64,000 nt of DNA, from assembly GCA_029555205.1 (NCBI GenBank), contig JAKPTB010000097.1, positions 62,001 through 126,000 of the forward strand, read 5' to 3'. Position numbers and translations under genes: made by a program. Positions 1 to 64,000 of the stretch are shown here, in pieces; the first letter of the stretch is position 1, and every line of letters begins with the position of its first letter. The stretch comes from Bacillota bacterium (lineage in GTDB: Bacteria > Bacillota > Desulfotomaculia > Desulfotomaculales > Pelotomaculaceae). Below the pieces are notes generated by a model. It was not told the origin of the DNA and did not search any database. It worked only from the letters and a program-made list of their open reading frames with translations.

Positions 1-201
1 TACTACTGTAATACCCTGTTCGTGAAAGAATTGCTGATATGGTAAGGCAATTTGTTTTAACAGGGCAACCCTCCCATCTGTAAACCAGTCAAAATACCTG
101 GCGTAATAGACGATTCCGGCAGCATCGCAGTCTCCCCAGCGGACCTCCCTTTCCTGCTCACAGACTATAATGCTGTTGCTTCTGGATAATTTATTCTGCA
201 T
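1..201 (-). CDS. Acyl-CoA thioesterase, YbgC/4-hydroxybenzoyl-CoA thioesterase family (C-terminus outside window)
   Basis: The first 67 residues of a hot-dog-fold thioesterase are readable on the minus strand; the rest lies beyond the window edge. Residues 22-36 read VRWGDCDAAGIVYYA followed by RYFDWFTDGR, the family signature containing the catalytic Asp of the 4HBT/YbgC group. Such enzymes hydrolyse acyl-CoA thioesters in the cytoplasm. The ATG at 199-201 is preceded by GGGGGTGA at a good distance, so the start is secure. A gap of about 500 bases with hairpins separates it from the RND operon upstream on the same strand, so it probably has its own promoter. Substrate cannot be told from this piece. 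Confidence 0.85.
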   Translation of the reverse strand, partial: MQNKLSRSNSIIVCEQEREVRWGDCDAAGIVYYARYFDWFTDGRVALLKQIALPYQQFFHEQGITVV

Positions 202-407
202 CTCAGTCACCCCCAATTGTTCATTTGAATTCAATAATTAAAGTAAATGCCGCAATCTAATATTTGTTTCCCATGCGTATACTCTGGAAGTTATTACTAA
301 GACTTACTTCCCCAATTTTATTATTTAAGATTTAAGATTTCAAGCTGGATTTCAATTTTATTGGTTAAATTTGTACAAGCAACTGTTGTTACTGCTGTTT
401 TGAACGG

Positions 408-461
408 CCCCGGCGGTTCCGGGGTGCCCTCCGCCGGAATAGCCCGGTTTGCAGCCGGGCT
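408..461. repeat. Two GC-rich hairpins between the thioesterase and RND genes
   Basis: CCCCGG at 408-413 pairs with CCGGGG at 419-424, and AGCCCGG at 441-447 pairs with CCGGGCT at 455-461. The second is followed on the plus strand by TTGCTT only, so its role as a terminator is uncertain. No gene is visible in the gap 202-716. Confidence 0.45.
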
Positions 462-501
462 TTGCTTCCGGGAAAGTAAAAAAGGCCAGGGAACATAATT
501 A

Positions 502-541
502 GAAAACCCCTGTCCGGCGTAAAGACACCGGACACGGGTTT
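502..541 (-). terminator. Probable terminator of the tetR-adaptor-RND operon
   Basis: A 14-base stem with one mismatch pairs 504-517 with 528-541 around a 10-base loop. Read on the minus strand, the stem ends in GGGG and runs into TTTTCT. It lies about 175 bases past the RND stop codon, where a minus-strand operon would be expected to end. Confidence 0.5.
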
Positions 542-716
542 CCGTTTAAGACGAAGGCTGGAAGCGCGGCGCAGTCACGTTGTTTATACGTTGTTTATGC
601 AATGATCACCACTTCCTAAACAACCGGGTTGCGAGCCGCGGCTTTCAGAAAACGAAAACTAATCTTGAGGAGGTTGAACCAGGTAAACCGGTTCATACTA
701 TTTCCGGCAATAGATG

Positions 717-3700
717 TTATTGAACCGGTATTCTAGAGAACTTCGAACTTATTTTCTTTCCGAAATCATCAAAGATAGTGTAAACAACGGGTACAAGTAC
801 CAGAGTAATGAGTGTGGACATGGTTAAACCAAAGGCCACCACGATAGCCATCGGGGCCCGCGATTCGGCTCCTTCACCGCCGCCGAAGGCCAGCGGCAGC
901 AGGGCGAGAACAGTGGTAAGCGCCGTCATCAGAATGGGCCGCAGCCTTACCGGCCCGGCTTCCAGGATGGCCTGGTTGCGTTCATAACCACGTTTTCGCA
1001 GGGTGTTGATATAATCAACCAGGACAATGGAGTTGTTTAAGACAATTCCAACCAGCATGATGGCTCCGATCATGGCCGGCACGCTCAAATGGTGTCCCGT
1101 CAGTCCCAGCCCCAGGACAACGCCGATAAAGGTGGGGGGCAGTGCGAACATAATGATAAAGGGCTGGAACAGGGACTCAAACTGAGCCACCATGACCATG
1201 AAGACCAGTACAATGGAAAGCAGCAGGGCCAGGCCCAGGGAGCCGAAGGATTCAGCCATATCCTTGCTCTGGCCGCCCACCTCAAACAGGTAGCCCTCGG
1301 GTAAAGTAATTGCGTTTAATTTTTCTTGAATTTCTTTGTTGATACTACCCAGGTCCCGCCCGGCGATATCGGCGGTAATACTTACCTGCCGGGTCTGGCC
1401 GTATCTGACAATCTGCTGCGGCGTACTGTGGGTTTCCAGCCGCGCTACTGCCTCCACAGGTACTCTGGCGCCGGTGGGGGATACAATGGTCAGGTTGGCC
1501 AGGGCATCTGACGTGGCTGCAAAACCGTGGGAAGTTTCCAGCCTGATATCTACCTCGTCATCGCCGGTCCGCATCCGGCTGACAACCTGACCGTTAAAGG
1601 AATTGCGGACTGCCGACAGCACCTGGCCCGCAGACAGGCCGTAAAGGGCTGCCTTTTCCCGGTCTACCACCAGCTGCAATTCTGATCTGGTGTCTTCCAG
1701 GGAACTTTCTGCGTTTCTGATACCTTCAATTCCTTTAATCATATCCAGCATCTGGTTGCCTAATTGCTCCAGCACGGTAAGGTCATCGCCCCGGATGGAA
1801 ACTTCCACAGGGCTGCCGGTGGTTCCGGCGGCAGTGGTGCTGACGCTTACAGTAATTTCTGCCCCCGGTACATTAGTCAGAGTGCGGCGTAATTGTTCCG
1901 CCGCATCTTTGGTTGAGATGGAGCGCTCTTCCAGGGGCTTGAGTATAATTTGGAGAGAAGCTTCATTTGTGTTACTTATACCCAGCATGGCCAGTTCGCC
2001 GGAACCCACTGTGGTAAAAATGGAGTCAATTTCACTGATTTCATGCCTGACCAGGTTTTCGATGTTTTCGGCAACTCTTTGGGTTTCCGCCAGTTTAGTT
2101 CCGGTGGGCATTTTTATGTCTACCGTCATCTCACCCTGGTCCATTTCCGGGATGAACTCGGTACCGATTAAAGACGTGGCTGCAATGCTTAATGCCAGCG
2201 CCACCACAACAAAGCCCACCACTTTCTTCCGGTTGCCCAGAGCCCATCTCAAGAGTCTTCCGTAAAGCATGTTCAGGGTGTGCAGGAACTTGCCGAACAG
2301 GAGGACGGGATTTTTGGTTTTGTTTCCGGGGAGAACATTATCCGGAGGAGAAATATTCTGCAACAGTTTCGAAGAAAGCATGGGTACCAGGGTCAAGGCG
2401 GCAAAGAGGGCAGCTATATGGGAAAAACTGACTGTCAAGGCCAGGGGTTTAAACAGAATCCCGGCCAGACCCTGAACAAAAACAATGGGTAAAAAGACCA
2501 CGACCTGGGCCAGGGCTGATGCGGTAACCGCGTTACCCACTTCAGCAGTGCCCAGCTTGGCGGCCTCAATAATTTTAAAGCCGTTTTGCCGGTAGCGGTA
2601 GATACTCTCCAGGACCACCACTGAAAAATCCACCAGGGAACCCAGTCCCAGCATAAGGCCGCCCAGGGACAGCATGTTGATGGTCTGCTTGCCGAAGTAT
2701 AACATAGCAAAGGTGGCAATAATTGAAATTGGTATAACCAGAACAACCACCAGGGTACTGCGGAAACTGCGTAAAAACAAGTAGAGGATAATGAAAGCAA
2801 ATAAAGCCCCCAGCATTCCGTGATGGGTAACATTGTTTATTGAATTCTGAATGAATTCGGAGTTGTCCAGCAGTGTTTCAATCTGTATGCCTGCGGGCAG
2901 GATCTTATTAAGCTGGGTAACCTCCTCGTTGACCTTCCTGGCTACCTGAACGGTATTGCCGCCGGAAGCTTTCATGATGTACAAGCCCAGGGAAGGCTCG
3001 CCGTTTACGAAGGTTGATGTCGTTATCTCCTTGAAAGAATCTTCGATAACGGCAAGATCCCTTAAAGCAACCGTATTTCCGGTGCCGGGAATAGAGACGC
3101 GGACATTTTTAATGGATTCCAGGCTGGTGTATTCACCTAAAACCCTGATGGACATTTCGGTTGAGCCGCTTTCCACAGTTCCCGCCGTGCCGGAAATATT
3201 GTCTCCGGCCAGGGCCTGTATTACCTGGCTGATATTCAAGCCGTAGGCTTCGGTTTTGGCCGGATCAAGTTTTACCTTTATTTCTCTTTCTTTTCCCCCG
3301 CTGACGTTAACTGAGGCGACCCCTTCAATTCTTTCCAGACGGGGTTGGATTATATCCTCAGTGATTTTTTTTAGACGCACCGGGTTGTCACCGGATACCG
3401 AGAAGTAAATAATGGGCATGGAATTGATGTCCATTTTTATGGTCATGGGTGACTCGGCGTCGGAAGGCAGCATGCCTTTAACCATTTCGATTTTGTCCCG
3501 CAATTCATTAACTGCGTTGTCGATATCGATGCCCCAGTTAAACATCACGACGACCAGGGAACTTCCATTTTGCGATAAGGACTGGATTTCATCAATATTG
3601 CTGACTGTGGAAACGGCTGACTCAATGGGTTTTGTGACCAGTTTTTCCACTTCGGCCGGGGCGGCGCCTTCGTATGTAGTCATAACCACCGCCACAGGCA

Positions 3701-3824
3701 GTTCCATGTCGGGATAAAGGTCAACAGCCAAACGGGGCAGGGAAAACAGCCCCAGGAAAACCAGGGCGATGATTAGCATGGAGATGGCAAGGGGGCGCTC
3801 AATAGAAAGATCGGCTATCTTCAA
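717..3824 (-). CDS. RND efflux transporter, HAE1/AcrB-like
   Basis: A full-length (1035 residue) proton-driven exporter of the hydrophobic/amphiphilic efflux RND family, in the cytoplasmic membrane. The N-terminus (LSIERPLAISMLIIALVFLG) is the first membrane helix; a large extracytoplasmic loop follows; helices 2-6 begin near residue 335; the pattern repeats in the second half. The TM4 segment GSLVDFSVVVLES carries a single Asp (D399), where AcrB has an Asp pair. The start is TTG at 3822-3824, overlapping the adaptor stop by TTGA and preceded by GGAGGTG eight bases upstream. It is the last gene of a TetR-adaptor-RND operon. No TolC-like gene is present, as expected for a one-membrane cell; SwrC/YerP of Bacillus is a comparable Gram-positive RND. 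Substrates are unknown. Confidence 0.93.
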   Translation of the reverse strand: MKIADLSIERPLAISMLIIALVFLGLFSLPRLAVDLYPDMELPVAVVMTTYEGAAPAEVEKLVTKPIESAVSTVSNIDEIQSLSQNGSSLVVVMFNWGIDIDNAVNELRDKIEMVKGMLPSDAESPMTIKMDINSMPIIYFSVSGDNPVRLKKITEDIIQPRLERIEGVASVNVSGGKEREIKVKLDPAKTEAYGLNISQVIQALAGDNISGTAGTVESGSTEMSIRVLGEYTSLESIKNVRVSIPGTGNTVALRDLAVIEDSFKEITTSTFVNGEPSLGLYIMKASGGNTVQVARKVNEEVTQLNKILPAGIQIETLLDNSEFIQNSINNVTHHGMLGALFAFIILYLFLRSFRSTLVVVLVIPISIIATFAMLYFGKQTINMLSLGGLMLGLGSLVDFSVVVLESIYRYRQNGFKIIEAAKLGTAEVGNAVTASALAQVVVFLPIVFVQGLAGILFKPLALTVSFSHIAALFAALTLVPMLSSKLLQNISPPDNVLPGNKTKNPVLLFGKFLHTLNMLYGRLLRWALGNRKKVVGFVVVALALSIAATSLIGTEFIPEMDQGEMTVDIKMPTGTKLAETQRVAENIENLVRHEISEIDSIFTTVGSGELAMLGISNTNEASLQIILKPLEERSISTKDAAEQLRRTLTNVPGAEITVSVSTTAAGTTGSPVEVSIRGDDLTVLEQLGNQMLDMIKGIEGIRNAESSLEDTRSELQLVVDREKAALYGLSAGQVLSAVRNSFNGQVVSRMRTGDDEVDIRLETSHGFAATSDALANLTIVSPTGARVPVEAVARLETHSTPQQIVRYGQTRQVSITADIAGRDLGSINKEIQEKLNAITLPEGYLFEVGGQSKDMAESFGSLGLALLLSIVLVFMVMVAQFESLFQPFIIMFALPPTFIGVVLGLGLTGHHLSVPAMIGAIMLVGIVLNNSIVLVDYINTLRKRGYERNQAILEAGPVRLRPILMTALTTVLALLPLAFGGGEGAESRAPMAIVVAFGLTMSTLITLVLVPVVYTIFDDFGKKISSKFSRIPVQ

Positions 3825-4951
3825 TTAGTAGCACCTCCCTGACTGTCGACCACCTTTACCTTTTGACCGTCAGTAACCAGGCGATTTCCGCCGACAATGA
3901 CATCCTGGCCTTCCTGAAGTCCTTCAGTGATCTCAACCAGCTGGCCGTCTGTAATCCCCTTCTTGACGGTTACCTCTTTAGCTTTGCCGTCTTCCAGGAC
4001 ATAAACCCAGTACTGCCCCTCACGCTCCAGCAGGGCATCCACCGGGACGGTTACCACACCACGGGATAAGCCCGTTTCTAGATTTAAAGTAGCCACCATG
4101 CCGGCTTTGAGATCACCATCTTTATTATTTAGATGAATTTCCACGGGAAAAGCCCGGGTTGCAGGGTCTGCCTTTGGCGCCACCGAGGCCACGGTGCCTG
4201 TAATGGTTTTATTGAGGGAGTTAATGGTTACAGGAACCTCTGTTCCATCCTTAATGGAAACCACAGCATTCTCAGACAAATTCACCTTGACTTTGACAGT
4301 AGCCAGTTCAACCACTGTCAGGGCGGTTGTCTGGGGGCCGGCCAGTTCGCCGTTTTCGATGCTGACAGTGGCTACTACTCCAGATAATGGGGAGGTTACA
4401 GTGTAGTTGTTGTAAGTTTCCTCTGCGTTTTGCAGGGTAGCTTCCGCCTGCTTGAGTTGTTCTTCGGCCAGCTGCACCCCGATGCGGGCATTGTTAAGCA
4501 TGCTTTCAGCCTGTTCCAACTGGGCTTTAGCCGCTGCCTGGGAGTCGTAGAGCGCCTTGGTCCGGTTGTATTCCAGTTCAGCGTCGGCCAGTCCCTGTTT
4601 GGCCTTGTCCAGATTTGCCCTGGCCACACCCACGCCGGCCTCAGCCATTGTTTTAGCATTGCGCGCCTCAGTGGCATCCAGTTCAAGCAGCACTTGTCCA
4701 CGGCTGACTCGATCGCCCACTTTGACATGGATTGCAGCTAACCTGCCGGTAACTTTGGGGGCTACAGCCACCTCGGTGAAGGGAATGATTTCCCCGGTGG
4801 TGTTTAAAGTGTGGGTCAGGTCTGCAAGCCGGGTTTTGGCAATCTCCACGGGAACCAGTACTTCTTCTTCCTGGGTAGCTGTTTTTTTCCCGCAGCCGCC
4901 GATTAACGCCACCAGTAACAATACTAAGGCCAGGCTAATAAAACGTTTCAA
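3821..4951 (-). CDS. RND periplasmic-adaptor-like lipoprotein (HlyD/MFP family)
   Basis: Membrane fusion protein that partners the adjacent RND pump. From the chosen TTG start at 4949-4951 (RBS GGGAG close upstream) the N-terminus is a short lipoprotein signal with lipobox VALIGGC, so it is probably lipid-anchored on the outer face of the membrane. A lipoyl/barrel-sandwich half (GRLAAIHVKVGDRVSRGQ), a long Ala/Glu/Gln-rich coiled-coil hairpin, the second half (YTVTSPLSGVVATVSIENGE) and a beta-barrel region follow in the usual order. A longer frame opens at 4996 but would put a charged tail before the signal peptide. It sits between tetR and the RND gene, with translational overlap to the latter. 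Confidence 0.9.
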   Translation of the reverse strand: MKRFISLALVLLLVALIGGCGKKTATQEEEVLVPVEIAKTRLADLTHTLNTTGEIIPFTEVAVAPKVTGRLAAIHVKVGDRVSRGQVLLELDATEARNAKTMAEAGVGVARANLDKAKQGLADAELEYNRTKALYDSQAAAKAQLEQAESMLNNARIGVQLAEEQLKQAEATLQNAEETYNNYTVTSPLSGVVATVSIENGELAGPQTTALTVVELATVKVKVNLSENAVVSIKDGTEVPVTINSLNKTITGTVASVAPKADPATRAFPVEIHLNNKDGDLKAGMVATLNLETGLSRGVVTVPVDALLEREGQYWVYVLEDGKAKEVTVKKGITDGQLVEITEGLQEGQDVIVGGNRLVTDGQKVKVVDSQGGATN

Positions 4952-5045
4952 TTTGTTATCTCCCAATTTGTGATCTCCCCTTCGTAAATAAATCACAGCT
5001 CCAGAATAATTGGCTCTAATATCGATTCTCCAATAATCCCGCTGG

Positions 5046-5630
5046 TTATTTAGTTAAAACACCATTCAAAAAAAAATCCAAAGCCATATTTGCTGTGCGC
5101 TCAAATGTTTTTTTATCCTTCTTCTGGATAAACCATTGCAGGCCTAAACCTTCGAAAATGCTGATCAAGACATCTGCAGCGGCTTCTGCGTCCAGGGGTC
5201 TGAACTCTCCTTTCCGGATAGCCAGAAGGATATAATCTTTAAAAATAGCTTTCCTTTTTGAGTCGTTAAGCAGGGCTCGTAATTTTTTTAATACAGCTTC
5301 ATCCTTGGCCTGCAGGTTAAATTCATAGATAATAGCTGAAACAGGCTCGTTTATCTTTTCCAGGAATTGTTCTTTTAAACTTGCCAGTTTTTCTACAGCA
5401 GATTTGTTTCCTGTTAATTGAGCCTGGAGTGTCCTTTCGGTTTCATTCAGCCATTTTTGAAGAAGGTACAGGAATATTTCTTCTTTACTCTTAAAATGCC
5501 AGTAAATACCCCCTTTACTCATTCCCGACGCCTTTACAATATCATCTACAGAAGTGCCGCCGTAGCCGGTGGATAAAAAGCAGGCTAGAGCGGCATCTGC
5601 GATCAAATCCTTCTTTGAGTCCTTGTCCAT
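5046..5630 (-). CDS. TetR/AcrR-family repressor of the RND operon
   Basis: A 194-residue TetR-family regulator. The N-terminal helix-turn-helix is clear (ALACFLSTGYGGTSVDD followed by ASGMSKGGIYWHFKSKEE); the C-terminal ligand domain is divergent, as usual. The ATG at 5628-5630 has GGGAGGTGA just upstream; a longer reading frame reaches 5705 but crosses the promoter and operator. The gene is first in the operon with the adaptor and the RND pump, and an inverted repeat covers its transcription start, so it most likely represses itself and the pump and is released by a pump substrate. Confidence 0.92.
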   Translation of the reverse strand: MDKDSKKDLIADAALACFLSTGYGGTSVDDIVKASGMSKGGIYWHFKSKEEIFLYLLQKWLNETERTLQAQLTGNKSAVEKLASLKEQFLEKINEPVSAIIYEFNLQAKDEAVLKKLRALLNDSKRKAIFKDYILLAIRKGEFRPLDAEAAADVLISIFEGLGLQWFIQKKDKKTFERTANMALDFFLNGVLTK

Positions 5631-5652
5631 AAAATCACCTCCCCGTGAAAAA

Positions 5653-5702
5653 CAGACTGGTCGGTCTGGGACAATTTTACGATGGATCTTTTTTATAGTC
5701 AA
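5653..5702 (-). promoter_or_regulatory. Promoter and TetR-type operator of the efflux operon
   Basis: On the minus strand TTGACT (5697-5702) and TAAAAT (5674-5679) are separated by exactly 17 bases, a near-consensus sigma-A promoter. Immediately downstream, at 5653-5668, CAGAC and GTCTG form an inverted repeat around TGGTCG, resembling operators of AcrR/QacR-like repressors. The operator would cover the transcription start and the tetR leader. The site assignment is by position and symmetry. Confidence 0.75.
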
Positions 5703-5859
5703 CATAAATCAGGCAGTATAAATTAAAATAGTTTAAATTAAAATATTAGATACTGTTACCTGAATTTAATGTATAATGAATATGCCTGAATATTTTGAAA
5801 GGGTTAAAAACACAATTATTGAGGTTACAAAAATAATAAACCAGAGGGAGTAAATTTTT

Positions 5860-6318
5860 ATGCAACTGGATATTGAATTAAGTGAGCAAGAGGAGCAGCC
5901 TGTACTGTATATCAGGACAAGAACAGCGCTGTCAGGTTTATCGAAAGTAATAGAGAATGCCTATGGGGAAATTTTCAATTACCTGACCGAAATCGGCGAG
6001 CAGCCGGCAAATGCGCCTTATACTGCCTACTACAACCTCGACATGGAGGATTTAGATGTGGAGATGGGCTTTCCCGTCCGGGGGCGGCTGCCTGAGCGGG
6101 GTGAAATAAAGTCCGGCGTGATCCCCGGGGGTAAGGTTGTATCGTGCATGTATAAGGGGTCATACACTCAAATGGAACAGCCGTACAACAAGATGTTTAA
6201 ATGGATTGAGGAAAACGGCTATGAGCAGAAAGGCGTGTACTATGAGTATTATTATAATTCTCCGCACGAGGTGCCCGAAAGCGAGCTATTAACAAAAATA
6301 GTGATTCCTCTAAAATAA
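5860..6318 (+). CDS. GyrI-like effector-binding domain protein
   Basis: A 152-residue single-domain protein of the GyrI-like/AraC effector-binding (SOUL-type) superfamily. Visible family features are the opening beta strand ending in TRTALSGLSKVIENAYGEI, the middle strand YTAYYNLDMEDLDVEMGFPV, and the closing KGSYTQMEQPYNKMFKWIEENG with a YYEYYYNSP tail. Free-standing members bind or hydrolyse small hydrophobic molecules, or act as stress proteins. It starts at ATG 5860 with AGAGGGAG about ten bases upstream and is transcribed divergently from the efflux operon, so it could share its control, but no operator is seen on its side. Ligand unknown. Confidence 0.85.
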   Translation: MQLDIELSEQEEQPVLYIRTRTALSGLSKVIENAYGEIFNYLTEIGEQPANAPYTAYYNLDMEDLDVEMGFPVRGRLPERGEIKSGVIPGGKVVSCMYKGSYTQMEQPYNKMFKWIEENGYEQKGVYYEYYYNSPHEVPESELLTKIVIPLK

Positions 6319-6323
6319 TTTAA

Positions 6324-6365
6324 AATAACTTAGATACGGTACCCGCAACCGTTTCTTAAGTTATT
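6324..6365. terminator. Bidirectional terminator between convergent genes
   Basis: AATAACTTA at 6324-6332 pairs with TAAGTTATT at 6357-6365, and inside it ACGGT (6036-style inner stem, here 6336-6340) pairs with ACCGT at 6348-6352. On the plus strand a T-rich run (GATTTTTTC) follows. The right arm overlaps the stop codon of the minus-strand AbrB-family gene, so the element probably serves both convergent genes. Confidence 0.6.
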
Positions 6366-7428
6366 GATTTTTTCTTGTCTGTATGCTTCCAAAATGCCGC
6401 TTTAAGAGATAAGTCATGACAAATAATATGAAGGAAAGCCGGAACAGCTGGTAGGCAGCTACCAGGGAAACATCGGCTCCCACCAGGACAGCCGTCAGTC
6501 CCATTTCACCCATGCCGCCGGGAGATGTTCCCAGGAAAGCGGTAATCAGGGTCAGGGAGTGCAGGCGCGTCAGCAGGTAACCGGTTCCGAGGGAGAAGAA
6601 AACAACTGCAATACTTCCGCCCAGAGTGTAGGGCAACAGCTTTTTCCAGTTTTCGAGACGGGCAGGTTTGATGGACAATCCCAAATAGGCCCCGATACAT
6701 AGCTGCGAAATTAAAACAAGGAAGGAAGGTGGGTCAGGCGCCTGGAAACCGGTGAGAACCAGGGCGGCAGTTCCCAGGAGAGGCCCCAGCAGGAAGGGAG
6801 TGGGCAAGTTTATCCTCAGAGCGACCCGGACGCTGATCAGGATTACTCCAACAAATATAAGGGCATTCCAGGGGCTATGGATTAAACTGTCAGATACTGC
6901 GGGAACACTGGCGGAGCCCGCTGCCGGGGCGTCCCCGGCCAGGCCGTGGATAACTATAAAGGGTACAATAAAAACCGTCGCCAGCAGCCGGATGGTTTGC
7001 ATGAAGGTAACAACAGTTAAATCTGAACCTGCAATTTCTTCGCTTAAAACAACCATCTGCGTCAGACCGCCCGGAACGCTTCCAAGAATGCTGGTTGCTG
7101 GGTTTAACCCCGTACGACGGGAGATTATGGTTCCCACTAATAAGCTGAACAGGATTATTGAAGTTGTTGCAAGGAGCATGGCCGGAAGCTGTTTGAATAT
7201 TTCCAGGCCTGTGGCGACGGTAAACGCGCTTCCCAGCATGTAACCAAGGATGACCAGACCGCAGTTCCGAAATTCCACAGGCCAGAACAAGTTTCTTTTG
7301 GCAGCCAGGTTCCAGACCAGGACTGCCGTCAAGGATCCCAACAACCACGGCAGGGGCAAATTTAACAGGCGGAAGAGCATTCCGCCTGTTACAGATATCA
7401 GTGATGTTTCAAATATAGGCAACAGCAT
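6361..7428 (-). CDS. AbrB-family membrane protein (putative transporter/regulator)
   Basis: A 355-residue polytopic membrane protein of the AbrB family (often misnamed ammonia monooxygenase). The family's internal duplication is visible: GSVPGGLTQMVVLSEEIAGSD near residue 139 and GTSPGGMGEMGLTAVLVGAD near residue 304 are equivalent loops, each after a hydrophobic helix hairpin, and each repeat ends in a segment of the type TIRLLATVFIVPF / LFRLSFILFVMTY. About ten membrane segments are apparent. The ATG at 7428 has GGAG upstream. It follows asnS with a 57-base spacer holding a tandem repeat. The function of this family is not settled; transport of small organic substrates has been proposed. 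Confidence 0.85.
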   Translation of the reverse strand: MLLPIFETSLISVTGGMLFRLLNLPLPWLLGSLTAVLVWNLAAKRNLFWPVEFRNCGLVILGYMLGSAFTVATGLEIFKQLPAMLLATTSIILFSLLVGTIISRRTGLNPATSILGSVPGGLTQMVVLSEEIAGSDLTVVTFMQTIRLLATVFIVPFIVIHGLAGDAPAAGSASVPAVSDSLIHSPWNALIFVGVILISVRVALRINLPTPFLLGPLLGTAALVLTGFQAPDPPSFLVLISQLCIGAYLGLSIKPARLENWKKLLPYTLGGSIAVVFFSLGTGYLLTRLHSLTLITAFLGTSPGGMGEMGLTAVLVGADVSLVAAYQLFRLSFILFVMTYLLKRHFGSIQTRKNQ

Positions 7429-7442
7429 TTGGGCTCCAGGCC

Positions 7443-7481
7443 TTTAAATTTTTACTATAATCTTTAAACTTTTACTATAAT
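7443..7481. repeat. 19-base tandem duplication
   Basis: Two copies of TTTAAA(T/C)TTTTACTATAAT lie at 7443-7461 and 7463-7481, separated by one C and differing at one base. They fill most of the spacer between asnS and the AbrB-family gene. The duplication probably arose by slippage. Confidence 0.85.
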
Positions 7482-7485
7482 AAAG

Positions 7486-8877
7486 CTAAAACTCGGCATT
7501 TTTAGGGGTTCTGGGGAACGGAATAACGTCCCGGATGTTGGTCATCCCGGTCAGGTACATTAGCAGCCTTTCAAAACCCAGGCCAAAACCAGCGTGGGGA
7601 GCGCCCCCGTATTTCCGGAGATCCAGGTACCACCAGTAGTCCTTTTTATTCAACCCCAGTTCGTCCATTCTTTTTTCGAGGTAGTCGTACCTTTCCTCTC
7701 TCTGGCTCCCGCCGATTATTTCGCCCACGCCCGGCACCAAAAGGTCCATGGCTGCGACTGTCCTGCCGTCATCGTTCATTCTCATGTAAAAAGCTTTGAT
7801 TTCCTTTGGGTAATCTGTAACGAATACCGGTTTGCCGAAGTGCTTTTCTGTTATGTAGCGCTCGTGCTCGGTCTGCAGGTCGAGCCCCCATGCCACGGGG
7901 TATTCGAATTGTTCACCTGATTTTTTTAAGATCTCAATTGCTTCGCTGTAAGTAATGTGAGCGAACTTGGATTCAACGAGGTTTTCCAGGCGCTCGAGGA
8001 GCGATTTGTCAACAAAATTATTAAAGAAGCGCATCTCTTCAGGACAATGCTTAAGGACATAGCCAATTATATACTTGAGCATATCTTCCGCCAGGTTCAT
8101 ATTCTCCTGCAGGCCGGCAAAGGCTATTTCCGGCTCGATCATCCAGAATTCTGCCGCGTGACGGGGTGTGTTGGAGTTTTCGGCCCGGAATGTGGGACCA
8201 AAAGTATATACATTTTTGAAAGCCAGGCAATAGGATTCTGCTTCCAGTTGACCGCTCACCGTCAAATTTGTCTCTTTCCCAAAGAAATCTTTGCTGAAAT
8301 CCACTTCCATTTTTTCATTCCGGGGTAGCCGGTCAAAATCAAGGGTGGTTACCCGGAACATTTCCCCGGCGCCTTCAGCGTCGCTGCCTGTGATGATGGG
8401 CGTTTGGACATAGACAAAGTTTCTTTTCTGAAAGAATTTATGTATAGCGTAGGCGGCCACCGACCTGACCCTGAAAACGGCGGCAAAGGTGTTTGTCCGG
8501 GGGCGCAGGTGGGCAATGGTGCGCAGATATTCAAAGGTGTGCCTTTTTTTCTGCAGAGGATAGTCCGGTTCAGAATGTCCTGCAATAGCAATCCTTTCCG
8601 CCTTTAATTCAAAGGGCTGCTTGGCTCCGGGGGATTCAACCAGTTCCCCCGCCGCGATGATGGCTGAACCGGTGATTAGTTTTGATATTTCCTGAAAGTT
8701 GGTCAGTTTTTCGTCGTAAACAATCTGGAGGTTGGAAAAAAACGTTCCGTCGTTGAGCTCAATGAAGCCAAATGTTTTAGAAGATCTTACTGTCCTCACC
8801 CAACCGCTTACTTGAATCTTTTTATTCAGGTAGTCGTCCCAATGGGCAAACAACTCCTTTACCGTGGCTGTCTCCAA
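7486..8877 (-). CDS. asnS: Asparaginyl-tRNA synthetase
   Basis: A class IIb aminoacyl-tRNA synthetase of 463 residues that charges tRNA-Asn. The N-terminal OB-fold anticodon-binding domain ([20 protein letters not shown]) is followed by the catalytic domain with motif 2 ([21 protein letters not shown] region, shortened here) around residues 228-248 and motif 3 ([16 protein letters not shown]) near the C-terminus. The ending DVIPFPRTP is typical of AsnRS as opposed to AspRS, and the catalytic domain lacks the bacterial AspRS insertion. The ATG at 8877 has GGAG upstream. No T-box leader is seen in the roughly 290 bases upstream. An independent AsnRS indicates direct Asn charging in this organism. 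Confidence 0.95.
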
Positions 8878-9095
8878 TTGATGTTCTCCTTCCTGGGCAT
8901 AATTGTCTTAAAAAGACACATGCTTATTTTTTGGATTTACGATCTTAGATCAGCTTTATTTTCCTTCGTCAATGCAGTGCTTATTGATGGAAAATAATGG
9001 CCGGAGGGGTTCCATAGAATTTTCTGCGGATAATATATGATGTTTTTGTCATTTAATATTTAATTATCTACCTGAAAATATAAGGTGGGGGGGAC

Positions 9096-9121
9096 AAAAA
9101 GTCAAGCTTTGCAGGCTTGAC
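9096..9121 (-). terminator. Rho-independent terminator of the M24 peptidase gene
   Basis: GTCAAGC at 9101-9107 pairs with GCTTGAC at 9115-9121; on the minus strand the stem is followed by TTTTTGTCC. It lies about 50 bases beyond the stop codon at 9170. Confidence 0.85.
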
Positions 9122-9169
9122 CCGCTCATAACCTTGCTGACGGTGGCTAAGTCCTGGAAGGTGTACTTT

Positions 9170-10363
9170 TTACAGAATTTGAACGGCGTCGTCCAGTGTT
9201 GTCAACTGTTCCAGCCCGCTCTCCGTCAAAACAAAAGCGTCCTCAATACCCACAGTTCCCTCGCCGGGAAATATAAATTTCGGTTCCAGGGCAAAAACCA
9301 TCCCCGCTTGCAGGATCTGGTGATTCTTTGCAATAGCCGGCATCTCGTCAAGTTCCAGTCCGATTCCGTGTCCGATGAAATTGACTTTGTTTCCATGACC
9401 CATGAAATAATCGCCAAACCCTGACTCCTCAGCGATACTTAAGGCGGTCAGGTAGAGTTCCCTGCCGTCAATGCCGGGCTTTGTCCTCTGGATTAGGCTG
9501 CGTTTGATTTCAAGGGCGGTATTATGGGCTGCGGTCAGTTTATCGGACAGGGAACCGATAGAAAAGATCCTGGTATTGTCGGCCACGTAACCGTTGATAA
9601 CAGCACCGTAATCTATCAGAATGGGCTCATGCCGGGCGATGGTTTTAAACCCCGGTCCCTGTGGAAAGAAAGGGCCAAGACCGGAGCCCCCCGTGGGCCC
9701 ATTGAAGAAACTGGGACGGGCTGAGTTCCAACCCGACAGGATCTGAACACTGAGCTCCTGGTTAAAGGCCCTGACGCGGGGGAGTCCCTGGTTGCCCCTT
9801 GTTCTTAAGAACAGTTCCAATTTTCCCGACAATTCAATTTCTGTCATTCCTTCCTTGAGCAGATTGGGAATCTCCGAAAACATTTCGGAAGTCACACGGG
9901 CTGCTTCCTTCAGGCATTCGATCTCATAGGTTGATTTAATCATCCTGATTTCCCTGATGATCCCGGATACATCAACAAGCTCCAGCGGTTCGAGCATGTC
10001 TTTATATCTGAAAAACAAATTAACCGGCAAAACATCAAACTCCAGTCCGATCCTGCCTTTGCCTTTAAGCATGCCGGCAATATTAGCGCCTATGTCCTGA
10101 ATAGCCCGTACGGCAGTAATCCTGTCCAGTGAGCTGTCTTCAAGGCTTCTTTCAAAGCTTTTTCTGACCATTAAAAGAGGTTCACCCTGAGCAGGTATGA
10201 AGAGGGCGGCATCCTGGCAGGTTCCGCTGAAATAATATAAATCGGTTTTTTGTAGGATCAGGGCCCCCTGCAGGCCGGCCTGGCCCAAACGTTTCTGAAA
10301 TCTTTCTATTCTTTCGTAAAGCTCCTTCCGGGGTATGCGGAAGCTCTGTTTTTTTTCAATCAT
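9170..10363 (-). CDS. M24-family metallopeptidase, Xaa-Pro aminopeptidase-like
   Basis: A 397-residue pita-bread-fold peptidase expected to cleave N-terminal residues before proline. An N-terminal creatinase-like domain (about residues 1-140) precedes the catalytic domain. The metal ligands can be read in order: DYGAVINGYVADNTRIF (Asp, Asp), FIGHGIGLELDE (His), ALEPKFIFPGEGTVGIED (Glu, Glu). The start at ATG 10361-10363 has GGGAGGC upstream; a longer frame to 10414 would add a hydrophobic stretch with no ribosome site. It is monocistronic, with its own terminator. An exact substrate (peptide or creatine-like) is not determined by the sequence. Confidence 0.9.
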   Translation of the reverse strand: MIEKKQSFRIPRKELYERIERFQKRLGQAGLQGALILQKTDLYYFSGTCQDAALFIPAQGEPLLMVRKSFERSLEDSSLDRITAVRAIQDIGANIAGMLKGKGRIGLEFDVLPVNLFFRYKDMLEPLELVDVSGIIREIRMIKSTYEIECLKEAARVTSEMFSEIPNLLKEGMTEIELSGKLELFLRTRGNQGLPRVRAFNQELSVQILSGWNSARPSFFNGPTGGSGLGPFFPQGPGFKTIARHEPILIDYGAVINGYVADNTRIFSIGSLSDKLTAAHNTALEIKRSLIQRTKPGIDGRELYLTALSIAEESGFGDYFMGHGNKVNFIGHGIGLELDEMPAIAKNHQILQAGMVFALEPKFIFPGEGTVGIEDAFVLTESGLEQLTTLDDAVQIL

Positions 10364-10692
10364 ATTGTGCCTCCCGGGCAAAACAAAAGCAAACAGCAAA
10401 GACAATAACAGCAATAACCCATTCTCAAATTATTCATGGTTCAGTTAAAGTAAACATGATCCTGCACTGCACTATTTGCAGCAAACCTTCAGATTGAAGT
10501 AACTTTGAAGCAGCAATTCCGCCTGTAGCAGTCAATTCTTTCATTCCACATTTATGGAAAAAATCCTTTTAAGAGTATATAACATGAGTAAATCTGTTGA
10601 CGTTGGAGCCTGTAGAATATACCATAAAAAATAATAACAAAACATTAATTATTCTTAAGTATTAATAAAAGGCTAAAAAGAGGTGAGGGAAA

Positions 10693-11472
10693 TTGAAGAG
10701 CAAAATTACAGAGGCCATTAATCTGCGGTATAACCCGGTAGCCATTTTGTTCAGCAATGAAAAGCCCGAAGGGGCGCTCCAATTCAAGGAGGGTGTTTGG
10801 GGTTGTGTAGTGGCCATGCTGAAAGCGGCTGCGAAGGGTCGCACGGCGGTTTTTGACCGAAAAACTTGCGGCTGTACAGGTGGCGGAACCGGTCTCGGTT
10901 TTGGTAACACATACGTTAATTTTCCTGGTGGGATAGAGTATTTTTTGTCTGTGGGCAATAAAGAATTTTGTGAAAGCGAGGCAGGCAAAGCCATTGTAAG
11001 AAATATGCCTGCTTTGAGTCATGGCGAAGCGTACAAGAAAACCCCGGAATATGCCAGGTCCTTTATCGATTCGCTGCCCTATTACGATGTTCCCGCTGAG
11101 TTTGTAGTCTTTAAGCCGCTGAAGGAGGTTTTACCGGCTGAAAAACCTGAAGTTGTGGTTTTTCTGGCCAACCCGGATCAGATTTCGGCCCTGGCGATAC
11201 TGGCAAATTACGGCAGGCATGGCGGGGATAATGTTATCATTCCCTTTGCCGCTGGTTGTCACAGTATTTGCATTATCCCGCTCAATGAGGGAAAATCGGA
11301 TAAACCCAGGGGTGTTGTGGGTCTTATAGATATTTCCGCCCGCAAACACCTGGAAAAGGATCTGCTTGCCTTTAGCGTTCCTTTTAAAATGTTCCTTGAA
11401 ATGGAGGACAATGTGGAAGAGAGTTTCCTGTCCAGAGATGAATGGAAGGAAATTAAAAAAAGAAACCAATAG
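10693..11472 (+). CDS. DUF169 family protein
   Basis: A 259-residue protein of the DUF169 family (PF02596), common in anaerobic archaea and Clostridia and without a firmly established role. Recognisable parts are LRYNPVAILFSNEKPEGA at the N-terminus, the Cys/Gly stretch RKTCGCTGGGTGLGFG near residue 56, and the central EVVVFLANPDQISALAILANY. The two close cysteines could bind a metal or cluster, which is inference. The start is TTG at 10693 with GAGGTGAGGG directly upstream; no better start exists in frame. It stands alone and is followed by a short hairpin with a T run. Confidence 0.88.
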   Translation: MKSKITEAINLRYNPVAILFSNEKPEGALQFKEGVWGCVVAMLKAAAKGRTAVFDRKTCGCTGGGTGLGFGNTYVNFPGGIEYFLSVGNKEFCESEAGKAIVRNMPALSHGEAYKKTPEYARSFIDSLPYYDVPAEFVVFKPLKEVLPAEKPEVVVFLANPDQISALAILANYGRHGGDNVIIPFAAGCHSICIIPLNEGKSDKPRGVVGLIDISARKHLEKDLLAFSVPFKMFLEMEDNVEESFLSRDEWKEIKKRNQ

Positions 11473-11563
11473 AAGAAGGAATTGGTAAAAAAGTAAAAAC
11501 AAGAGAAGAAAAGTAGAATACAAGAGAAAAACCGGGAAATTGATTGAATTTCAAATGATTGAG

Positions 11564-11584
11564 CAGCTTATTAGCTGTTTTTTT
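11564..11584 (+). terminator. Short terminator after the DUF169 gene
   Basis: CAGCT at 11564-11568 pairs with AGCTG at 11573-11577 and is followed by seven T residues. The stem is short, so strength is doubtful. Confidence 0.6.
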
Positions 11585-11680
11585 GTGGGACACGGGGTCG
11601 TGAAATTACAGATCTAAGGATACAACCGGCAGTGAGTTCAGGCTCAAACATTTCAATTTCGGAGGTTGAAGCAGGTTATT

Positions 11681-11929
11681 ATGCCCTATACATACATTTT
11701 GCAGTGTTCAGACGGCAGTTATTATACGGGTTGGACTGTTGATCTCGAAGCAAGATTGAAGTCCCACAACAGTGGTAGAGGTTCCCGTTACACCCGGGGC
11801 AGGTTGCCTGTCACCATGGTTTATTGGGAACACCATCAGGAATGCAGTGATGCCCGGCGCCGGGAGTCAGCTATCCGGAAACTGCGAAGAGAACAAAAAG
11901 AAATATTGATAAATAAAACTCTTGAATAA
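11681..11929 (+). CDS. GIY-YIG nuclease-fold protein, UPF0213/YhbQ family
   Basis: An 82-residue single-domain GIY-YIG protein. The motif appears as YTYILQCSDGSYYTGWT, followed by the conserved RLKSHNSGRGSRYTRGRLP and a C-terminal RESAIRKLRREQKEILI helix. Family members bind or nick nucleic acid, but their role in the cell is unclear. The ATG at 11681 is preferred over the TTG 15 bases upstream because GGAGG touches that TTG directly. It is probably a single-gene unit. Confidence 0.9.
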   Translation: MPYTYILQCSDGSYYTGWTVDLEARLKSHNSGRGSRYTRGRLPVTMVYWEHHQECSDARRRESAIRKLRREQKEILINKTLE

Positions 11930-12127
11930 GGTACAGTTAACCCTTAAATGCAAAAATCCATTGTTATGTCTTTTCCCAGGGAAAAACAAATTTTTAACAG
12001 GATATCTAATATGTTTTAAGAATATGTCGATTATAGTTGAAATATTGTGAAAAATTTTTGCAGGATATTTTAAAATAATAACCAACTAAGATCAAGTACC
12101 CAAAAACTAAAAAAGAGGATGCTAAAT

Positions 12128-12592
12128 ATGCTGGAAAAAACATTATTATTCCTATTGCAGGGTATTCCTGAACTATCTGGTGAGCTTGCTTTAAGTCTGG
12201 CTTTAGCCGCCGTCCCGTTGCGCTGGGGAATCATTGTGGCAGCAGGGACGGCCCTCGCTGTATTAATCTATGTAATCAGGTTGCTGCCATTCACCTTTGG
12301 TATTCATTCGGTTGTTGGTATATTAATTATGGTCTTGCTGATTATGATAGCTACCAGGGTTAAAACAACAACATGTTTTATTGTCGTTTTTGCAGCTTTT
12401 GCAACCCTTGCAGCACTTGAGTTTTTATTTAGCGAGTTGTTTTTTTCCGTTATCAAACTTGACCCTCAGTCTGTCATTTCTAATAATTTGTTGTGGAAAT
12501 TAATCGGGATGCCACAGGCGATTCTCATGATTATAATTGCCCTGCTGGTCTCCAAGTATAAGAAGCCCAGGGAGGGTATGTGGAAAATATGA
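12128..12592 (+). CDS. Polytopic membrane protein, resembling a free-standing Agr receptor sensor domain
   Basis: A 154-residue integral membrane protein with about five hydrophobic segments and a short charged tail (SKYKKPREGMWKI). The middle part, VIRLLPFTFGIHSVVGILIM, with the preceding GIPELSGELALSLALAAVPLRWG, reminds me of the membrane sensor halves of clostridial AgrC-like kinases, yet no kinase domain follows. The ATG at 12128 has GAGG nine bases upstream. The stop codon overlaps the agrB start as ATGA, so the two are translationally coupled. The family is not identified with certainty; a role as receptor or as an AgrB partner is inference from position and from the sensor-like sequence. 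Confidence 0.75.
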   Translation: MLEKTLLFLLQGIPELSGELALSLALAAVPLRWGIIVAAGTALAVLIYVIRLLPFTFGIHSVVGILIMVLLIMIATRVKTTTCFIVVFAAFATLAALEFLFSELFFSVIKLDPQSVISNNLLWKLIGMPQAILMIIIALLVSKYKKPREGMWKI

Positions 12593-13233
12593 GCTATCTC
12601 CCTATCAGCAAACGCTGCGCTGCTTTCCTGGCGACCCGCACAGGTCTGGCTCAAGAAAAAGAAATAATTCTGACATATGCAATTGAAGTTCTGGTAATCA
12701 ACGTGTTAAATATTTGTCTGGCTCTTCTTCTGGGCTTTTTTCTGGGTGTATTGCCTGGTACCGTTGCCTGCCTTATAACAGCGTTTTTTTTCAGGCATAC
12801 TGCCGGAGGGGCTCATTCAAATTCGCCCTGGCGCTGCGGTTTGGTTACTGTGACCGTTTTCCCTTTAATTGCCCTGCTGGGGTTGCACCTTTCATCTTTG
12901 AGTCAGTCATATATTGATATCATTTCCGCTGCCTGTGTCCTTATGGGGTTGGTGAAGATCCTTCAATCAGCCCCGGTGGACAATCCCGCTGCTCCAATAA
13001 TATCGCCCCTGAGGCGTAAGAAATTAAAAACCGGATCATTAATCGTTTTACTCGTTCTGGTTCTTGTATTGATATTCCTGCGACAAAGCCCGTGGCCATA
13101 CGCACAGCAGGTGTCACTATGCCTGGCGCTGAGCGTGCTTTGGATCAGCTTGATGCTTAGCAGTTACGGGCACCGGATTATGGCCTGGATAGACGGAATA
13201 TCAATCAAAAAAGAGAGGTTCGAGAGGAGGTGA
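12589..13233 (+). CDS. agrB: AgrB-like autoinducer-processing membrane protease
   Basis: A 214-residue AgrB homologue, the membrane cysteine protease that removes the C-terminal tail of AgrD and closes the thiolactone/lactone ring. The catalytic pair is visible in RHTAGGAHSNSPWRC as H76 and C83, matching H77/C84 of the staphylococcal enzyme. The typical SAPVDNPAAPI segment follows, and four to six membrane helices are apparent. ATG 12589 forms an ATGA overlap with the upstream gene; GTG 12580 is an alternative. Six bases separate its stop from the agrD start. It is the core of a peptide quorum-sensing locus. Confidence 0.95.
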   Translation: MSYLPISKRCAAFLATRTGLAQEKEIILTYAIEVLVINVLNICLALLLGFFLGVLPGTVACLITAFFFRHTAGGAHSNSPWRCGLVTVTVFPLIALLGLHLSSLSQSYIDIISAACVLMGLVKILQSAPVDNPAAPIISPLRRKKLKTGSLIVLLVLVLVLIFLRQSPWPYAQQVSLCLALSVLWISLMLSSYGHRIMAWIDGISIKKERFERR

Positions 13234-13239
13234 GTGATT

Positions 13240-13362
13240 ATGAAATATAAGTTATTTGGGTTTATGGTCACATTGTTATTATTGCTGGCAAATATTGCCT
13301 CAGCATCCGCTTGTTCTGTCTCTCAATACCAGACTGCTGTACCTGAATCCTTAAGGAGGTAG
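13240..13362 (+). CDS. agrD: AgrD-like cyclic autoinducing peptide precursor
   Basis: A 40-residue peptide beginning at ATG 13240, with AGGAGG upstream inside the end of agrB. It has a basic start (MKYKLFGF), a hydrophobic amphipathic leader (MVTLLLLLANIASASA), the ring-forming Cys25 and the tail CSVSQYQTAVPESLRR. In spacing from Cys to VPxxL it lines up exactly with staphylococcal AgrD (Cys, nine residues, then P-x-x-L), so the predicted ring is Cys25 to residue 29 or 30. It would be exported and cyclised by the adjacent AgrB. Too short for default gene callers. Confidence 0.93.
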   Translation: MKYKLFGFMVTLLLLLANIASASACSVSQYQTAVPESLRR

Positions 13363-13375
13363 GGTAAATTGTTTT

Positions 13376-13402
13376 AAAGGAGGTGGTCCATTCCACCTCT
13401 TT
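13376..13402 (+). terminator. Hairpin between agrD and the kinase gene
   Basis: AAAGGAGGTGG (13376-13386) pairs with CCACCTCTTT (13393-13402) with one bulged G and loop TCCATT. The T run is short, so it may attenuate transcription into the kinase gene or protect the agrBD message. Confidence 0.55.
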
Positions 13403-13435
13403 CTGTATCAACTATATCCCGGGGTGTTATTGTTA

Positions 13436-14734
13436 ATGGCCGATGAAAAGGACGTTTTAGAAAGAGAAAGGGAACTGTGCGAATACTTCACAATTACTCA
13501 TATAATGTGTATTTTCATCTTGCTGGCGGTCTTAATCCTTAGCGGTAATAATGAGCAAATATATCCCGTGTTTCATATCAGGCTATTTATATTTTTATGT
13601 TTCATTAGCGTTATTTTGTTGTTTAAATTGAGGTCCTATGATCAAATTAAGAAATCCAAATTTATTTCTTTAAAAGAAACCTATTACATTGCTTTTCCCC
13701 TGGTGATGACAGTGCTGATTTTATTTTTGGTAAAGGAGCATACATACTGGTCAAAAACAGTGTTTCTCCTGCCGGTAATATTTGCCGCATCCGTTGCCGG
13801 GATGAAGGCCGGTATGTATATATCTACTCTTTGCACTGTTATTTTGTTGCTGCATTCAATCATTATAGAAGGAAATGTCATTGTGCAGGCCATAGAAAAC
13901 ACACTGATTCTCTGCGGCATGATGTACGTGGTGGGCTGGTCCGTTGGGGTGACTGTTGATACCGAAGGAAAACACCGGGAGCAGTTAAAGGCAAATCTTT
14001 TATCCCTTAAAGAGGAAATAAGCAAGCGAAAGAAAATGGAAAATGAAGTTGCCCGTCTGGCTCGATTAAATCTAGTGGGAGAAATAGCTGCAGGGATCGG
14101 TCATGAGATTAGAAATCCCATGACCACAGTAAGGGGATTTTTGCAACTGATCGGCAGCAGAAAGAATTATGCAGGGGATAAAGAGTATTTTGATTTGATG
14201 ATTAGTGAGTTAGACCGGGCAAATGCGATTATAACGGAGTTTTTAACCATGGCCAAAAACAAGCCGGTCGAAAAAAAAGCAAATAACATAAATAAAATCA
14301 TTCAAACCCTATCCCCTTTGCTTGAATCTGATGCGATAAAGCATGATGTTCAGTTGAAAGTGGAACTGGAAAAAATCCCCGATTTGTTTTTGGATGAAAA
14401 GGAAATAAGGCAGATAGTATATAATTTGATTCGTAACGCACTGGAGGCCACCCCCGCCGGCAGTATCATAATTATAAGGACTTTTCTGGATCCGGAAGCT
14501 GTTGTGCTAGCGGTTCAAGATCAGGGACCGGGCATTGACCCTAAAATTCTGGATAAAATTGGTACACCTTTTTTTACTACAAAAGACCATGGAACCGGCC
14601 TGGGCCTGGCAGTCTGCTACAGTATTGCCAACCGGCATAATGCTGCTATTAAAATAGAAACCAGCTCATCAGGCACTACTTTCTATGTGAGGTTTTATTT
14701 GAAGCGGACAAATGTTCTTGAAAGTACCGGTTGA
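13436..14734 (+). CDS. Membrane sensor histidine kinase, sporulation-kinase (KinB) type
   Basis: A 432-residue sensor kinase. About six hydrophobic segments fill residues 20-175; a short coiled coil follows (LSLKEEISKRKKMENEVARL). The dimerisation/phosphorylation helix is NLVGEIAAGIGHEIRNPMTT with H223, typical of Bacillus KinB/KinC-like sporulation kinases. The ATPase domain shows N (NLIRNALEAT), G1 (DQGPGID), F (TPFFTTK) and G2 (GTGLGLAV) boxes. This is HisKA/HATPase_c architecture and not the HPK10 type of classical AgrC. ATG 13436 has GGGG upstream; GTG 13424 and TTG 13430 are alternatives. No response regulator gene is near. It directly follows agrBD and is the best candidate for the peptide receptor, which is inference. 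Confidence 0.92.
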   Translation: MADEKDVLERERELCEYFTITHIMCIFILLAVLILSGNNEQIYPVFHIRLFIFLCFISVILLFKLRSYDQIKKSKFISLKETYYIAFPLVMTVLILFLVKEHTYWSKTVFLLPVIFAASVAGMKAGMYISTLCTVILLLHSIIIEGNVIVQAIENTLILCGMMYVVGWSVGVTVDTEGKHREQLKANLLSLKEEISKRKKMENEVARLARLNLVGEIAAGIGHEIRNPMTTVRGFLQLIGSRKNYAGDKEYFDLMISELDRANAIITEFLTMAKNKPVEKKANNINKIIQTLSPLLESDAIKHDVQLKVELEKIPDLFLDEKEIRQIVYNLIRNALEATPAGSIIIIRTFLDPEAVVLAVQDQGPGIDPKILDKIGTPFFTTKDHGTGLGLAVCYSIANRHNAAIKIETSSSGTTFYVRFYLKRTNVLESTG

Positions 14735-15323
14735 TTAAACTTACACTATTAACCGGTTGTTTAAGGTGCCGGAAGAAAGAGACTTATTCCAAACGCTGAG
14801 AACAGGGGCTAAGCATTACCCTGATTTTGCCTGGTATATAAATTGGTATCTAGATAAAGTAGCGACAAAGGCCAGATTTTCCTTCGTGAAGCTGGTTCTG
14901 CCGGCATAATTCAGCAAATCGGCCTTGTGGTTTGAGTTTCGACAAGGGGGATAAAGGATTTTTGCCGGCACGGATGACCGTATGTCTTTAGTTAAAACAC
15001 TGATTCCCAAGGACACTCCGAAAGGGGTGTTTTGGTATTTGAAAAAGAGAACATGGTGCTGTCTGGCAGATAGCAGACTAAGGGGGCAAATTTCGACATT
15101 TATTTGGTTAACGCTATCCTCTGAGCAGGACTTTGATTGTTTATGGATAATAAATAATAGCGAATACAGTATTCGAGGACTATTCTCTTTTAATATTTTA
15201 ACCAGTAATATTTAACCAGGAGTTTGTGGTGTCAGTTGAGGAACTTGAGATCAAAACAAATATTTTTAGAAAACATAACACCGGTTTAACCACAGACACA
15301 AGCAGGAGAGGAGCATAATAACT
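14735..15323. other. Intergenic region with a short orphan frame and two Spo0A-box-like sites
   Basis: No convincing gene. A 47-codon frame from GTG 14766 to 14909 has protein-like composition (HYPDFAWYINWYLDKVATKA) but no recognisable family; it may be a gene remnant. TTCGACA occurs at 14938-14944 and 15092-15098, which on the minus strand is TGTCGAA, the core of the Spo0A box. Repeated ACCGGTT/AACCGGT blocks occur at about 14725-14760. Confidence 0.4.
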
Positions 15324-16175
15324 ATGAAACGCATTTTGGGTATTGTAGCTTCACAGCGGGTGCTGGGAAATTCGGAACTTTTAGCCAAGGCGGCTATGGA
15401 AGCAACTGGGGCGGACACTCAAAAAGAAATGATCAGGTTGACTGACCTGAATATTAAGTCCTGCAAAGCATGTTACAGATGCTTGCCGCCGGATGTCCCC
15501 TGTCATATTAATGATGATTTGCAATTTCTGTTGGATAAAATCCGGGCTGCTGATGCTGTTGTTATTGCGGCGCCCTGTTACTTTCTGGGTCCTCAGGGGA
15601 GCATCAGGATGTTTCAGGACAGGTTCCTTTCGGTGGGCAACAAGGCAGAGGAATTTCGCGGCAAACCCTGCATTTGCATCATGACTTACGGAGCACCCGA
15701 TATGAAAGGTTACGCAGAGGCGGCTTTAAACCTCACTGCCAGGTTTTTAAACTTGAATTTAATAGACAGCGACAGTTTTTTCGGGGCCAGTCCGGCGGAA
15801 GTTTTGGAAGACCCCGGAAATCTGGAAAGAGTCCGGCAAATGGGGAGGGGGTTAATGGACCCCGGTTACCGGCGAACTTTCAAAGCCAACGAATGTCCGG
15901 TTTGCTGGAGCGACCTGTTCCGTTATGAAGGTAAAGATATAGTCTGCCCCTTCTGCAGCACCAGGGGTGAGTTTAAAGCTGAGGGTCAGGAAGTTAAAAT
16001 GGTCTTTTATCCCCGGGATAATCACCGTTTCACTGAAGAAGGACGCTACGAGCATTTTGACGTCTACCTCAATAGTAAGAAGCGGGAGTTTCTTGCCAAA
16101 AAGGATCACTACCAAAAACTGCAGGAACCATACCGTTCCCTTGACTGGTGGATAAAACCGCCTGAAAAGGATTAA
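15324..16175 (+). CDS. Flavodoxin-fold NAD(P)H reductase with C-terminal zinc-ribbon-like tail
   Basis: A 283-residue protein whose first 185 residues are an NADPH-dependent FMN reductase/iron-sulfur-flavoprotein-like fold: the phosphate loop VASQRVLGNSELLAKAAMEA, a cysteine cluster CKACYRCL-PPDVPC at about residues 48-60 followed by HINDDL, and ADAVVIAAPCYFLGPQGSI. The C-terminal 90 residues hold two CxxC pairs (ECPVCWSDL and IVCPFCS), which look like a zinc ribbon or rubredoxin-like knuckle and are not part of the usual flavoprotein. The ATG at 15324 has GGAGAGGAG upstream. It probably carries electrons in the cytoplasm; the acceptor is unknown. A short inverted repeat (AAACAGC/GCTGTTT, 16175-16202) follows. 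Confidence 0.85.
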   Translation: MKRILGIVASQRVLGNSELLAKAAMEATGADTQKEMIRLTDLNIKSCKACYRCLPPDVPCHINDDLQFLLDKIRAADAVVIAAPCYFLGPQGSIRMFQDRFLSVGNKAEEFRGKPCICIMTYGAPDMKGYAEAALNLTARFLNLNLIDSDSFFGASPAEVLEDPGNLERVRQMGRGLMDPGYRRTFKANECPVCWSDLFRYEGKDIVCPFCSTRGEFKAEGQEVKMVFYPRDNHRFTEEGRYEHFDVYLNSKKREFLAKKDHYQKLQEPYRSLDWWIKPPEKD

Positions 16176-16281
16176 AACAGCTGACGCAGTTGAAGGCTGT
16201 TTCTGGTATAAATTTTAAGTCTGCTCATAGTATAAGATCTAAAAGGTACAGCTGTTTAGTTTTTACCATGAGGTGAATATT

Positions 16282-16650
16282 TTGGTTGAGCTCACAGGAT
16301 GGCTGGGTTTTATACTTGTTGCAGGCGCCTTGCTGCCATATATTTTGCGTCGTTTTAATTTGCGCAAAGCAGGCTTGTTATTGTATTCAGCAAACCATCA
16401 CAATTTAGCCCTGGCCAGTATATTGGTTCTTACGGTGCATGGCCTTCTGGTTTTAACGGGCAGGCGGGGCTGGGGGTGGGGAGCCCAGGTTTTATTCAAG
16501 GGCCACCTTCTTTCGGGACTGTTGACCTGGTGCGTACTTGCAGCGGTGGTTTTACTGGCCATGCTGACGGCCAGGCGCAAATCACGCTTGAGAATACATT
16601 GCTGGCTGGCATTGCCGCTGGTTTTGCTAATGCTCAATCACGTTTTTTAA
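16282..16650 (+). CDS. Small four-helix membrane protein, possibly a haem-binding cytochrome b-like domain
   Basis: A 122-residue integral membrane protein with four hydrophobic helices. Histidines lie at helix positions that could carry haem: NHHNLALASILVLTVHGLL, FKGHLLSGLLTW and the ends RIHCWLALPLVLL / MLNHVF. The layout resembles the ferric-reductase/YedZ or cytochrome b561-like four-helix bundles, but I cannot assign a family. The TTG at 16282 is chosen because AGGTG lies six bases upstream; GTG 16273 is the alternative. It follows the flavoprotein by about 100 bases on the same strand, which would suit a flavin-to-haem electron path, though this is only inference. Confidence 0.65.
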   Translation: MVELTGWLGFILVAGALLPYILRRFNLRKAGLLLYSANHHNLALASILVLTVHGLLVLTGRRGWGWGAQVLFKGHLLSGLLTWCVLAAVVLLAMLTARRKSRLRIHCWLALPLVLLMLNHVF

Positions 16651-16802
16651 AATGCTGTTTCAGGATCGGGAAGGAGTTAACAAAATTTTTTTTGGTTCTG
16701 TGCCGGTAATCCAACCTTTGAGCATTCCACAGACCTGCCCGAAGATGTGAATAACCGTAGGCAGCCATGATTTCCCGAAAATAATTTTACAGTTTCTTAT
16801 AT

Positions 16803-16828
16803 GGCGCCCGGATCCAGGGGCGCCTTTT
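16803..16828 (+). terminator. GC-rich terminator downstream of the four-helix membrane protein
   Basis: GGCGCCC at 16803-16809 pairs with GGGCGCC at 16818-16824, followed by TTTT. No gene is supported between 16650 and 17049 on either strand. Confidence 0.75.
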
Positions 16829-16998
16829 AGTACCTTTCGAACAGGACTCCCATGTGTTCTTTATATGTGGTCATGCTTTTAAGCTGCGGAATTGGTCCCC
16901 GGAGCGTCCTGGTTGACCTCCTCTCCACCATTTTCCGGACAGTTCCGTTGCTGGAAGTCATAAGTGAGGTCCTGTACCCCCGGACCTGGATTGAGGTG

Positions 16999-17034
16999 GC
17001 GGTGCAACTGGAGGCATGCCTCCAGTTGCACCGC
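16999..17034. repeat. Perfect 36-base palindrome
   Basis: Two 18-base arms with no spacer, centred on GCATGC, read identically on both strands. On the plus strand A and then TTTTT follow directly, so it could end plus-strand transcription; on the minus strand no T run follows. It begins 15 bases beyond the haloperoxidase stop codon. Confidence 0.9.
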
Positions 17035-17048
17035 ATTTTTAACACGGC

Positions 17049-18644
17049 TTAGATGGTTATGGTGGTGCCGTCGAACTTGGTGAAGGAGAAGCCCGCGAAG
17101 TCTTCGTTGTAAGTTCTTTTGTAGTCCTGAAGGATTCCGATGGCCACAGCCTCACCCAGCTTCAGGCCCTCGCTGCCGTCGGTGCGCCAATGTACACCTG
17201 CGGCGTTGCGGCCATAGCCGACATTTGTAGCCAGTTTATTAATCTCCCCGCCCACCGTCAAAGGTTCTCCCGTGTAAGGCAGCAGCGTGAGGCCGTCGGC
17301 GCTTGCCACCACCGGATCGGGAATTATAAACCATTCCTTGAAGAAAGCCTTCAGCATGGTGGCGCATGCCCCTGCGCCGCAAGCGTGGCCGGCGGGGTAA
17401 GCCGGATGGTAAGGCGAGCCTTGGGGATAGGCCACAGGCAGCAGGTATGTGCCGTATTTATTGAAGATTTCGCTAATAGCCTGGGAGTTGAGCAGTTCTT
17501 CGTTAACCGGGTAGTCGGCGGCGCCCTTCAGCAGGATATGGACGCGCCCTCCGAAGGCCTCGGGCCGGAGCCGGCGGTGGACCAGGAATTTCTGGAACCA
17601 TCCGGCCAGGTTTGCCGCCCGGGCCGCCCGGGCCACAAAGTCCAAAATGTGCTGAGCTGCGAATGTGGCGAAACCTGTCTGGGTCAAGGAACGCAGGTAG
17701 GGGTTGGTTTGGGACAATGCCGCCGGGCCGTAACTGAGCAAAATTAAGCAGGCGCCGAGACAACCCTGGTAACTGAAATCACGCTGGTTCCACTCGCCCA
17801 GGTCACGGTTATTGCGGATATAACGGGGTGTGGGGTCGAACTGATTCGAGGTTGACGGAGAAAATCCGTTTTGGATGTTCAGCCAGTCCTGGTATGAAGT
17901 CAGGTAGTCGTCGCCTGCCACTGTGGTGCGATTGCGCTGGACAATTGTGGAGGCCCCGAAAGGAATGTTTTTCCAGAGAAACTGGGAAATATATGGCCCC
18001 ACCAAATCGCCCGGAGTGTTGCCGCGAAAAAGGGTTCCCGTAGTGACTTCCCCGTTTACTTTGGGTCCGCGGAAGTCTGAGAATTTGGAAAGATCGGAAG
18101 CGGCTGCAAGTGTCAGCGGATTTGTGTCGTAGTCCGCGAAGGGAACATCACGGGTTAGCGCCAGCCAGTAAAGCTCAGCCATCTCACTGGCGTTCCAGGC
18201 GCTGCTGAAAGCCGGAGCCGGGGGTATACTCAAATGGTGAGAATCAGGTCCCGCCAGTTCGTAGGCGTAAGCGGACTGGGGATTGGCGAGTTTGGCGCCG
18301 CCTCTTAAAGGAATCATTTCAAAATCATCCGGATTGCCGGTTGACAAAGCCCTGAGATAAGCTTTGTAAGCGTTGAGGTCAACCTCGCCAAGTTGATTAT
18401 GCGGTAACGCCTTGGAAAAATTGCCGATTTTATTGGGATAAAGATCTTCATCTCCATTGCAGGGATGGCCCGGGAGGGGAAGGTCCCTTTGAAAAATTGC
18501 CGCATCCAGGCGGACTTGAAAAGCATCTTGCCGGCGCTGCCGTCCGGCGGTCGGACCGATTTCACATGACTCCACCATGTTTTCCAGATTCACTGAATTA
18601 ATATCTCTAATTTGCTGGTTAATATCTATTAATTTTTCGCTCAT
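17049..18644 (-). CDS. Vanadium-dependent bromoperoxidase-like protein (PAP2 superfamily)
   Basis: A 531-residue cytoplasmic (no signal peptide) protein with the vanadate-binding residues of the algal/cyanobacterial bromoperoxidase type. In order: K352 and R360 in QKFLVHRRLRPEAFGG (Lys-Arg spacing of eight, as in Ascophyllum), the acid-base His413 in YHPAYPAGHA, G419 and H420, then R479 and the vanadium ligand H485 in GRNAAGVHWR. The Ser that normally precedes the Gly-His (SGH) is Ala here. Known enzymes oxidise halide with peroxide; PAP2 relatives are phosphatases. The ATG at 18642-18644 has GGGAGTGA upstream. It stands alone. Unusual for an anaerobe; activity toward halide is not proven by the sequence. 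Confidence 0.87.
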   Translation of the reverse strand: MSEKLIDINQQIRDINSVNLENMVESCEIGPTAGRQRRQDAFQVRLDAAIFQRDLPLPGHPCNGDEDLYPNKIGNFSKALPHNQLGEVDLNAYKAYLRALSTGNPDDFEMIPLRGGAKLANPQSAYAYELAGPDSHHLSIPPAPAFSSAWNASEMAELYWLALTRDVPFADYDTNPLTLAAASDLSKFSDFRGPKVNGEVTTGTLFRGNTPGDLVGPYISQFLWKNIPFGASTIVQRNRTTVAGDDYLTSYQDWLNIQNGFSPSTSNQFDPTPRYIRNNRDLGEWNQRDFSYQGCLGACLILLSYGPAALSQTNPYLRSLTQTGFATFAAQHILDFVARAARAANLAGWFQKFLVHRRLRPEAFGGRVHILLKGAADYPVNEELLNSQAISEIFNKYGTYLLPVAYPQGSPYHPAYPAGHACGAGACATMLKAFFKEWFIIPDPVVASADGLTLLPYTGEPLTVGGEINKLATNVGYGRNAAGVHWRTDGSEGLKLGEAVAIGILQDYKRTYNEDFAGFSFTKFDGTTITI

Positions 18645-18789
18645 TTGGATCACTCCCTGATAATTATGTCAATACATTATATACAAAATATGGTAAATGT
18701 TTCCTGGGTTAATAAAGTGTATTTAGACCGCGGAAGAGTTCTCTCCTCCAGAGTAAAAAACTATCCCCACTTATTGCCCGGGCAGAGTA

Positions 18790-18818
18790 GGTGTCAGGAG
18801 AACCGTTTCCCTGACACC
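18790..18818. repeat. GGTGTCAGG inverted repeat
   Basis: GGTGTCAGG at 18790-18798 pairs with CCTGACACC at 18810-18818, followed by TTT on the plus strand. Such GTGTCAG/CTGACAC elements occur as dispersed intergenic repeats in many genomes. Otherwise the 400-base gap between the haloperoxidase and the ATPase shows nothing. Confidence 0.7.
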
Positions 18819-19049
18819 TTTGATTATTCTTTACTATACCGGAAATAGCTGCTAGAATTAGCAACGTGGAAATAATTATAAGTCTTTCAGTAATATATGA
18901 GGAGTCCAGTTTAATAGGTTCTATTATTACTTTTCTTAACGGTCATGCAATATTTTTAGTGTGAATTTATACGCACGGAGATTCTGCCACATAATAGGAC
19001 AAGAGGCTTCTTGTCCGCCTTATATTATTTCGTTGCCTACGGAGGAAAA

Positions 19050-21752
19050 ATGCAGAAGAGCAAATGGCATTTTCTGGAGATTGAGGAGTTGTGCCGGGAG
19101 CTGGGCATAAAATCAGGTTCGGGGCTTACTAAAGAAGAAGCGACCGGTCGTTTAAAGGAATACGGACCCAATGCGCTTCAGGAAAAACCTGCCCGCAGCT
19201 TGCTGTCAATTTTTATCGCCCAGATGAAGGAAATACTGGTCTTGATCCTCATTGTGGCTGCCGTTATATCAGGTATCCTTGGGGAATGGGCGGACTCCAT
19301 TGTCATCCTTATTATTGTTATTCTTAATGCTGCTATTGGTGTTTTTCAGGAGAACAAGGCCGAAAACGCTCTTAAGGCTTTAAAGGACATGACAAAGCCT
19401 TCAGCAAAGGTGTTGAGGGAGGGAAAGGTTCTTCAGATCGATGCGGAGGAAGTGGTCCCCGGTGATCTAATCCTGCTGGATGCCGGTGATTCGGTTCCGG
19501 CCGACGCCAGGCTTATTGAGTCGGCTTCCCTGCGTACCAACGAGTCGGCTCTGACCGGGGAGTCAGCACCCGTGGAAAAAGATCCAGCTGTAATAAAGGC
19601 CCTCGAGGTTCCAATTAGCGACCAGAAAAACATGCTCTTTATGGGCACTACCATAACTGCCGGACGGGGAAAAGCCATTGTGGTGGAAACGGGGATGAAG
19701 ACCCAGCTGGGTCGCATAGCCGGCATGCTGGAAGAGGATGTTCCCGAAACCACGCCCCTGCAGAAGCGCCTGGGAAAGCTGGGCCGGGTACTTGGGATAG
19801 CTGCCGGAATCATCGTCATTGCTGTTTTTCTGATTGGCTTATGGCGCGGTCTAGACTTGCTTGAAATTTTCATGATTTCCATCAGTCTCGCTGTGGCAGC
19901 CGTACCCGAAGGACTGCCCGCAGTGGTGACTATTGTGCTGGCCCTGGGTGTGACCAGGATGAGCCGCCGCAAAGCGATTATAAGGAGACTGCCTGCGGTT
20001 GAGACGCTGGGTACAGCCACTGTAATCTGTTCTGATAAAACGGGAACTCTTACAAAAAATGAAATGACTGTTACCCGGGTTTTCGTTGCCGACAGGCTGT
20101 TTGAGGTGACCGGAACAGGTTATGCGCCCGAGGGGGAATTTTTGGAGCAGGGCGGAAGCGCGATCCTGCCTCCGGATTTGAAAACAATTGAACCGCTTCT
20201 GCTGGGCGGGTTCTTAAACTGCGATGCCCGCCTGGAAGAAACTGAGAAGGGTTATGATATAATCGGTGACCCCACGGAAGGGGCACTTGTGGTTGCCGCA
20301 GCCAAGGCAGGCTTTTCCAGGGAGGCGGTTGACGCAGACAGCCCCCGTTTGGCTGAAATCCCCTTTGATTCCGAACGCAAGATGATGACCACCTTTCACA
20401 GGCTAAATGGTTCTATCCGTTCCTTTACCAAGGGGGCGCCGGATGTGGTTTTGGGGCGCTGCACCAGTGTCTTGACCCGGGAAGCAACCATAGCGCTGGA
20501 CGAAGAAAACCGGAAACGGCTTTTGGAAGTTAATGCTGAATTTGCTTCCCAGGGGCTGCGCGTTTTGGCCCTGGCCACCCGTATCTGGCCGGACATTCCG
20601 GATCGCGTCCAGCCGGAGACCGTGGAGGGGGAGATGATATTTGTAGGCTTTTTCGCCATCCAGGACCCCCCCCGTCCGGAAGTTAAAGAGGCGGTTGCGC
20701 TCTGCCGCAGTGCAGGTATCCGGACAGTTATGATCACAGGTGATCACCTGGAGACTGCTGTAGCCATCGCCAGGGAATTAAACATTATCCAGCCCGGCGA
20801 CGGGAGCCTGACGGGTAAACAGCTGGAACAAATGAACGATGAGGATTTGAGAAAGGTAGTGAACAGTATAGCTGTTTACGCCAGAGTATCTCCCGAACAC
20901 AAGCTGCGTATTGTGGAAGCGCTGAAGTACCATGGTCATGTAGTGGCCATGACCGGTGACGGTGTCAATGATGCCCCGGCTCTTAAACGGGCTGACATCG
21001 GGGCGTCCATGGGAATTAGCGGGACCGAGGTGGCCAAGGAAGCCTCTGACATGGTCCTGCAGGACGATAACTTTACCACCATTGTAAGGGCTGTGGAGGA
21101 AGGACGGACCATCTACAACAATATTCGCGGTTCCATCCAGTACTTGCTTTCCTGCAACACCGGAGAACTTGTGGCTATTTTTTCAGCCTTGCTGCTCGGT
21201 TTGGGGAGTCCCTTAAGTCCCATTCAGATCCTCTGGTTAAACCTGGTCACTGACGGGCCGCCGGCCCTGGCCCTGGGGTTGGAGCCTCCCCAGCCGGAGA
21301 TTATGAAGAGGCCCCCCCGCAAGTTAAAGGAAGGTATTTTTTCAGAAGGAGTAGGCGCCAGAATAATCTGGCAGGGCATCACGATCGGGCTTCTGGCTCT
21401 GGCCGCCTTCTGGCTAGCCCTGCGCTGGGACAGGTCCATACAGGAGGCACACACCATGGCCTTTGCCACCATGGCCTTGTCACAGCTGGTGCATTCATTT
21501 AACGTCCGGAATGTGAAGCAGTCACTCTTTACCCTGGGTTTTGGCTCCAATCGCAGCTTAAACTATGCCTTTATGGTGTCTTTGGCGATGTTGTCCGTTG
21601 TTATTTTTACACCATTTTTAAGAGGCGTATTTGAGACCGCCTTGCTGCGGTCATCTGACTGGGCGGTTGTTCTGGTCCTGAGTATTGTTCCCCTGGTTCT
21701 GGTGGAAATCAGTAAAGCGGTAGGCCGGCTACCGGCTTTCAACAAGCAATAG
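19050..21752 (+). CDS. P2A-type cation-transporting ATPase (calcium pump)
   Basis: A 900-residue SERCA/PMR1-like P-type ATPase. It has the N-terminal cation-ATPase domain (GLTKEEATGRLKEYGPNAL), the actuator loop TNESALTGESAPVEK, the phosphorylation site CSDKTGTLTKNEMTV with D329, and the hinge MTGDGVNDAPALKRADIG. Ion-binding residues typical of calcium pumps are visible: PEGLPAVVT in M4, NTGE in M5 and NLVTDGPPALALG in M6. It would export Ca2+ (or Mn2+) at the expense of ATP. ATG 19050 with GGAGG four bases upstream is taken as the start; a longer frame from 19011 lacks a site. Single gene. Confidence 0.95.
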   Translation: MQKSKWHFLEIEELCRELGIKSGSGLTKEEATGRLKEYGPNALQEKPARSLLSIFIAQMKEILVLILIVAAVISGILGEWADSIVILIIVILNAAIGVFQENKAENALKALKDMTKPSAKVLREGKVLQIDAEEVVPGDLILLDAGDSVPADARLIESASLRTNESALTGESAPVEKDPAVIKALEVPISDQKNMLFMGTTITAGRGKAIVVETGMKTQLGRIAGMLEEDVPETTPLQKRLGKLGRVLGIAAGIIVIAVFLIGLWRGLDLLEIFMISISLAVAAVPEGLPAVVTIVLALGVTRMSRRKAIIRRLPAVETLGTATVICSDKTGTLTKNEMTVTRVFVADRLFEVTGTGYAPEGEFLEQGGSAILPPDLKTIEPLLLGGFLNCDARLEETEKGYDIIGDPTEGALVVAAAKAGFSREAVDADSPRLAEIPFDSERKMMTTFHRLNGSIRSFTKGAPDVVLGRCTSVLTREATIALDEENRKRLLEVNAEFASQGLRVLALATRIWPDIPDRVQPETVEGEMIFVGFFAIQDPPRPEVKEAVALCRSAGIRTVMITGDHLETAVAIARELNIIQPGDGSLTGKQLEQMNDEDLRKVVNSIAVYARVSPEHKLRIVEALKYHGHVVAMTGDGVNDAPALKRADIGASMGISGTEVAKEASDMVLQDDNFTTIVRAVEEGRTIYNNIRGSIQYLLSCNTGELVAIFSALLLGLGSPLSPIQILWLNLVTDGPPALALGLEPPQPEIMKRPPRKLKEGIFSEGVGARIIWQGITIGLLALAAFWLALRWDRSIQEAHTMAFATMALSQLVHSFNVRNVKQSLFTLGFGSNRSLNYAFMVSLAMLSVVIFTPFLRGVFETALLRSSDWAVVLVLSIVPLVLVEISKAVGRLPAFNKQ

Positions 21753-21894
21753 GATGGTGAATTAAGCAGTCTTGAGTGCAAGACAGTGCTTGCATCTGTA
21801 ATTCTTGAAGTTGAACTGATATGTTGCTAATATTATAAACTCCGGTAAGGATGCGATAAGTAACTTTTTAACAAATTCTTATTTATTTATTGCT

Positions 21895-22239
21895 TTATAT
21901 TTCATCATCTAATTTTTCAAGCAAAGATACAATACCTACTACTTTGTCAACATCAATAACAAAACCGATGCCAGTTCCAGGTTTTTCCAGCTGTCCGGCC
22001 TGAACAATTGCTTTTAACACTTTATTGGTTTGATCTTGATGAATCAGGGTTAAAATTATATCCTTTTCCGGCTCTATCGGTATTCCCAGCAGTTTTTTCT
22101 GCTCGTGTATACCGACGCCACGTCCGTGCAGAATAGTGCCCCCCCTTGCTCCGGCTGCTTTTGCTGCATTAACGACTCTTTCCGCAAAACCCTTTTTTAT
22201 GATTGTTACTATTAATTGATAATCCCTACCAATCTTCAT
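21895..22239 (-). CDS. PII-like signalling protein of a DUF1538 operon
   Basis: A 114-residue P-II-family protein. The fold is recognisable from the opening strand YQLIVTIIKKGFAERVVNAA, the T-loop region GGTILHGRGVGIHEQKKLLGIPIEPEKDIIL (shortened here), and the closing GIGFVIDVDKVVGIVSL. It lacks the canonical T-loop Tyr uridylylation context of GlnB, so nitrogen sensing by uridylylation is unlikely. It is last in an operon with two DUF1538 membrane proteins; its start overlaps the end of the middle gene by 14 bases. A plausible role is nucleotide-dependent gating of the membrane pair, by analogy with GlnK-AmtB. Confidence 0.88.
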   Translation of the reverse strand: MKIGRDYQLIVTIIKKGFAERVVNAAKAAGARGGTILHGRGVGIHEQKKLLGIPIEPEKDIILTLIHQDQTNKVLKAIVQAGQLEKPGTGIGFVIDVDKVVGIVSLLEKLDDEI

Positions 22240-22963
22240 CTTCTACCCCCCTTCCCCCGTAGATAAGTCCGAGTAATAATACTGACAGTATCGGTGATAG
22301 GGCAACAAGGGCTATCAATCCAAATCCATCCATCAACGGGTCTCTGCCCGCTGTACCGGATGCTACCCCCACGGCCAAGGCCATGATAAATGTTGCAGTC
22401 ATGGGTCCTGTAGCTACTCCCCCGGAATCAAAGGCCAACGAAACGAAGGTGGGTGATGAATACCTGGCCATAATCAGAGCTATTAGGTAACCCGGAGCAA
22501 GTATATATATAAGCGGTATACCGATAATGATCCGGGCCATGGCCAGGGCTACGGCTATGGCCACCCCTGCTGACAGGGTATAAAGCATTAACTTCTGTTT
22601 AATATGTCCTGCGGATACCTTCTCCACTTCATAATTTAATACTCTAACAGCCGGTTCAGCTATAACAGTAACAAGACCTAGCAGCAAGCCGATTGGGATT
22701 ACCACCCAATTATAATCTAACTTTCCCAGTTGTTCTCCTAATAGTGTACCCGCTGGCAGGAAACCTATTTGGACTCCCTGAAGAAACAGCGATAACCCGG
22801 CAAAGGAAAGGCATATGCCAATTATTATACGTTTAATTTCCTCCGGGGGCAATTTTAAAAAGAGGAACTGAAACAACAGGAAGATTATTATGAGAGGCAA
22901 AAGGGAAATAGCCACTTCCATTAAAATGTGCGAGAAACCTTCAAAAACGATTATATTCTTCAT
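22226..22963 (-). CDS. DUF1538 membrane protein, second subunit
   Basis: A 245-residue protein of the DUF1538 family with about seven membrane segments. Family hallmarks are GLVTVIAEPAVRVLNYEVEKVS and the loop SPTFVSLAFDSGGVATGPMTA, present in equivalent form in its upstream neighbour. Its start overlaps the neighbour's stop by ATGA, so the two are coupled and probably form a heterodimer equivalent to the single long DUF1538 protein of other bacteria. Transport is likely because of the inverted-repeat-like topology and the PII partner. The substrate is unknown. Confidence 0.88.
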   Translation of the reverse strand: MKNIIVFEGFSHILMEVAISLLPLIIIFLLFQFLFLKLPPEEIKRIIIGICLSFAGLSLFLQGVQIGFLPAGTLLGEQLGKLDYNWVVIPIGLLLGLVTVIAEPAVRVLNYEVEKVSAGHIKQKLMLYTLSAGVAIAVALAMARIIIGIPLIYILAPGYLIALIMARYSSPTFVSLAFDSGGVATGPMTATFIMALAVGVASGTAGRDPLMDGFGLIALVALSPILSVLLLGLIYGGRGVEDEDW

Positions 22964-23652
22964 CCGTAGATCACGCCCAATAACATAACAGCCAGGACAG
23001 GTCCTATTGAGCCCAGGGCTACGAAACCAAAGCTGTCACTCATGGAGCTTTTACCGGCTAAAACAGACGTGAGGCCTACTCCGAGAGCGATTATAAATGG
23101 TACCGTCAATGGTCCCGTGGTTACGCCGCCTGAGTCAAAGGATATTGGCAAGAAATGTGAAGGTACAAAAGCTGCTAAGATGAATACCATCAAATAGCCT
23201 GCAGTTAAAATATACTTCATTGGGATATTTAGAAGCACTCTGGCAGCCCCGATAGTCATAAACAGCCCTACTCCCACAGCAACAAAAGAAATGAGTAAAC
23301 TTTTTGGTATGCCGCCACCTGAAACGTACTCGATTTGGTGTGTTAAAACACGCACATCCGGTTCAGCCACAGTGACGGCAATGCCAATAAATAGTGTGGA
23401 AAAAAATAGCAAGATTAGGGAGCCTCTTTGGGGAAGTTCCGATCCTATAGCCTCTCCCATAGGCAGTAAGCCAATCTTAACACCGATAAGAAACAAGCCT
23501 AAACCAAGTGTGACCATAGCAGCACCTATTATGAATTGAATTATGATCTGGCCGGGATTCTCAAAAAGGATTAATAATAATACCACAACCATTACAATAA
23601 CAGGCAGGGTAGAGCTTAAAACTTCCCTGGCAACATCTTTTACATCATCCAT
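22960..23652 (-). CDS. DUF1538 membrane protein, first subunit
   Basis: A 230-residue DUF1538 protein, first in a three-gene operon. It shares with the next gene the segments GIAVTVAEPDVRVLTHQIEYVS and LPISFDSGGVTTGPLTV, showing a common origin by duplication. The acidic D in AEPD and the DSGG loop are candidate substrate or ion sites. The ATG at 23652 has GAGGTG upstream. A gap of more than 500 AT-rich bases lies upstream, likely holding the operon promoter. Confidence 0.88.
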   Translation of the reverse strand: MDDVKDVAREVLSSTLPVIVMVVVLLLILFENPGQIIIQFIIGAAMVTLGLGLFLIGVKIGLLPMGEAIGSELPQRGSLILLFFSTLFIGIAVTVAEPDVRVLTHQIEYVSGGGIPKSLLISFVAVGVGLFMTIGAARVLLNIPMKYILTAGYLMVFILAAFVPSHFLPISFDSGGVTTGPLTVPFIIALGVGLTSVLAGKSSMSDSFGFVALGSIGPVLAVMLLGVIYG

Positions 23653-24187
23653 AAAGCACCTCTTTGTAATTAATTAGTTTTCTGAACAGCTGAAGATAGT
23701 GGGGCTGATTATGTTTTGTTCACGGGTTGAGTATAAAATATTCTTTATATGCAGGGTTGTTAAGGTTATTATTGTGTTGTTAAAAGTTTTTACAAAAATT
23801 TCTTCAGCATACTGTTATGTTGAGCTTGTTATAACTATTTAATTATATTATTATTAAATGATATTTGTCAAACTTGATGCAAAATGTCAGGTGTTAAAAT
23901 GCGCCAGATTTTTGTAGAATTCAAGTATTATTAATAGGATTAATCAGATTATTGCAGGTTGATAAATGTTATAATTGAATCTGCTGTTATATATACATTA
24001 TTGTACATGTTCCGAGAAAATGATTTGAATAGTAATCAAAGAACAGTTCCCCGTCTCACCAATTAGAAGTTTGAGGTAATGTCCACTAACCATCATTATT
24101 CCCTTTATTAATTTAATTCTCCAGGAGACGGTTTAAAAATTCCACAATAATAACAGATAAATTTATGTAAAATTTTATTGTCACAAG
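23653..24187. other. AT-rich intergenic region
   Basis: No gene, RNA or clear repeat is seen. It separates the divergent DUF1538 operon from the transporter scar at 24188. A promoter for the minus-strand operon is expected here, but no -35/-10 pair with good spacing stands out. Confidence 0.5.
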
Positions 24188-24407
24188 GTGAAGAATTCCG
24201 GTAAAGTGTACCGGGCCGGCGCCCATCCGGTGGTTGCCCTGGCTGAGGTCAATCTGGAGGTGAAGCCGGGAGAGTTTGTAGCCGTAATGGGCCCGTCCAG
24301 CTCTGCTGGCCTTTGCGTTTTCTGCAGCCATAGGTATGATCTTTGGTATTCTGCCGGCAAATAAGGCGTCCAGACTGAACCCCATTGAGGCGCTGAGAAG
24401 GGATTAG
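24188..24407 (+). pseudogene. Deletion scar of a MacB-type ABC transporter (ATPase start joined to permease end)
   Basis: From 24188 the frame reads KNSGKVYRAGAHPVVALAEV and EVKPGEFVAVMGPS, the start of a LolD/MacB-type ABC ATPase up to the first residues of the Walker A loop. At about 24296 the homology jumps in another frame to ALLAFAFSAAIGMIFGILPA and NKASRLNPIEALRRD with a stop at 24405-24407, the invariant C-terminus of MacB/FtsX permeases. Everything between (most of the ATPase and permease) is gone. The two pieces are out of frame with each other, so no product is expected. Confidence 0.85.
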
Positions 24408-24491
24408 GGAGTGCAGCTTAAAATATGTGAAAAACAGATTTGCCCCGGATTGGCAGGGAAGCTGTTTTCGCAAATCAAGGTGAGAAAGAAA

Positions 24492-25448
24492 ATGATGGGT
24501 ATTATCAAAAGTTTACCTGTGCCTGCAGCCGGGCTGATGCTGGGACTGGCGGCAGCAGGTAATTTAACTGCGTCATACGGTATTATCTTCAAGGTTGTAT
24601 TCGGCGTAATATCCGCCGTACTGCTGCTTCTTCTCCTGACAAAAGCAGTATGTGCAACCGGGGCGCTCGGGGAGGATTTAAAAAATCCCGCCATCGCCGG
24701 TATAGCCGGAACTTTTTCCATGGGCATAATGATTCTGTCCGGCTACATTCAGCCGGTTTCCCCTTTTGCAGGTTATCTGATGTGGATTGCGGGAATCCTG
24801 ATCCACTGTTTTCTGATAATATATTTTACAATAAGATTTATACCGGGTTTTAGGGTACAGAGAGTACTTCCGGGCTACTTTGTGGTGTATGTCGGTATTG
24901 CAGCTGCAAGTTTAACAGCGCCTGTATTCAATGCCATTGGAACCGGTAGAGGACTATTCTGGTTCGGGTTTATAACCTATCTGATTCTTTTACCCATGCT
25001 CACTTATAGAGTGTTTGTAGTAAAATCAATTCCCGAACCGTTGTTGCCCACCTTAACAATTTTCGCCGCCCCCGCCAGCCTTTGCCTGGTGGGATATTTA
25101 AAACTATATCAGGAAATAAACATGACCATCTTCTGGTTACTGACTTTTTTAGCCATAATCATGTTACTTGCCGTACTTCTGTATTTGCCGGTAATGCTCA
25201 GGTTAAAGTTTTATCCCAGTTACTCTGCTTTCACATTCCCACTTGTAATCAGTGCCATAGCGATAAAGGACATTGACAGCTATTTAAGCAAAATGCATAT
25301 TGATCTGCCCGCCCTCGGTTACTTGGTCTATTTCCAGGAAATACTGGCTGTTATACTTGTTATTTATGTTTTAATTAGATATATTGTTTTTATGTTATTA
25401 CAACGTCCCGGGGTGGAGCCGCAAAACGTGCAAAGTGTTTCCAAATAG
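24492..25448 (+). CDS. TDT-family transporter (TehA/SLAC1-like)
   Basis: A 318-residue protein with about ten membrane helices. The start IIKSLPVPAAGLMLGLAAAGNL is the conserved first helix of the tellurite-resistance/dicarboxylate transporter family, which conducts small anions such as sulfite, malate or formate. Also typical are the central IRFIPGFRVQRVLPGYFVVYVGIA and PEPLLPTLTIFAAPASLCLVGYL segments (each under family patterns). ATG 24492 has AAGGTGAG upstream; a GTG at 24411 opens the frame earlier but would add a soluble tail running from the pseudogene. It ends at a clear terminator. Substrate unknown. Confidence 0.85.
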   Translation: MMGIIKSLPVPAAGLMLGLAAAGNLTASYGIIFKVVFGVISAVLLLLLLTKAVCATGALGEDLKNPAIAGIAGTFSMGIMILSGYIQPVSPFAGYLMWIAGILIHCFLIIYFTIRFIPGFRVQRVLPGYFVVYVGIAAASLTAPVFNAIGTGRGLFWFGFITYLILLPMLTYRVFVVKSIPEPLLPTLTIFAAPASLCLVGYLKLYQEINMTIFWLLTFLAIIMLLAVLLYLPVMLRLKFYPSYSAFTFPLVISAIAIKDIDSYLSKMHIDLPALGYLVYFQEILAVILVIYVLIRYIVFMLLQRPGVEPQNVQSVSK

Positions 25449-25619
25449 CCGGCAGTATAGATGCAGTTCAGTGAAGGGACCTGATGACATAGCTCAAATG
25501 ACAGCACCTTTAAAAACAGGGCTTTATAAAAGTGATGTCAGGCTCCAGGATCCCTGTGTACAAGCTCAATCTTACGAATTTATAGGCAGACCCTTTGACA
25601 CAATTCAATTATTAATGCT

Positions 25620-25657
25620 GAAGCCTCTGGCCGGAGTCAAGGGGCTTCTTTGTTTTT
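25620..25657 (+). terminator. Terminator after the TDT transporter gene
   Basis: GAAGCC at 25620-25625 pairs with GGCTTC at 25643-25648 and a T-rich stretch (TTTGTTTTT) follows. The 290-base gap to the sigma factor gene holds nothing else visible. Confidence 0.7.
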
Positions 25658-25738
25658 AAAAGTATTGTTTTAGAGCCTGAAACTTTTTATGTAAAAAGGG
25701 GTTAATATAATATTGAAAGCCCTTGAGGGGGAATAACG

Positions 25739-26317
25739 CTGGACACCAACACCGAGCACGACTTAATCATCCGTTGCCGGAAAGGTGAGGAACAGGCCTG
25801 GCGCCTGTTGTTGTCCCGCTACGAAACCTATGTTTACCGGCTGTGTTTTCGAATCAGCGGGTCGCGGGACGAGGCCCTGGACCTTACCCAGGAAGCCCTG
25901 GTGAAAGTATTGAACGGTCTGGACAGGTATCAGCCCGGCCGGCCCTTTAAGCCCTGGCTGCGGCAGGTTACAGTAAACGCCTGTTTGAACTATTTCCGGC
26001 GGCGTGCTCCGGAGACTCTTTCCCTGGAGCAGCCGGTTGCCGGGGAGATCGTGCTCGGGGATACCCTCGCCGCCGCTACAGACGACCCGGCGGCTTTTGT
26101 GGAATGGCAGGATGCCCGTGAGGTGATCAGGCAAGCGCTAGGCCGGCTTTCGCCTCAACAGCGGCTGGTGCTTGTAATGCGGCACCAGGAGGGTATGAGC
26201 TACGAAGAAATAGCGTCAGCAACAGAACTGCCGCTGGGTACGGTGAAGACTAATCTCTTCCGGGCCCGGCAGCAATTGCGGCGTGAACTTGCCGGTGTTT
26301 ATGGATGGGAGGCTTGA
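25739..26317 (+). CDS. ECF-type sigma factor with a probable CTG start
   Basis: An extracytoplasmic-function sigma-70 factor of 192 residues if begun at CTG 25739. Region 2 is DLIIRCRKGEEQAWRLLLSR continuing to RISGSRDEALDLTQEALVKV; region 4 is LGRLSPQQRLVLVMRHQEGM with the helix-turn-helix SYEEIASATELPLGTVKTNL. The stop codon at 25724-25726 bars any start further upstream, and GAGGGGGA lies six bases before CTG 25739. The first ordinary in-frame starts (TTG 25805/25808) would cut away about 23 residues of region 2. It is followed two bases later by its zinc-finger anti-sigma partner. Confidence 0.9.
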   Translation: MDTNTEHDLIIRCRKGEEQAWRLLLSRYETYVYRLCFRISGSRDEALDLTQEALVKVLNGLDRYQPGRPFKPWLRQVTVNACLNYFRRRAPETLSLEQPVAGEIVLGDTLAAATDDPAAFVEWQDAREVIRQALGRLSPQQRLVLVMRHQEGMSYEEIASATELPLGTVKTNLFRARQQLRRELAGVYGWEA

Positions 26318-26319
26318 AA

Positions 26320-26751
26320 ATGAAGTGCAGTACGGAAGTTCTTCAGGCTTTTCTGGACGGCGAAATGGAGCCTGTTGAAATGAAAGCTGTTCGCCGCCAC
26401 CTCGGCTGCTGCCCGTCCTGCCGGCAGGAGCTTTCCCGGCTGAGATTGCTCTGGCTGGAACTGGAACAGGAAGAGGAAATAGAAATTCCGGAAATCCTGC
26501 CATTTATCCGCCAGCAGGCTGTCACCAGGGCTAAAGCAGCGAGACAGGAAGCAGGGGGTACATCCAAAGTGAGCCTCTGGGACGCCCAAAAACTGGCCTG
26601 GCAGCCGGCCCTGGCCGGGGTAGCCCAGATTCCAGGCCCGCGGCAGATGGGGCGTTTGGCCATGGCCACCGGGCGGGGGCTGCCAAACGTGCTCCGGGGC
26701 ATTTCATCCTTTGCAGGTAGGATTACCGGTAGAAGGCGGACACGGCGTTGA
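26320..26751 (+). CDS. Anti-sigma factor with zf-HC2 zinc finger
   Basis: A 143-residue protein with the ZAS/zf-HC2 anti-sigma domain at the N-terminus: residues AFLDGEMEPVEMKAVRRHLGCCPSC (shown in two parts in the family: H28-x3-C-x2-C). It probably holds the adjacent ECF sigma factor. The C-terminal part is basic (GRITGRRRTRR) and lacks a convincing membrane helix, so it may be a soluble anti-sigma factor. ATG 26320 has GGGAGG upstream. Its stop overlaps the next start by TTGA, tying it to the DUF2953/gerW genes. Confidence 0.88.
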   Translation: MKCSTEVLQAFLDGEMEPVEMKAVRRHLGCCPSCRQELSRLRLLWLELEQEEEIEIPEILPFIRQQAVTRAKAARQEAGGTSKVSLWDAQKLAWQPALAGVAQIPGPRQMGRLAMATGRGLPNVLRGISSFAGRITGRRRTRR

Positions 26752-27434
26752 GCGGGTGGGCTGTTTTCATCTTAATTCTAGTGCTTCTGCCGCTGGGGCT
26801 TTTAAGCGTACCGCTGACCTTCAGGGCCAGGGGCTGCCTTAGAACAGAGGAGCGATGGCTGGAGGCAGGGGCAGCCTGGGGTTATGGATTTTTTACCGGC
26901 ACCTTCAGTCTCAAGGGGAGAGAAACAGCATTTAGTTTACGGCTGGCCGGAATACCGTTGCCCCTCTCCCGTGAAAAGTCTGAGGCGGTCAAGGCCAGGT
27001 CAAAGAAAGTTAAAAAGAAAGACAAGAAAAAAACAGGGCGTAAAGAGGAAAAACACCGGTTAAATTTCTCCGCCGCCGCAGTGCTGAACAGGGATTTATT
27101 AGGCGCTGTTTTGGGCTACTTGCAAAGGCTTGGGCAATCCTTCAGGATTCGGCTGAGCGGTGTTTATGGTACCGGTGACCCTGCCCTGACAGGTATGCTT
27201 GCCGGCTTAATTGCAGCAATGAATACAGGGTATCATAAAATTAACCTGGAGGCCGACTTCAGGGAGCCGGCTCTTGAACTAACGGGGGAAATCTCAGCCC
27301 GGATTGTACCGCTTGTAATTTTATGGTTAACCATGCGCTTACTGCTGGCCAAACCGGCCCGGACGCTCTGGTACCCTTATTTAACAATAAGACTAAAAAG
27401 AAGAAAAGCAAAGGAGGGTGCACAATATGTTTAA
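26748..27434 (+). CDS. DUF2953 protein (YtfI-like, sporulation-associated)
   Basis: A 228-residue protein of the DUF2953 family. It has one N-terminal membrane helix (VFILILVLLPLGLLSVPLTF), a Lys-rich linker (KKVKKKDKKKTGRKEEKH, residues 86-103), and the conserved C-terminal FRIRLSGVYGTGDPALTGML and ISARIVPLVILWLTMRLL. In Bacillus the equivalent gene sits beside gerW/ytfJ and belongs to the forespore programme; the same order is kept here. It starts at TTG 26748 within the stop of the anti-sigma gene. Its molecular function is not known. Confidence 0.88.
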   Translation: MSGWAVFILILVLLPLGLLSVPLTFRARGCLRTEERWLEAGAAWGYGFFTGTFSLKGRETAFSLRLAGIPLPLSREKSEAVKARSKKVKKKDKKKTGRKEEKHRLNFSAAAVLNRDLLGAVLGYLQRLGQSFRIRLSGVYGTGDPALTGMLAGLIAAMNTGYHKINLEADFREPALELTGEISARIVPLVILWLTMRLLLAKPARTLWYPYLTIRLKRRKAKEGAQYV

Positions 27435-27777
27435 AGAAGACATCGAATCCCTGGTATCCCGTCTGGAAAACCTGCTCACGACCAAAACCGTTGTGGGCGA
27501 GCCGATGGTTCACGGTAACACAACCATCATACCCATAATGACTGCTGCTGTGGGCTTCGGCGTGGGTAGCGGGGAGGGCCAGGACCCAAAGAGTGGGGGA
27601 GGCAAGGGCACCGGCGCGGGCGCTGGCTTGAAGCTTACCCCATCCGCGCTGCTGATCATCCAGGGAGACAACGTGCAGGTCTACTCTTTGAACCAGAAGG
27701 GCAACCTGGCCAAACTGGTGGAAATGATTCCTGATGTTGTAAATAAGCTCAAGCTGAAGGAGAATGCTGAGCAGTAG
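27427..27777 (+). CDS. gerW: Spore germination protein GerW/YtfJ
   Basis: A 116-residue GerW (YtfJ) protein, needed in Bacillus for normal spore germination. Typical are the start FKEDIESLVSRLENLLTTKT, the core VVGEPMVHGNTTIIPI, the glycine-rich VGFGVGSGEG and GGGKGTGAGAGLKLTPSALL, and the ending AKLVEMIPDVVNKL. The ATG at 27427 has GGAGG upstream and overlaps the DUF2953 gene by eight bases. Its presence is the strongest single sign that the organism sporulates. A terminator follows. Confidence 0.94.
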   Translation: MFKEDIESLVSRLENLLTTKTVVGEPMVHGNTTIIPIMTAAVGFGVGSGEGQDPKSGGGKGTGAGAGLKLTPSALLIIQGDNVQVYSLNQKGNLAKLVEMIPDVVNKLKLKENAEQ

Positions 27778-27925
27778 TCCTCACACCGGAGAGCCCTTGA
27801 TCCTGAAAAAGCTCTTAACACCAAAGAAGCCTCTGCGCTAAAAACCTTACCCAAAAAAATTCAATCCACAAAGCCTTAATCCCCAAAAGCCCCTGTTTGT
27901 TAAACGAAGGCCGGGATTGAAGACA

Positions 27926-27967
27926 AACACCGCTGTTAAGCTGAGAAGCTTGCAAGCGGTGTTGCTT
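27926..27967 (+). terminator. Terminator of the sigma-gerW operon
   Basis: AACACCGCT (27926-27934) pairs with AGCGGTGTT (27955-27963), with a smaller AAGCTGAGAAGCTT hairpin in the loop, followed by GCTTT. It lies about 150 bases after gerW. Confidence 0.65.
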
Positions 27968-28066
27968 TAAGATCAAAATTCTTTAAAATCCAGAGAGAAC
28001 CAAGAGGAATTTAGAGATTTTATTCCGTTAGAACTTGCGCCGAAAAATGACATAATCAAAATTTTT

Positions 28067-28819
28067 TTAAAACCCATGCTCGTTAAGGTATTTTTTTAAC
28101 TCCATGATCTTGATTTCCCCAAAGTGAAAAACGGATGCAGCAAGAAGGATGTCAGCCTTCCCGTCCCGGGCGGCCTCCAGAAAATGCTCCATTCTACCGG
28201 CCCCGCCGGAAGCGATCACCGGTATTTTTACCGCTTCTTTAATTCCACGGATTAGCGGGATGTCGTAGCCTGTTTTTGCCCCGTCGCGGGTTTTGCTGGT
28301 TGGCAGGATATACCCTGCGCCCCTGGCTTCCGCTTCCCCGGCCCATTGCACGGCATCTTTACGGGTGGGGGTGTTGCCTCCGTCAATATAAACTTCGTAG
28401 CCGGAAGGAAGGGCCGGATTCCGGTCAACATCTATTGCCACTACAACTTTGGAAGAGCCGAATTTTGCAGCGGCCTGGTCAATCAAACCGGGATTGCGGA
28501 AAGCCGCGCTACTGATAGAAATGCGGTCGGCCCCGGCTTCAAGTACCTCCTCTGCATCTGATAAAGACTTAATGCCTCCGCCTACGGTGAAGGGGATGGT
28601 TGTCACCCGGGCAACCCGCCGGACAGCCTCTAATGTAGTCTTTCTCTTTTCTATAGTTGCGGTAATGTCTAAAAATGCCAGTTCGTCGGCCCCGTTTTCA
28701 CAGTAAATCCTTGCGCACTCCACCGGGTCGCCTGCATCTCTAAGATTAACAAAATGAATACCCTTAACCACTCTCCCGTCCTTAATATCCAGACAGGGCA
28801 TTATCAGAACCTTGTTCAC
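28067..28819 (-). CDS. hisF: HisF-like imidazole glycerol phosphate synthase cyclase subunit, orphan
   Basis: A 250-residue (beta/alpha)8 barrel of the HisA/HisF family. The catalytic Asp pair is present in [14 protein letters not shown] (D11) and VVAIDVDRN (about D130), and the phosphate sites [20 protein letters not shown] and ASGGAG are kept. Loop 6 is divergent: [16 protein letters not shown] where HisF usually has LLTSMDRDGTKxGYD. No hisH or other histidine gene is near, so it may be a relocated pathway gene or a paralogue acting on another substrate. The ATG at 28819 is the first codon of the conserved N-terminus. Confidence 0.85.
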
Positions 28820-28924
28820 TTAACCATACCCCTTTCTATAGTGAGCAACTGAGCTGGGATTAATGTTTTCTCGATTTAACCCTTTAATTCCTCCATATGA
28901 GTACGGGGAATCAGGACTGTCATA

Positions 28925-29878
28925 TTAATTTGGAGGTAGTGAAGCGGGTACACCTGTGCCGTCAAAGGAGGGCACGTAACACTCGTCAGCTGCGGTCAAC
29001 TCCTGGACATAGCCAGATTCTAAACCCAGCTGGAACAGGGTGTCCACTGCCCGGTTGTATTCCGCTGTGGTCAGGCGGCGGTTCAAAGGAGGGGTCTTTA
29101 AGGCGCGGTAAGCAGGGAAATACTGGGCCATCAGACTTACATAAACATCCCGGGGAAAATTCCCGGCGATCCAGCGCAGCACCTGCAGGGTATCAGCCAG
29201 TTGGCCCGGCAGGATCAGGTGCCGGATCATCAGCCCTCCGGTCATGAGGCCATCGGAATCAAAGGAGGGCGGGCCTACCTGCCGGTACATCTCCCGAATA
29301 GCCTGCGAGGCGGCGGTAAAATAATCCGGGGCGCCGGAGAACCGGGCGGCAGTTTCCTGGCCGGCGTACTTCAGATCCGGCAGGTAGATGTCCACCAGCC
29401 CTTCCAGCTGAGCCAGTGCTCCTGGTTCCTCGTAGGCGTTTGAGTTGTATACCACCGGTATCTTCATCCCGAGGGACCGGGCCTTTTTTATCGCCGCTGC
29501 CACCTGGGGAATGTAGGGTGTGGGAGAAACAAGGTTGATGTTATGGGCGCCCTGTTGCTCCAACTGCCTGAAGATTGAAGCCAGAGTGGGAATGTCCACC
29601 TCCCTGCCGAAGTGCTCCTGACTGATCCGGTAGTTCTGACAGAAGGTACATTTTAAATTGCAATGGGAAAAGAAAACGGCGCCGGAGCCCTGAACGCCGC
29701 TCAGGCAGGGTTCTTCCCAGAAATGAAGGGCAGCTCTGGCCACTTTCGGCTTTAAAGGGGCACGGCAAAACCCCGTTTTGCCGGCGGTGCGGTCGACCCC
29801 GCAATTGCGCGGGCAAAGACGGCAAGAACCAAGCAATGTTAAGCCCTCCTGCATATGGAATGAAAACTGTTTTCCCAC
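28925..29878 (-). CDS. Radical SAM protein, PflA-like (PflX type)
   Basis: A 317-residue radical S-adenosylmethionine enzyme. The cluster motif is SHCNLKCTFCQNY; N-terminal cysteines SCRLCPRNCGVDR match the PflX/YgiQ-neighbour type of activating-enzyme homologue. Barrel segments HNINLVSPTPYIPQV and VDIYLPDLKYAG follow. The role of this family is not settled; activation of a glycyl-radical enzyme is possible but none is encoded nearby. The start is unsure: GTG 29878 and ATG 29854 both lack a good ribosome site. Confidence 0.85.
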   Translation of the reverse strand: MGKQFSFHMQEGLTLLGSCRLCPRNCGVDRTAGKTGFCRAPLKPKVARAALHFWEEPCLSGVQGSGAVFFSHCNLKCTFCQNYRISQEHFGREVDIPTLASIFRQLEQQGAHNINLVSPTPYIPQVAAAIKKARSLGMKIPVVYNSNAYEEPGALAQLEGLVDIYLPDLKYAGQETAARFSGAPDYFTAASQAIREMYRQVGPPSFDSDGLMTGGLMIRHLILPGQLADTLQVLRWIAGNFPRDVYVSLMAQYFPAYRALKTPPLNRRLTTAEYNRAVDTLFQLGLESGYVQELTAADECYVPSFDGTGVPASLPPN

Positions 29879-30152
29879 TTAAAGAAGTTTTTCCATGATT
29901 ATACCATATGGACCCGGCCCCTGGTTATGCCCAAAGAGAGGATAATAAAGGGGGCTATCATTACTCCGAGGCTATCAACCCTTTGACTTAATTCAGATTA
30001 TTGGTTGATCTAAACCCTGTGTCATATGACATTTCAGTTCAGAAAACATTACCTGAGCTATGACTTATTACTCTACTTAACTTGAACCGGTATAATTATA
30101 CTTGGAGTAAAAAAATATATATCCAAAACCATAGGGGGAGGAGGATGGGGAC

Positions 30153-31652
30153 ATGAGGAAGGTAATAATAATCGGTTCGGGAATAGGCGGCCTGATTGCC
30201 GGCAACCTTCTTGCCCAAAAGGGACATGAAGTGACCATGTTTGAATCCCACAGCACGCCCGGAGGATATACTGCCGGATTTTACAGGAAGGGTTATTATT
30301 TCGAAAGCGGTACCCTTACCTTTGAAGCTTCATCATCGGTATTCAAGGCAATGAAGGACATCGGCTTGTTGGAAAAAATAGACTTTACAAAAATAAGGGT
30401 GCGGTTCGTTTCAGAGCATTTTGACGGAAGTCCGGATAATTACGATGATTATAAAAAAATGATTTACTCCGGTTTCCCATCCGATCAGGAAAAGCTGGAT
30501 AAGGCTTTTGCAGAGCTGAATAAAATAATTGACCTAATGGGGAACATGAATGGACCTATGCCCAATCTTTACAGCGGTTTTGCAATGTTTAAAACAATGC
30601 TTCCCTATATCCTGAGCGCCCCAAAGTATGTAAAACTTTCAAAGCAATACGGCCACATGACGTCGTCGGAGTTTGCCGCGAGATTTTTCGAGAAAGACTC
30701 AAAGCTGTTCCATCTGTTCAGCGGTATCAGTTATCCGGATATGTCGCCTATGCTCATAGGAGCTGCTTTATTGACGATTTTTACCGACCTTTGGACTGTA
30801 AAAAGCGGTATGCAATCTTGGGCTGACATTCTTGCAAAGAATTTCAAAAAATTGGGCGGGGATTTGAAGCTGAAATCCTATGTCGACAGGATCATCACAA
30901 AAGATGGGGCCGCTGTTGGAGTCTCCTGCAATAATACTGTTTATCAAGCGGATTATGTTATTTCTGCCGGGGATTACAAGAAGACCCTGCTGCAGCTTTT
31001 GGACAACGAGAGCCTCATTTCGCAGGAGTTCCGGGAAAAGATTAGTAGTGCTGCTGTTTCTGAGGGCTTCTTCACAGTATATCTGGGGTTGAATATGTCC
31101 AACGAAGAACTTGGCAGGTATATGAAGGCACCTCTCGTATTTCCCTTTGACTATAAACCCGGTTACGATATTTACGATTCAGAAGACGGAGAATTTTTCA
31201 GCAAGACATCAGTTTCACTTTATTCGCCTTCGATGGTAAACCCCGGACTTGCCCCTGCGGGGAAATCCTCTTTAATGCTGCAGACCATAGTCCCTTACCA
31301 TTGGATGAACAACTGGGGCAGCGGAAACAAAGAGTTATACAACCAATTAAAGGAAAGGGCGATGGAGGCCGTGATTGACAGCGCATCCAGGCTAATTCCC
31401 GGCTTAAAGGGATGTATAGAATATAAGGACGCCGCCACTCCTCTAACGTATGAAAGGTTCACCCATAACACGGATGGAGCGAGCTCTGCCTGGAGCTGGA
31501 ACCCCAGGAAGAAGTTTTATAAAAACACTTTCAGCGTGAATGTAGAAACACCGGTGAAAAACCTTTATATCGGTTCCTGCTGGGCGGCGCAGATCGGCGG
31601 TGTTCCCGGTGCCCTGGCAGCAGCTTACCAGTGTGCTAATAAGATAAAGTGA
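30153..31652 (+). CDS. FAD-dependent oxidoreductase, phytoene desaturase/CrtISO-like
   Basis: A 499-residue two-dinucleotide-binding flavoprotein. It starts with KVIIIGSGIGGLIAGNLLAQ and GHEVTMFESHSTPGGYTAGF, the Rossmann ADP-binding fingerprint of the phytoene desaturase/carotenoid isomerase family, and ends with NLYIGSCWAAQIGGVPGALA (the second FAD-contact motif). The ATG at 30153 has GGGGGAGGAGG upstream. With no other carotenoid gene in the window, the substrate is open; anaerobes hold many such proteins of unknown function (retinol saturase-like). Monocistronic by spacing. Confidence 0.88.
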   Translation: MRKVIIIGSGIGGLIAGNLLAQKGHEVTMFESHSTPGGYTAGFYRKGYYFESGTLTFEASSSVFKAMKDIGLLEKIDFTKIRVRFVSEHFDGSPDNYDDYKKMIYSGFPSDQEKLDKAFAELNKIIDLMGNMNGPMPNLYSGFAMFKTMLPYILSAPKYVKLSKQYGHMTSSEFAARFFEKDSKLFHLFSGISYPDMSPMLIGAALLTIFTDLWTVKSGMQSWADILAKNFKKLGGDLKLKSYVDRIITKDGAAVGVSCNNTVYQADYVISAGDYKKTLLQLLDNESLISQEFREKISSAAVSEGFFTVYLGLNMSNEELGRYMKAPLVFPFDYKPGYDIYDSEDGEFFSKTSVSLYSPSMVNPGLAPAGKSSLMLQTIVPYHWMNNWGSGNKELYNQLKERAMEAVIDSASRLIPGLKGCIEYKDAATPLTYERFTHNTDGASSAWSWNPRKKFYKNTFSVNVETPVKNLYIGSCWAAQIGGVPGALAAAYQCANKIK

Positions 31653-31665
31653 AGTGAGAGCTTAT

Positions 31666-31752
31666 TTAATCTAATAGTATGAATGGAGCAATAATTCCAC
31701 CGGCGATGCCGCCCACCAGCTGTGCGGCCACCCAAAAATTCACCCAACAAGT
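31666..31752 (-). pseudogene. Possible C-terminal remnant of a membrane channel/transporter gene
   Basis: On the minus strand an open stretch ending at TAA 31666-31668 reads WVNFWVAAQLVGGIAGGII and then APFILLD. This resembles the last helix of MIP-type channels or similar transporters (WVxxVAxLxGGxxGGLI), and no start codon or upstream part is present. It fits the spacer between two plus-strand genes with no function of its own. The family call is tentative. Confidence 0.35.
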
Positions 31753-31789
31753 TTGTTAATAAAAAAACATTAGCAGGAGGTTTAAGCAG

Positions 31790-32518
31790 GTGTATTCTAC
31801 GCCTCAGCCCTTATTGCTCAAAGATGTTATTATCCATTTTCCTGAGTTGCTTAAAGCTAGCTTTGTAGAAAGGTTAAACCGTTTTGTTGGGCTGGTGGAC
31901 GTGGCGGGGCAGGTATGCCCTGCTCACGTTCCGAGTTCAGGGAGGATGCGGGAGTTATTGTTTCCCGGCAACAATGTTTATGTTGCCCCGATGCCTGCCG
32001 GGAAGCGGACTCAATACCGTATTCACCTGGCTCATCATGGAAAAATACTGGTATCAGTGGATTCCCTGCTGCCGAACCGGCTTATTCACAAGTCCCTGTT
32101 ACAACAAGTTCTGGCTCAATTTAGAGGTTACCGGGAGATTAAAAAAGAAGCCAGGTACGGTGAAAGCCGTTTTGACCTGTACCTGGAGGATGGAGCCCAC
32201 CCTTGTTTTATAGAGGTTAAATCAGTTACTCTGGTGGAAGAAGATGGTGTGGCAAGATTCCCTGATGCTCCTTCGGCAAGGGGTAGCAAACACATTCAGG
32301 AATTGGTAAGGACACTTAATGATGGTTTTCGGGCTGCTGTTATCTTTGTTGTGCAGCGGAACGACGCCCGTGTTTTCTCTCCCAACCAGGTTACCGACCC
32401 TTTATTTACAGAAGCGCTTCGCCGGGCTGGATCCGCCGGCGTAGAGATATATGCGCTGGGTTGTAGTGTGAGCAGGCAGGGTATTGGCCTGCAAAACTAT
32501 CTGCCCGTTGAATTATAA
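31790..32518 (+). CDS. sfsA: SfsA family protein (sugar fermentation stimulation homologue)
   Basis: A 242-residue SfsA homologue: an N-terminal OB-like part (ASFVERLNRFVGLVDVAGQ, then AHVPSSGRMRELLFPGN) and a C-terminal PDDEXK nuclease-like fold with ESRFDLYLEDGAHPCFIEVKSVTL (read in two halves), KHIQELVRTLNDGFRAAVIF and the closing strands. E. coli SfsA binds DNA and influences maltose genes; nuclease activity has been proposed from the fold. The start is GTG 31790 with AGGAGG upstream. It converges with msrAB. Confidence 0.92.
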   Translation: MYSTPQPLLLKDVIIHFPELLKASFVERLNRFVGLVDVAGQVCPAHVPSSGRMRELLFPGNNVYVAPMPAGKRTQYRIHLAHHGKILVSVDSLLPNRLIHKSLLQQVLAQFRGYREIKKEARYGESRFDLYLEDGAHPCFIEVKSVTLVEEDGVARFPDAPSARGSKHIQELVRTLNDGFRAAVIFVVQRNDARVFSPNQVTDPLFTEALRRAGSAGVEIYALGCSVSRQGIGLQNYLPVEL

Positions 32519-32597
32519 GAGAGCGCCTGAATCCCTCCCCGGATGCAATTCCCCAAAGGAAATCAATTAAAAAACTCCTCCGGATAAGCAACTGGTT

Positions 32598-33596
32598 TTA
32601 ATTAAAAAGACTGAGATAATCCTTATAACCTTCCTTTTCCAGATCCTCCTTTGGGATAAACCGTAATGATGCAGAGTTTATGCAGTAGCGCAAACCTGTT
32701 GGAGCCGGGCCGTCATCAAATACATGGCCCAGATGAGAACCTGCTTTTTTGCTTTTAACCTCTGTGCGGACCATGTTATGGCTTTTGTCAATATGTTTTG
32801 TAACACTTTCCGGATGCAGCGGTTTAGTGAAGCTGGGCCAGCCGCATCCGGAATCAAATTTATCCAGGGAGCTGAACAGCGGTTCGCCGGAAACAATATC
32901 CACGTAGATGCCCTCCTGCTTATGGTCCCAGTATTCATTGTTGAAGGGCGGCTCCGTAGCGTTATTCTGGGTTACTTCATACTGGAGTTTGGTCAACCTC
33001 TTCTTAAGTAATTCCTGCTCTTCATCTTGATTTTTATCTTGGTCTTTATCTTGACCCCAGTACTTCTCTATAAAGCCGGCCCGCCCCGAGGCCTGACGGT
33101 AAATTTTGTAGTGCCCGGGGTTTTTTTCGTGGTAGTTTTGATGGTACTCCTCGGCGGGGTAGAAACTGGAGGCTTCCAGGATTTGCGTGACAATGGGCCG
33201 GGTAAAACGGCCGCTTTCTTCAAGGGCCTTTTTAGATGCCAGGGCCTTCTGTTTTTGTTCCTCGTTATGATAAAAGATCGCAGTTTTATAAGACGGTCCC
33301 CGGTCTGCAAACTGCCCCCCCGGATCGGTGGGGTCGATTTGGTGCCAGTAAGTTTCGAGCAATTTTTCATATGGGCACAAATCAGGATTAAATGTTATTT
33401 GTACTGCTTCATAATGCCCCGTTGTATTGGAGCAGACTTCCTCATAGGTTGGGAATTCTTTATGGCCGCCGGTATAACCGGACACTACTTTAACCACTCC
33501 CGGGAGCTGCTGAAAGGGGGCCACCAGACACCAGAAGCACCCGCCCGCAAAGGTTGCCAGCTCTAAAGGTTGTTTTTTGTTTTCTTTATTAACCAT
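32598..33596 (-). CDS. msrAB: Fused peptide methionine sulfoxide reductase MsrA-MsrB
   Basis: A 332-residue fusion that repairs both epimers of methionine sulfoxide. MsrA (about residues 11-170) has the catalytic GGCFWC with C20, then YHQKxP-type segment [16 protein letters not shown] Glu/Asp/Lys/Gln-rich linker ([11 protein letters not shown]) leads to MsrB (about 190-325) with [19 protein letters not shown] and catalytic [11 protein letters not shown] (C305). The two CxxC pairs that bind zinc in many MsrB proteins are absent ([11 protein letters not shown] in place of the first pair). The ATG at 33596 has a weak GGGG upstream. Cytoplasmic, since no signal is present. Confidence 0.95.
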
Positions 33597-33885
33597 AATC
33601 GGCTAACCCCGTCACTATTAATTAGACTTTATTAGACTTAAAATGCTGCTTTTATGAATATTTTATACGGAAGCAGCTGTGGGTGAAAGACGTTGGGCAT
33701 AGTTCAAATTTTTGTGTTTTATTTTAATTGAGGCTCATCGATGTTGCCATTGCGGCAGGCCTGCCCGTTCTGTTTTGAGGTACTTAAATAAATATTGCTT
33801 ATAGTACTAAGGAATTGTAAGATATATAATAAGGTTCAATTGTAAGCTGAAAAGAGTAGCACCAGATCACGCTTGGAGATATTTT

Positions 33886-34950
33886 ATGGTAAAGGATAAG
33901 ACTGTGGCTGTAATTAGAACACAAAAATTTGAAAAAATTTTTGATAAGTTTACAAAATCGAAGCATATTTATGAAGGAATTTTATTTATAGAAAACACAG
34001 GGGGCGATTTTTCCTTCAGTAAGGGTTATGGCGGCAGGAAACTTAATTCGCCACTGCTTATGGCCAGCATAACAAAGCTGTTTACCACAACCTGCATTTT
34101 GCTCCTGCTGGAACAGGGAAAGTTGTCATTTGACGATAAAGTAGCACAGTATTTTGACAGATCTTTGATAAGTGGGATTCATGTTTATGGTGGAAAGGAA
34201 TACACATTTGAATTAACCATTTATGATTTACTGTTTCAGATAAGCGGACTGCCCGATGTTTATGAGGAAGGGAAAGACTGTTTAAAAACTAATTTCATTA
34301 TAGAGGATTTTTACTTTACTATCGATGATATGATTGCCCGGGTAAAGAAATTAAAACCTCATTTTGCGCCACGTACCGGACGAAAAGCTTACTACGCGGA
34401 TATAAACTTTGATCTGCTCGGTGAAATAATTGAAAAGGTAAGCGGTTTAACCCTGCCGGAAGCATACAGACAATATATTTATGAACCATTAGGACTTAAT
34501 AAGACGTATCTTCCCCAAAGCGAAAATGAATATGTGCCCCGGATCTATTATAAAGATAAGGCTATCCACCGGCCCAGGGTAGTTATGAGTAGCCGGGCAA
34601 GTGGAGGCTGCATCACCACAGCTTCTGAATTAATGATCTTTATTAAAGCTTTCTTTGGGGGAAAGTTGTTTAGTAAGAAAGTCTTTGCCAGATTATCTAT
34701 GTACAAACAGTTGCAAGCTTCAATGGGTCCGGTTTGCTACGGTGGAGGATATATGCGGATACCTTTAAACGGATTGGTCACACTCTTTATGGGAAAAGGT
34801 GAATTGATTGGTCATTCCGGTTCAACCGGCTCTTTTGCCTTTTATTATCCCATAAGAGATTTATATTTTGTAGGGGACCTGAACCAGATGGCAAATGCTG
34901 CTCTTCCGGTAAGATTATCAATGCAGCTTGCTGTATCTTCGAAGGAATGA
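33886..34950 (+). CDS. Serine hydrolase of the beta-lactamase/penicillin-binding-protein family
   Basis: A 354-residue class-C-like serine hydrolase without signal peptide. The nucleophile motif is MASITKLFTTT (SxxK, near residue 62-65), the second motif is YYADINFDLLGEI (Tyr-Ala-Asp, where class C has YxN), and the third is GHSGSTGS (HSG). These enzymes act as D-Ala-D-Ala peptidases, esterases or amidases; true penicillin hydrolysis is doubtful. ATG 33886 has GGAG eight bases upstream. It is followed by an operon on the same strand after about 180 bases with a CCCAGG/CCTGGG inverted repeat (35000-35038). Confidence 0.86.
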   Translation: MVKDKTVAVIRTQKFEKIFDKFTKSKHIYEGILFIENTGGDFSFSKGYGGRKLNSPLLMASITKLFTTTCILLLLEQGKLSFDDKVAQYFDRSLISGIHVYGGKEYTFELTIYDLLFQISGLPDVYEEGKDCLKTNFIIEDFYFTIDDMIARVKKLKPHFAPRTGRKAYYADINFDLLGEIIEKVSGLTLPEAYRQYIYEPLGLNKTYLPQSENEYVPRIYYKDKAIHRPRVVMSSRASGGCITTASELMIFIKAFFGGKLFSKKVFARLSMYKQLQASMGPVCYGGGYMRIPLNGLVTLFMGKGELIGHSGSTGSFAFYYPIRDLYFVGDLNQMANAALPVRLSMQLAVSSKE

Positions 34951-35128
34951 TCCCTTTGGGGAAATATGGGGAAGCTAAATGGAGAATCAATAATCCAAGC
35001 CCAGGTATGATTCCTTCGATGCCATTGAATTGCCTGGGGTTCAAGTGTTGTGCAGGCAGTGTTTTAGTTTTAGGAGTCCTTTACTGAAAAACAACAAATA
35101 AATCAACGAAAATCCAGGGTGAGCTGCT

Positions 35129-35821
35129 ATGAAACTTGTCACTGTGGCCGGTCCCCCTTCTTCGGGAAAGACTTCTGTCATTCTAAAGCTCATTGAGTGT
35201 ATGGATCTGGAGAAAGGCAGGATCGGCGTCGTCAAATTTGACTGTCTCACTTCCTTTGACAAACTGTCCTACCAGGAAGCGGGCATCCCTGTCCAGATAG
35301 GGTTTTCCGGGAAATTTTGCCCTGACCACTATTATGTCAGCAATATTGAGGACGCTGTCCAATGGGGCCTGGCTTCGGGCTTCGAAATGCTTATTACGGA
35401 GAGCGCCGGTCTGTGCAACCGCTGTTCTCCGTATATCAACGGGATTCTTGCCATATGTGTCATTGATAATCTGTCGGGAATCAACACCCCGCGCAAAATA
35501 GGCCCCCTGCTGAGGTTTGCAGACATAGTTGTGATCACCAAGGGAGATATCGTTTCGCAGGCGGAAAGGGAAGTGTTTGCGTTTAATGTCAAACAGGTCA
35601 ACTCATCGGCAAGGGTTATTTTTGTCAACGGCATAACCGGGCAGGGAACCTTTATGCTGTCGAAGTATTTAAGGGAGGCACGCGACATCCTTACGCTGAA
35701 AGACTTGAAACTGAGGTTTACCACACCTGCTGCGGTTTGTTCCTACTGCACGGGGGAAACGAGAATCGGGGAGAAGTACCAGATGGGTATGCTAAAAAAA
35801 CTAGAGTTTAAAGGCGTATGA
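35129..35821 (+). CDS. HypB/UreG-like (SIMIBI/G3E) GTPase with two CxxC pairs
   Basis: A 230-residue GTPase of the metallochaperone class. P-loop GPPSSGKT is at residues 8-15; the effector/switch part is VVKFDCLTSFDK; the specificity motif is ITKGD (about 136-140). Two cysteine pairs, LCNRC (C96, C99) and CSYC (C204, C207), are good metal-binding candidates. HypB, UreG and CobW use GTP to load nickel, zinc or cobalt into targets. The stop overlaps the next start by ATGA. It is the first gene of a three-gene unit with a soluble ABC ATPase and a DUF364 protein; a nickel or other metal-insertion role is inferred. Confidence 0.87.
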   Translation: MKLVTVAGPPSSGKTSVILKLIECMDLEKGRIGVVKFDCLTSFDKLSYQEAGIPVQIGFSGKFCPDHYYVSNIEDAVQWGLASGFEMLITESAGLCNRCSPYINGILAICVIDNLSGINTPRKIGPLLRFADIVVITKGDIVSQAEREVFAFNVKQVNSSARVIFVNGITGQGTFMLSKYLREARDILTLKDLKLRFTTPAAVCSYCTGETRIGEKYQMGMLKKLEFKGV

Positions 35822-36837
35822 ATACTGCAGATTTAATGACCTATTTAAAGAGCACAAACTTTGAGGGGATCTTAAAAGACTACCCCATTGCCGGAGACTT
35901 TCTGGCCAATTTCCGTCTGGAGGCCATTTCTAAAGTACTACCTTTGCCCCAGGCCTTTGAAGAAGTGGAAGATGAAATTCTCGCTGAATTCGGACTGGAC
36001 AGCTATGGCCTATTACAAGAGTTTTGTATGTTTCTGGAAATCTTTACCCGGGCAGAAGAGTCTACCGGCAGAGTTTCCTCATTGACCATCCTGGGCGGTC
36101 TTAATAAATTGAAGGAACCTGAAAGCGTTGACCTGACCATTACCGCCGGGGAAGTGATCAGCGTTGTGGGGCCCACCGGGTCCGGGAAAAGCAGGCTTCT
36201 GAGCGATATTGAATGCCTTGCCCAAAGAGATACACCTACGGCCAGGCAAATCTTGATCAACGGCATTGCACCGGATGACCTCCAGCGTTTTGAAATGGGC
36301 TGGAAACTGGTGGCCCAGCTTTCGCAAAATATGAATTTCGTTATGGACCTGACGGTCCGCGAATTTCTGGAAATGCACGCTAATAGCAGATTGACCGGGA
36401 ATGCCGCTGAGATAGTAGAGAAATGCTTCCTCAGTGCCAATGAACTGGCCGGCGAAAAATTTACCCTGGATACAAAACTAACACAACTGAGCGGCGGGCA
36501 GTCCAGAGCTCTGATGATTGCAGATACAGCCAATATGAGCAATTCGCCGGTGATTTTGATCGATGAGATTGAAAACGCTGGAATCGACAGGCGCCAGGCC
36601 ATCGAACTATTAGCAAAAAGCGAAAAGATTATCTTTGTTTCCACCCACGACCCGCTGCTGGCCCTTAGAGCAGATAAACGCATCGTCATGAAAAACGGCG
36701 GTATCAGTAAAGTCATCAGGACATCGGATACCGAAATAAAAAGTCTTGCCGCCATTGAGAAGATTGACAACACCCTGCAGGCGATCCGTAACCGCCTGCG
36801 CAGCGGCGAAATAATTACTGAAGAGCTTCTCAAGTAA
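35818..36837 (+). CDS. Soluble ABC-type ATPase associated with a G3E GTPase and DUF364
   Basis: A 339-residue protein with an 85-residue N-terminal extension (acidic helix EEVEDEILAEFGLDSYGLLQ) followed by one ABC ATPase domain. Walker A is GPTGSGKS (118-125), the signature is LSGGQSRALMIADTANM (224 on), Walker B is VILIDEIENAG (245 on) and the switch His is H277 in STHDPLLALRADK. No membrane domain is present or encoded nearby, so it probably does not transport; it may drive a conformational step, as AtwA does in methyl-coenzyme M reductase activation (analogy only). Coupled by overlap to the GTPase gene; DUF364 follows 22 bases later. Confidence 0.87.
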   Translation: MNTADLMTYLKSTNFEGILKDYPIAGDFLANFRLEAISKVLPLPQAFEEVEDEILAEFGLDSYGLLQEFCMFLEIFTRAEESTGRVSSLTILGGLNKLKEPESVDLTITAGEVISVVGPTGSGKSRLLSDIECLAQRDTPTARQILINGIAPDDLQRFEMGWKLVAQLSQNMNFVMDLTVREFLEMHANSRLTGNAAEIVEKCFLSANELAGEKFTLDTKLTQLSGGQSRALMIADTANMSNSPVILIDEIENAGIDRRQAIELLAKSEKIIFVSTHDPLLALRADKRIVMKNGGISKVIRTSDTEIKSLAAIEKIDNTLQAIRNRLRSGEIITEELLK

Positions 36838-36859
36838 AGGAAAGGAAGGGGTGCAGGCT

Positions 36860-37621
36860 ATGTGGGAAATCTACGACGCCTTGATAGACGGAATACCTGA
36901 AGACCTCATTGTTGATGAGCTGATAAGCGGCTACGAAGCTTCCTATGTGCGCAGTGGAAAGGGAGCTGGGATAGCTTACCTGAGGGATTGTCAGACCAGA
37001 ATGCCCATGTTCACCAAAAACCTGATTGGTGCGCCCCTGCGGGAAGTAGCAGGCGCCGTCAAGTCGTGGAACTTCGTGGAGGCCTCGGCAGGCCATGCAG
37101 CCATTAATGCCTATTACAACAACCCGGAGACTGCAAGGGCAAACGGTGTCAATTTTTCTGATGCCAGGCGGGTTGAGGACAGGATGCACGATCCGTTCAT
37201 TATGTCCCAAAACGAAATCAAAGGCAAAAGAGTGGCCGTCATCGGACATTTCCTTTACCTGGAAAGTCTTTTTGAGCCGATCTGCGATTTATCGATAATC
37301 AGCTGGAACCCGCAGGAAGGGGATTACCCCCTCCCTGCCTGTGAATATATTCTGCCGGAGTGCGACTATGTATATATATCCAGCTCAAGCATTACCGATA
37401 AAACCCTGCCCAGAATGCTGGAATTATCCAAAGAAGCCCGGCGGGTCACCCTGGTGGGGCCCTCAACTCCCCTGGCCCCTGTGTTATTCGATTACGGCAT
37501 CAGTGAGTTATCTGGGTTTATCATTAAAGATAATGCACTTGCCTTCAGAATCACTGCCGGCGCAGAAAATGTTAGAATATATTCCGCTGGACAAAAGGTC
37601 TCTTTTCAAAGGGGGGACTGA
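36860..37621 (+). CDS. DUF364/DUF4213 protein, putative heavy-metal chelatase
   Basis: A 253-residue protein of the DUF364 family with an N-terminal enolase-like domain (DUF4213, with the YEASYVRSGKGAGIAYL stretch) and a C-terminal Rossmann-like domain (GKRVAVIGHFLYLESLF, CDYVYISSSSITDKTLPRML, RRVTLVGPSTPLAPVLFDYG). A structure of a Desulfitobacterium member led to the proposal of heavy-metal chelation; no activity has been shown to my knowledge. ATG 36860 with GGAAGGGG eight bases upstream is preferred to GTG 36851. It closes the GTPase/ABC/DUF364 operon and is followed by a strong terminator. Confidence 0.88.
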   Translation: MWEIYDALIDGIPEDLIVDELISGYEASYVRSGKGAGIAYLRDCQTRMPMFTKNLIGAPLREVAGAVKSWNFVEASAGHAAINAYYNNPETARANGVNFSDARRVEDRMHDPFIMSQNEIKGKRVAVIGHFLYLESLFEPICDLSIISWNPQEGDYPLPACEYILPECDYVYISSSSITDKTLPRMLELSKEARRVTLVGPSTPLAPVLFDYGISELSGFIIKDNALAFRITAGAENVRIYSAGQKVSFQRGD

Positions 37622-37647
37622 CCCTCTTTGGGGGCTTATGGAACCAG

Positions 37648-37694
37648 GCCGGGCAATGCCGTGAATATTCTACCGGTGTTACCCGGCTTTTTTT
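37648..37694 (+). terminator. Terminator of the GTPase/ABC/DUF364 operon
   Basis: GCCGGG (37648-37653) pairs with CCCGGC (37682-37687), with additional partial pairing inside, followed by seven T residues. It is 27 bases after the DUF364 stop. Confidence 0.85.
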
Positions 37695-37812
37695 GTACAT
37701 GGGCAATGGAAGCGGCACCAGGCTATGATGATTAGTGGAATTGTGACTATGGTACGAGAGATACGAAGTGCTAGATTTGTGTGTCTGGTTAAAACCTGTA
37801 CATATTGGTTAT

Positions 37813-37841
37813 TTGTCATAATATTGACAGGAATTTATCTA
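37813..37841 (+). promoter_or_regulatory. Possible sigma-A promoter of the M13 peptidase gene
   Basis: TTGTCA at 37813-37818 and TATCTA at 37836-37841 are 17 bases apart, about 90 bases upstream of the start codon. The match to consensus is moderate. Confidence 0.4.
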
Positions 37842-37931
37842 ACTACAGCGAAACATTACTTGTGATAAACTGCTGGGGCAATATACAGATATTGGCAACC
37901 GGTTTGATGATTGCTGATGGGGGGAAATTGT

Positions 37932-40289
37932 ATGCTGAAACTCACTAAATGCAGGATTATTGCTTTGCTGGTAATTGTTGCTCTTGTTTTTTCCGTGAGC
38001 CCTGCCTGGGCAGGGGAAACACCGGTTTATCTAAGCAGGGGGGAAGTTGCCGGGATCGTTTTAAACGCTGCTGACGACTATAACCCGGGGATCTCGAAAA
38101 ATGAGATCATGCTGGGCTTTGAGGATGGTACCCTGCGTGAAGAGGAACCAGCCACTAAAGCACAAGCTCTGGTCATGCTCAGCCGTGCCTTTGGAGAGTT
38201 TCCTTCACCCCGGGGCGATAACCTGAGAAGAGGTGTTTTTGACCGGCATTTTAATGATGTGCCCCCATGGGCAGTGGAAGAAATTAATAAGCTGAAAAAG
38301 GTAGGGATATTATCCAGCCCGGTTGAGGGAGAATTGGGGGCAAATGAAAATATAAGCGCATCCGAGTTGAATAAGATCATAAAAAGAATTTGGGCTCTGG
38401 AAGGCAGCAACTTGAAGGATGATTTTTATGCGGCTGTCAATAAGGAATGGCTGGATAGTTCCCAAATTCCCGCAGGGGAGGCCCGTAACAATACTTTTTT
38501 CCAGCTGAGGGATGAAAATGAGAAGCGGATTTCTGAGATCCTGAATACCCTGTCGCAAAAGGATTGGCCCCAGGGGTCAAAAGAGCAAAAACTGGTTGAT
38601 TTTTATCAAAGTGCCCTTGATCTGGACAGCAGGAATGAACAGGGGATAGAGCCGGTCAGGAAGTATCTGCAGGCTTACGAAGAGGCGGACAGCCTGGAAC
38701 AATTGATTCAGACTGACATCGATATAAACCGGGAAACAGGTTATGGACAGCTCTTGTTTTATTATTTATATCAGGATCCCCAGGACAGTTCCAGTTACAT
38801 TATGTATCATCAAGCTCTGGTGCCTACCTGGGAGAAGGATTTTTATACATCCCCGGACAAAAGGGATGCCTGTATAAGATATATTAGCCGGTTGTTGACA
38901 CTTGCCGGAGAAGACGAAGCAACCGTCCAGAGTGTATCCAAAAAAATATTTGACATGGAAAAGGAACTCTCAGAAAACAGTCTGGATCCGGAGGAATATT
39001 ACGATGTAGATAAGACCTATAATGTTTATAGTCTGGAACAACTGGAATCGCTTTATCCAAATTTTGATTTTAAGAAAACAATCACAGACACCGGGTACCA
39101 ATTACCTGATCGGGTTTGGGTAGATGATGAAGGTTTGTTGCTAAAATCAGCTCAGTATTTTAATGAAGAGAATTTGGAACTGCTAAAAGACTATGCAAAA
39201 TTTAAATTTATTCATGCTTGCGGCTTCTCCCTTTCCAGGGAATTTATCGAGGCTGAACAGGAGTTTGACGCCCGGGTTTATGGTGTGGAAGGAGTAAAAA
39301 CTGACCAACAGCTGGCAGTAATCGCAGTAAAAGATTATCTGCCGGACTATTTGGGCGAGATTTATGTGGAAAAATATTTTTCTGAGCAGGCCAAAAAAGA
39401 TGTAGAAGAGATGGTTGCCAACTTCATTGAGGTGTATAAACAGAAAATCATTAATCTGGATTGGATGAGCAATGAGACCAAAGAAAGGGCCCTGAAAAAA
39501 CTTGATAACATGAATGTAAAAATCGGCTATCCGGATAAATGGCCTACAACTCTGGATAATACGGACATCATATCCTATGAGGACGGCGGCAGCTATTTTG
39601 ATAATGTATGCAGGATTAGCCTGGCTTATATTAATGAAAATATAGCTAAACAAGGCCAACCCGTGGATAAGAGTACCTGGATAATGCCTGTCTATGAGGT
39701 AAATGCCTATTACAATCCTCAAAACAATGAAATAGTATTTCCTGCCGGAATACTGCAAGAACCGTTTTACAGCGTCAATGCCTCCCCTGCCGAAAACTAC
39801 GGGGGGATCGGGACGGTCATTGCCCATGAAATTACCCATGCCTTTGATACCGTGGGAGGAAAATTTGATGAAATGGGCAACGCAAAGAACTGGTGGACCG
39901 AAGATGATTACCAGAATTTTATGGAAAGATCCAAACGGGTCCAAGAATTCTATGACGGTTTGGAGATAATTGCGGGCATCGAGAGCGACGGTGAGCTGAC
40001 TCTGTTTGAGAATATCGCCGACCTGGGGGCCATGTCATGCTGCCTTAAGGTTTTGTCCCGGTATGAGAACCCGGATTATCAAGCATTTTTCAAATCTAAT
40101 GCCGTTATCTGGCGGCAAACCCTAACCCGGCAAATGGCCGATTATTTTAGTAAAGTTGATGTGCACAGCAACGCTAAACTTAGAGTTAACCGTACTGTGG
40201 TTAATTTCGATGAATTTTATGAGGCCTTTGACATTGGTGAAAAAGACGGGATGTATATGCCGCCGGAAGAAAGAGTGGGGATTTGGTAA
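37932..40289 (+). CDS. Secreted M13 (neprilysin/PepO) zinc metallopeptidase with N-terminal SLH-like segment
   Basis: A 785-residue protein. It begins with a signal peptide (IALLVIVALVFSVSPAWA, cleavage after AWA). Residues of roughly 25-145 form one to two S-layer-homology-like repeats (GFEDGTLREEEPATKAQALVM and FNDVPPWAVEEINKLKKVGI, typical SLH patterns), which would bind it to the cell wall. The M13 domain follows from about 165 (DDFYAAVNKEWL), with zinc motif HEITH at 632-636, the third ligand in ENIADLG (E693), and the NAYY and SLH-independent C-terminal segments. It should cleave small peptides outside the cell. ATG 37932 has GGGGGGA upstream; TTG 37911 is less likely. Confidence 0.93.
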   Translation: MLKLTKCRIIALLVIVALVFSVSPAWAGETPVYLSRGEVAGIVLNAADDYNPGISKNEIMLGFEDGTLREEEPATKAQALVMLSRAFGEFPSPRGDNLRRGVFDRHFNDVPPWAVEEINKLKKVGILSSPVEGELGANENISASELNKIIKRIWALEGSNLKDDFYAAVNKEWLDSSQIPAGEARNNTFFQLRDENEKRISEILNTLSQKDWPQGSKEQKLVDFYQSALDLDSRNEQGIEPVRKYLQAYEEADSLEQLIQTDIDINRETGYGQLLFYYLYQDPQDSSSYIMYHQALVPTWEKDFYTSPDKRDACIRYISRLLTLAGEDEATVQSVSKKIFDMEKELSENSLDPEEYYDVDKTYNVYSLEQLESLYPNFDFKKTITDTGYQLPDRVWVDDEGLLLKSAQYFNEENLELLKDYAKFKFIHACGFSLSREFIEAEQEFDARVYGVEGVKTDQQLAVIAVKDYLPDYLGEIYVEKYFSEQAKKDVEEMVANFIEVYKQKIINLDWMSNETKERALKKLDNMNVKIGYPDKWPTTLDNTDIISYEDGGSYFDNVCRISLAYINENIAKQGQPVDKSTWIMPVYEVNAYYNPQNNEIVFPAGILQEPFYSVNASPAENYGGIGTVIAHEITHAFDTVGGKFDEMGNAKNWWTEDDYQNFMERSKRVQEFYDGLEIIAGIESDGELTLFENIADLGAMSCCLKVLSRYENPDYQAFFKSNAVIWRQTLTRQMADYFSKVDVHSNAKLRVNRTVVNFDEFYEAFDIGEKDGMYMPPEERVGIW

Positions 40290-40564
40290 AATGTTGCTGC
40301 TCAAGGTACTGAAGACAGGGTTTCTAGCAAAATTGACTGAAGCAGTAACTTGCAGGCAGTCACCGGTGCCTTTACAGCCGCTTATTGTAAGTTGTGTCAG
40401 TTTAACTTGGATTTAAGCTGGCCGTCACAGCAAACCCCATAACTGGCTTTGCATAAGTTGAACCTAGCCAGAAATGAAATAACCAGTGGAGAAAAAGCAT
40501 TATTGATTTTTTGAATAAAATGAAGTATCATGTAGTAGGTTTTTTGAAGAGGAGGTGTAAAAAG

Positions 40565-40699
40565 ATGTATAGCTTCGCCGGAATGCATCTGGCAGTTGTC
40601 CCTGTGATTCCTGTTATTGGTTTTGTTTACAGGGATAAATGCGCCCGTTTGGAAAAACTGAAGGATACAAATCCGGAGAAGGCACATCTTTATTACTAA
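40565..40699 (+). CDS. Small membrane-associated protein of unknown function
   Basis: A 44-residue frame from ATG 40565 with an excellent AGGAGGTG seven bases upstream and a clean terminator after it, so it is very likely expressed. It has one hydrophobic segment (GMHLAVVPVIPVIGFVY) and a charged tail (RDKCARLEKLKDTNPEKA). No family is recognised. It could be a single-span regulator of a membrane neighbour or a stress peptide. Longer frames starting at 40511 lack the ribosome site. Confidence 0.7.
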   Translation: MYSFAGMHLAVVPVIPVIGFVYRDKCARLEKLKDTNPEKAHLYY

Positions 40700-40733
40700 C
40701 CTTTTTATTATATTAGATTGGATTAGTATAAAT

Positions 40734-40766
40734 AAAAGACGGTGGTGCTCTCCATCGTCTTTTTTG
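40734..40766 (+). terminator. Terminator after the small protein gene
   Basis: A 12-base stem with one G-U pair joins 40734-40745 to 40752-40763 around loop TGCTCT and runs into six T residues. Confidence 0.9.
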
Positions 40767-40800
40767 TGTCCTTTTTCCAGTAATTGAGAAAGGAATGTTT

Positions 40801-42021
40801 ATGAACGCAAATCTTAAGCCTGACAATAATTCCTCATGGAAGAGAAATATAACTTTATTTTTAATCAGTCAGAATTTATCTCTATTCGGTTCCTCTATGG
40901 TGAGTTTCGCCATTATCTGGTATGTCACCCTGCAGACCTCATCGGGCAAATGGATAATGCTATTTACCATTTGCTCTTTATTGCCTCAGTTGCTCATATC
41001 TCTCTGGGCCGGTGTCTGGGCGGACCGCCATAACCGTAAACACCTCATTATGCTGGCGGATGGCTTCATTGCCCTGGCCACGCTGGGTCTGTTGATTGCT
41101 TTTTGGGCCGGGTACCGGAGTATGGAACTGCTTTTAGTGATTTCTTTTATTCGCTCAATCGGCGCAGGGATTCAGACGCCCTCCGTCAATGCCCTGTATC
41201 CGCAGATTGTACCGCTGGAAAAGTTGACCAGGGTGCAGGGGTTCAATCAAACCCTGAATTCTGTGTTGATGCTGCTTTCTCCCGCAGTTGGCGGTGTCGT
41301 ACTCGGGACTGTGGGGATTACCTGGGCTTTTATGCTGGATGTGCTTACCGCCTCCCTGGCCATTGCCGTGCTCAGCTTTATTAGTGTTGAAAAGGTAGCC
41401 CGGCCTGAGGAAACGGCTTCTGTTTTCTCCGAGTTGCTTGAGGGGATAACCTATGCTCTTAACCACAAACTACTAAGGCAGGTTTTACTATATTTTGGGA
41501 TATCCTTCTTCCTCATTACACCGGCAGCGTTTTTGACACCACTACTGGTGGAACGCAGCTTCGGCAGCGATGTTTGGCGGTTGACCGCGAACGAAATGGT
41601 CTGGACAACAGGTTCTTTGATTGGCGGGGTCTTTGTTTCCCTGCATGGTGAATTCAAGAATAAGATCCTTACTGTGGCTATTTGCCTGGTGGCATTCGGC
41701 ATCTCTTTCGCACTATTGGGTGTTGCCGGTAATTTCACCATCTATTTGCTGATTATGGGTGTAGCCGGGCTCTTTATGCCGGTTGCCGCGACAGCGCAAA
41801 CTGTATTAATTCAGGAGAATGTGGAAGCAGCCATGATGGGGCGGGTCTTTTCCCTGGTACAAATCCTTACAGGCGCTGCCATGCCGGTAGCTATCCTGTT
41901 TTTCGGCCCCCTTGCGGATATTGTCCCCATTGGCGCAATACTCCTGGTAACGGGTTTATTACTGGCAGTGGCAGGTGTATTATATCAATTCACCAGTAAG
42001 CGCGCCGGCTTGAATTTGTAG
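40801..42021 (+). CDS. MFS exporter, macrolide-efflux/enterobactin-exporter type
   Basis: A 406-residue major facilitator with about twelve helices. The first helix SQNLSLFGSSMVSFAIIWYV and the loop 2-3 motif WAGVWADRHNRKHLIMLADG are typical of the MFS_3 exporters (Mef, EntS); SPAVGGVVLGTVGITWAFML is the helix 5 antiporter-type motif. These export drugs or siderophores. ATG 40801 has AAAGGA six bases before it; ATG 40795 is an alternative two codons upstream. It stands alone between two terminator-bounded units. The substrate cannot be inferred. Confidence 0.9.
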   Translation: MNANLKPDNNSSWKRNITLFLISQNLSLFGSSMVSFAIIWYVTLQTSSGKWIMLFTICSLLPQLLISLWAGVWADRHNRKHLIMLADGFIALATLGLLIAFWAGYRSMELLLVISFIRSIGAGIQTPSVNALYPQIVPLEKLTRVQGFNQTLNSVLMLLSPAVGGVVLGTVGITWAFMLDVLTASLAIAVLSFISVEKVARPEETASVFSELLEGITYALNHKLLRQVLLYFGISFFLITPAAFLTPLLVERSFGSDVWRLTANEMVWTTGSLIGGVFVSLHGEFKNKILTVAICLVAFGISFALLGVAGNFTIYLLIMGVAGLFMPVAATAQTVLIQENVEAAMMGRVFSLVQILTGAAMPVAILFFGPLADIVPIGAILLVTGLLLAVAGVLYQFTSKRAGLNL

Positions 42022-42231
42022 GTTAATGCCCGTGTAATTGATCTTGTATATTGTTCTGATTTTTGAACTGGTACATGATCTAGTAATTGATCGGGCAGCG
42101 CACCAGATTCACGTGCCTGCACAGCGTCCTGTGACGAAAAGGTTAATTCTGTTATAATGATAGACAATATTGGAACAACTGAACAACTGATAGGATCCAA
42201 AGAATGATGAGAATAAAGGGTGTCGTTAGAC

Positions 42232-43854
42232 ATGCACAGGGATTTTATTCCGCAGGAAAAAATTGAGGCCATGGCTGCTGAGGCGGCCAGGTGCCTGGAC
42301 CCTGAACTGCTCGAAAAGGGAAAGCAGTATTGCCGGAAGGGCCGGGTGGAATACGCCAGAGTTTTCGGGCCCATGATTTACGCCCAGGTTAGTGACGGAA
42401 AAAAGTACATCGTCCAATTACACATCGATAACTTTTCCCGGAGCACCTGTACTTGTGCCAGAAAACAACTATGTGAGCATATTGCTGCAGTATTTTTTCA
42501 TCACTATGGTGACGGGCCGCAGCCGGACATAGTATCGTCCGGAGCTGATGTTCCCATCCTTGATTTGAGCTACCCTCCGGAACCCATTGTTCAGCCCCGG
42601 AAACCCTTCCCGGTTATCCCGACTCCGAAGGGGCCGGTGGAACAGTGGTATAAATATTATGAACTCCAGTACCGGCGGCTCAGGGAGGACATATGTACCT
42701 CGCTAAGATCCTCTTCCTACACATATTCAGGTCATCAATTGGATGAATTGTACTTCTCACCAGGGTTTTATGACGAATTTTCCGCCTGCCTGTCGCTTCA
42801 AAGTGAACACTGGCCCTTGCCGGTTAAAGATTTGTTCCGGCTGTACGGCTGCCTGTTTTTTATGGCGGGGCTGGAGGAAGAGATAAAAGAGCAGGGTCAG
42901 AAGTCCTCATTCATGGACAGTTTTCAAATCAGCGTGATTGAGGAAGATTTTTTAGATGCCTTCAGCTCAATTATACCCGCCGGCCTGCAGGCTCAATACC
43001 AGCCGTTTTTACAGAAGCTTGTTCAGATTACTCACCAGAGCCTTTTCCAGAAGCAGGAGCAGCTTTTTGACTGGCTTTGGATTTACCGCCTGCTGTGTAT
43101 GGATGTCTTTGGCGACCAGGAATGGTGGAAAAGAGAGAAGGCTTACCTGGAAGAAAAAATGGAGAAGGCTGAGGAGGGCGGACGGGAGTATTATTTAGCC
43201 GCCCTGGCCCTGGCCAGCCTGTATATTACCGGAAACAGGAAGGAAGCCGCCCTGGCCGTGCTACAAAAGCCGAGAAAGAAGCGGGTCGGGGACATGCTTT
43301 TTTACCTTGAATACCTGACCAGGCAGGAGGAATGGGATGCTCTCCTGCTCTGGCTGCGCTGGATGGCGCCCGCTGTGCTGAAAGCAAGCCCGGGGGTAAT
43401 TGAAAAAATCTGCCGTTACTGCATCCGGGGGGCTGAAAATAGCGAAGCACCGGAACATTTTATCAAGCTGTTCCGCTTCTGGCTGCCCCACGGTTTCGAT
43501 GTCTATGCGGATTACCTTCTGGAGGCAGGCCTGCACAGGGAATGGGTAGAATTACACATGAGCTGCCTGGGACGCATGGAAACCGGCATTGACAGAGGCG
43601 ACCTGCGCTATCTGGAATCCCTGGATCCGGCAGTACTGATCCCCCTGTATCACCAGTGGGCGGCCAGGCTCATTGAGGAGAAAGGCCGCAAATCTTATAA
43701 GGAGGCAGTCAGGCTGCTGAAAAAACTGCGCAATATCTATGGAAAGCAGAAAAGAAAAAAGGAATGGGAGACGTTTATTTCCCGTCTTGCTTCATATTAC
43801 CGGCGCCTGAGGGCGTTTCAGGAAGAATTGCGGAAAGGAAAGCTGATCTCCTGA
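42232..43854 (+). CDS. SWIM zinc-finger protein, partner of the SNF2 helicase
   Basis: A 540-residue protein with a SWIM zinc finger near residues 70-90 (STCTCARKQLCEHIAAVFFH: CxC then CxH). The remainder is helical and rich in Trp and Leu, like a tetratricopeptide-type scaffold. In Bacillus the SWIM protein YwqB is encoded beside the SNF2 helicase YwqA, and the same pairing is seen here: its TGA overlaps the ATG of the next gene. SWIM domains bind DNA or proteins. ATG 42232 with AAAGGG upstream is chosen; GTG 42220 is the alternative. Confidence 0.87.
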   Translation: MHRDFIPQEKIEAMAAEAARCLDPELLEKGKQYCRKGRVEYARVFGPMIYAQVSDGKKYIVQLHIDNFSRSTCTCARKQLCEHIAAVFFHHYGDGPQPDIVSSGADVPILDLSYPPEPIVQPRKPFPVIPTPKGPVEQWYKYYELQYRRLREDICTSLRSSSYTYSGHQLDELYFSPGFYDEFSACLSLQSEHWPLPVKDLFRLYGCLFFMAGLEEEIKEQGQKSSFMDSFQISVIEEDFLDAFSSIIPAGLQAQYQPFLQKLVQITHQSLFQKQEQLFDWLWIYRLLCMDVFGDQEWWKREKAYLEEKMEKAEEGGREYYLAALALASLYITGNRKEAALAVLQKPRKKRVGDMLFYLEYLTRQEEWDALLLWLRWMAPAVLKASPGVIEKICRYCIRGAENSEAPEHFIKLFRFWLPHGFDVYADYLLEAGLHREWVELHMSCLGRMETGIDRGDLRYLESLDPAVLIPLYHQWAARLIEEKGRKSYKEAVRLLKKLRNIYGKQKRKKEWETFISRLASYYRRLRAFQEELRKGKLIS

Positions 43855-46751
43855 TGATAGATTACGGCATCAAAGTTTTTTTAGAGTGGGTTTCCGGAAA
43901 GGGATTTTTCCTTTGGGGCGGCGGCAGGGGAATATACGGCCAAGATTTAAAATACCTGCTCTTTGCCAGGCACCAGCCTTCCTTTTACGGGACATTTATA
44001 GACAGCAGCAAATACCAGGACAGGGATGCTCTATTCATATCCCCCCTCACAGCCCTGGACTTCCTTACCATACAGACCTGGTCCGATGAAATAGAATGGC
44101 ATTGGAGCAAGGAGATTATTGAGCTTAAAGCAGCAGCCCCGCTGTTAAAGGCAGCCCTGGCCGCAGGTTACTGGAAACCGGACTACGATCTCTGGGCGGC
44201 AGGCCGGCGGGGATGGCGGCTGGACTGGGAACGGGCCTGTACAACGGACCTCCCGGAGGTGGCGTTGACGGTGCCGTACCTGGAAGAATGGGCCAGCCTG
44301 CTCATCGAAGAATTGATTGAACAGGACCCGGAAATCAGAGATGCCTGGGTGAATATAGTGACCTCCCACCCTTTGCTGTTACCCATCCAGAGCCACCGGC
44401 CGGTAACCGGCGACGAAGAAACCTGGCTGGAGGCCGTGGGCTGGCGGCAGGACCCCGCGCCCTTCAGGACCTGTCTGGAACTGGTTGAACCGGGGAGAGA
44501 CGGTTCCGCCTGGCGTCTCAACATTATTTTACAGGACAAACAGGACCCCAACCGGGTAATCCTCTGGGAGCCCGGGGAGTCCGGAGAGCACCGGGAGTCC
44601 GGCCGGGATGAGGCAATGCCGCCGGAATGGCGGCAGCACGGGGAAAGCATCCGGCGCCAGGTGCGGAAATGGATCGAGGTCCTGCCGTGGCTGGAGGATG
44701 CCGGCGGCGAAAAGGCGGAGGAAGGGGCCGGGCTGCGCCGGGAGTTGAACGAAGCAGAGGCCTGGGAATTTCTCGACTCCGGGAGTGTCCAACTGGTACA
44801 GGCCGGACATACTGTCCTGCTGCCCAAATGGTGGGGGGAAGTGCAAAAGCTCGTACCGGCCCTGAAAATCAGGACCCGCTCCTCGGTGGGTTCCTGGAAA
44901 GAAAGCCGGCTGGGAATCGATCAGATTGTGCAGTTTGACTGGAATCTGGCTGTGGGCGATCTGGAGCTATCAGAAGACGAATTCCGCGAAATTGTCAGGA
45001 AAAAGAAGCGCCTGGTGCAAATCCAGGGCAAATGGTTCCAGCTGGACCCGTCTTGTTTTAAGAAGATCCAGCAGTTCATCCGGAAGAAGGAAGGTCTTAC
45101 CCTGGGTGAAATTCTGCACCTGCGCCTGCTCGGACCGGCCGCCTCAACCCCTGCTGAACAAGAGGCAGGCGCGGAGGATGACGCCCTCCAGGTAGAAGTT
45201 GAGTTGAGCGGGCAGCTGGCGCAGATGGTTGAGCAACTGGGTAACTTGAATCAAATACCTGTTCCGGAAGTTGCTGAGTCTTTCCGGGGCGTCCTGAGAC
45301 CGTACCAGCTAATGGGTACTGCCTGGATGTTGTTCCTGCGCCGCTTCGGCCTGGGGTGTTGTCTGGCAGATGACATGGGCCTCGGGAAGACAATCCAATG
45401 GATTGCTTACCTGTTAAAGGTAAGGGAAGAAGAGAATCCAGTCCTGCCGGCCTTACTGATCTGTCCCACGTCAGTTCTGGGCAACTGGCAAAAGGAACTG
45501 GCCCGCTTTGCCCCGGATTTGAAGATCCGGCTGCACTACGGACCGCAGCGGCCCAAAGGCGCTGATTTTCTCCCCTCCATCCAGGGAGCCGGCGTGGTGC
45601 TTACATCATACAACCTGGCCCACATAGATGAAGCTGAACTGTCCATGGTGGATTGGGACTGCATCTGTCTGGACGAAGCTCAGAACATTAAAAACGCATA
45701 CACCAAACAGGCCGCAGCGATCAGGAGACTGAAAGGACGCCACCGCATCGCCATGACCGGAACGCCGATGGAAAACCGCCTTACCGAGCTTTGGTCCATC
45801 TACGACTTTATCAACCCTGGTTACCTCGGGAGCAGCGGGGAGTTCAGCCGCAAATTCGTCGGTGTGATCGAGAAGAGGGGGGACGCGGCGGATATCAGCC
45901 GGGTCCAGAAGCTAATCCGGCCTTTCCTCCTGAGGAGGGTCAAGAGTGACCCGGCCATAGAACTGGACCTGCCGGAGAAGCAGGAACAGAAGGAGTATAT
46001 ACCGCTGACGGTGGAACAGGCCTCCCTCTATGAAGGCGTCTTGCACGATCTCTTTGAAAAACTGGAAAAATCAGAGGGCATGGCCCGCCGCGGGCTGATT
46101 CTGTCTACCCTGAGCAGGTTGAAACAGGTCTGTGACCACCCTGCGCTGTTTCTGAAAGAAGAGCCCCTGGAAAATGTCAACGACATCAGCGGACGTTCTA
46201 AAAAAGTGGAGCGCCTTTTGGAAATGGTTGCCCAACTGCGCCAGGAAGGGGAGCGCTGTCTTGTATTCACGCAGTTTGTCAGGATGGGCCGGCTGCTCCA
46301 GGAGGTATTGCTAAAAGAACTGGGAGAACAGTCCTATTATTTATTTGGCGGTACCCCCAGGAAGGAACGGGACGAAATGGTGGCCCGTTTCCAGGGGACA
46401 GCCTCAAAGGGCGGGGACAGTCCCAAAATTTTTATCCTTTCCCTGAAAGCCGGCGGCCTGGGATTAAATCTGACCGCCGCCAACCACGTCTTTCATTTTG
46501 ACCGCTGGTGGAACCCGGCCGTGGAAAATCAGGCCACTGACCGTTCCCACCGGATTGGGCAGAACCGTCACGTTATGGTGCATAAGTTTATCAGTCTTGG
46601 TACCATGGAGGAACGTATTGACGAAGTGCTGGAACGCAAGTCGGGTTTGAACGAGCAGATTATCGGCAATAGCGAAGCCTGGCTGACGGAATTCTCCACC
46701 AGCGAGCTGAGGGAACTTTTCACCCTCCGCAAAGAATGGGTCGGCGTCTAA
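43854..46751 (+). CDS. SNF2-family helicase (YwqA/RapA-like)
   Basis: A 965-residue Swi2/Snf2 ATPase. An N-terminal half of about 470 residues (SNF2-associated bacterial domain) precedes the motor: LRPYQLMGTAWMLFLRRFGLG region, motif I DDMGLGKT, Ia LLICPTSVLGNW, motif II LDEAQNIKN, III MTGTPMENR, V GGLGLNLTAANHVFHFD and VI ATDRSHRIGQ. These translocate on double-stranded DNA and remodel protein-DNA complexes. The start at ATG 43854 overlaps the SWIM gene stop; a longer frame from 43764 lies wholly inside that gene. Together they form a two-gene DNA-remodelling unit; a role in repair, transcription recycling or defence is not fixed by sequence. Confidence 0.95.
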   Translation: MIDYGIKVFLEWVSGKGFFLWGGGRGIYGQDLKYLLFARHQPSFYGTFIDSSKYQDRDALFISPLTALDFLTIQTWSDEIEWHWSKEIIELKAAAPLLKAALAAGYWKPDYDLWAAGRRGWRLDWERACTTDLPEVALTVPYLEEWASLLIEELIEQDPEIRDAWVNIVTSHPLLLPIQSHRPVTGDEETWLEAVGWRQDPAPFRTCLELVEPGRDGSAWRLNIILQDKQDPNRVILWEPGESGEHRESGRDEAMPPEWRQHGESIRRQVRKWIEVLPWLEDAGGEKAEEGAGLRRELNEAEAWEFLDSGSVQLVQAGHTVLLPKWWGEVQKLVPALKIRTRSSVGSWKESRLGIDQIVQFDWNLAVGDLELSEDEFREIVRKKKRLVQIQGKWFQLDPSCFKKIQQFIRKKEGLTLGEILHLRLLGPAASTPAEQEAGAEDDALQVEVELSGQLAQMVEQLGNLNQIPVPEVAESFRGVLRPYQLMGTAWMLFLRRFGLGCCLADDMGLGKTIQWIAYLLKVREEENPVLPALLICPTSVLGNWQKELARFAPDLKIRLHYGPQRPKGADFLPSIQGAGVVLTSYNLAHIDEAELSMVDWDCICLDEAQNIKNAYTKQAAAIRRLKGRHRIAMTGTPMENRLTELWSIYDFINPGYLGSSGEFSRKFVGVIEKRGDAADISRVQKLIRPFLLRRVKSDPAIELDLPEKQEQKEYIPLTVEQASLYEGVLHDLFEKLEKSEGMARRGLILSTLSRLKQVCDHPALFLKEEPLENVNDISGRSKKVERLLEMVAQLRQEGERCLVFTQFVRMGRLLQEVLLKELGEQSYYLFGGTPRKERDEMVARFQGTASKGGDSPKIFILSLKAGGLGLNLTAANHVFHFDRWWNPAVENQATDRSHRIGQNRHVMVHKFISLGTMEERIDEVLERKSGLNEQIIGNSEAWLTEFSTSELRELFTLRKEWVGV

Positions 46752-46795
46752 GGCGGTGCTTATGGATTTGGTTTATGCTAAGGGGGTACTTCTTC

Positions 46796-47002
46796 TTGGG
46801 AGCAAAAAAGAAAGAGAAAAATAAAAAAAAGCGTCAGGGCAGGAAAAAGACTGTTGCAATAAAAACCAGGGATACCACCGGCGATGCCCACGGCCCTGAG
46901 TTGCCGGGTCTTAACCACATGTCCGGCCAGTGGCAGGAATTTTACAGGCTGGTGATTGAAAGGGTGAAGAATGAAGGCAGCGCTACATTCACTGTTAAAT
47001 AG
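46796..47002 (+). CDS. Small basic protein of unknown function after the SNF2 gene
   Basis: A frame of 68 codons if started at TTG 46796 (AGGGGG ten bases upstream); ATG 46778 and further starts are possible. The N-terminus is very basic (GAKKKEKNKKKRQGRKK), which suggests nucleic-acid binding, and the rest (LNHMSGQWQEFYRLVIERVK) looks like a helical domain. It begins 45 bases after the SNF2 stop and may belong to that operon. No family is recognised. Confidence 0.5.
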   Translation: MGAKKKEKNKKKRQGRKKTVAIKTRDTTGDAHGPELPGLNHMSGQWQEFYRLVIERVKNEGSATFTVK

Positions 47003-47531
47003 GAATTAATCAACCGGTATCGTTCTCATAGGTTTCACCAACTAATTCCAGAGCATCAACAGTGTTTCCCCGGAACATGTATAGGAAAGCTTGCCGGGGA
47101 TAGACAAAGAATTAAAAATTAGCTATCAACAGTCATCGCAGTATGCGATATTGGAATCTTTATTTTACCAGCCGGTAGAATAGAGATTTCTTTTTTTGAC
47201 ATAAACAAGTGCAATGTGATGTCCTGGCGACCGTAATCAAATGGAAATATAAATTTTGCTGGCATCTTTGTTTGGAACAACGGTTTGCCGGAATAAACGA
47301 TGTGGCTCCGGATAATATTCCGGCAGAGGACATAGAAGTTATGATTGAAGGGTTTTAAGCATGGACTGGAAAGACCGGAAAAAATGTAATGTTTAAATGA
47401 ATTGACAAAATAAATTGAGGCCTTATAAAAACATGGACAATAAAGATGATTTAAATTTGTAAAAAAAATTACAATTTTCATTATTAGATCGTGCAGGAAA
47501 TTTTAACTGGAAATAGAATCAAAGGTATCAT
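47003..47531. other. Intergenic region with scraps of coding-like sequence
   Basis: No intact gene. On the plus strand 47293-47358 reads GINDVAPDNIPAEDIEVMIE followed by GF and a stop, with no start, which has protein-like composition and may be a gene remnant. The overlapping minus-strand 120-codon frame (47119-47481) has no ribosome site and looks accidental. Confidence 0.3.
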
Positions 47532-47768
47532 TTGTATCAAAAACCATATTCATTGCAATTCATGATGCAAGTAACTGATTTGATTCATAACGGTGGGATC
47601 CAGATCAACCAGTTAGTTTGCGATATTGCTGACAAAGCGAGTCTAGCGGTGGGAGACATCGTGATTGAATACAGGACAAAAACCGTGAACAACAATGATA
47701 ACCTTATCCCCGCCCTAAGAGAAGCGCCTGCCGGCGAGGTTTTCAAAAAAAACATACCTGTGTCTTAA
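47532..47768 (+). CDS. Doubtful small open frame
   Basis: A 78-codon frame from TTG 47532. It has reasonable amino-acid composition (YSLQFMMQVTDLIHNGGIQI and NLIPALREAPAGEVFKKN) but no good ribosome site and no recognised family. It may be a small gene or the tail of a lost one. Confidence 0.3.
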   Translation: MYQKPYSLQFMMQVTDLIHNGGIQINQLVCDIADKASLAVGDIVIEYRTKTVNNNDNLIPALREAPAGEVFKKNIPVS

Positions 47769-47949
47769 CCAAACTGTTAATTATATATGTACAAAAGCGA
47801 TACTGACAATGAGGGGGGATAGGGCGCCGAACTGATGACGATATGGTGTTGTTGAACTATTTGAGTAAAGGAAGCTTAATTGAATAAGTTTTTTTATTGT
47901 TTAGGGAATTATGCTTTTCGAGAGTTGTGGATAAGTGTAGAATTAAGTC

Positions 47950-48030
47950 ATGGAAGCAAATGGTAAATCTCGGGCAGAAACAATAAAGATAAAACAAATT
48001 CTTGCTGACCACTGGGAAGAAATAAACTAA
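47950..48030 (+). pseudogene. Short fragment resembling a transposase N-terminus
   Basis: A 26-residue frame from ATG 47950 ends at TAA 48028-48030. It reads ANGKSRAETIKIKQILADHW and then EEIN. The IKQILADHW pattern recalls the first helix of IS91-type or zinc-binding transposases, but the frame is too short to confirm. Confidence 0.25.
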
Positions 48031-48102
48031 AAAAAATATTCTTTGCTAAATATTTGCTGTACAACAGAAATATTTAGCCAACTGCTGAGGGGAGAGGGAT
48101 TA

Positions 48103-48387
48103 ATGAACTATGAACCCAAGCCGATTGACACATCACATATAGAATTGAGCAGTGAAATACTCTAGTTAACCGAGTTATTGGCCAAAAACTCTCACGATAT
48201 CTGGGCCAACCAGCGGCTAAAAGAAGGTTGGAAATACGGGCCGGGACGTAATGACGATTTAAAGGAGCACCCGTGCCTTGTTCCTTACGAAGAACTGCCT
48301 GAATCTGAAAAAGAGTACGACCGCAATGCAGCTATAATGACACTTAAGGCTATTACTGCCCTGGGTTACAAAATAATAAAAGCTTAA
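48103..48387 (+). pseudogene. RyR-domain protein interrupted by an amber codon
   Basis: A 94-residue reading frame begins at ATG 48103 (GGGGAGAGGG upstream) and ends at TAA 48385-48387. Its C-terminal 70 residues are a clear ryanodine-receptor (RyR, PF02026) domain: NSHDIWANQRLKEGWKYGPG and LVPYEELPESEKEYDRNAA. The N-terminus NYEPKPIDTSHIELSSEIL is also family-typical. Codon 21 (48163-48165) is TAG where relatives have Glu, so one G-to-T change would explain it. A product could be made only by readthrough or re-initiation. Bacterial RyR proteins have no well-defined function. Confidence 0.85.
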
Positions 48388-48474
48388 AAATTAGTGTTTC
48401 ATTTGATTAATACCAAGGGTTAATACTAAGCTAAGCCCGGGTGGGTGCAGGATATTAAAAGTAAAGTTTTTCAG

Positions 48475-49482
48475 CTATCCCAGCCGGGCCGCTGCTTCGG
48501 CCAGCATCTGCCGGATGGGCAGGTTATAGGGGCACCTTTCCTCGCATTCGCCGCAGCCGATGCAGGCATCCGCCCCGGCCTTTAAGGCCCGGTAGCGCTC
48601 CCTGGCCCAGTCCTGTAAATTGTACCTGGTGTAATAGCCGTCCAGCAGAAATACCGTTGGGATGTCGATATTCTGGCCGCAGGGTTTGCAGTATTCACAA
48701 CGCCTGCAAAATGCGCCGCCCAGTGTTTTAACTTCTTCATCCAGCGCATATCTTTCGGCAGCGGTCAGGGTCAACGGGGCATTTCCCACTCCGGCGTTTT
48801 CCTCCACCTGTTGGAGGGAGTCCATCCCGGGGATTACAGTGGTTACATCGTGTTCCAGAATGTAGCGTAGGGCCAGGTTTCCGTTTCGTAATGCGCCTCC
48901 GGCCAGGGGTTTCATTACGATTACGCCTTTTCCCATGGCTCCGGCCTGTTTCAGCAACTCCTGGACGCCTACGGTTTCCACCGCGTTAAAAGGAAACTGT
49001 ACAGTTTCTATTTCCTCCAGAACCAGCGTTTGGGACAAGAAGTCTTTAATATGCCCCGTTATACCGATGTGTCTGATCAGCCCTTCTTTTTTTGCCTCTT
49101 TTAATGCAGCCAGGGCGCCGTCAGGGCTGAGGACCCTGTCCAGTTCCCTTTTGCTCTTGACATTGTGCAGCTGATACAGGTCGATGTAGTCCAGGCCCAT
49201 GGTTTCAAGGCTTTTCTTAATGTCCGCGGCCATGGCTTCTCCCGTTCTGGCCATGGACTTTGTGGCGATGACGGCCTCTTTTCTCCTTGCTTTTAGAACT
49301 GCACCCAACTTCTCCTCGCTGTCGGTGTAGGCGCGGGCAGTATCAAAAAAATTGATACCCAGATCCAGAGCCCTGTTCACGATGGCGTTAGCTTCGGCGG
49401 CTGAAACCCGCTGGATGGGGATGCCGCCGAATCCTACTACAGAAACTCTCAATCCTGTTTTTCCCAGTGTTCTATATTCCAT
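48475..49482 (-). CDS. Aldo/keto reductase with C-terminal iron-sulfur domain
   Basis: A 335-residue protein. The NADPH-dependent (beta/alpha)8 aldo/keto reductase domain shows MEYRTLGKTGLRVSVVGFGG, the catalytic NFFDTARAYTDSEEKLG (Asp, Tyr) and the His in YIDLYQLHNV; the last 90 residues carry cysteines CRRCEYCKPCGQNIDIP and the ferredoxin-like CIGCGECEERCPYNLP, which should hold one or two 4Fe-4S clusters. This fusion is common in strict anaerobes. Substrate unknown. The ATG at 49482 has AGGAGG upstream. Confidence 0.93.
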   Translation of the reverse strand: MEYRTLGKTGLRVSVVGFGGIPIQRVSAAEANAIVNRALDLGINFFDTARAYTDSEEKLGAVLKARRKEAVIATKSMARTGEAMAADIKKSLETMGLDYIDLYQLHNVKSKRELDRVLSPDGALAALKEAKKEGLIRHIGITGHIKDFLSQTLVLEEIETVQFPFNAVETVGVQELLKQAGAMGKGVIVMKPLAGGALRNGNLALRYILEHDVTTVIPGMDSLQQVEENAGVGNAPLTLTAAERYALDEEVKTLGGAFCRRCEYCKPCGQNIDIPTVFLLDGYYTRYNLQDWARERYRALKAGADACIGCGECEERCPYNLPIRQMLAEAAARLG

Positions 49483-50007
49483 GGTTTACCTCCTGTATTA
49501 TGTCAATTGTTGAAAATGCTGATTAGAAAGGAAAAGCCTGATAGAGACGATAAGTTTTCCTTTCCTGGCCGGGGAAGCCTGCCGTAAAATCAGGGGAAAT
49601 CCAAACCTCAAATAACCCTTGCTTTATAAAACAAACCTTATGTTCAAATCTTAGGGTATCATAAACTCGGAAAAAGGGGAATCCCCCGGCTTTCCAAAAA
49701 TTTAACAACCCGGTTTACAGTTATGGTTAGTTGTGGTTAGAGAGAGGAAAATATAGTACCCAGGCAGTCTGAAGTTCTTTCAGTCTGTGCTTTTGACATA
49801 ATTTGTTCTCGGATATGGTTGTGGGGAGGATAAAGCTTAGAGTGGAAACAGCATAATTCCGTAGCGGACCAGCCGCAGGGATGGCGCGCCCCTAACATAA
49901 TAGTATATCCAACTTGAACCGGCCATAAATTTTATTAAGTGAGGTCTTTATCCGAAGAAAAGGTTAAGCCGAATTAAGTTCACCTGATTGGATCTGGGGG
50001 GATCTTA
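49483..50007. other. Intergenic region between divergent genes
   Basis: No gene or RNA is recognised. TTGACA at 49796-49801 stands out as a -35-like element but lacks a good -10 at the right distance. It holds the promoters of the aldo/keto reductase and SEC-C genes by position. Confidence 0.4.
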
Positions 50008-50772
50008 TTGGCCCAAAGAGAACCGGGAAGGAATGATCCCTGCCGGTGCGGCAGCGGTTTAAAATACAAAAGATGCTGTCTTGGCAAGGAGGTTGCCTTT
50101 GTAAACTACAAAGGGGAAAGCGCGGTCTATCTCAGGAATGAGTTGAACGTGTTCGCCAATAGGTTGACGGCGCTCCTGGAAGAAATCATTTCCGGCAGGG
50201 ACGCCCTGGCTAAATTGACCGGATTTAAGCTGTTACAAGATATCTATAATATTTACGGACAGATGCACAATTTTTTCAGCCGCTTTTATTCTTGCGGGAA
50301 AGGCTGCGCCCATTGCTGTTGCCTGTATATAACGGTCAGCAGGCTTGAGGCGGATTTCGTAAAGCATTATGTGACAAGCAGCTTAAGTGAAGATGTGCAG
50401 AAAGAACTGTACAGCAATTATTTGGAACGCAAAAAAAGATACCCTGCGAACGATCATGAGCACAAAGGCCAAGAAGCCCTTCTCTCTTTAGCAACAGAGT
50501 ATTTTAATAAAAAAATACCTTGTATCTTTCTGTCAGGGAATGGAGAGTGTCTTGTTTATGAAGCGAGGCCTTTTTCCTGCAGGGGTCTGGTGGCAACATC
50601 CGACCCTGAAAACTGTAAAGGTTCTAACCGGATTAAATGTTTTTACCCCTATGCCGAGCAAGATTCCATAAAAAAAGCCATCCTGACCCTTTCCAGGAGG
50701 GTATATGGCGATCATGCGGCGGTAAGGCACTTTCCGGCCTGGTTTAGCGGTGGTTTCGGAAATAATTCATGA
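50008..50772 (+). CDS. SEC-C and YkgJ-type cysteine-cluster protein
   Basis: A 254-residue protein with two metal-binding parts. The N-terminus is a SEC-C motif, GRNDPCRCGSGLKYKRCC (residues 7-24), which binds zinc. Residues 95-215 are a YkgJ/CxxCxxCC domain: CGKGCAHCCCLYITVS, then CIFLSGNGECLVYEARPFSC and CFYPYAEQ, a cysteine set proposed to chelate zinc or iron. The start is TTG 50008 with GGGGGG six bases upstream. It stands alone. The role may be metal handling or a protein-quality function through SEC-C; neither is shown by the sequence. Confidence 0.88.
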   Translation: MAQREPGRNDPCRCGSGLKYKRCCLGKEVAFVNYKGESAVYLRNELNVFANRLTALLEEIISGRDALAKLTGFKLLQDIYNIYGQMHNFFSRFYSCGKGCAHCCCLYITVSRLEADFVKHYVTSSLSEDVQKELYSNYLERKKRYPANDHEHKGQEALLSLATEYFNKKIPCIFLSGNGECLVYEARPFSCRGLVATSDPENCKGSNRIKCFYPYAEQDSIKKAILTLSRRVYGDHAAVRHFPAWFSGGFGNNS

Positions 50773-51432
50773 AACGTGGGAGCCTGTTATTTTTATTTTA
50801 ATTTACCCTCTCCCGGAATACACCTGACGAAGGTTTCAGGAGCTCAGTGAAACCGCAGTCCTTTTTCAGACTCCGCTGCTTCAGCTGGCATCTGCCTGCT
50901 GGGTAGGTTGTCAGCGGCAGCAATCCGGCATTTTTTGTAAAAGGACCCCTGTTAACGAAATATGGCTTTGTTTATAGAAGAAGATGGCAGCTAAGGAAGC
51001 TGCCGTTCTTATGTTGCAAAAAAGGCGTGGTAAGCGTACTAATAAGTGCAACATAAGTAATTTGTGTAGTAGATAAATTAGTACTTATTTAAAGTATTAA
51101 TCTATTGTATCGCATCTTTCTTATAGCTATAATGAAGTGAAAACCGTTTTGGCAGGGTGTTTATTTCTCAAAAAGATATGTATTAAATCTAAATAGATTA
51201 CAAAAAGCCCCGATTTTATAATCTTCCTGGGAACCTTTTGAAAAAGGCAGAAACGTTCCGCAAAGTTTTAAAATCACCCTTGGAAAGGTTGTGGCTGTGT
51301 ATTGCATAATTCCCGGAAGGAGAGGGCTTTTTTGCTTAAATGCCGGAAGTATTGGGAGCAATGCCGCTATGGCGTTGCAGGCAGAAGAATGAAAGAGTAC
51401 AGGTTATATTATGAGTATATTAAGGTAGGTGA
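50773..51432. other. Intergenic region with a terminator-like hairpin
   Basis: GGCAGCT (50986-50992) pairs with AGCTGCC (50998-51004), flanked by AAGAA and TTCTT that extend the stem; it may end the SEC-C transcript. A further GCAATGCC/GGCGTTGC hairpin lies at 51359-51379, near the adaptor start. Nothing else is recognised. Confidence 0.5.
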
Positions 51433-52548
51433 ATGAATTTGGAGTACAAATGGAAATTCTGGTTAATACCACTGATACTGATAGTAATACTTGGTTTTAT
51501 TGTCAGCAAAAATATCCTAAATAAAAGGAGTATTCAGCCTCCGGAGGTACATATTCAGACGGTGAAGGTCAAGGCAGCGGAAAAGGTTAAAAAAGAAGAC
51601 ATTCTGGAATATACCGGCAGCATTGAAGCTTTTGACGAGGCCTTGATCAGCGCCAGGGTGCCCGGTCGGGTAAGCCGGGTGCTGGCGGATAACGGCGGGG
51701 CGGTGGTAGCCGGCCAGCCGCTGGTTATGCTGGAAGACCAGGACTATGTCATTGGTCTGGCGGCCAGCGAGGCGGCCCTAAAAAAGGCTGAGGTCAATCT
51801 GGCCGGGATGAGGGCTAACTTTAAGCGGATGCAGGAGCTTTATGACAGTAAAGTTGTTTCCCGGAAAGATTTTGAAGATGCCGAAAACGGGCTGAAAGCG
51901 GCGGAAGCAGATGCCGAGGCAGCCGCCTCGGGGGTGGCCGCCGCCCGGGAAGCATTACGCAACGCTACGATTGTTTCTCCTATCAGCGGCTTTGTTGCCG
52001 GGCGGAGTGTAACTACCGGCCAGGTGTTGTCGCCTGGAGAGCCCCTGATGACGGTGCAGGATATATCTAATGTTTACATGGTAATCCATGTGGAGCAGAA
52101 AAACCTGGCCAGGGTTAAAACGGGCCAAAAGGCTGAAGCGACAGTGGATGCTTTCGGTGACCTGAAGTTTGCGGGACATGTGGAAATTATCAACCCGGCT
52201 GCGGACAAGTCCGCCAGGGTCTTTGAAACCAAAATCAGACTGAGTAATCCCGGTCATCTTCTAAAACCGGGTATGTATGCAGGGGTGGAAATAAGGTCCG
52301 GGGAAGCTGAAGAAGTTCTGGTTGTACCCCAAAATGCGGTTATCAGTGTGGAAGGATTGTATTTTGTTTTTATCGCTGAGGGCGACCTGGCCAGGCGGCA
52401 GCAGGTTGAAATCGGCCGGGTCATTGACCAGTCAGTTGAAATCAAGTCCGGTATAACCGAAGGCCAGCTGGTTATAGTCAGCAATGTCAACAAGTTAAAG
52501 GACCAGGACCGGATTACGTTTGCGGATTCACAGCAACAGGAGGCTTAA
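51433..52548 (+). CDS. RND membrane-fusion protein, second efflux system
   Basis: A 371-residue adaptor anchored by one N-terminal helix (FWLIPLILIVILGFIVS), unlike the lipoprotein adaptor of the first system. The barrel-sandwich halves are ISARVPGRVSRVLADNGGAV and ATIVSPISGFVAGRSVTTGQ, separated by an Ala-rich coiled coil; beta-barrel and membrane-proximal parts follow. It pairs with the RND pump that starts three bases after its stop. ATG 51433 has GGTAGGTG just upstream, which is rather close. No regulator gene is adjacent. Confidence 0.92.
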   Translation: MNLEYKWKFWLIPLILIVILGFIVSKNILNKRSIQPPEVHIQTVKVKAAEKVKKEDILEYTGSIEAFDEALISARVPGRVSRVLADNGGAVVAGQPLVMLEDQDYVIGLAASEAALKKAEVNLAGMRANFKRMQELYDSKVVSRKDFEDAENGLKAAEADAEAAASGVAAAREALRNATIVSPISGFVAGRSVTTGQVLSPGEPLMTVQDISNVYMVIHVEQKNLARVKTGQKAEATVDAFGDLKFAGHVEIINPAADKSARVFETKIRLSNPGHLLKPGMYAGVEIRSGEAEEVLVVPQNAVISVEGLYFVFIAEGDLARRQQVEIGRVIDQSVEIKSGITEGQLVIVSNVNKLKDQDRITFADSQQQEA

Positions 52549-52551
52549 GCC

Positions 52552-55500
52552 ATGTTTTTAACCAACCTGAGCTTGAAGAGGCCGGTGTTTGCTACGGTAA
52601 CTATCCTGGCGCTGGTGGTCCTGGGCATCGTCAGTTATGTCAGTCTGAAGATCAATGATTATCCGGACGTGGAATTCCCCTACGTGGCGGTTACTGTTGT
52701 CCTGCCCGGGGCTTCTCCCGAGCAGGTGGAGTCCAAAATCGGCCATAAACTGGAGGAGGCCCTGGGGCAGATAGCCGGGGTCAAGCATATTTACACCAAT
52801 GCTCTGGAAGGGGTCTGTATTACTTTCGGGGAGTTTACCCTGGAAACCGATCCCGATGTGGCCGCCCAGGATGTCCGGGATAAAGTCGGCGCCATCCGGG
52901 GTCAGCTGCCCCAGGATAGCGAGGAGCCGGTTATCTCCAGATACGATCCCCAGGCCATGCCCATAGTTTCCCTGGCTGTGACCGGGGACCTTACCATGCG
53001 CGAGTTGTCTAAAATCGTGGACGACACCATCAAGAGCCGCATCGAAACAATCAACGGTGTGGGTGCCATAAAACTGTACGGCGCAGAGGAAAGAGAAATT
53101 CAAATCAAGCTTGACAGAGAAAAATTGGCCGCCTATAAACTGACCACCTCAGAAGTGCTGGGAAGCCTGCAAAGTGAAAATATGGATGTTCCGGGTGGTA
53201 AGGTAAGCAAGGACGGCCTGGAAATGACTTTGCGTACTGTGGGAAAAGTGAGCTCGGTGGAGGAATTTACCGGCCTTCCGGTAGCCCGGCGGGAAGGTGT
53301 GCAGCTTTTTGTCAGGGATATCGGCACGGTGGTGGACGGGGCCAAGGACCAGGACAGCTTTTCCCGTTATCAGGGCAGGCCGGCCATCGGTATTGACGTT
53401 ATAAAGCAGTCCGGGAGCAATACTGTGGCCCTGGCGGACCAGGTCTTAAAAACCGTGGAAAGCATTAGAAGGGAGCTCCCTCCCGGTGTTTACCTTGATG
53501 TGGTTAAGGACAATTCCGTAAGCATCCGGAGCGGGGTCAGTGATGTTCAAAGGACCATCATGGAGGGCGCTTTCCTGGCAGTGCTGATGGTGTTTGTATT
53601 TTTAAAGGACTGGCGCAGTACGCTGATCAGCGCCCTGTCCATTCCCACTTCCATTATTGCCACCTTTTTTGCCATGAGCATTCTGGGCTACACAATCAAT
53701 TACATGACCTTGATGGCTCTTTCCCTCTCGGTGGGTTTGCTTATTGACGACTCCATCGTGGTTATCGAAAACATTGTCCGGCATTTGCGGATGGGCAAGA
53801 ACCCCTTCCAGGCAGCCCGGGAAGCAACCGCCGAATTGGGCCTGGCGGTAACGGCCACCACGCTGACGGTGGTGGCGGTGTTTCTGCCTGTGGGGATGAT
53901 GAGCGGTATCGTTGGGCAGTACTTCAAACAGTTCGGGATCACCGTGGTATGCAGTGTGCTGGTTTCCCTGCTGGTTTCCTTTACCCTGGTGCCCCTGCTG
54001 GCTTCCCGGCATTTAAAGACCGGAGATTATGTCCCCAGGGGGCCGCTGGGAAAGTTTTTGTCCTGGTTTAACCGTGTCTTTGACCAGATAACCATAGAGT
54101 ATATTAATTTTTTAAAGATTGTCTTGAGAAACCGTTTAAAGACCCTGGGGGTAGCTGTCGCTTTATTTATCGGAAGCCTGCTGCTTATACCCTACCTGGG
54201 TTCCAGCTTCCTGCCACCCGCTGACCTGGGTGAGATTAATATAACGGCGGAGTTTGACGCCGGGTTGAACCTGGATGCAGCGGGTAAGATTACCGAGGAA
54301 CTGGAGGGTATCATCCGGAGTTGTCCGGAAGTGCATAAAATATACTCCACTGTTAGGGCAGGCGGCGCCAGTATTTATGTCAAGATTCCGGAAAAAGGAC
54401 AACGTCAGTTTGCAATTGAGAAAACCGCCGGCGAGCTGAGGCAAAGGCTGAACTCCGTACCCGGTGTCAAGGTTGTGGTTAACTCCCGGGCAGAAATGAT
54501 CGAGGGGCCCACGGTCCAGTACCTTGTGCTGGGGGAAGACCTTGACGAATTACAGAAGTATGCGGAAAAGGCCCAAAAAATAATGGAAAGCACCCCCGGA
54601 GCGGTGGATGTGGGTATAAGTTACAAGCCGGGAAAACCGGAGGTAAGGGTTGAAGTTAAACGTAACCTGGCGGCGGATCTGGGCATCAGTACGGCCCAGG
54701 TATCGCAGACTTTGGCCACGCTGTTTAACGGAACGGTTGTAAGCCAGTACGAAGAGGAAGGAAACCGCTACGACGTGCGGGTCCGCCTGGCGGATACCCA
54801 GCGTCAAGAACTGGCGGATTTAAGCAATATTTTTCTTCCCGGTATGGTTCCCTTGAGCCAGGTAACCGAAACTGTTTTTTCCAGCGCTCCCAATGAAATC
54901 AGCCGCTATGACCGCACCAGGGAAATTACTTTATCGGCGAACCTGGAAAACACCTCCCTGGGAGAGTTTGAAAGAGAATTCATGAAGCGGGTGGAGCAGG
55001 AACTGGAAATGCCGGAAGGCTACCGGCTCTATGCCAGCGGACAGTCCGAGTTTATGGGAGATACTTTCAATACCATGTTTATAGCCCTGTTTGCCGGGAT
55101 ACTTTTTATCTTTTTTATCCTGGCGGCTCAGTTTGAAAGCTACATCGATCCCTTCTCCATCATGTTGTCCATTCCTCTGGCCGTGGTGGGCGCCATCCTG
55201 GGTCTGCTGGTCACGGGAAGCGACTTGAGCGTAATGTCCATGATCGGTATGATTATGCTCATGGGACTGGTGACGAAAAACGCAATTTTGTTAATCGACT
55301 TTACTAAAAAACAGCGCGCCCTGGGGGTGGAGCGGAACGAAGCCTTGCAGAACGCGGCCCGGATCAGGCTGAGGCCCATTGTGATGACTTCCCTGGCCAT
55401 GATCTTCGGAATGACGCCCCTGGCCCTTGGTTTGGGCTCAGGCGCCGAAAGCCGCGCGCCCATGGCCCACGCTGTTATCGGCGGCTTGATTACCTCAACC

Positions 55501-55587
55501 CTGTTGACCCTGGTGGTGGTGCCGGTTGTTTACTCCTATCTGGATGACCTGAAGAAAAAGATTGCCTTTCTGTCCGGTTCCAGGTAA
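52552..55587 (+). CDS. RND efflux transporter, second system
   Basis: A 1011-residue HAE1-family pump with the usual two halves of one plus five helices. TM1 is LSLKRPVFATVTILALVVLG; the proton-relay TM4 segment GLLIDDSIVVIENIVRH has the canonical Asp pair (D399, D400), in contrast to the single Asp of the pump at 717-3824. The second-half equivalents are also present (LMGLVTKNAILLIDFTKK with Lys/Asn). ATG 52552 follows the adaptor stop directly with AGGAGG upstream. The two pumps differ throughout and are not a recent duplication. Confidence 0.94.
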   Translation: MFLTNLSLKRPVFATVTILALVVLGIVSYVSLKINDYPDVEFPYVAVTVVLPGASPEQVESKIGHKLEEALGQIAGVKHIYTNALEGVCITFGEFTLETDPDVAAQDVRDKVGAIRGQLPQDSEEPVISRYDPQAMPIVSLAVTGDLTMRELSKIVDDTIKSRIETINGVGAIKLYGAEEREIQIKLDREKLAAYKLTTSEVLGSLQSENMDVPGGKVSKDGLEMTLRTVGKVSSVEEFTGLPVARREGVQLFVRDIGTVVDGAKDQDSFSRYQGRPAIGIDVIKQSGSNTVALADQVLKTVESIRRELPPGVYLDVVKDNSVSIRSGVSDVQRTIMEGAFLAVLMVFVFLKDWRSTLISALSIPTSIIATFFAMSILGYTINYMTLMALSLSVGLLIDDSIVVIENIVRHLRMGKNPFQAAREATAELGLAVTATTLTVVAVFLPVGMMSGIVGQYFKQFGITVVCSVLVSLLVSFTLVPLLASRHLKTGDYVPRGPLGKFLSWFNRVFDQITIEYINFLKIVLRNRLKTLGVAVALFIGSLLLIPYLGSSFLPPADLGEINITAEFDAGLNLDAAGKITEELEGIIRSCPEVHKIYSTVRAGGASIYVKIPEKGQRQFAIEKTAGELRQRLNSVPGVKVVVNSRAEMIEGPTVQYLVLGEDLDELQKYAEKAQKIMESTPGAVDVGISYKPGKPEVRVEVKRNLAADLGISTAQVSQTLATLFNGTVVSQYEEEGNRYDVRVRLADTQRQELADLSNIFLPGMVPLSQVTETVFSSAPNEISRYDRTREITLSANLENTSLGEFEREFMKRVEQELEMPEGYRLYASGQSEFMGDTFNTMFIALFAGILFIFFILAAQFESYIDPFSIMLSIPLAVVGAILGLLVTGSDLSVMSMIGMIMLMGLVTKNAILLIDFTKKQRALGVERNEALQNAARIRLRPIVMTSLAMIFGMTPLALGLGSGAESRAPMAHAVIGGLITSTLLTLVVVPVVYSYLDDLKKKIAFLSGSR

Positions 55588-55876
55588 AGGTTTCCGCTTT
55601 AGTAATAAAGAATTGATTAACGAAGCATACAGGGTTTGGGAAAAGGATCTTGTGTACAGCATAATTGGAGAAAAGGGGTTTGAAGTTACTCAACGACATC
55701 ACCTTGTTAAACCAATTTGGACTTAAGCTTTCCACAGGTTAAATATATTTCCTCAGATCTATTACAGGGCGACATTATCACAGTACAAACAACAATCAAA
55801 CAGTTTTATTTCTATTATTTATGTAATCCTCAATTGATAGATAATTAATGCCTGTCTATGACGGTTATTAAACTAT

Positions 55877-55920
55877 AAAAAGCTTGAAGCCCTGTATTTG
55901 CAGGGTGTTCAAGCTTTTTT
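55877..55920 (+). terminator. Strong terminator of the second RND operon
   Basis: AAAAAGCTTGAA pairs with TTCAAGCTTTTT, with an inner GCCCTG/CAGGGT stem, followed by T residues. It lies about 290 bases after the RND stop; nothing else is visible in 55588-55876. Confidence 0.85.
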
Positions 55921-55974
55921 CGCAAAGGGTAGAAGGAGTAAATTAGCAAAAAAGCGAAAGAAGAACAGGGATTT

Positions 55975-56241
55975 ATGAAAGTATTGGTCGATAATCCAAA
56001 AGGAGCCACTGGACAATTGGGCTTCTAACTTTCCGAAGATGTTGAGGTCCAAGTGGTTGAGGAATCCACAGAGGTGGTCAATCCTGAACTGCTGGTCAAT
56101 CCCGACGAGTTGACCGATGAACAAATTGACGATGTTTCGGGGCGGGTCCGGCTGTTCAAGTGGAGATGTATGTCCCTTTCCTATTTGCGAGCCTACCTGC
56201 CAACCTACCATAATACGGAAAGGATAGCGCGGGCAGGGTAA
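55975..56241 (+). pseudogene. Interrupted small open frame of unknown family
   Basis: From ATG 55975 the frame reads MKVLVDNPKGATGQLGF, meets TAA at 56026-56028 (codon 18), and continues open to TAA 56239-56241 as SEDVEVQVVEESTEVVNPEL and NPDELTDEQIDDVSGRVRL. The acidic second part has protein-like composition. No family is recognised and no ribosome site is strong, so this may be a decayed gene or a chance frame. Confidence 0.35.
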
Positions 56242-56295
56242 GGCAATGCGCAAATAGGTGAGAGGGTAATTAATCTTAAAATGGAGGTTTTTGAG

Positions 56296-58251
56296 GTGAG
56301 AAACAGGATTTACTACCCGGCGTTCTTTCTCATGTTGCTGACCGTGTTGCTTTTTGCGGCTAACGGCCGGGCCGCAGCCCAGGAAAGTAAGGCGGAGGCG
56401 TTGCGCCAACAGGATGGCGTCCAGATAACAGTCAGGGAGGAAAAATACAGTGATAACAATCTGGAGGTAAACCTCAAGATCCCGGTGATCGCCGGCATGG
56501 CCGACACGGATCTACAGTCCCGTCTCAACGCCCTCTTCGAGAGCAGCGCCTCAGAACGAAAAAAGGCAATTACTGAACAGGCCGGAGAGTTTGTTGAGGA
56601 AGCAGCAAGGGGCGGTTTCCCTTTACGGACATTTCAGCTCTACTCGGATTACCGGGTTACCTGCAACCGGAACGGCCTTTTAAGCATCACCTGCGAGTTT
56701 TACGAGTTCACCGGCGGTGCCCACGGCATGACGGTCAGAGATTCTTATAACATCGATCCCTGTACGGGCCGGCAACTGGCCCTTAAAGACCTGTTTAAAG
56801 AGGGTACGGATTATAAGGAAATCATCAACCGGGAAATTGAAAGGCAAATAGCTGCCGATCCGGACAAATATTTCACGGGTGAAGAATGGGGATTCAAAAC
56901 CATTTCCGACAACCAGGCCTTTTATCTGGAGGACGCAGGCACGGCGGAAGATGGAATTTCCCCTGCCGGGAATGTCCCCGGTTTGGTCGTGTATTTCGAC
57001 CTGTATGAAATCGCGCCTTACGCAGCGGGATTTCCGGAATTCAAAATCCCGTGGAATCTTTTTGGAGACGCCGTGCCAGCTTTCGCGCCTTCCGGGCCGG
57101 CCGCCGGAGCCGGCTTCAGCGTGAAAGTGAACGGCCAGCCTATTGCCTTTGATGTGTCCCCGCGCCTGGAAAACGGCTATTTCCTGGTCCCCTTGCGGGC
57201 GATTTTGGAGGCTATGGGAGCGAAAGTATCCTGGTACGGTGATACTGGTACAGCAGTGGCGTGCCTACCGGGAGCGACACTTACCGTTACCAAGGGTTCC
57301 CAGTATGCCGGGATCAACGGCCAGGGGTTTACAGTGCCGCTTGCTGCCCGCATAGAGGGGGACAGGCTTATCGTACCACTGGAGATCATTTTACAAGCCC
57401 CCGGCGTGCAGTCCGGCTGGGACAGCGCAACCCAAACCCTTTCGCTCTTTTTGGAAGATATCCCCGGTTATCCGGATCAGCTTCTCGATCTACAGCGGGA
57501 CATTCAGAATGAACTGGAGCGGATGGACCGGGACCTGTTCACCGCAGCGGGGGAACTGGCCCGGACCGGCCTGGACGGGGAGGAAGCGCGCCGGATCTTA
57601 AGGGAGTTAGCGGCCCGCTACCCCTATGTGGCGGACGCCTGCACCGTGGATAAAAATGGGAAGATTGTCGCCGTTGAACCTGCCACCTACCATGAGTATG
57701 CCGGCTCAGATATCAGCGGGCAGGAGCAGGTCAGGAGGCTCTGGGAAACCGGGCGCCCGGTCATAAGCTCTGTGTTCACGGCAGTGGAAGGTTTTCCGGC
57801 ACTGGACCTGGAATGGCCGGTGTTCCCGGTAAGCTACCAGGATACCTATCACTCCCCGGAGGATACGATGTTCAACAGGCAAAACGAACTGATCGGCTCA
57901 GTCAGTTTACTGATCAAGCCGGAACAGTTCTTTGCCAGTTTTAACGTCCCGGAACTGCAGGGACAGCAGCCGGAAATGATGGCCATGCAGAAAGACGGGT
58001 ACATCGTTTACGACAGCGACACCTCCCAAATCGGCCGCAATGTCTTTACCGACCCCTTTTATCAGGATTACACCGGACTGCCTGCTCTGACCAGGAGAAC
58101 AGTTGCCGAAAGGGCTGGGGTTGGGACCTACACTCCCCCGGAACAGCCAATTCAAAAACAGGTGGTCAAAATGTCGGTCTGGACTACGGTGGGCCTGCAC
58201 GGTACGGAGTGGCGGCTGATTATAAACTACGCGGTAGACAATGCCAGCTAG
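56296..58251 (+). CDS. Secreted multidomain protein: DUF4163/DUF3298, copper-amine-oxidase-N and Cache-like domains
   Basis: A 651-residue exported protein. A signal peptide (AFFLMLLTVLLFAANGRAAA) is followed by a DUF4163/DUF3298 (RsiV/PdaC-like) region with YEFTGGAHGMTVRDSYN and LKDLFKEGTDYKEIIN (residues about 40-260). Next is a copper-amine-oxidase N-terminal-type domain (VNGQPIAFDVSPRLENGYFL, VPLRAILEAMGAKVSW; about 275-390). The last 230 residues look like an extracytoplasmic Cache-type sensor (YPYVADACTVDKNGKIVAVE). GTG 56296 with GGAGG eight bases upstream is preferred over ATG 56281. It may sense or scaffold at the cell surface; no transmembrane signalling domain follows. Confidence 0.8.
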   Translation: MRNRIYYPAFFLMLLTVLLFAANGRAAAQESKAEALRQQDGVQITVREEKYSDNNLEVNLKIPVIAGMADTDLQSRLNALFESSASERKKAITEQAGEFVEEAARGGFPLRTFQLYSDYRVTCNRNGLLSITCEFYEFTGGAHGMTVRDSYNIDPCTGRQLALKDLFKEGTDYKEIINREIERQIAADPDKYFTGEEWGFKTISDNQAFYLEDAGTAEDGISPAGNVPGLVVYFDLYEIAPYAAGFPEFKIPWNLFGDAVPAFAPSGPAAGAGFSVKVNGQPIAFDVSPRLENGYFLVPLRAILEAMGAKVSWYGDTGTAVACLPGATLTVTKGSQYAGINGQGFTVPLAARIEGDRLIVPLEIILQAPGVQSGWDSATQTLSLFLEDIPGYPDQLLDLQRDIQNELERMDRDLFTAAGELARTGLDGEEARRILRELAARYPYVADACTVDKNGKIVAVEPATYHEYAGSDISGQEQVRRLWETGRPVISSVFTAVEGFPALDLEWPVFPVSYQDTYHSPEDTMFNRQNELIGSVSLLIKPEQFFASFNVPELQGQQPEMMAMQKDGYIVYDSDTSQIGRNVFTDPFYQDYTGLPALTRRTVAERAGVGTYTPPEQPIQKQVVKMSVWTTVGLHGTEWRLIINYAVDNAS

Positions 58252-58467
58252 TCCAGTAAAACCGCGCCGACACTGGAGAGCAGCCCGCGGTGATCCTTTA
58301 ATGAATGCGATGGTGCTGCAAATTGTCAACGGCGCCTACCAGGAAGTAAAGTGAACGACAGACCGGGGCGGGCGGCGGCGTGGTTTTGTACCGGTGCTTC
58401 AACGGTATGGTTCTGCCTGTCGCCCCCGTTTCGGTTTTGCCGTAAGTACATGGCGAGGTGGTTGGGT

Positions 58468-59777
58468 ATGAATATTGAGGCAACCAGAACAGGAAAGTTG
58501 ATGACCCTGGCGCTTGAAGGTAGAGTTGACGCCTTTGCGGCCAAAAACCTGCAGGACACGGTGAATCAAAAATTAACGCCCGATATTGACGCTTTGATCT
58601 TCGACCTGAAGGGCGTCAGCTATATCAGCAGCGCGGGACTGAGGATCATCCTGTCAGTTGTCAAAAGGATGAAGAAAAACGAAGGCTCCGTCGTTTTGTG
58701 CCGTGTCGGCCGGTTTTGCCGGGATGTCATGGACACGGCGGGATTCCTGTCCCTTTTACCCGTCTTTGACACTCTGGAACAGGCCGTGGCCTTCGGACTG
58801 CAATGCATTAAGGAAAAAGAGCAACTGCAGAACTGGGATCAAATGGAAAATATCCTTCTCTCCTGCGGCAAGGCAAAAATAATTCCGGTTTCTCCGGAAA
58901 AGGGCGAGGCTTTGGTAACAGGAGACATCAAGGATGTGCTGTACTCCAGGGTTACCAGGGAAAAGCTCTTTTCCAAGACTTTTTCGGAAGCCGAATATTC
59001 CATCGGATTGGGGGCGCTGGGGGACGATGTGGACGATTACTACACCGTGATGGGCGAGATGATCACCATCGGCGGGACTATGGTCTGGCTGCCCACCGAC
59101 GGCAACGATACCCCTGATTTTCTCATTCCAAAGGCGGATACCGGCAGAATAAAGGTGCGCACAGGTTTTAATGTTTCCTTGAACGGTAGGTTTACGAATT
59201 GTTTTATTTTGTAAGCGACAGCCCCCAGGGTGTTTCGTTGGGAGAAATCTACGGTGAGCTGTTCCGGCTGGCGTCAATCAGGCGTCCCGATTATAAAGGC
59301 GCCATCGGCCTGGCGGCCTGCGCCCGGATGCCCGCGGTTTTCGGCTCGGGCATATTAAAGTCGCCGGTGCGCGAATTTGCCCCGGCCAACGGCAGGATGA
59401 TCACCGACGGCGAGAACGTGGAGCAGTGGATGGAATCCGACAAAGAACCCAGACATACCGGTGTTACCGGCCTTATTTGCGGGATAGGCGTATCTTTACA
59501 GGCGGATTTGTCGGTTTTTGATCAGGATATCCTCAACCGCATATTTTACCTGCACCCGGCCAATACGGGGGGCAAAAGCCAGATGTTGCACAACCACGGG
59601 GTGCTATTCAGCCAGCAGCCCTTCCCCGAGAGGGCGGTAAATCTGGAAAAGCAGATCGACCGGGTTGTGGAAGAGGGTGATTTTATTGACATGCGCCACC
59701 TGCTGGACGCTTCAACCGTTGAAAGAGCCTTGATCGGCGTCAGCTATCTGCAGGAATTGAAACAAGACAACATATAA
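58468..59777 (+). pseudogene. STAS-domain protein with large C-terminal domain, split by a frameshift
   Basis: ATG 58468 (GAGGTGG upstream) opens a STAS anti-anti-sigma domain: LALEGRVDAFAAKNLQDTVN, with the phosphorylatable Ser in DLKGVSYISSAGLRIIL. A long second domain (EKLFSKTFSEAEYSIGLGAL) stops at 59212-59214 after NGRFTNCFIL, but the coding continues in the -1 frame from about 59199 (FYFVSDSPQGVSLGEIYGEL) to TAA 59775-59777. One lost base in the T-rich AATTGTTTTATTTTG stretch explains it. The intact protein would be about 435 residues. The C-terminal domain is not recognised. It could also be a sequencing error. Confidence 0.75.
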
Positions 59778-59782
59778 AAGAT

Positions 59783-60319
59783 ATGTTCGACAACATCGGC
59801 ACGCTGATCGGGGTGTCGCGCAAGGCGGGGCTGCTTGACAAAAAGGGACAGTTGCCCCGCATCGGCAAGGCCCTGTTTGCGGACTCTCTGGGCACCATTT
59901 TCGCTTCCTTTGCGGGGATCAGCACCGTGACCAGTTATATAGAAAGCGCCGCCGGGGTGAGCGAGGGCGGACGCACCGGCCTCACCGCCGTTGTGGTTGC
60001 GCTTTTTTTTCTGGTCTCCGTTATTTTCGCCCCCCTGGTGGCGCTGATTCCGGCCCAGGCCACCGCGCCGGTCCTGATTATTGTTGGCTTGCTGATGATG
60101 GGGGAGGTTGTCAATATTCGCTTCGACGACTTCACGGAAGCCCTGCCCGCGTTTTTTACAATTATTATGATGCCGCTCACCTACTCCATCGCTCAAGGCC
60201 TGGCCTTCGGCTTCATGTCCTACACCGTCATCAAGCTGAGCACCGGGCGCCACCGGGAAAACAACGACGTAACTTATACCCTGACTGTTTTATTCATTCT
60301 CCACTTCATGCTCGGCTGA
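59783..60319 (+). pseudogene. 5'-truncated NCS2 purine permease (AzgA/PbuG type)
   Basis: The 178-residue frame matches only the C-terminal part of a guanine/hypoxanthine permease: MFDNIGTLIGVSRKAGLLDK, then TSTVTSYIESAAGVSEGGRTGLT-type text (STVTSYIESAAGVSEGG), and the last helices. A full NCS2 permease of this type has about 430 residues, with this point near residue 260; the first 60 percent is missing and no ribosome site precedes the ATG. The junction lies directly after the STAS frame, so a deletion fused the two. Confidence 0.82.
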
Positions 60320-60415
60320 ACCGTCTTTTTACCTGGCACAACGGGCGGGTTGCCGGGTGCCGGCAGGAATGTGGCGGGTATTGAAGACAAGATGAATCCA
60401 AGGAGGTTTGGACCA

Positions 60416-61258
60416 GTGAGGAAGTGTTTGTACCGTATGATTGCCGCCGTCCTGCTGGCGGCGCTGCTGGCCCTGGCCGGATGCGCTCAGGCCGGTAAAG
60501 ATAAAAAGCTGAAGGAAGCAAGCCCTCCCGAAGACACTGTTTTTCAGGTGTCCACCATCAATGCCCTGTTGCAGGGGCTTTATGACGGGGAAATGACCTG
60601 CGGAGAGCTGAAAAAACATGGCGACCTGGGTATCGGGACCTTTGACGGGCTGGACGGGGAAATGATCATGGTGGACGGAAGCGTTCTGCAGGTGAAGGCG
60701 GACGGAAAAGTCCTTCCCGCCCCGGACGGGGAAAAAACTCCTTTTGCCGCGGTCACCTTTTTCAGATCCGACCAGGCGCAACAGGTGAAGGAAGTGGCTG
60801 ATTACTCTCAACTGCAGCGGCTGCTGGACGGGCTGATCGCAAACCGGAACATGTTTTACGCCATTCGCATTGACGGCACGTTCTCTTATGTAAAAACCAG
60901 GAGCGTGCCCGAACAGGCGAAGCCCTATCCCCCTCTGGTGGAAGTTACCAAAAACCAGCCGGTTTTTGAAATGCGCAATGTCAGGGGAACCGTGGCAGGC
61001 TTTTACTGCCCGCCCTACGTCGAGGGATTCAACGTGCCCGGCTACCATCTACATTTCGTTACGGAGGACCACCAGCAGGGAGGCCACCTGCTGGAATGCA
61101 GCCTTCAGGAAGGGGAGATACAGATGGATGAGACCCGGGAGTTTTACCTGATGCTGCCCGCCGGAAGTGATTTCGCCATGGCCGACCTGACCACTGACCG
61201 GGCGGAGGAACTGAATGAGGTCGAAAATAGTATAAGTGGAGGAAAAAGAATAGAATAA
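60416..61258 (+). CDS. budA: Acetolactate decarboxylase predicted to be an exported lipoprotein
   Basis: A 280-residue alpha-acetolactate decarboxylase homologue, which makes acetoin from acetolactate. The start is GTG 60416, with AAGGAGG upstream. An N-terminal lipoprotein signal (MIAAVLLAALLALAGC) is followed by the enzyme: VSTINALLQGLYDGEMTCGE, DLGIGTFDGLDGEMIMVDG, and the zinc site GYHLHFVTEDHQQGGH (three His). The C-terminal E/R-rich tail is kept. Most family members are cytoplasmic; a few, such as the Brevibacillus enzyme, are secreted. No acetolactate synthase is nearby, so it may act on external substrate. Confidence 0.92.
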   Translation: MRKCLYRMIAAVLLAALLALAGCAQAGKDKKLKEASPPEDTVFQVSTINALLQGLYDGEMTCGELKKHGDLGIGTFDGLDGEMIMVDGSVLQVKADGKVLPAPDGEKTPFAAVTFFRSDQAQQVKEVADYSQLQRLLDGLIANRNMFYAIRIDGTFSYVKTRSVPEQAKPYPPLVEVTKNQPVFEMRNVRGTVAGFYCPPYVEGFNVPGYHLHFVTEDHQQGGHLLECSLQEGEIQMDETREFYLMLPAGSDFAMADLTTDRAEELNEVENSISGGKRIE

Positions 61259-61259
61259 T

Positions 61260-61617
61260 GGAATTGCCATTCAAGCGGCTAACGCTTGTCTGGTGATAGA
61301 AGTTGCAGGCAGATTTGACAGCAATACAGCAAACGAATTTGAACAGAAGTGCGCCGCTTCCTTTCCGTGGCGATAAAGAAAATCATTCTGGATTTCAGCA
61401 AGCCGCGATATATCAGCAGCGCGGTAACGCTGGATTGCGGTGCATTTTACGCATGGTGAATAAATTCCGGGCCAATTGGGGCTGTTTGCTTCTCTGCGTT
61501 TTAAGCGGGTTGGTGGAGAAGGTTATAAGCATTTCCGATTTTGACAATTTCCTTCTAATTACTGCCGGTGTGGACCACGCTATGCGCAGTGGGACAGAGG
61601 GACAGGTCTCAATGTAA
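61260..61617 (+). pseudogene. Decayed STAS (anti-anti-sigma) gene
   Basis: Three consecutive frames give pieces of one STAS domain. First: NACLVIEVAGRFDSNTANEF (about 61281-61350); second: IKKIILDFSKPRYISSA (61372-61422, the YISSAG phospho-site motif); third: RMVNKFRANWGCLLLCVLSG and ISDFDNFLLITAGVDHAMRS (to 61617). At least two frameshifts separate them. It follows the budA stop without a gap. A second STAS gene at 58468 is also damaged. Confidence 0.75.
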
Positions 61618-61649
61618 TGGTCTGGTTAGATGTGAGGGTGTGAAAAATT

Positions 61650-63896
61650 ATGTTCCGACTACATATGAAAAGGGCTTCCGTTCTGGCTTTACTCTGTTTA
61701 TTTACCGCTGCCGTTCTGGCAGGGTGCGGCAAGTCTGAGAAGGTGATTGAGAAGCTGGATGACGCCAGGGAGTCAAAAATCGGTGTCATGACCGGCACTA
61801 CCGGTGAGCAGCTGGCCCTGGCCAGGTTCCCAGATGCGGACGTCAAAAGCTTTGATGATGTCATGGACGCCGTAGCCGCGCTGAAAGCGGGGCAGCTTGA
61901 CGCAGTAATCACGGCCTATTCCATCGCCTTAAATGTGTCGAAACACAATCCGGACTTGTGGTACCTGCCTGAACCGGTGGAGAAAGAGGACATGGCCGTC
62001 GGGGTGAGAAAAGGCAATGAAGAAATGCTTGCAGCGGTAAACAGGATTATTGCAGAGCTGCAAGACGAAGGCATATTGGAAGACATGAGAAGGCGCTGGT
62101 TCAAGCAGGACCTGTCCCCTTACGAGCAGGTCGACCTGCCCCTGCCCGCAAGCGGGGAAGTTTTGAAAGTCGGCGTGAGCGCTACCCGGGAGCCTTTTAG
62201 CTTTACTGATGAAAACGGAAGAATCACCGGCTTTGACGGCGAAGTGGCACGCAGGATCGCAGCAAAATTAGGCAGGCCGGTTGAGTTTTTGGACATGAAG
62301 TTTTCTGCGCTGATCCCGGCCCTGCAATCAGGCAAAATTGATTTGGCAATCAGCATGGCTCCCACCGAGGAACGTAAAAAATCGATCAATTTCAGCCAGC
62401 CGGTTTTTGCCAGCGCCCAGGTGATGCTGGTCAAAAAGGCCCCGGGGGCGAAGACGGGCAGCGGTGAAACGTTCTCCCTGGATGACCTTAACGGCAAGAG
62501 AGTAGCCGTGTATTTAGGAAGTATTCATGACACTTTTGTCACCAGCCGCTACCCGGGGGCAGATATTAAGCGCTTTGACAGCACGGCTGACATGATTTTA
62601 GCCCTGAAAAACAAAAAAGTCGACGTGGCCTTTTTTGCATTAACATCCGCGAAGGTTGCTCTCAAGGACAACCCGGAATTGACCATCCTTACGGAGGAGG
62701 CCTTAACGAATCCCATTGGTGTGGGGTTCAATAAAAACAATCCGGCGTTGCGGGAGAGGTTTAACAATTACTTAAAAACAGCCAGAGCGAACGGCACTTA
62801 CGATGAGATGTACCGGCGCTGGTTTGAAAATGATCCTGAAAAAGCGGAAATGCCTGAATTTGAAAATCCTGAGACCGGGGAAGAAATTGTTTTGGGGGTT
62901 GCGGTGGTGGAATTGCCTCATGTGGCCTATATGAACGGTAAGTATGTTGGTTTTGACATTGAAATGGTGCAACGTTTTGCCCTGCACGAGGGGATAAGGC
63001 TGAAAATCATGCCCATGGAGTTTTCCGCCCTGGTGGCAGCCCTTGCTTCCGGGAAAGTTGACATAATTGCCGACGCCATCACCATTACCGAAGAGAGGCA
63101 AAAGCAAATTGACTTTTCCGACCCGTACATGTATACCAAAACAGCGGTCATCGCCCTCAAGGGGTATGGTGCTGACGGCGGGGGTGTAGCCGGAGGGGAT
63201 GTTTCCTTTCTTCAAAAGGTTGGCGACAGCTTTTACAAAAACTTAATCCTGGAAAACCGCTACTTGCTGATCATAGACGGACTGAAAGTAACGGTGCTCA
63301 TCTCACTTCTCTCAACAGTTTTCGGCACCCTGCTCGGCGCCCTGATTTGCTTTATGCGCATGTCGCCGAACAAGGCGCTCCGGCAGCCTGCCAAAGTCTA
63401 TATCTCCATCCTGCGCGGCACTCCTGTGCTGGTTCTCCTGATGATCATATTCTATGTCGTGTTTGCTTCCGTGGACATTAACCCTATCCTCGTGGCGGTG
63501 CTCGCCTTCGGCATGAATTTTGGGGCTTATGTCTCCGAGATGTTCCGGACAGGGATCGAGAGTGTGGACAGGGGGCAAACCGAAGCCGGCATCGCCATGG
63601 GATTTACCAAAGCGAAAACTTTTCTCTACATTATCCTGCCCCAGGCTGTAAGGCAAATTTTGCCCGTCTATAAAGGTGAGTTCATCTCCCTGGTGAAAAT
63701 GACTTCCGTGGTGGGGTATATCGCCGTGCAGGATTTAACCAAGGCCGGCGACATTATCCGCAGCCGCACCTTTGACGCCTTTTTCCCGCTGGTTATGGTG
63801 GCGGTGCTGTACTTTTTCATAACGTGGCTGCTTTCCCTCTCCCTGGGTTATGTGGAGTGGGTCGCTGACCCGAAGGCAAGAAGAAAGCCGGTTTAA
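61650..63896 (+). CDS. Lipoprotein with tandem solute-binding domains fused to an ABC amino-acid permease
   Basis: A 748-residue fusion. A lipoprotein signal ends at C26 (TAAVLAGC). A partial SBP_bac_3 domain (residues about 40-150) and a complete one (about 165-395) precede a third, reduced copy (about 410-510). All three show the family ending of the type LPALxSGKxDxxxxxxxxTxxR and RWF tails (MRRRWFKQD, YRRWFENDP). The last 220 residues are a His/Glu/Gln-type permease (IDGLKVTVLISLLSTVFGTL, EAGIAMGFTKAKTFLYIILP). ATG 61650 has GAGGGTG upstream. It should import polar amino acids; the ATPase must be encoded elsewhere or downstream. Confidence 0.9.
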   Translation: MFRLHMKRASVLALLCLFTAAVLAGCGKSEKVIEKLDDARESKIGVMTGTTGEQLALARFPDADVKSFDDVMDAVAALKAGQLDAVITAYSIALNVSKHNPDLWYLPEPVEKEDMAVGVRKGNEEMLAAVNRIIAELQDEGILEDMRRRWFKQDLSPYEQVDLPLPASGEVLKVGVSATREPFSFTDENGRITGFDGEVARRIAAKLGRPVEFLDMKFSALIPALQSGKIDLAISMAPTEERKKSINFSQPVFASAQVMLVKKAPGAKTGSGETFSLDDLNGKRVAVYLGSIHDTFVTSRYPGADIKRFDSTADMILALKNKKVDVAFFALTSAKVALKDNPELTILTEEALTNPIGVGFNKNNPALRERFNNYLKTARANGTYDEMYRRWFENDPEKAEMPEFENPETGEEIVLGVAVVELPHVAYMNGKYVGFDIEMVQRFALHEGIRLKIMPMEFSALVAALASGKVDIIADAITITEERQKQIDFSDPYMYTKTAVIALKGYGADGGGVAGGDVSFLQKVGDSFYKNLILENRYLLIIDGLKVTVLISLLSTVFGTLLGALICFMRMSPNKALRQPAKVYISILRGTPVLVLLMIIFYVVFASVDINPILVAVLAFGMNFGAYVSEMFRTGIESVDRGQTEAGIAMGFTKAKTFLYIILPQAVRQILPVYKGEFISLVKMTSVVGYIAVQDLTKAGDIIRSRTFDAFFPLVMVAVLYFFITWLLSLSLGYVEWVADPKARRKPV

Positions 63897-63975
63897 TAGA
63901 GGGTTCTCAATTGAATGTGAAGGCAAAGGAGAGCTAAAAGAGCACACTGAAAAATGATGAAAGGCAGGGAAGATA

Positions 63976-64000
63976 ATGATTGGCGCGGTAATCTTGCTCA
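63976..64000 (+). CDS. Start of a further gene, cut by the window edge
   Basis: ATG 63976 with GGCAGGGAAG upstream opens a frame reading MIGAVILL before the edge. It lies 80 bases after the fused permease and could be its operon partner. Too short to identify; a hydrophobic start does not look like a typical ABC ATPase. Confidence 0.4.

What the first reader, a model, noticed from the sequence alone, without database searches (positions are those of the whole stretch)
12128..14734. AgrBD quorum-sensing cassette wired to a sporulation-type kinase
An AgrB with its catalytic H76/C83 and a 40-residue AgrD are directly followed by a membrane HisKA kinase of the KinB type. Classical agr loci use an HPK10-type AgrC and an AgrA regulator; neither is here. 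The order suggests a cyclic peptide signal that may feed a sporulation phosphorelay, a layout seldom described.
Basis: partly seen in the sequence, partly recalled or inferred. Interest (0 to 1): 0.75.

Follow-up and report, generated by a model that had tools for sequence, protein, structure and literature searches.

The report
Cyclic-peptide signalling operon with split receptor
In spore-forming anaerobes related to Pelotomaculum, the genes for a cyclic-peptide population signal sit in one operon with a free-standing half of the usual receptor and with a kinase that looks built to start sporulation (in relatives, a c-di-GMP enzyme takes its place), which suggests a direct and apparently undescribed wire from cell-cell signalling to these decisions.

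Summary
It missed the first gene, ORF1 (12128-12592), which overlaps agrB by ATGA. ORF1 is homologous to the N-terminal sensor of fused AgrC-type kinases in the same order (profile-profile E 8e-25), so half an AgrC is present and its kinase half is not.

Among 121 agr loci of the order, 76 pair ORF1/AgrB/AgrD with a protein carrying the same N-terminal membrane domain (here 'HKN'), fused to HisKA in about half and to GGDEF-HD-GYP (c-di-GMP) in the others. The linkage recurs in 23 further families. Some loci hold only ORF1-AgrD-kinase, which argues that ORF1 belongs to sensing, not export.

The window kinase carries TTGFQL, the specificity residues of Dtox_1918, a kinase shown to phosphorylate Spo0F. 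The genome encodes Spo0F-, Spo0B- and Spo0A-like proteins. Spo0A boxes are strongly enriched upstream of these cassettes.

Best reading: an agr variant in which ORF1 plus the HKN effector replace AgrC/AgrA, here feeding the sporulation phosphorelay. Peptide binding, ORF1-kinase contact and the sign of the response are inferred. No such system turned up in the open-access literature searched.

The parts
12025..12031 (+). Spo0A-box-like site TGTCGAT (one mismatch to TGTCGAA), about 100 nt upstream of ORF1; the TGTCGA core is kept in three congeners
   Evidence: window AATATGTCGATTATAGTTGAAAT; G087 AAATGTCGATTATAGTTGAAAT; G088 CATTGTCGAATTATGTTGAAAT. Exact TGTCGAA in 19 of 65 class A upstreams vs 3.6% of generic upstreams.
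12128..12592 (+). ORF1 (154 aa; alternative start 12119): free-standing five-TM domain homologous to the N-terminal sensor of AgrC-type kinases; predicted peptide-receptor subunit
   Evidence: Single-sequence search finds the family at nearly all agr loci of the order; hhalign to fused AgrC, prob 99.6, E 8.4e-25 over 154 columns; no Pfam or NCBIfam family; five-helix model, pLDDT 66.
12589..13233 (+). agrB (214 aa), AgrB peptidase with H76/C83; ATG overlaps the ORF1 stop codon as ATGA
   Evidence: PF04647 129 bits; the only AgrB in the genome; residues and overlap read from sequence.
13240..13362 (+). agrD (40 aa): MKYKLFGFMVTLLLLLANIASASACSVSQYQTAVPESLRR; predicted signal a five-residue thiolactone C-S-V-S-Q
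   Evidence: TIGR04223 34.5 bits, E 1.5e-8; ring position from comparison with other AgrDs.
13377..13402 (+). Intercistronic stem-loop AAGGAGGTGG-tccatt-CCACCTCTTT between agrD and the kinase; possible attenuator or mRNA-stoichiometry element
   Evidence: Stem of at least 8 bp in 46 of 68 class A gaps vs 3.8 expected from dinucleotide shuffles; position.
13436..14734 (+). Effector kinase (432 aa; alternative start GTG 13424): N-terminal HKN membrane domain + HisKA + HATPase_c, no PAS, no adjacent response regulator
   Evidence: Pfam; HKN domain shared with GGDEF-HD-GYP proteins at homologous loci.
13436..13993 (+). HKN domain, about 185 aa, six predicted TM helices; recurrent partner of ORF1
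   Evidence: Alignment A2; 92 of 112 strong HKN genes in the order have ORF1 within 3 kb; weak DUF4118 resemblance in 29 of 49 members.
14102..14149 (+). H-box HEIRNPMTTVRGFLQL; specificity residues T-T-G-F-Q-L
   Evidence: identical to Dtox_1918 and Dtox_3426 in PMC6136694 Table 1.

Best explanation
The four genes 12128-14734 form one signalling operon. AgrB cuts and cyclises AgrD into a short thiolactone peptide, predicted ring C-S-V-S-Q (inferred by homology). The peptide is sensed by a two-protein receptor: ORF1, a free-standing AgrC-type sensor half, working with the six-TM HKN domain of the kinase (inferred). This changes kinase activity, and phosphate passes to Spo0F, Spo0B and Spo0A (kinase specificity residues and the presence of relay-type proteins are shown; the transfer itself is inferred). 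Spo0A~P probably feeds back on the operon through Spo0A boxes (enrichment across cassettes shown; the window's own site has one mismatch). In sister cassettes the same ORF1/HKN front end drives c-di-GMP turnover instead. Whether the peptide activates or inhibits the kinase is unknown.
For: AgrB and AgrD families. ORF1 is homologous to the AgrC N-terminus. Conserved cassette: 76 of 121 agr loci of the order are ORF1-AgrB-AgrD-HKN, with HisKA or GGDEF-HD-GYP. Of 112 strong HKN genes, 86 have both ORF1 and AgrB nearby, and 109 of 113 strong free ORF1s have HKN within 3.5 kb. 48 of 61 strong HKN genes outside the order have ORF1 nearby, in 23 families. In four loci ORF1-AgrD-HKN kinase stand together without AgrB, and at other loci ORF1 lies next to the kinase rather than next to AgrB, so ORF1 travels with sensing. 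AgrB and ORF1 trees both separate the HKN class from the AgrC class with one change, while HisKA and c-di-GMP outputs switch about 7 times. Specificity residues TTGFQL equal those of Dtox_1918, which phosphorylates Spo0F in vitro (PMC6136694). Own genome: Spo0F-like REC beside fba, Spo0B before obg with QVGLQL, Spo0A-like protein after spoIVB. Spo0A boxes TGTCGAA in 19 of 65 class A upstreams, always in one orientation; 0 of 300 permuted motifs reach this; 2 of 34 in AgrC-type loci.
Against: No experiment shows peptide production, binding to ORF1, an ORF1-HKN complex or phosphotransfer by this kinase. The kinase has its own six-TM domain that could sense alone or sense something else. 17 of 112 strong HKN genes have neither ORF1 nor AgrB listed nearby (some at contig ends), one of them in this genome (L221). 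Specificity residues of this type are common among kinases here: in this genome four more carry TTGFQI, TTGFQM, TSGFQL or TAGFQL, so the match does not prove Spo0F is the only target. The window's own Spo0A site is TGTCGAT, not the exact box. AlphaFold models were weak and gave no fold match.
Confidence: 0.62

Rival explanations
1. The HKN domain of the kinase is itself the peptide receptor, and ORF1 is an accessory of AgrB (maturation, export or immunity).
For: ORF1 overlaps agrB by ATGA, suggesting coupled translation; the kinase has its own six-TM domain.
Against: ORF1 is the N-terminal part of fused AgrC-type kinases. ORF1-AgrD-HKN kinase modules exist without AgrB. At several loci ORF1 stands after AgrD beside the kinase. 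Strong free ORF1s almost always have HKN nearby (109 of 113).
Confidence: 0.2
2. The kinase is merely co-transcribed: it senses an unrelated cue, and the peptide acts on another receptor in the genome.
For: A second HKN-HisKA kinase in the genome has no ORF1 or AgrD beside it (L221); a hairpin separates agrD from the kinase gene.
Against: Order-wide and wider linkage; no other AgrC/ORF1-type sensor in the genome; the only LytTR regulator is next to a LytS-like kinase.
Confidence: 0.12
3. The peptide-sensing kinase feeds a response regulator other than Spo0F, so the output is not sporulation.
For: Sister cassettes drive c-di-GMP, so the front end is not tied to sporulation; two small REC proteins with Spo0F-like residues exist in the genome.
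Against: TTGFQL matches a kinase proven to use Spo0F; no regulator gene is next to the kinase; Spo0A boxes upstream of class A cassettes.
Confidence: 0.2

Closest known systems
Classical agr quorum sensing (AgrBDCA; Staphylococcus, Listeria)
   Same: AgrB peptidase with His/Cys pair, AgrD precursor with a five-residue ring followed by a P-containing tail, and an AgrC-type sensor domain encoded in the same operon.
   Different: The sensor domain is a separate 154-aa protein; no GHKL (HPK10) kinase half and no LytTR AgrA; the effector is an HKN-HisKA kinase (HKN-GGDEF-HD-GYP in sister loci). AgrB and ORF1 trees place it apart from AgrC-type loci with one change.
Split AgrC loci of the same order (class B: ORF1-like 158 aa + 282-aa 2TM-GHKL kinase + AgrB + AgrD + LytTR regulator)
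   Same: The sensor half is a separate protein of the same ORF1 family.
   Different: There the missing kinase half is present and is followed by an AgrA-like regulator; here it is absent and replaced by an HKN effector.
Orphan sporulation kinases feeding the Spo0 phosphorelay (KinA-E; Desulfotomaculum acetoxidans Dtox_1918, Dtox_3081, Dtox_3426; PMC6136694)
   Same: HisKA orphan kinase with TTGFQL-type specificity residues; Spo0F-, Spo0B- and Spo0A-like proteins present. Two agr-linked kinases of the D. acetoxidans-length genome have the residues listed for Dtox_3081 and Dtox_3426 (TTGFQF, TTGFQL), and their positions fit; locus tags were not checked directly.
   Different: Described there without any link to agr; here the kinase is in an operon with a peptide signal and a receptor half. 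This kinase lacks a PAS domain.
C. difficile Agr1 (agrB1D1, no agrC/agrA), which promotes sporulation by an unknown pathway (PMC11210211, PMC8534292)
   Same: AgrBD without a classical receptor, linked to sporulation.
   Different: The kinase link is not known there; here a candidate receptor half and kinase are in the operon.

Membership tests
agr-type AgrBD peptide signal module | AgrB peptidase family with catalytic His and Cys | tested here: met
   PF04647 129 bits; H76/C83
agr-type AgrBD peptide signal module | AgrD precursor next to agrB | tested here: met
   TIGR04223 34.5 bits vs cut-off 19
agr-type AgrBD peptide signal module | Secreted cyclic peptide is made | not testable with these tools
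   Needs culture and mass spectrometry
Classical agr (AgrC + AgrA) | AgrC: sensor fused to a GHKL/HPK10 kinase | tested here: not met
   Only the sensor half (ORF1) is at the locus; the kinase is HisKA/HATPase_c; no other ORF1/AgrC sensor in the genome
Classical agr (AgrC + AgrA) | AgrA: LytTR regulator linked to the locus | tested here: not met
   No regulator gene between or beside the four genes; the only LytTR in the genome is next to a LytS-like kinase on another contig
AgrC sensor domain (ORF1) | Homology to the N-terminal domain of AgrC-type kinases encoded with agrBD | tested here: met
   hhalign prob 99.6, E 8.4e-25, 154 columns; those kinases carry SPOB_a + GHKL and weakly match the NCBIfam Staphylococcus AgrC model, E 1.7e-15, below its cut-off
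AgrC sensor domain (ORF1) | Binds the cyclic peptide | not testable with these tools
   No structure or homologue with bound peptide found
Spo0 phosphorelay sporulation kinase | Orphan HisKA kinase (no adjacent regulator) | tested here: met
Spo0 phosphorelay sporulation kinase | Spo0F-type specificity residues | tested here: met
   TTGFQL, identical to Dtox_1918
Spo0 phosphorelay sporulation kinase | Spo0F, Spo0B and Spo0A encoded in the genome | tested here: met
   L194 REC beside fba, L212 SPOB_a protein before obg (PF14689, over cut-off), L199 Spo0A-like protein after spoIVB; the Spo0F and Spo0A identities rest on sequence reading and gene neighbours
Spo0 phosphorelay sporulation kinase | PAS domain (frequent, not obligatory) | tested here: not met
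   No PAS in the window kinase; PAS present in a relative's agr-linked kinase (L050)
Spo0 phosphorelay sporulation kinase | Transfers phosphate to Spo0F | not testable with these tools
   In vitro assay needed
KinB family | Homologous six-TM N-terminus | not tested
   Only topology compared

The most novel reading that the evidence does not exclude
A distinct, widespread branch of agr signalling in which the peptide receptor is split into a stand-alone AgrC-type sensor (ORF1) and a separate membrane domain (HKN) that plugs into interchangeable outputs: a Spo0F-directed kinase or a GGDEF-HD-GYP c-di-GMP enzyme. The operon itself is under Spo0A control, which closes a loop between peptide signalling and sporulation.
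Probability: 0.55. Interest if true: 0.87.

Novelty: new variant of a known kind. Interest (0 to 1): 0.77.

Why it matters
How agr peptides promote sporulation where no AgrC/AgrA is encoded is an open question; a 2024 review calls the C. difficile Agr1 route unknown (PMC11210211). This cassette puts a candidate receptor half, a candidate kinase and Spo0A boxes in one operon type, so the question becomes a four-gene experiment. The c-di-GMP version would be a direct peptide-to-c-di-GMP circuit; the literature search found none for agr. Two reviews of quorum sensing in sulfate reducers discuss only LuxR-type proteins for Desulfotomaculum, although 93 of 113 genomes of the order carry AgrB.

Tried and rejected
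ORF1 and HKN as homologous domains: rejected, hhalign probability 0.3. Fold comparison of ORF1: model pLDDT 66 from three sequences, no PDB match under E 2. The full kinase model was too weak to use. Deeper alignments were not sent to structure prediction because its stated rule names only the window and certain loci. Profile search of ORF1 against PDB: none. ORF1 on plasmids: no match. AgrC relatives in phages: only the kinase half matched, so no independent test of the sensor. AgrD in every gap between tandem ORF1 copies: mostly absent, present in three related loci. A first regular expression overcounted serine rings in class A AgrDs; reading the sequences shows cysteine five residues before the conserved aromatic in nearly all. 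Chance for the Spo0A boxes was tested with permuted motifs and generic upstream regions and rejected.
Full report
WHAT IS THERE. Its nearest named relatives are Pelotomaculum MAGs, whose first gene of this cassette is 99%, 90% and 43% identical. Four genes run in one direction. ORF1 (12128-12592) ends in ATGA with the start of agrB (12589-13233). agrD (13240-13362) follows after 6 nt behind an AGGAGG site. After a 73-nt gap that holds a stem-loop (13377-13402) comes the kinase (13436-14734). Coordinates, overlap and catalytic residues were read from the sequence. AgrB (129 bits), AgrD (34.5 bits against a cut-off of 19) and the HisKA/HATPase_c kinase are confirmed by curated models. There is only one AgrB in the genome. 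ORF1 matches no Pfam or NCBIfam family.

ORF1 IS HALF AN AgrC. A single-sequence search with ORF1 finds the same 134-column domain at nearly every agr locus of the order. It occurs as a separate protein of about 155 aa, and also at residues 9-141 of about 457-aa kinases encoded beside agrBD. The profile of 52 free ORF1s aligns with 12 fused kinases over 154 columns, probability 99.6, E 8.4e-25. Those kinases carry SPOB_a and GHKL domains and are accompanied by a REC-LytTR regulator, the AgrC/AgrA layout. In a third class the same domain is a separate protein followed by a 282-aa 2TM-GHKL protein, a split AgrC; that second half matches the NCBIfam Staphylococcus AgrC model from residue 142 onward, below the model's cut-off. 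So the statement that no AgrC is present holds only for the kinase half.

THE CASSETTE IS CONSERVED AND MODULAR. 93 of 113 genomes of the order carry AgrB. I fetched neighbourhoods of 121 AgrB genes and classified them by profile. 76 are class A: ORF1, AgrB, AgrD and a protein with an N-terminal six-TM domain, called HKN here. 23 are split AgrC, 13 fused AgrC, 2 AgrC without a listed ORF1, and 7 other. In class A the part after HKN is HisKA-HATPase_c (in longer forms with extra segments, for example a PAS domain in L050) or GGDEF-HD-GYP, in about equal numbers. ORF1 and HKN are not homologous to each other; HKN weakly resembles DUF4118. Of 112 strong HKN genes in the order, 86 have ORF1 within 3 kb and AgrB within 4 kb, 6 have ORF1 only, 3 AgrB only and 17 neither (some at contig ends); 109 of 113 strong free ORF1s have HKN within 3.5 kb. 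Match lists were truncated by the tool at the weak end, so these counts describe strong matches. On re-reading, one of the six 'ORF1 only' loci (G009) does have an AgrB. In a 398-genome sample of the phylum, 48 of 61 strong HKN genes outside the order have ORF1 nearby, in 23 families. Eleven of thirteen such loci opened showed ORF1, AgrB, AgrD-like and HKN genes in the standard order, mostly with GGDEF-HD-GYP.

ORF1 BELONGS TO SENSING. Three observations separate ORF1 from AgrB. At several loci the order is AgrB-AgrD-ORF1-kinase, with ORF1 next to the kinase. In four loci ORF1, AgrD and an HKN-HisKA kinase stand together without AgrB (L215-L218). Tandem ORF1 copies occur before a single agrB. 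A maturation partner of AgrB would not be expected to behave so. A receptor subunit would.

EVOLUTION. Trees of AgrB (111 rows) and ORF1 (104 rows) both separate class A from AgrC-type loci with a single change, while HisKA and c-di-GMP outputs need about 7 changes on either tree (starred branches force at least 2 or 3). Class A is thus an old, separate branch whose output domain has been exchanged repeatedly. The trees are 'quick' ones with few columns.

WHY SPORULATION IS THE LIKELY OUTPUT HERE. The window kinase has H-box HEIRNPMTTVRGFLQL, specificity residues TTGFQL. Davidson et al. list TTGFQL for Dtox_1918, which phosphorylates Spo0F and, through Spo0B, Spo0A in vitro but not Spo0A directly (PMC6136694). 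The fetched 4,545,624-bp genome has the length of D. acetoxidans. Its two agr-linked HisKA kinases have TTGFQF and TTGFQL, the residues listed for Dtox_3081 and Dtox_3426, at positions that fit those locus numbers; I did not see the locus tags themselves. The window's genome encodes a Spo0F-like REC protein beside fba (residues QGVLEAD by my alignment), a SPOB_a protein before obg with QVGLQL, identical to D. acetoxidans Spo0B, and a Spo0A-like protein after spoIVB (the Spo0F and Spo0A identities rest on sequence reading and neighbours). Residues of this type are common: four other kinases of this genome have close variants, so the finding supports membership of the sporulation-kinase group and does not single out one target.

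SPO0A BOXES. Upstream of class A cassettes the exact box TGTCGAA occurs in 19 of 65, always in the same orientation. It occurs in 3.6% of 872 other upstream regions and in 2 of 34 AgrC-type loci, and none of 300 permuted motifs reaches 19. The enrichment holds for kinase (11 of 28) and c-di-GMP cassettes (8 of 37). The window and two congeners have TGTCGAT at the corresponding place, and a third has TGTCGAA. Regulation by Spo0A is therefore likely for the group and plausible, not shown, for this copy.

SIGNAL AND RNA. The AgrD ring is predicted as C-S-V-S-Q before YQTAVPESLRR by comparison with other precursors. Class A precursors nearly all have cysteine at ring position one, while split-AgrC precursors have serine in 21 of 23. 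A stem-loop of at least 8 bp lies just after agrD in 46 of 68 class A loci against 3.8 expected. It might lower kinase expression relative to agrD; this was not tested.

WHAT REMAINS INFERRED. Peptide production, binding to ORF1, contact between ORF1 and HKN, the direction of the response and phosphotransfer by this kinase.

LITERATURE. Searches found no description of ORF1, of HKN, of agr linked to a HisKA sporulation kinase, or of agr operons with GGDEF-HD-GYP. The library holds open-licence papers only, so absence there is not proof. Reviews of sulfate reducers mention only LuxR-type proteins for Desulfotomaculum, and the Agr1-to-sporulation route of C. difficile is called unknown.

VERDICT.

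Noticed in passing
L215, L216, L217, L218 (G095:C132, G108:C7, G101:C1, G100:C8): Mini-cassettes ORF1-AgrD-HKN kinase without AgrB; they presumably depend on an AgrB encoded elsewhere.
   Followed up: partly
L108 (D. acetoxidans-length genome G034:C1, about 3,273,000-3,277,500): One agr locus carries both an HKN-HisKA kinase and an HKN-GGDEF-HD-GYP protein in a row, suggesting one peptide feeding two outputs.
   Followed up: partly
L131, L138, L097, L084, L099, L109, L136: Two to four ORF1 copies or fragments in tandem upstream of one agrB; possibly receptors for different peptides.
   Followed up: partly
L051, L079, L129, L140 and other class B loci: AgrC split into two genes (about 158-aa sensor and 282-aa GHKL kinase) in the same bacteria; I know of no description.
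   Followed up: partly
All classes, AgrD ring position one: Cysteine in nearly all class A precursors versus serine in 21 of 23 split-AgrC precursors: ring chemistry follows receptor class.
   Followed up: partly
L221 (G000:C12:51407-53191): A second HKN-HisKA kinase (TSGFQL) in the window's genome with no ORF1, AgrD or AgrB beside it.
   Followed up: partly
window 17049-18653, minus strand: 534-aa protein with a C-terminal PAP2 match (E 2.7e-6) and a PxYPxGHA-like motif that recalls vanadium-dependent haloperoxidases; unexpected in a strict anaerobe.
   Followed up: no
window 11666-11929: Small GIY-YIG protein (87 aa, E 1.1e-16) directly upstream of the cassette.
   Followed up: no
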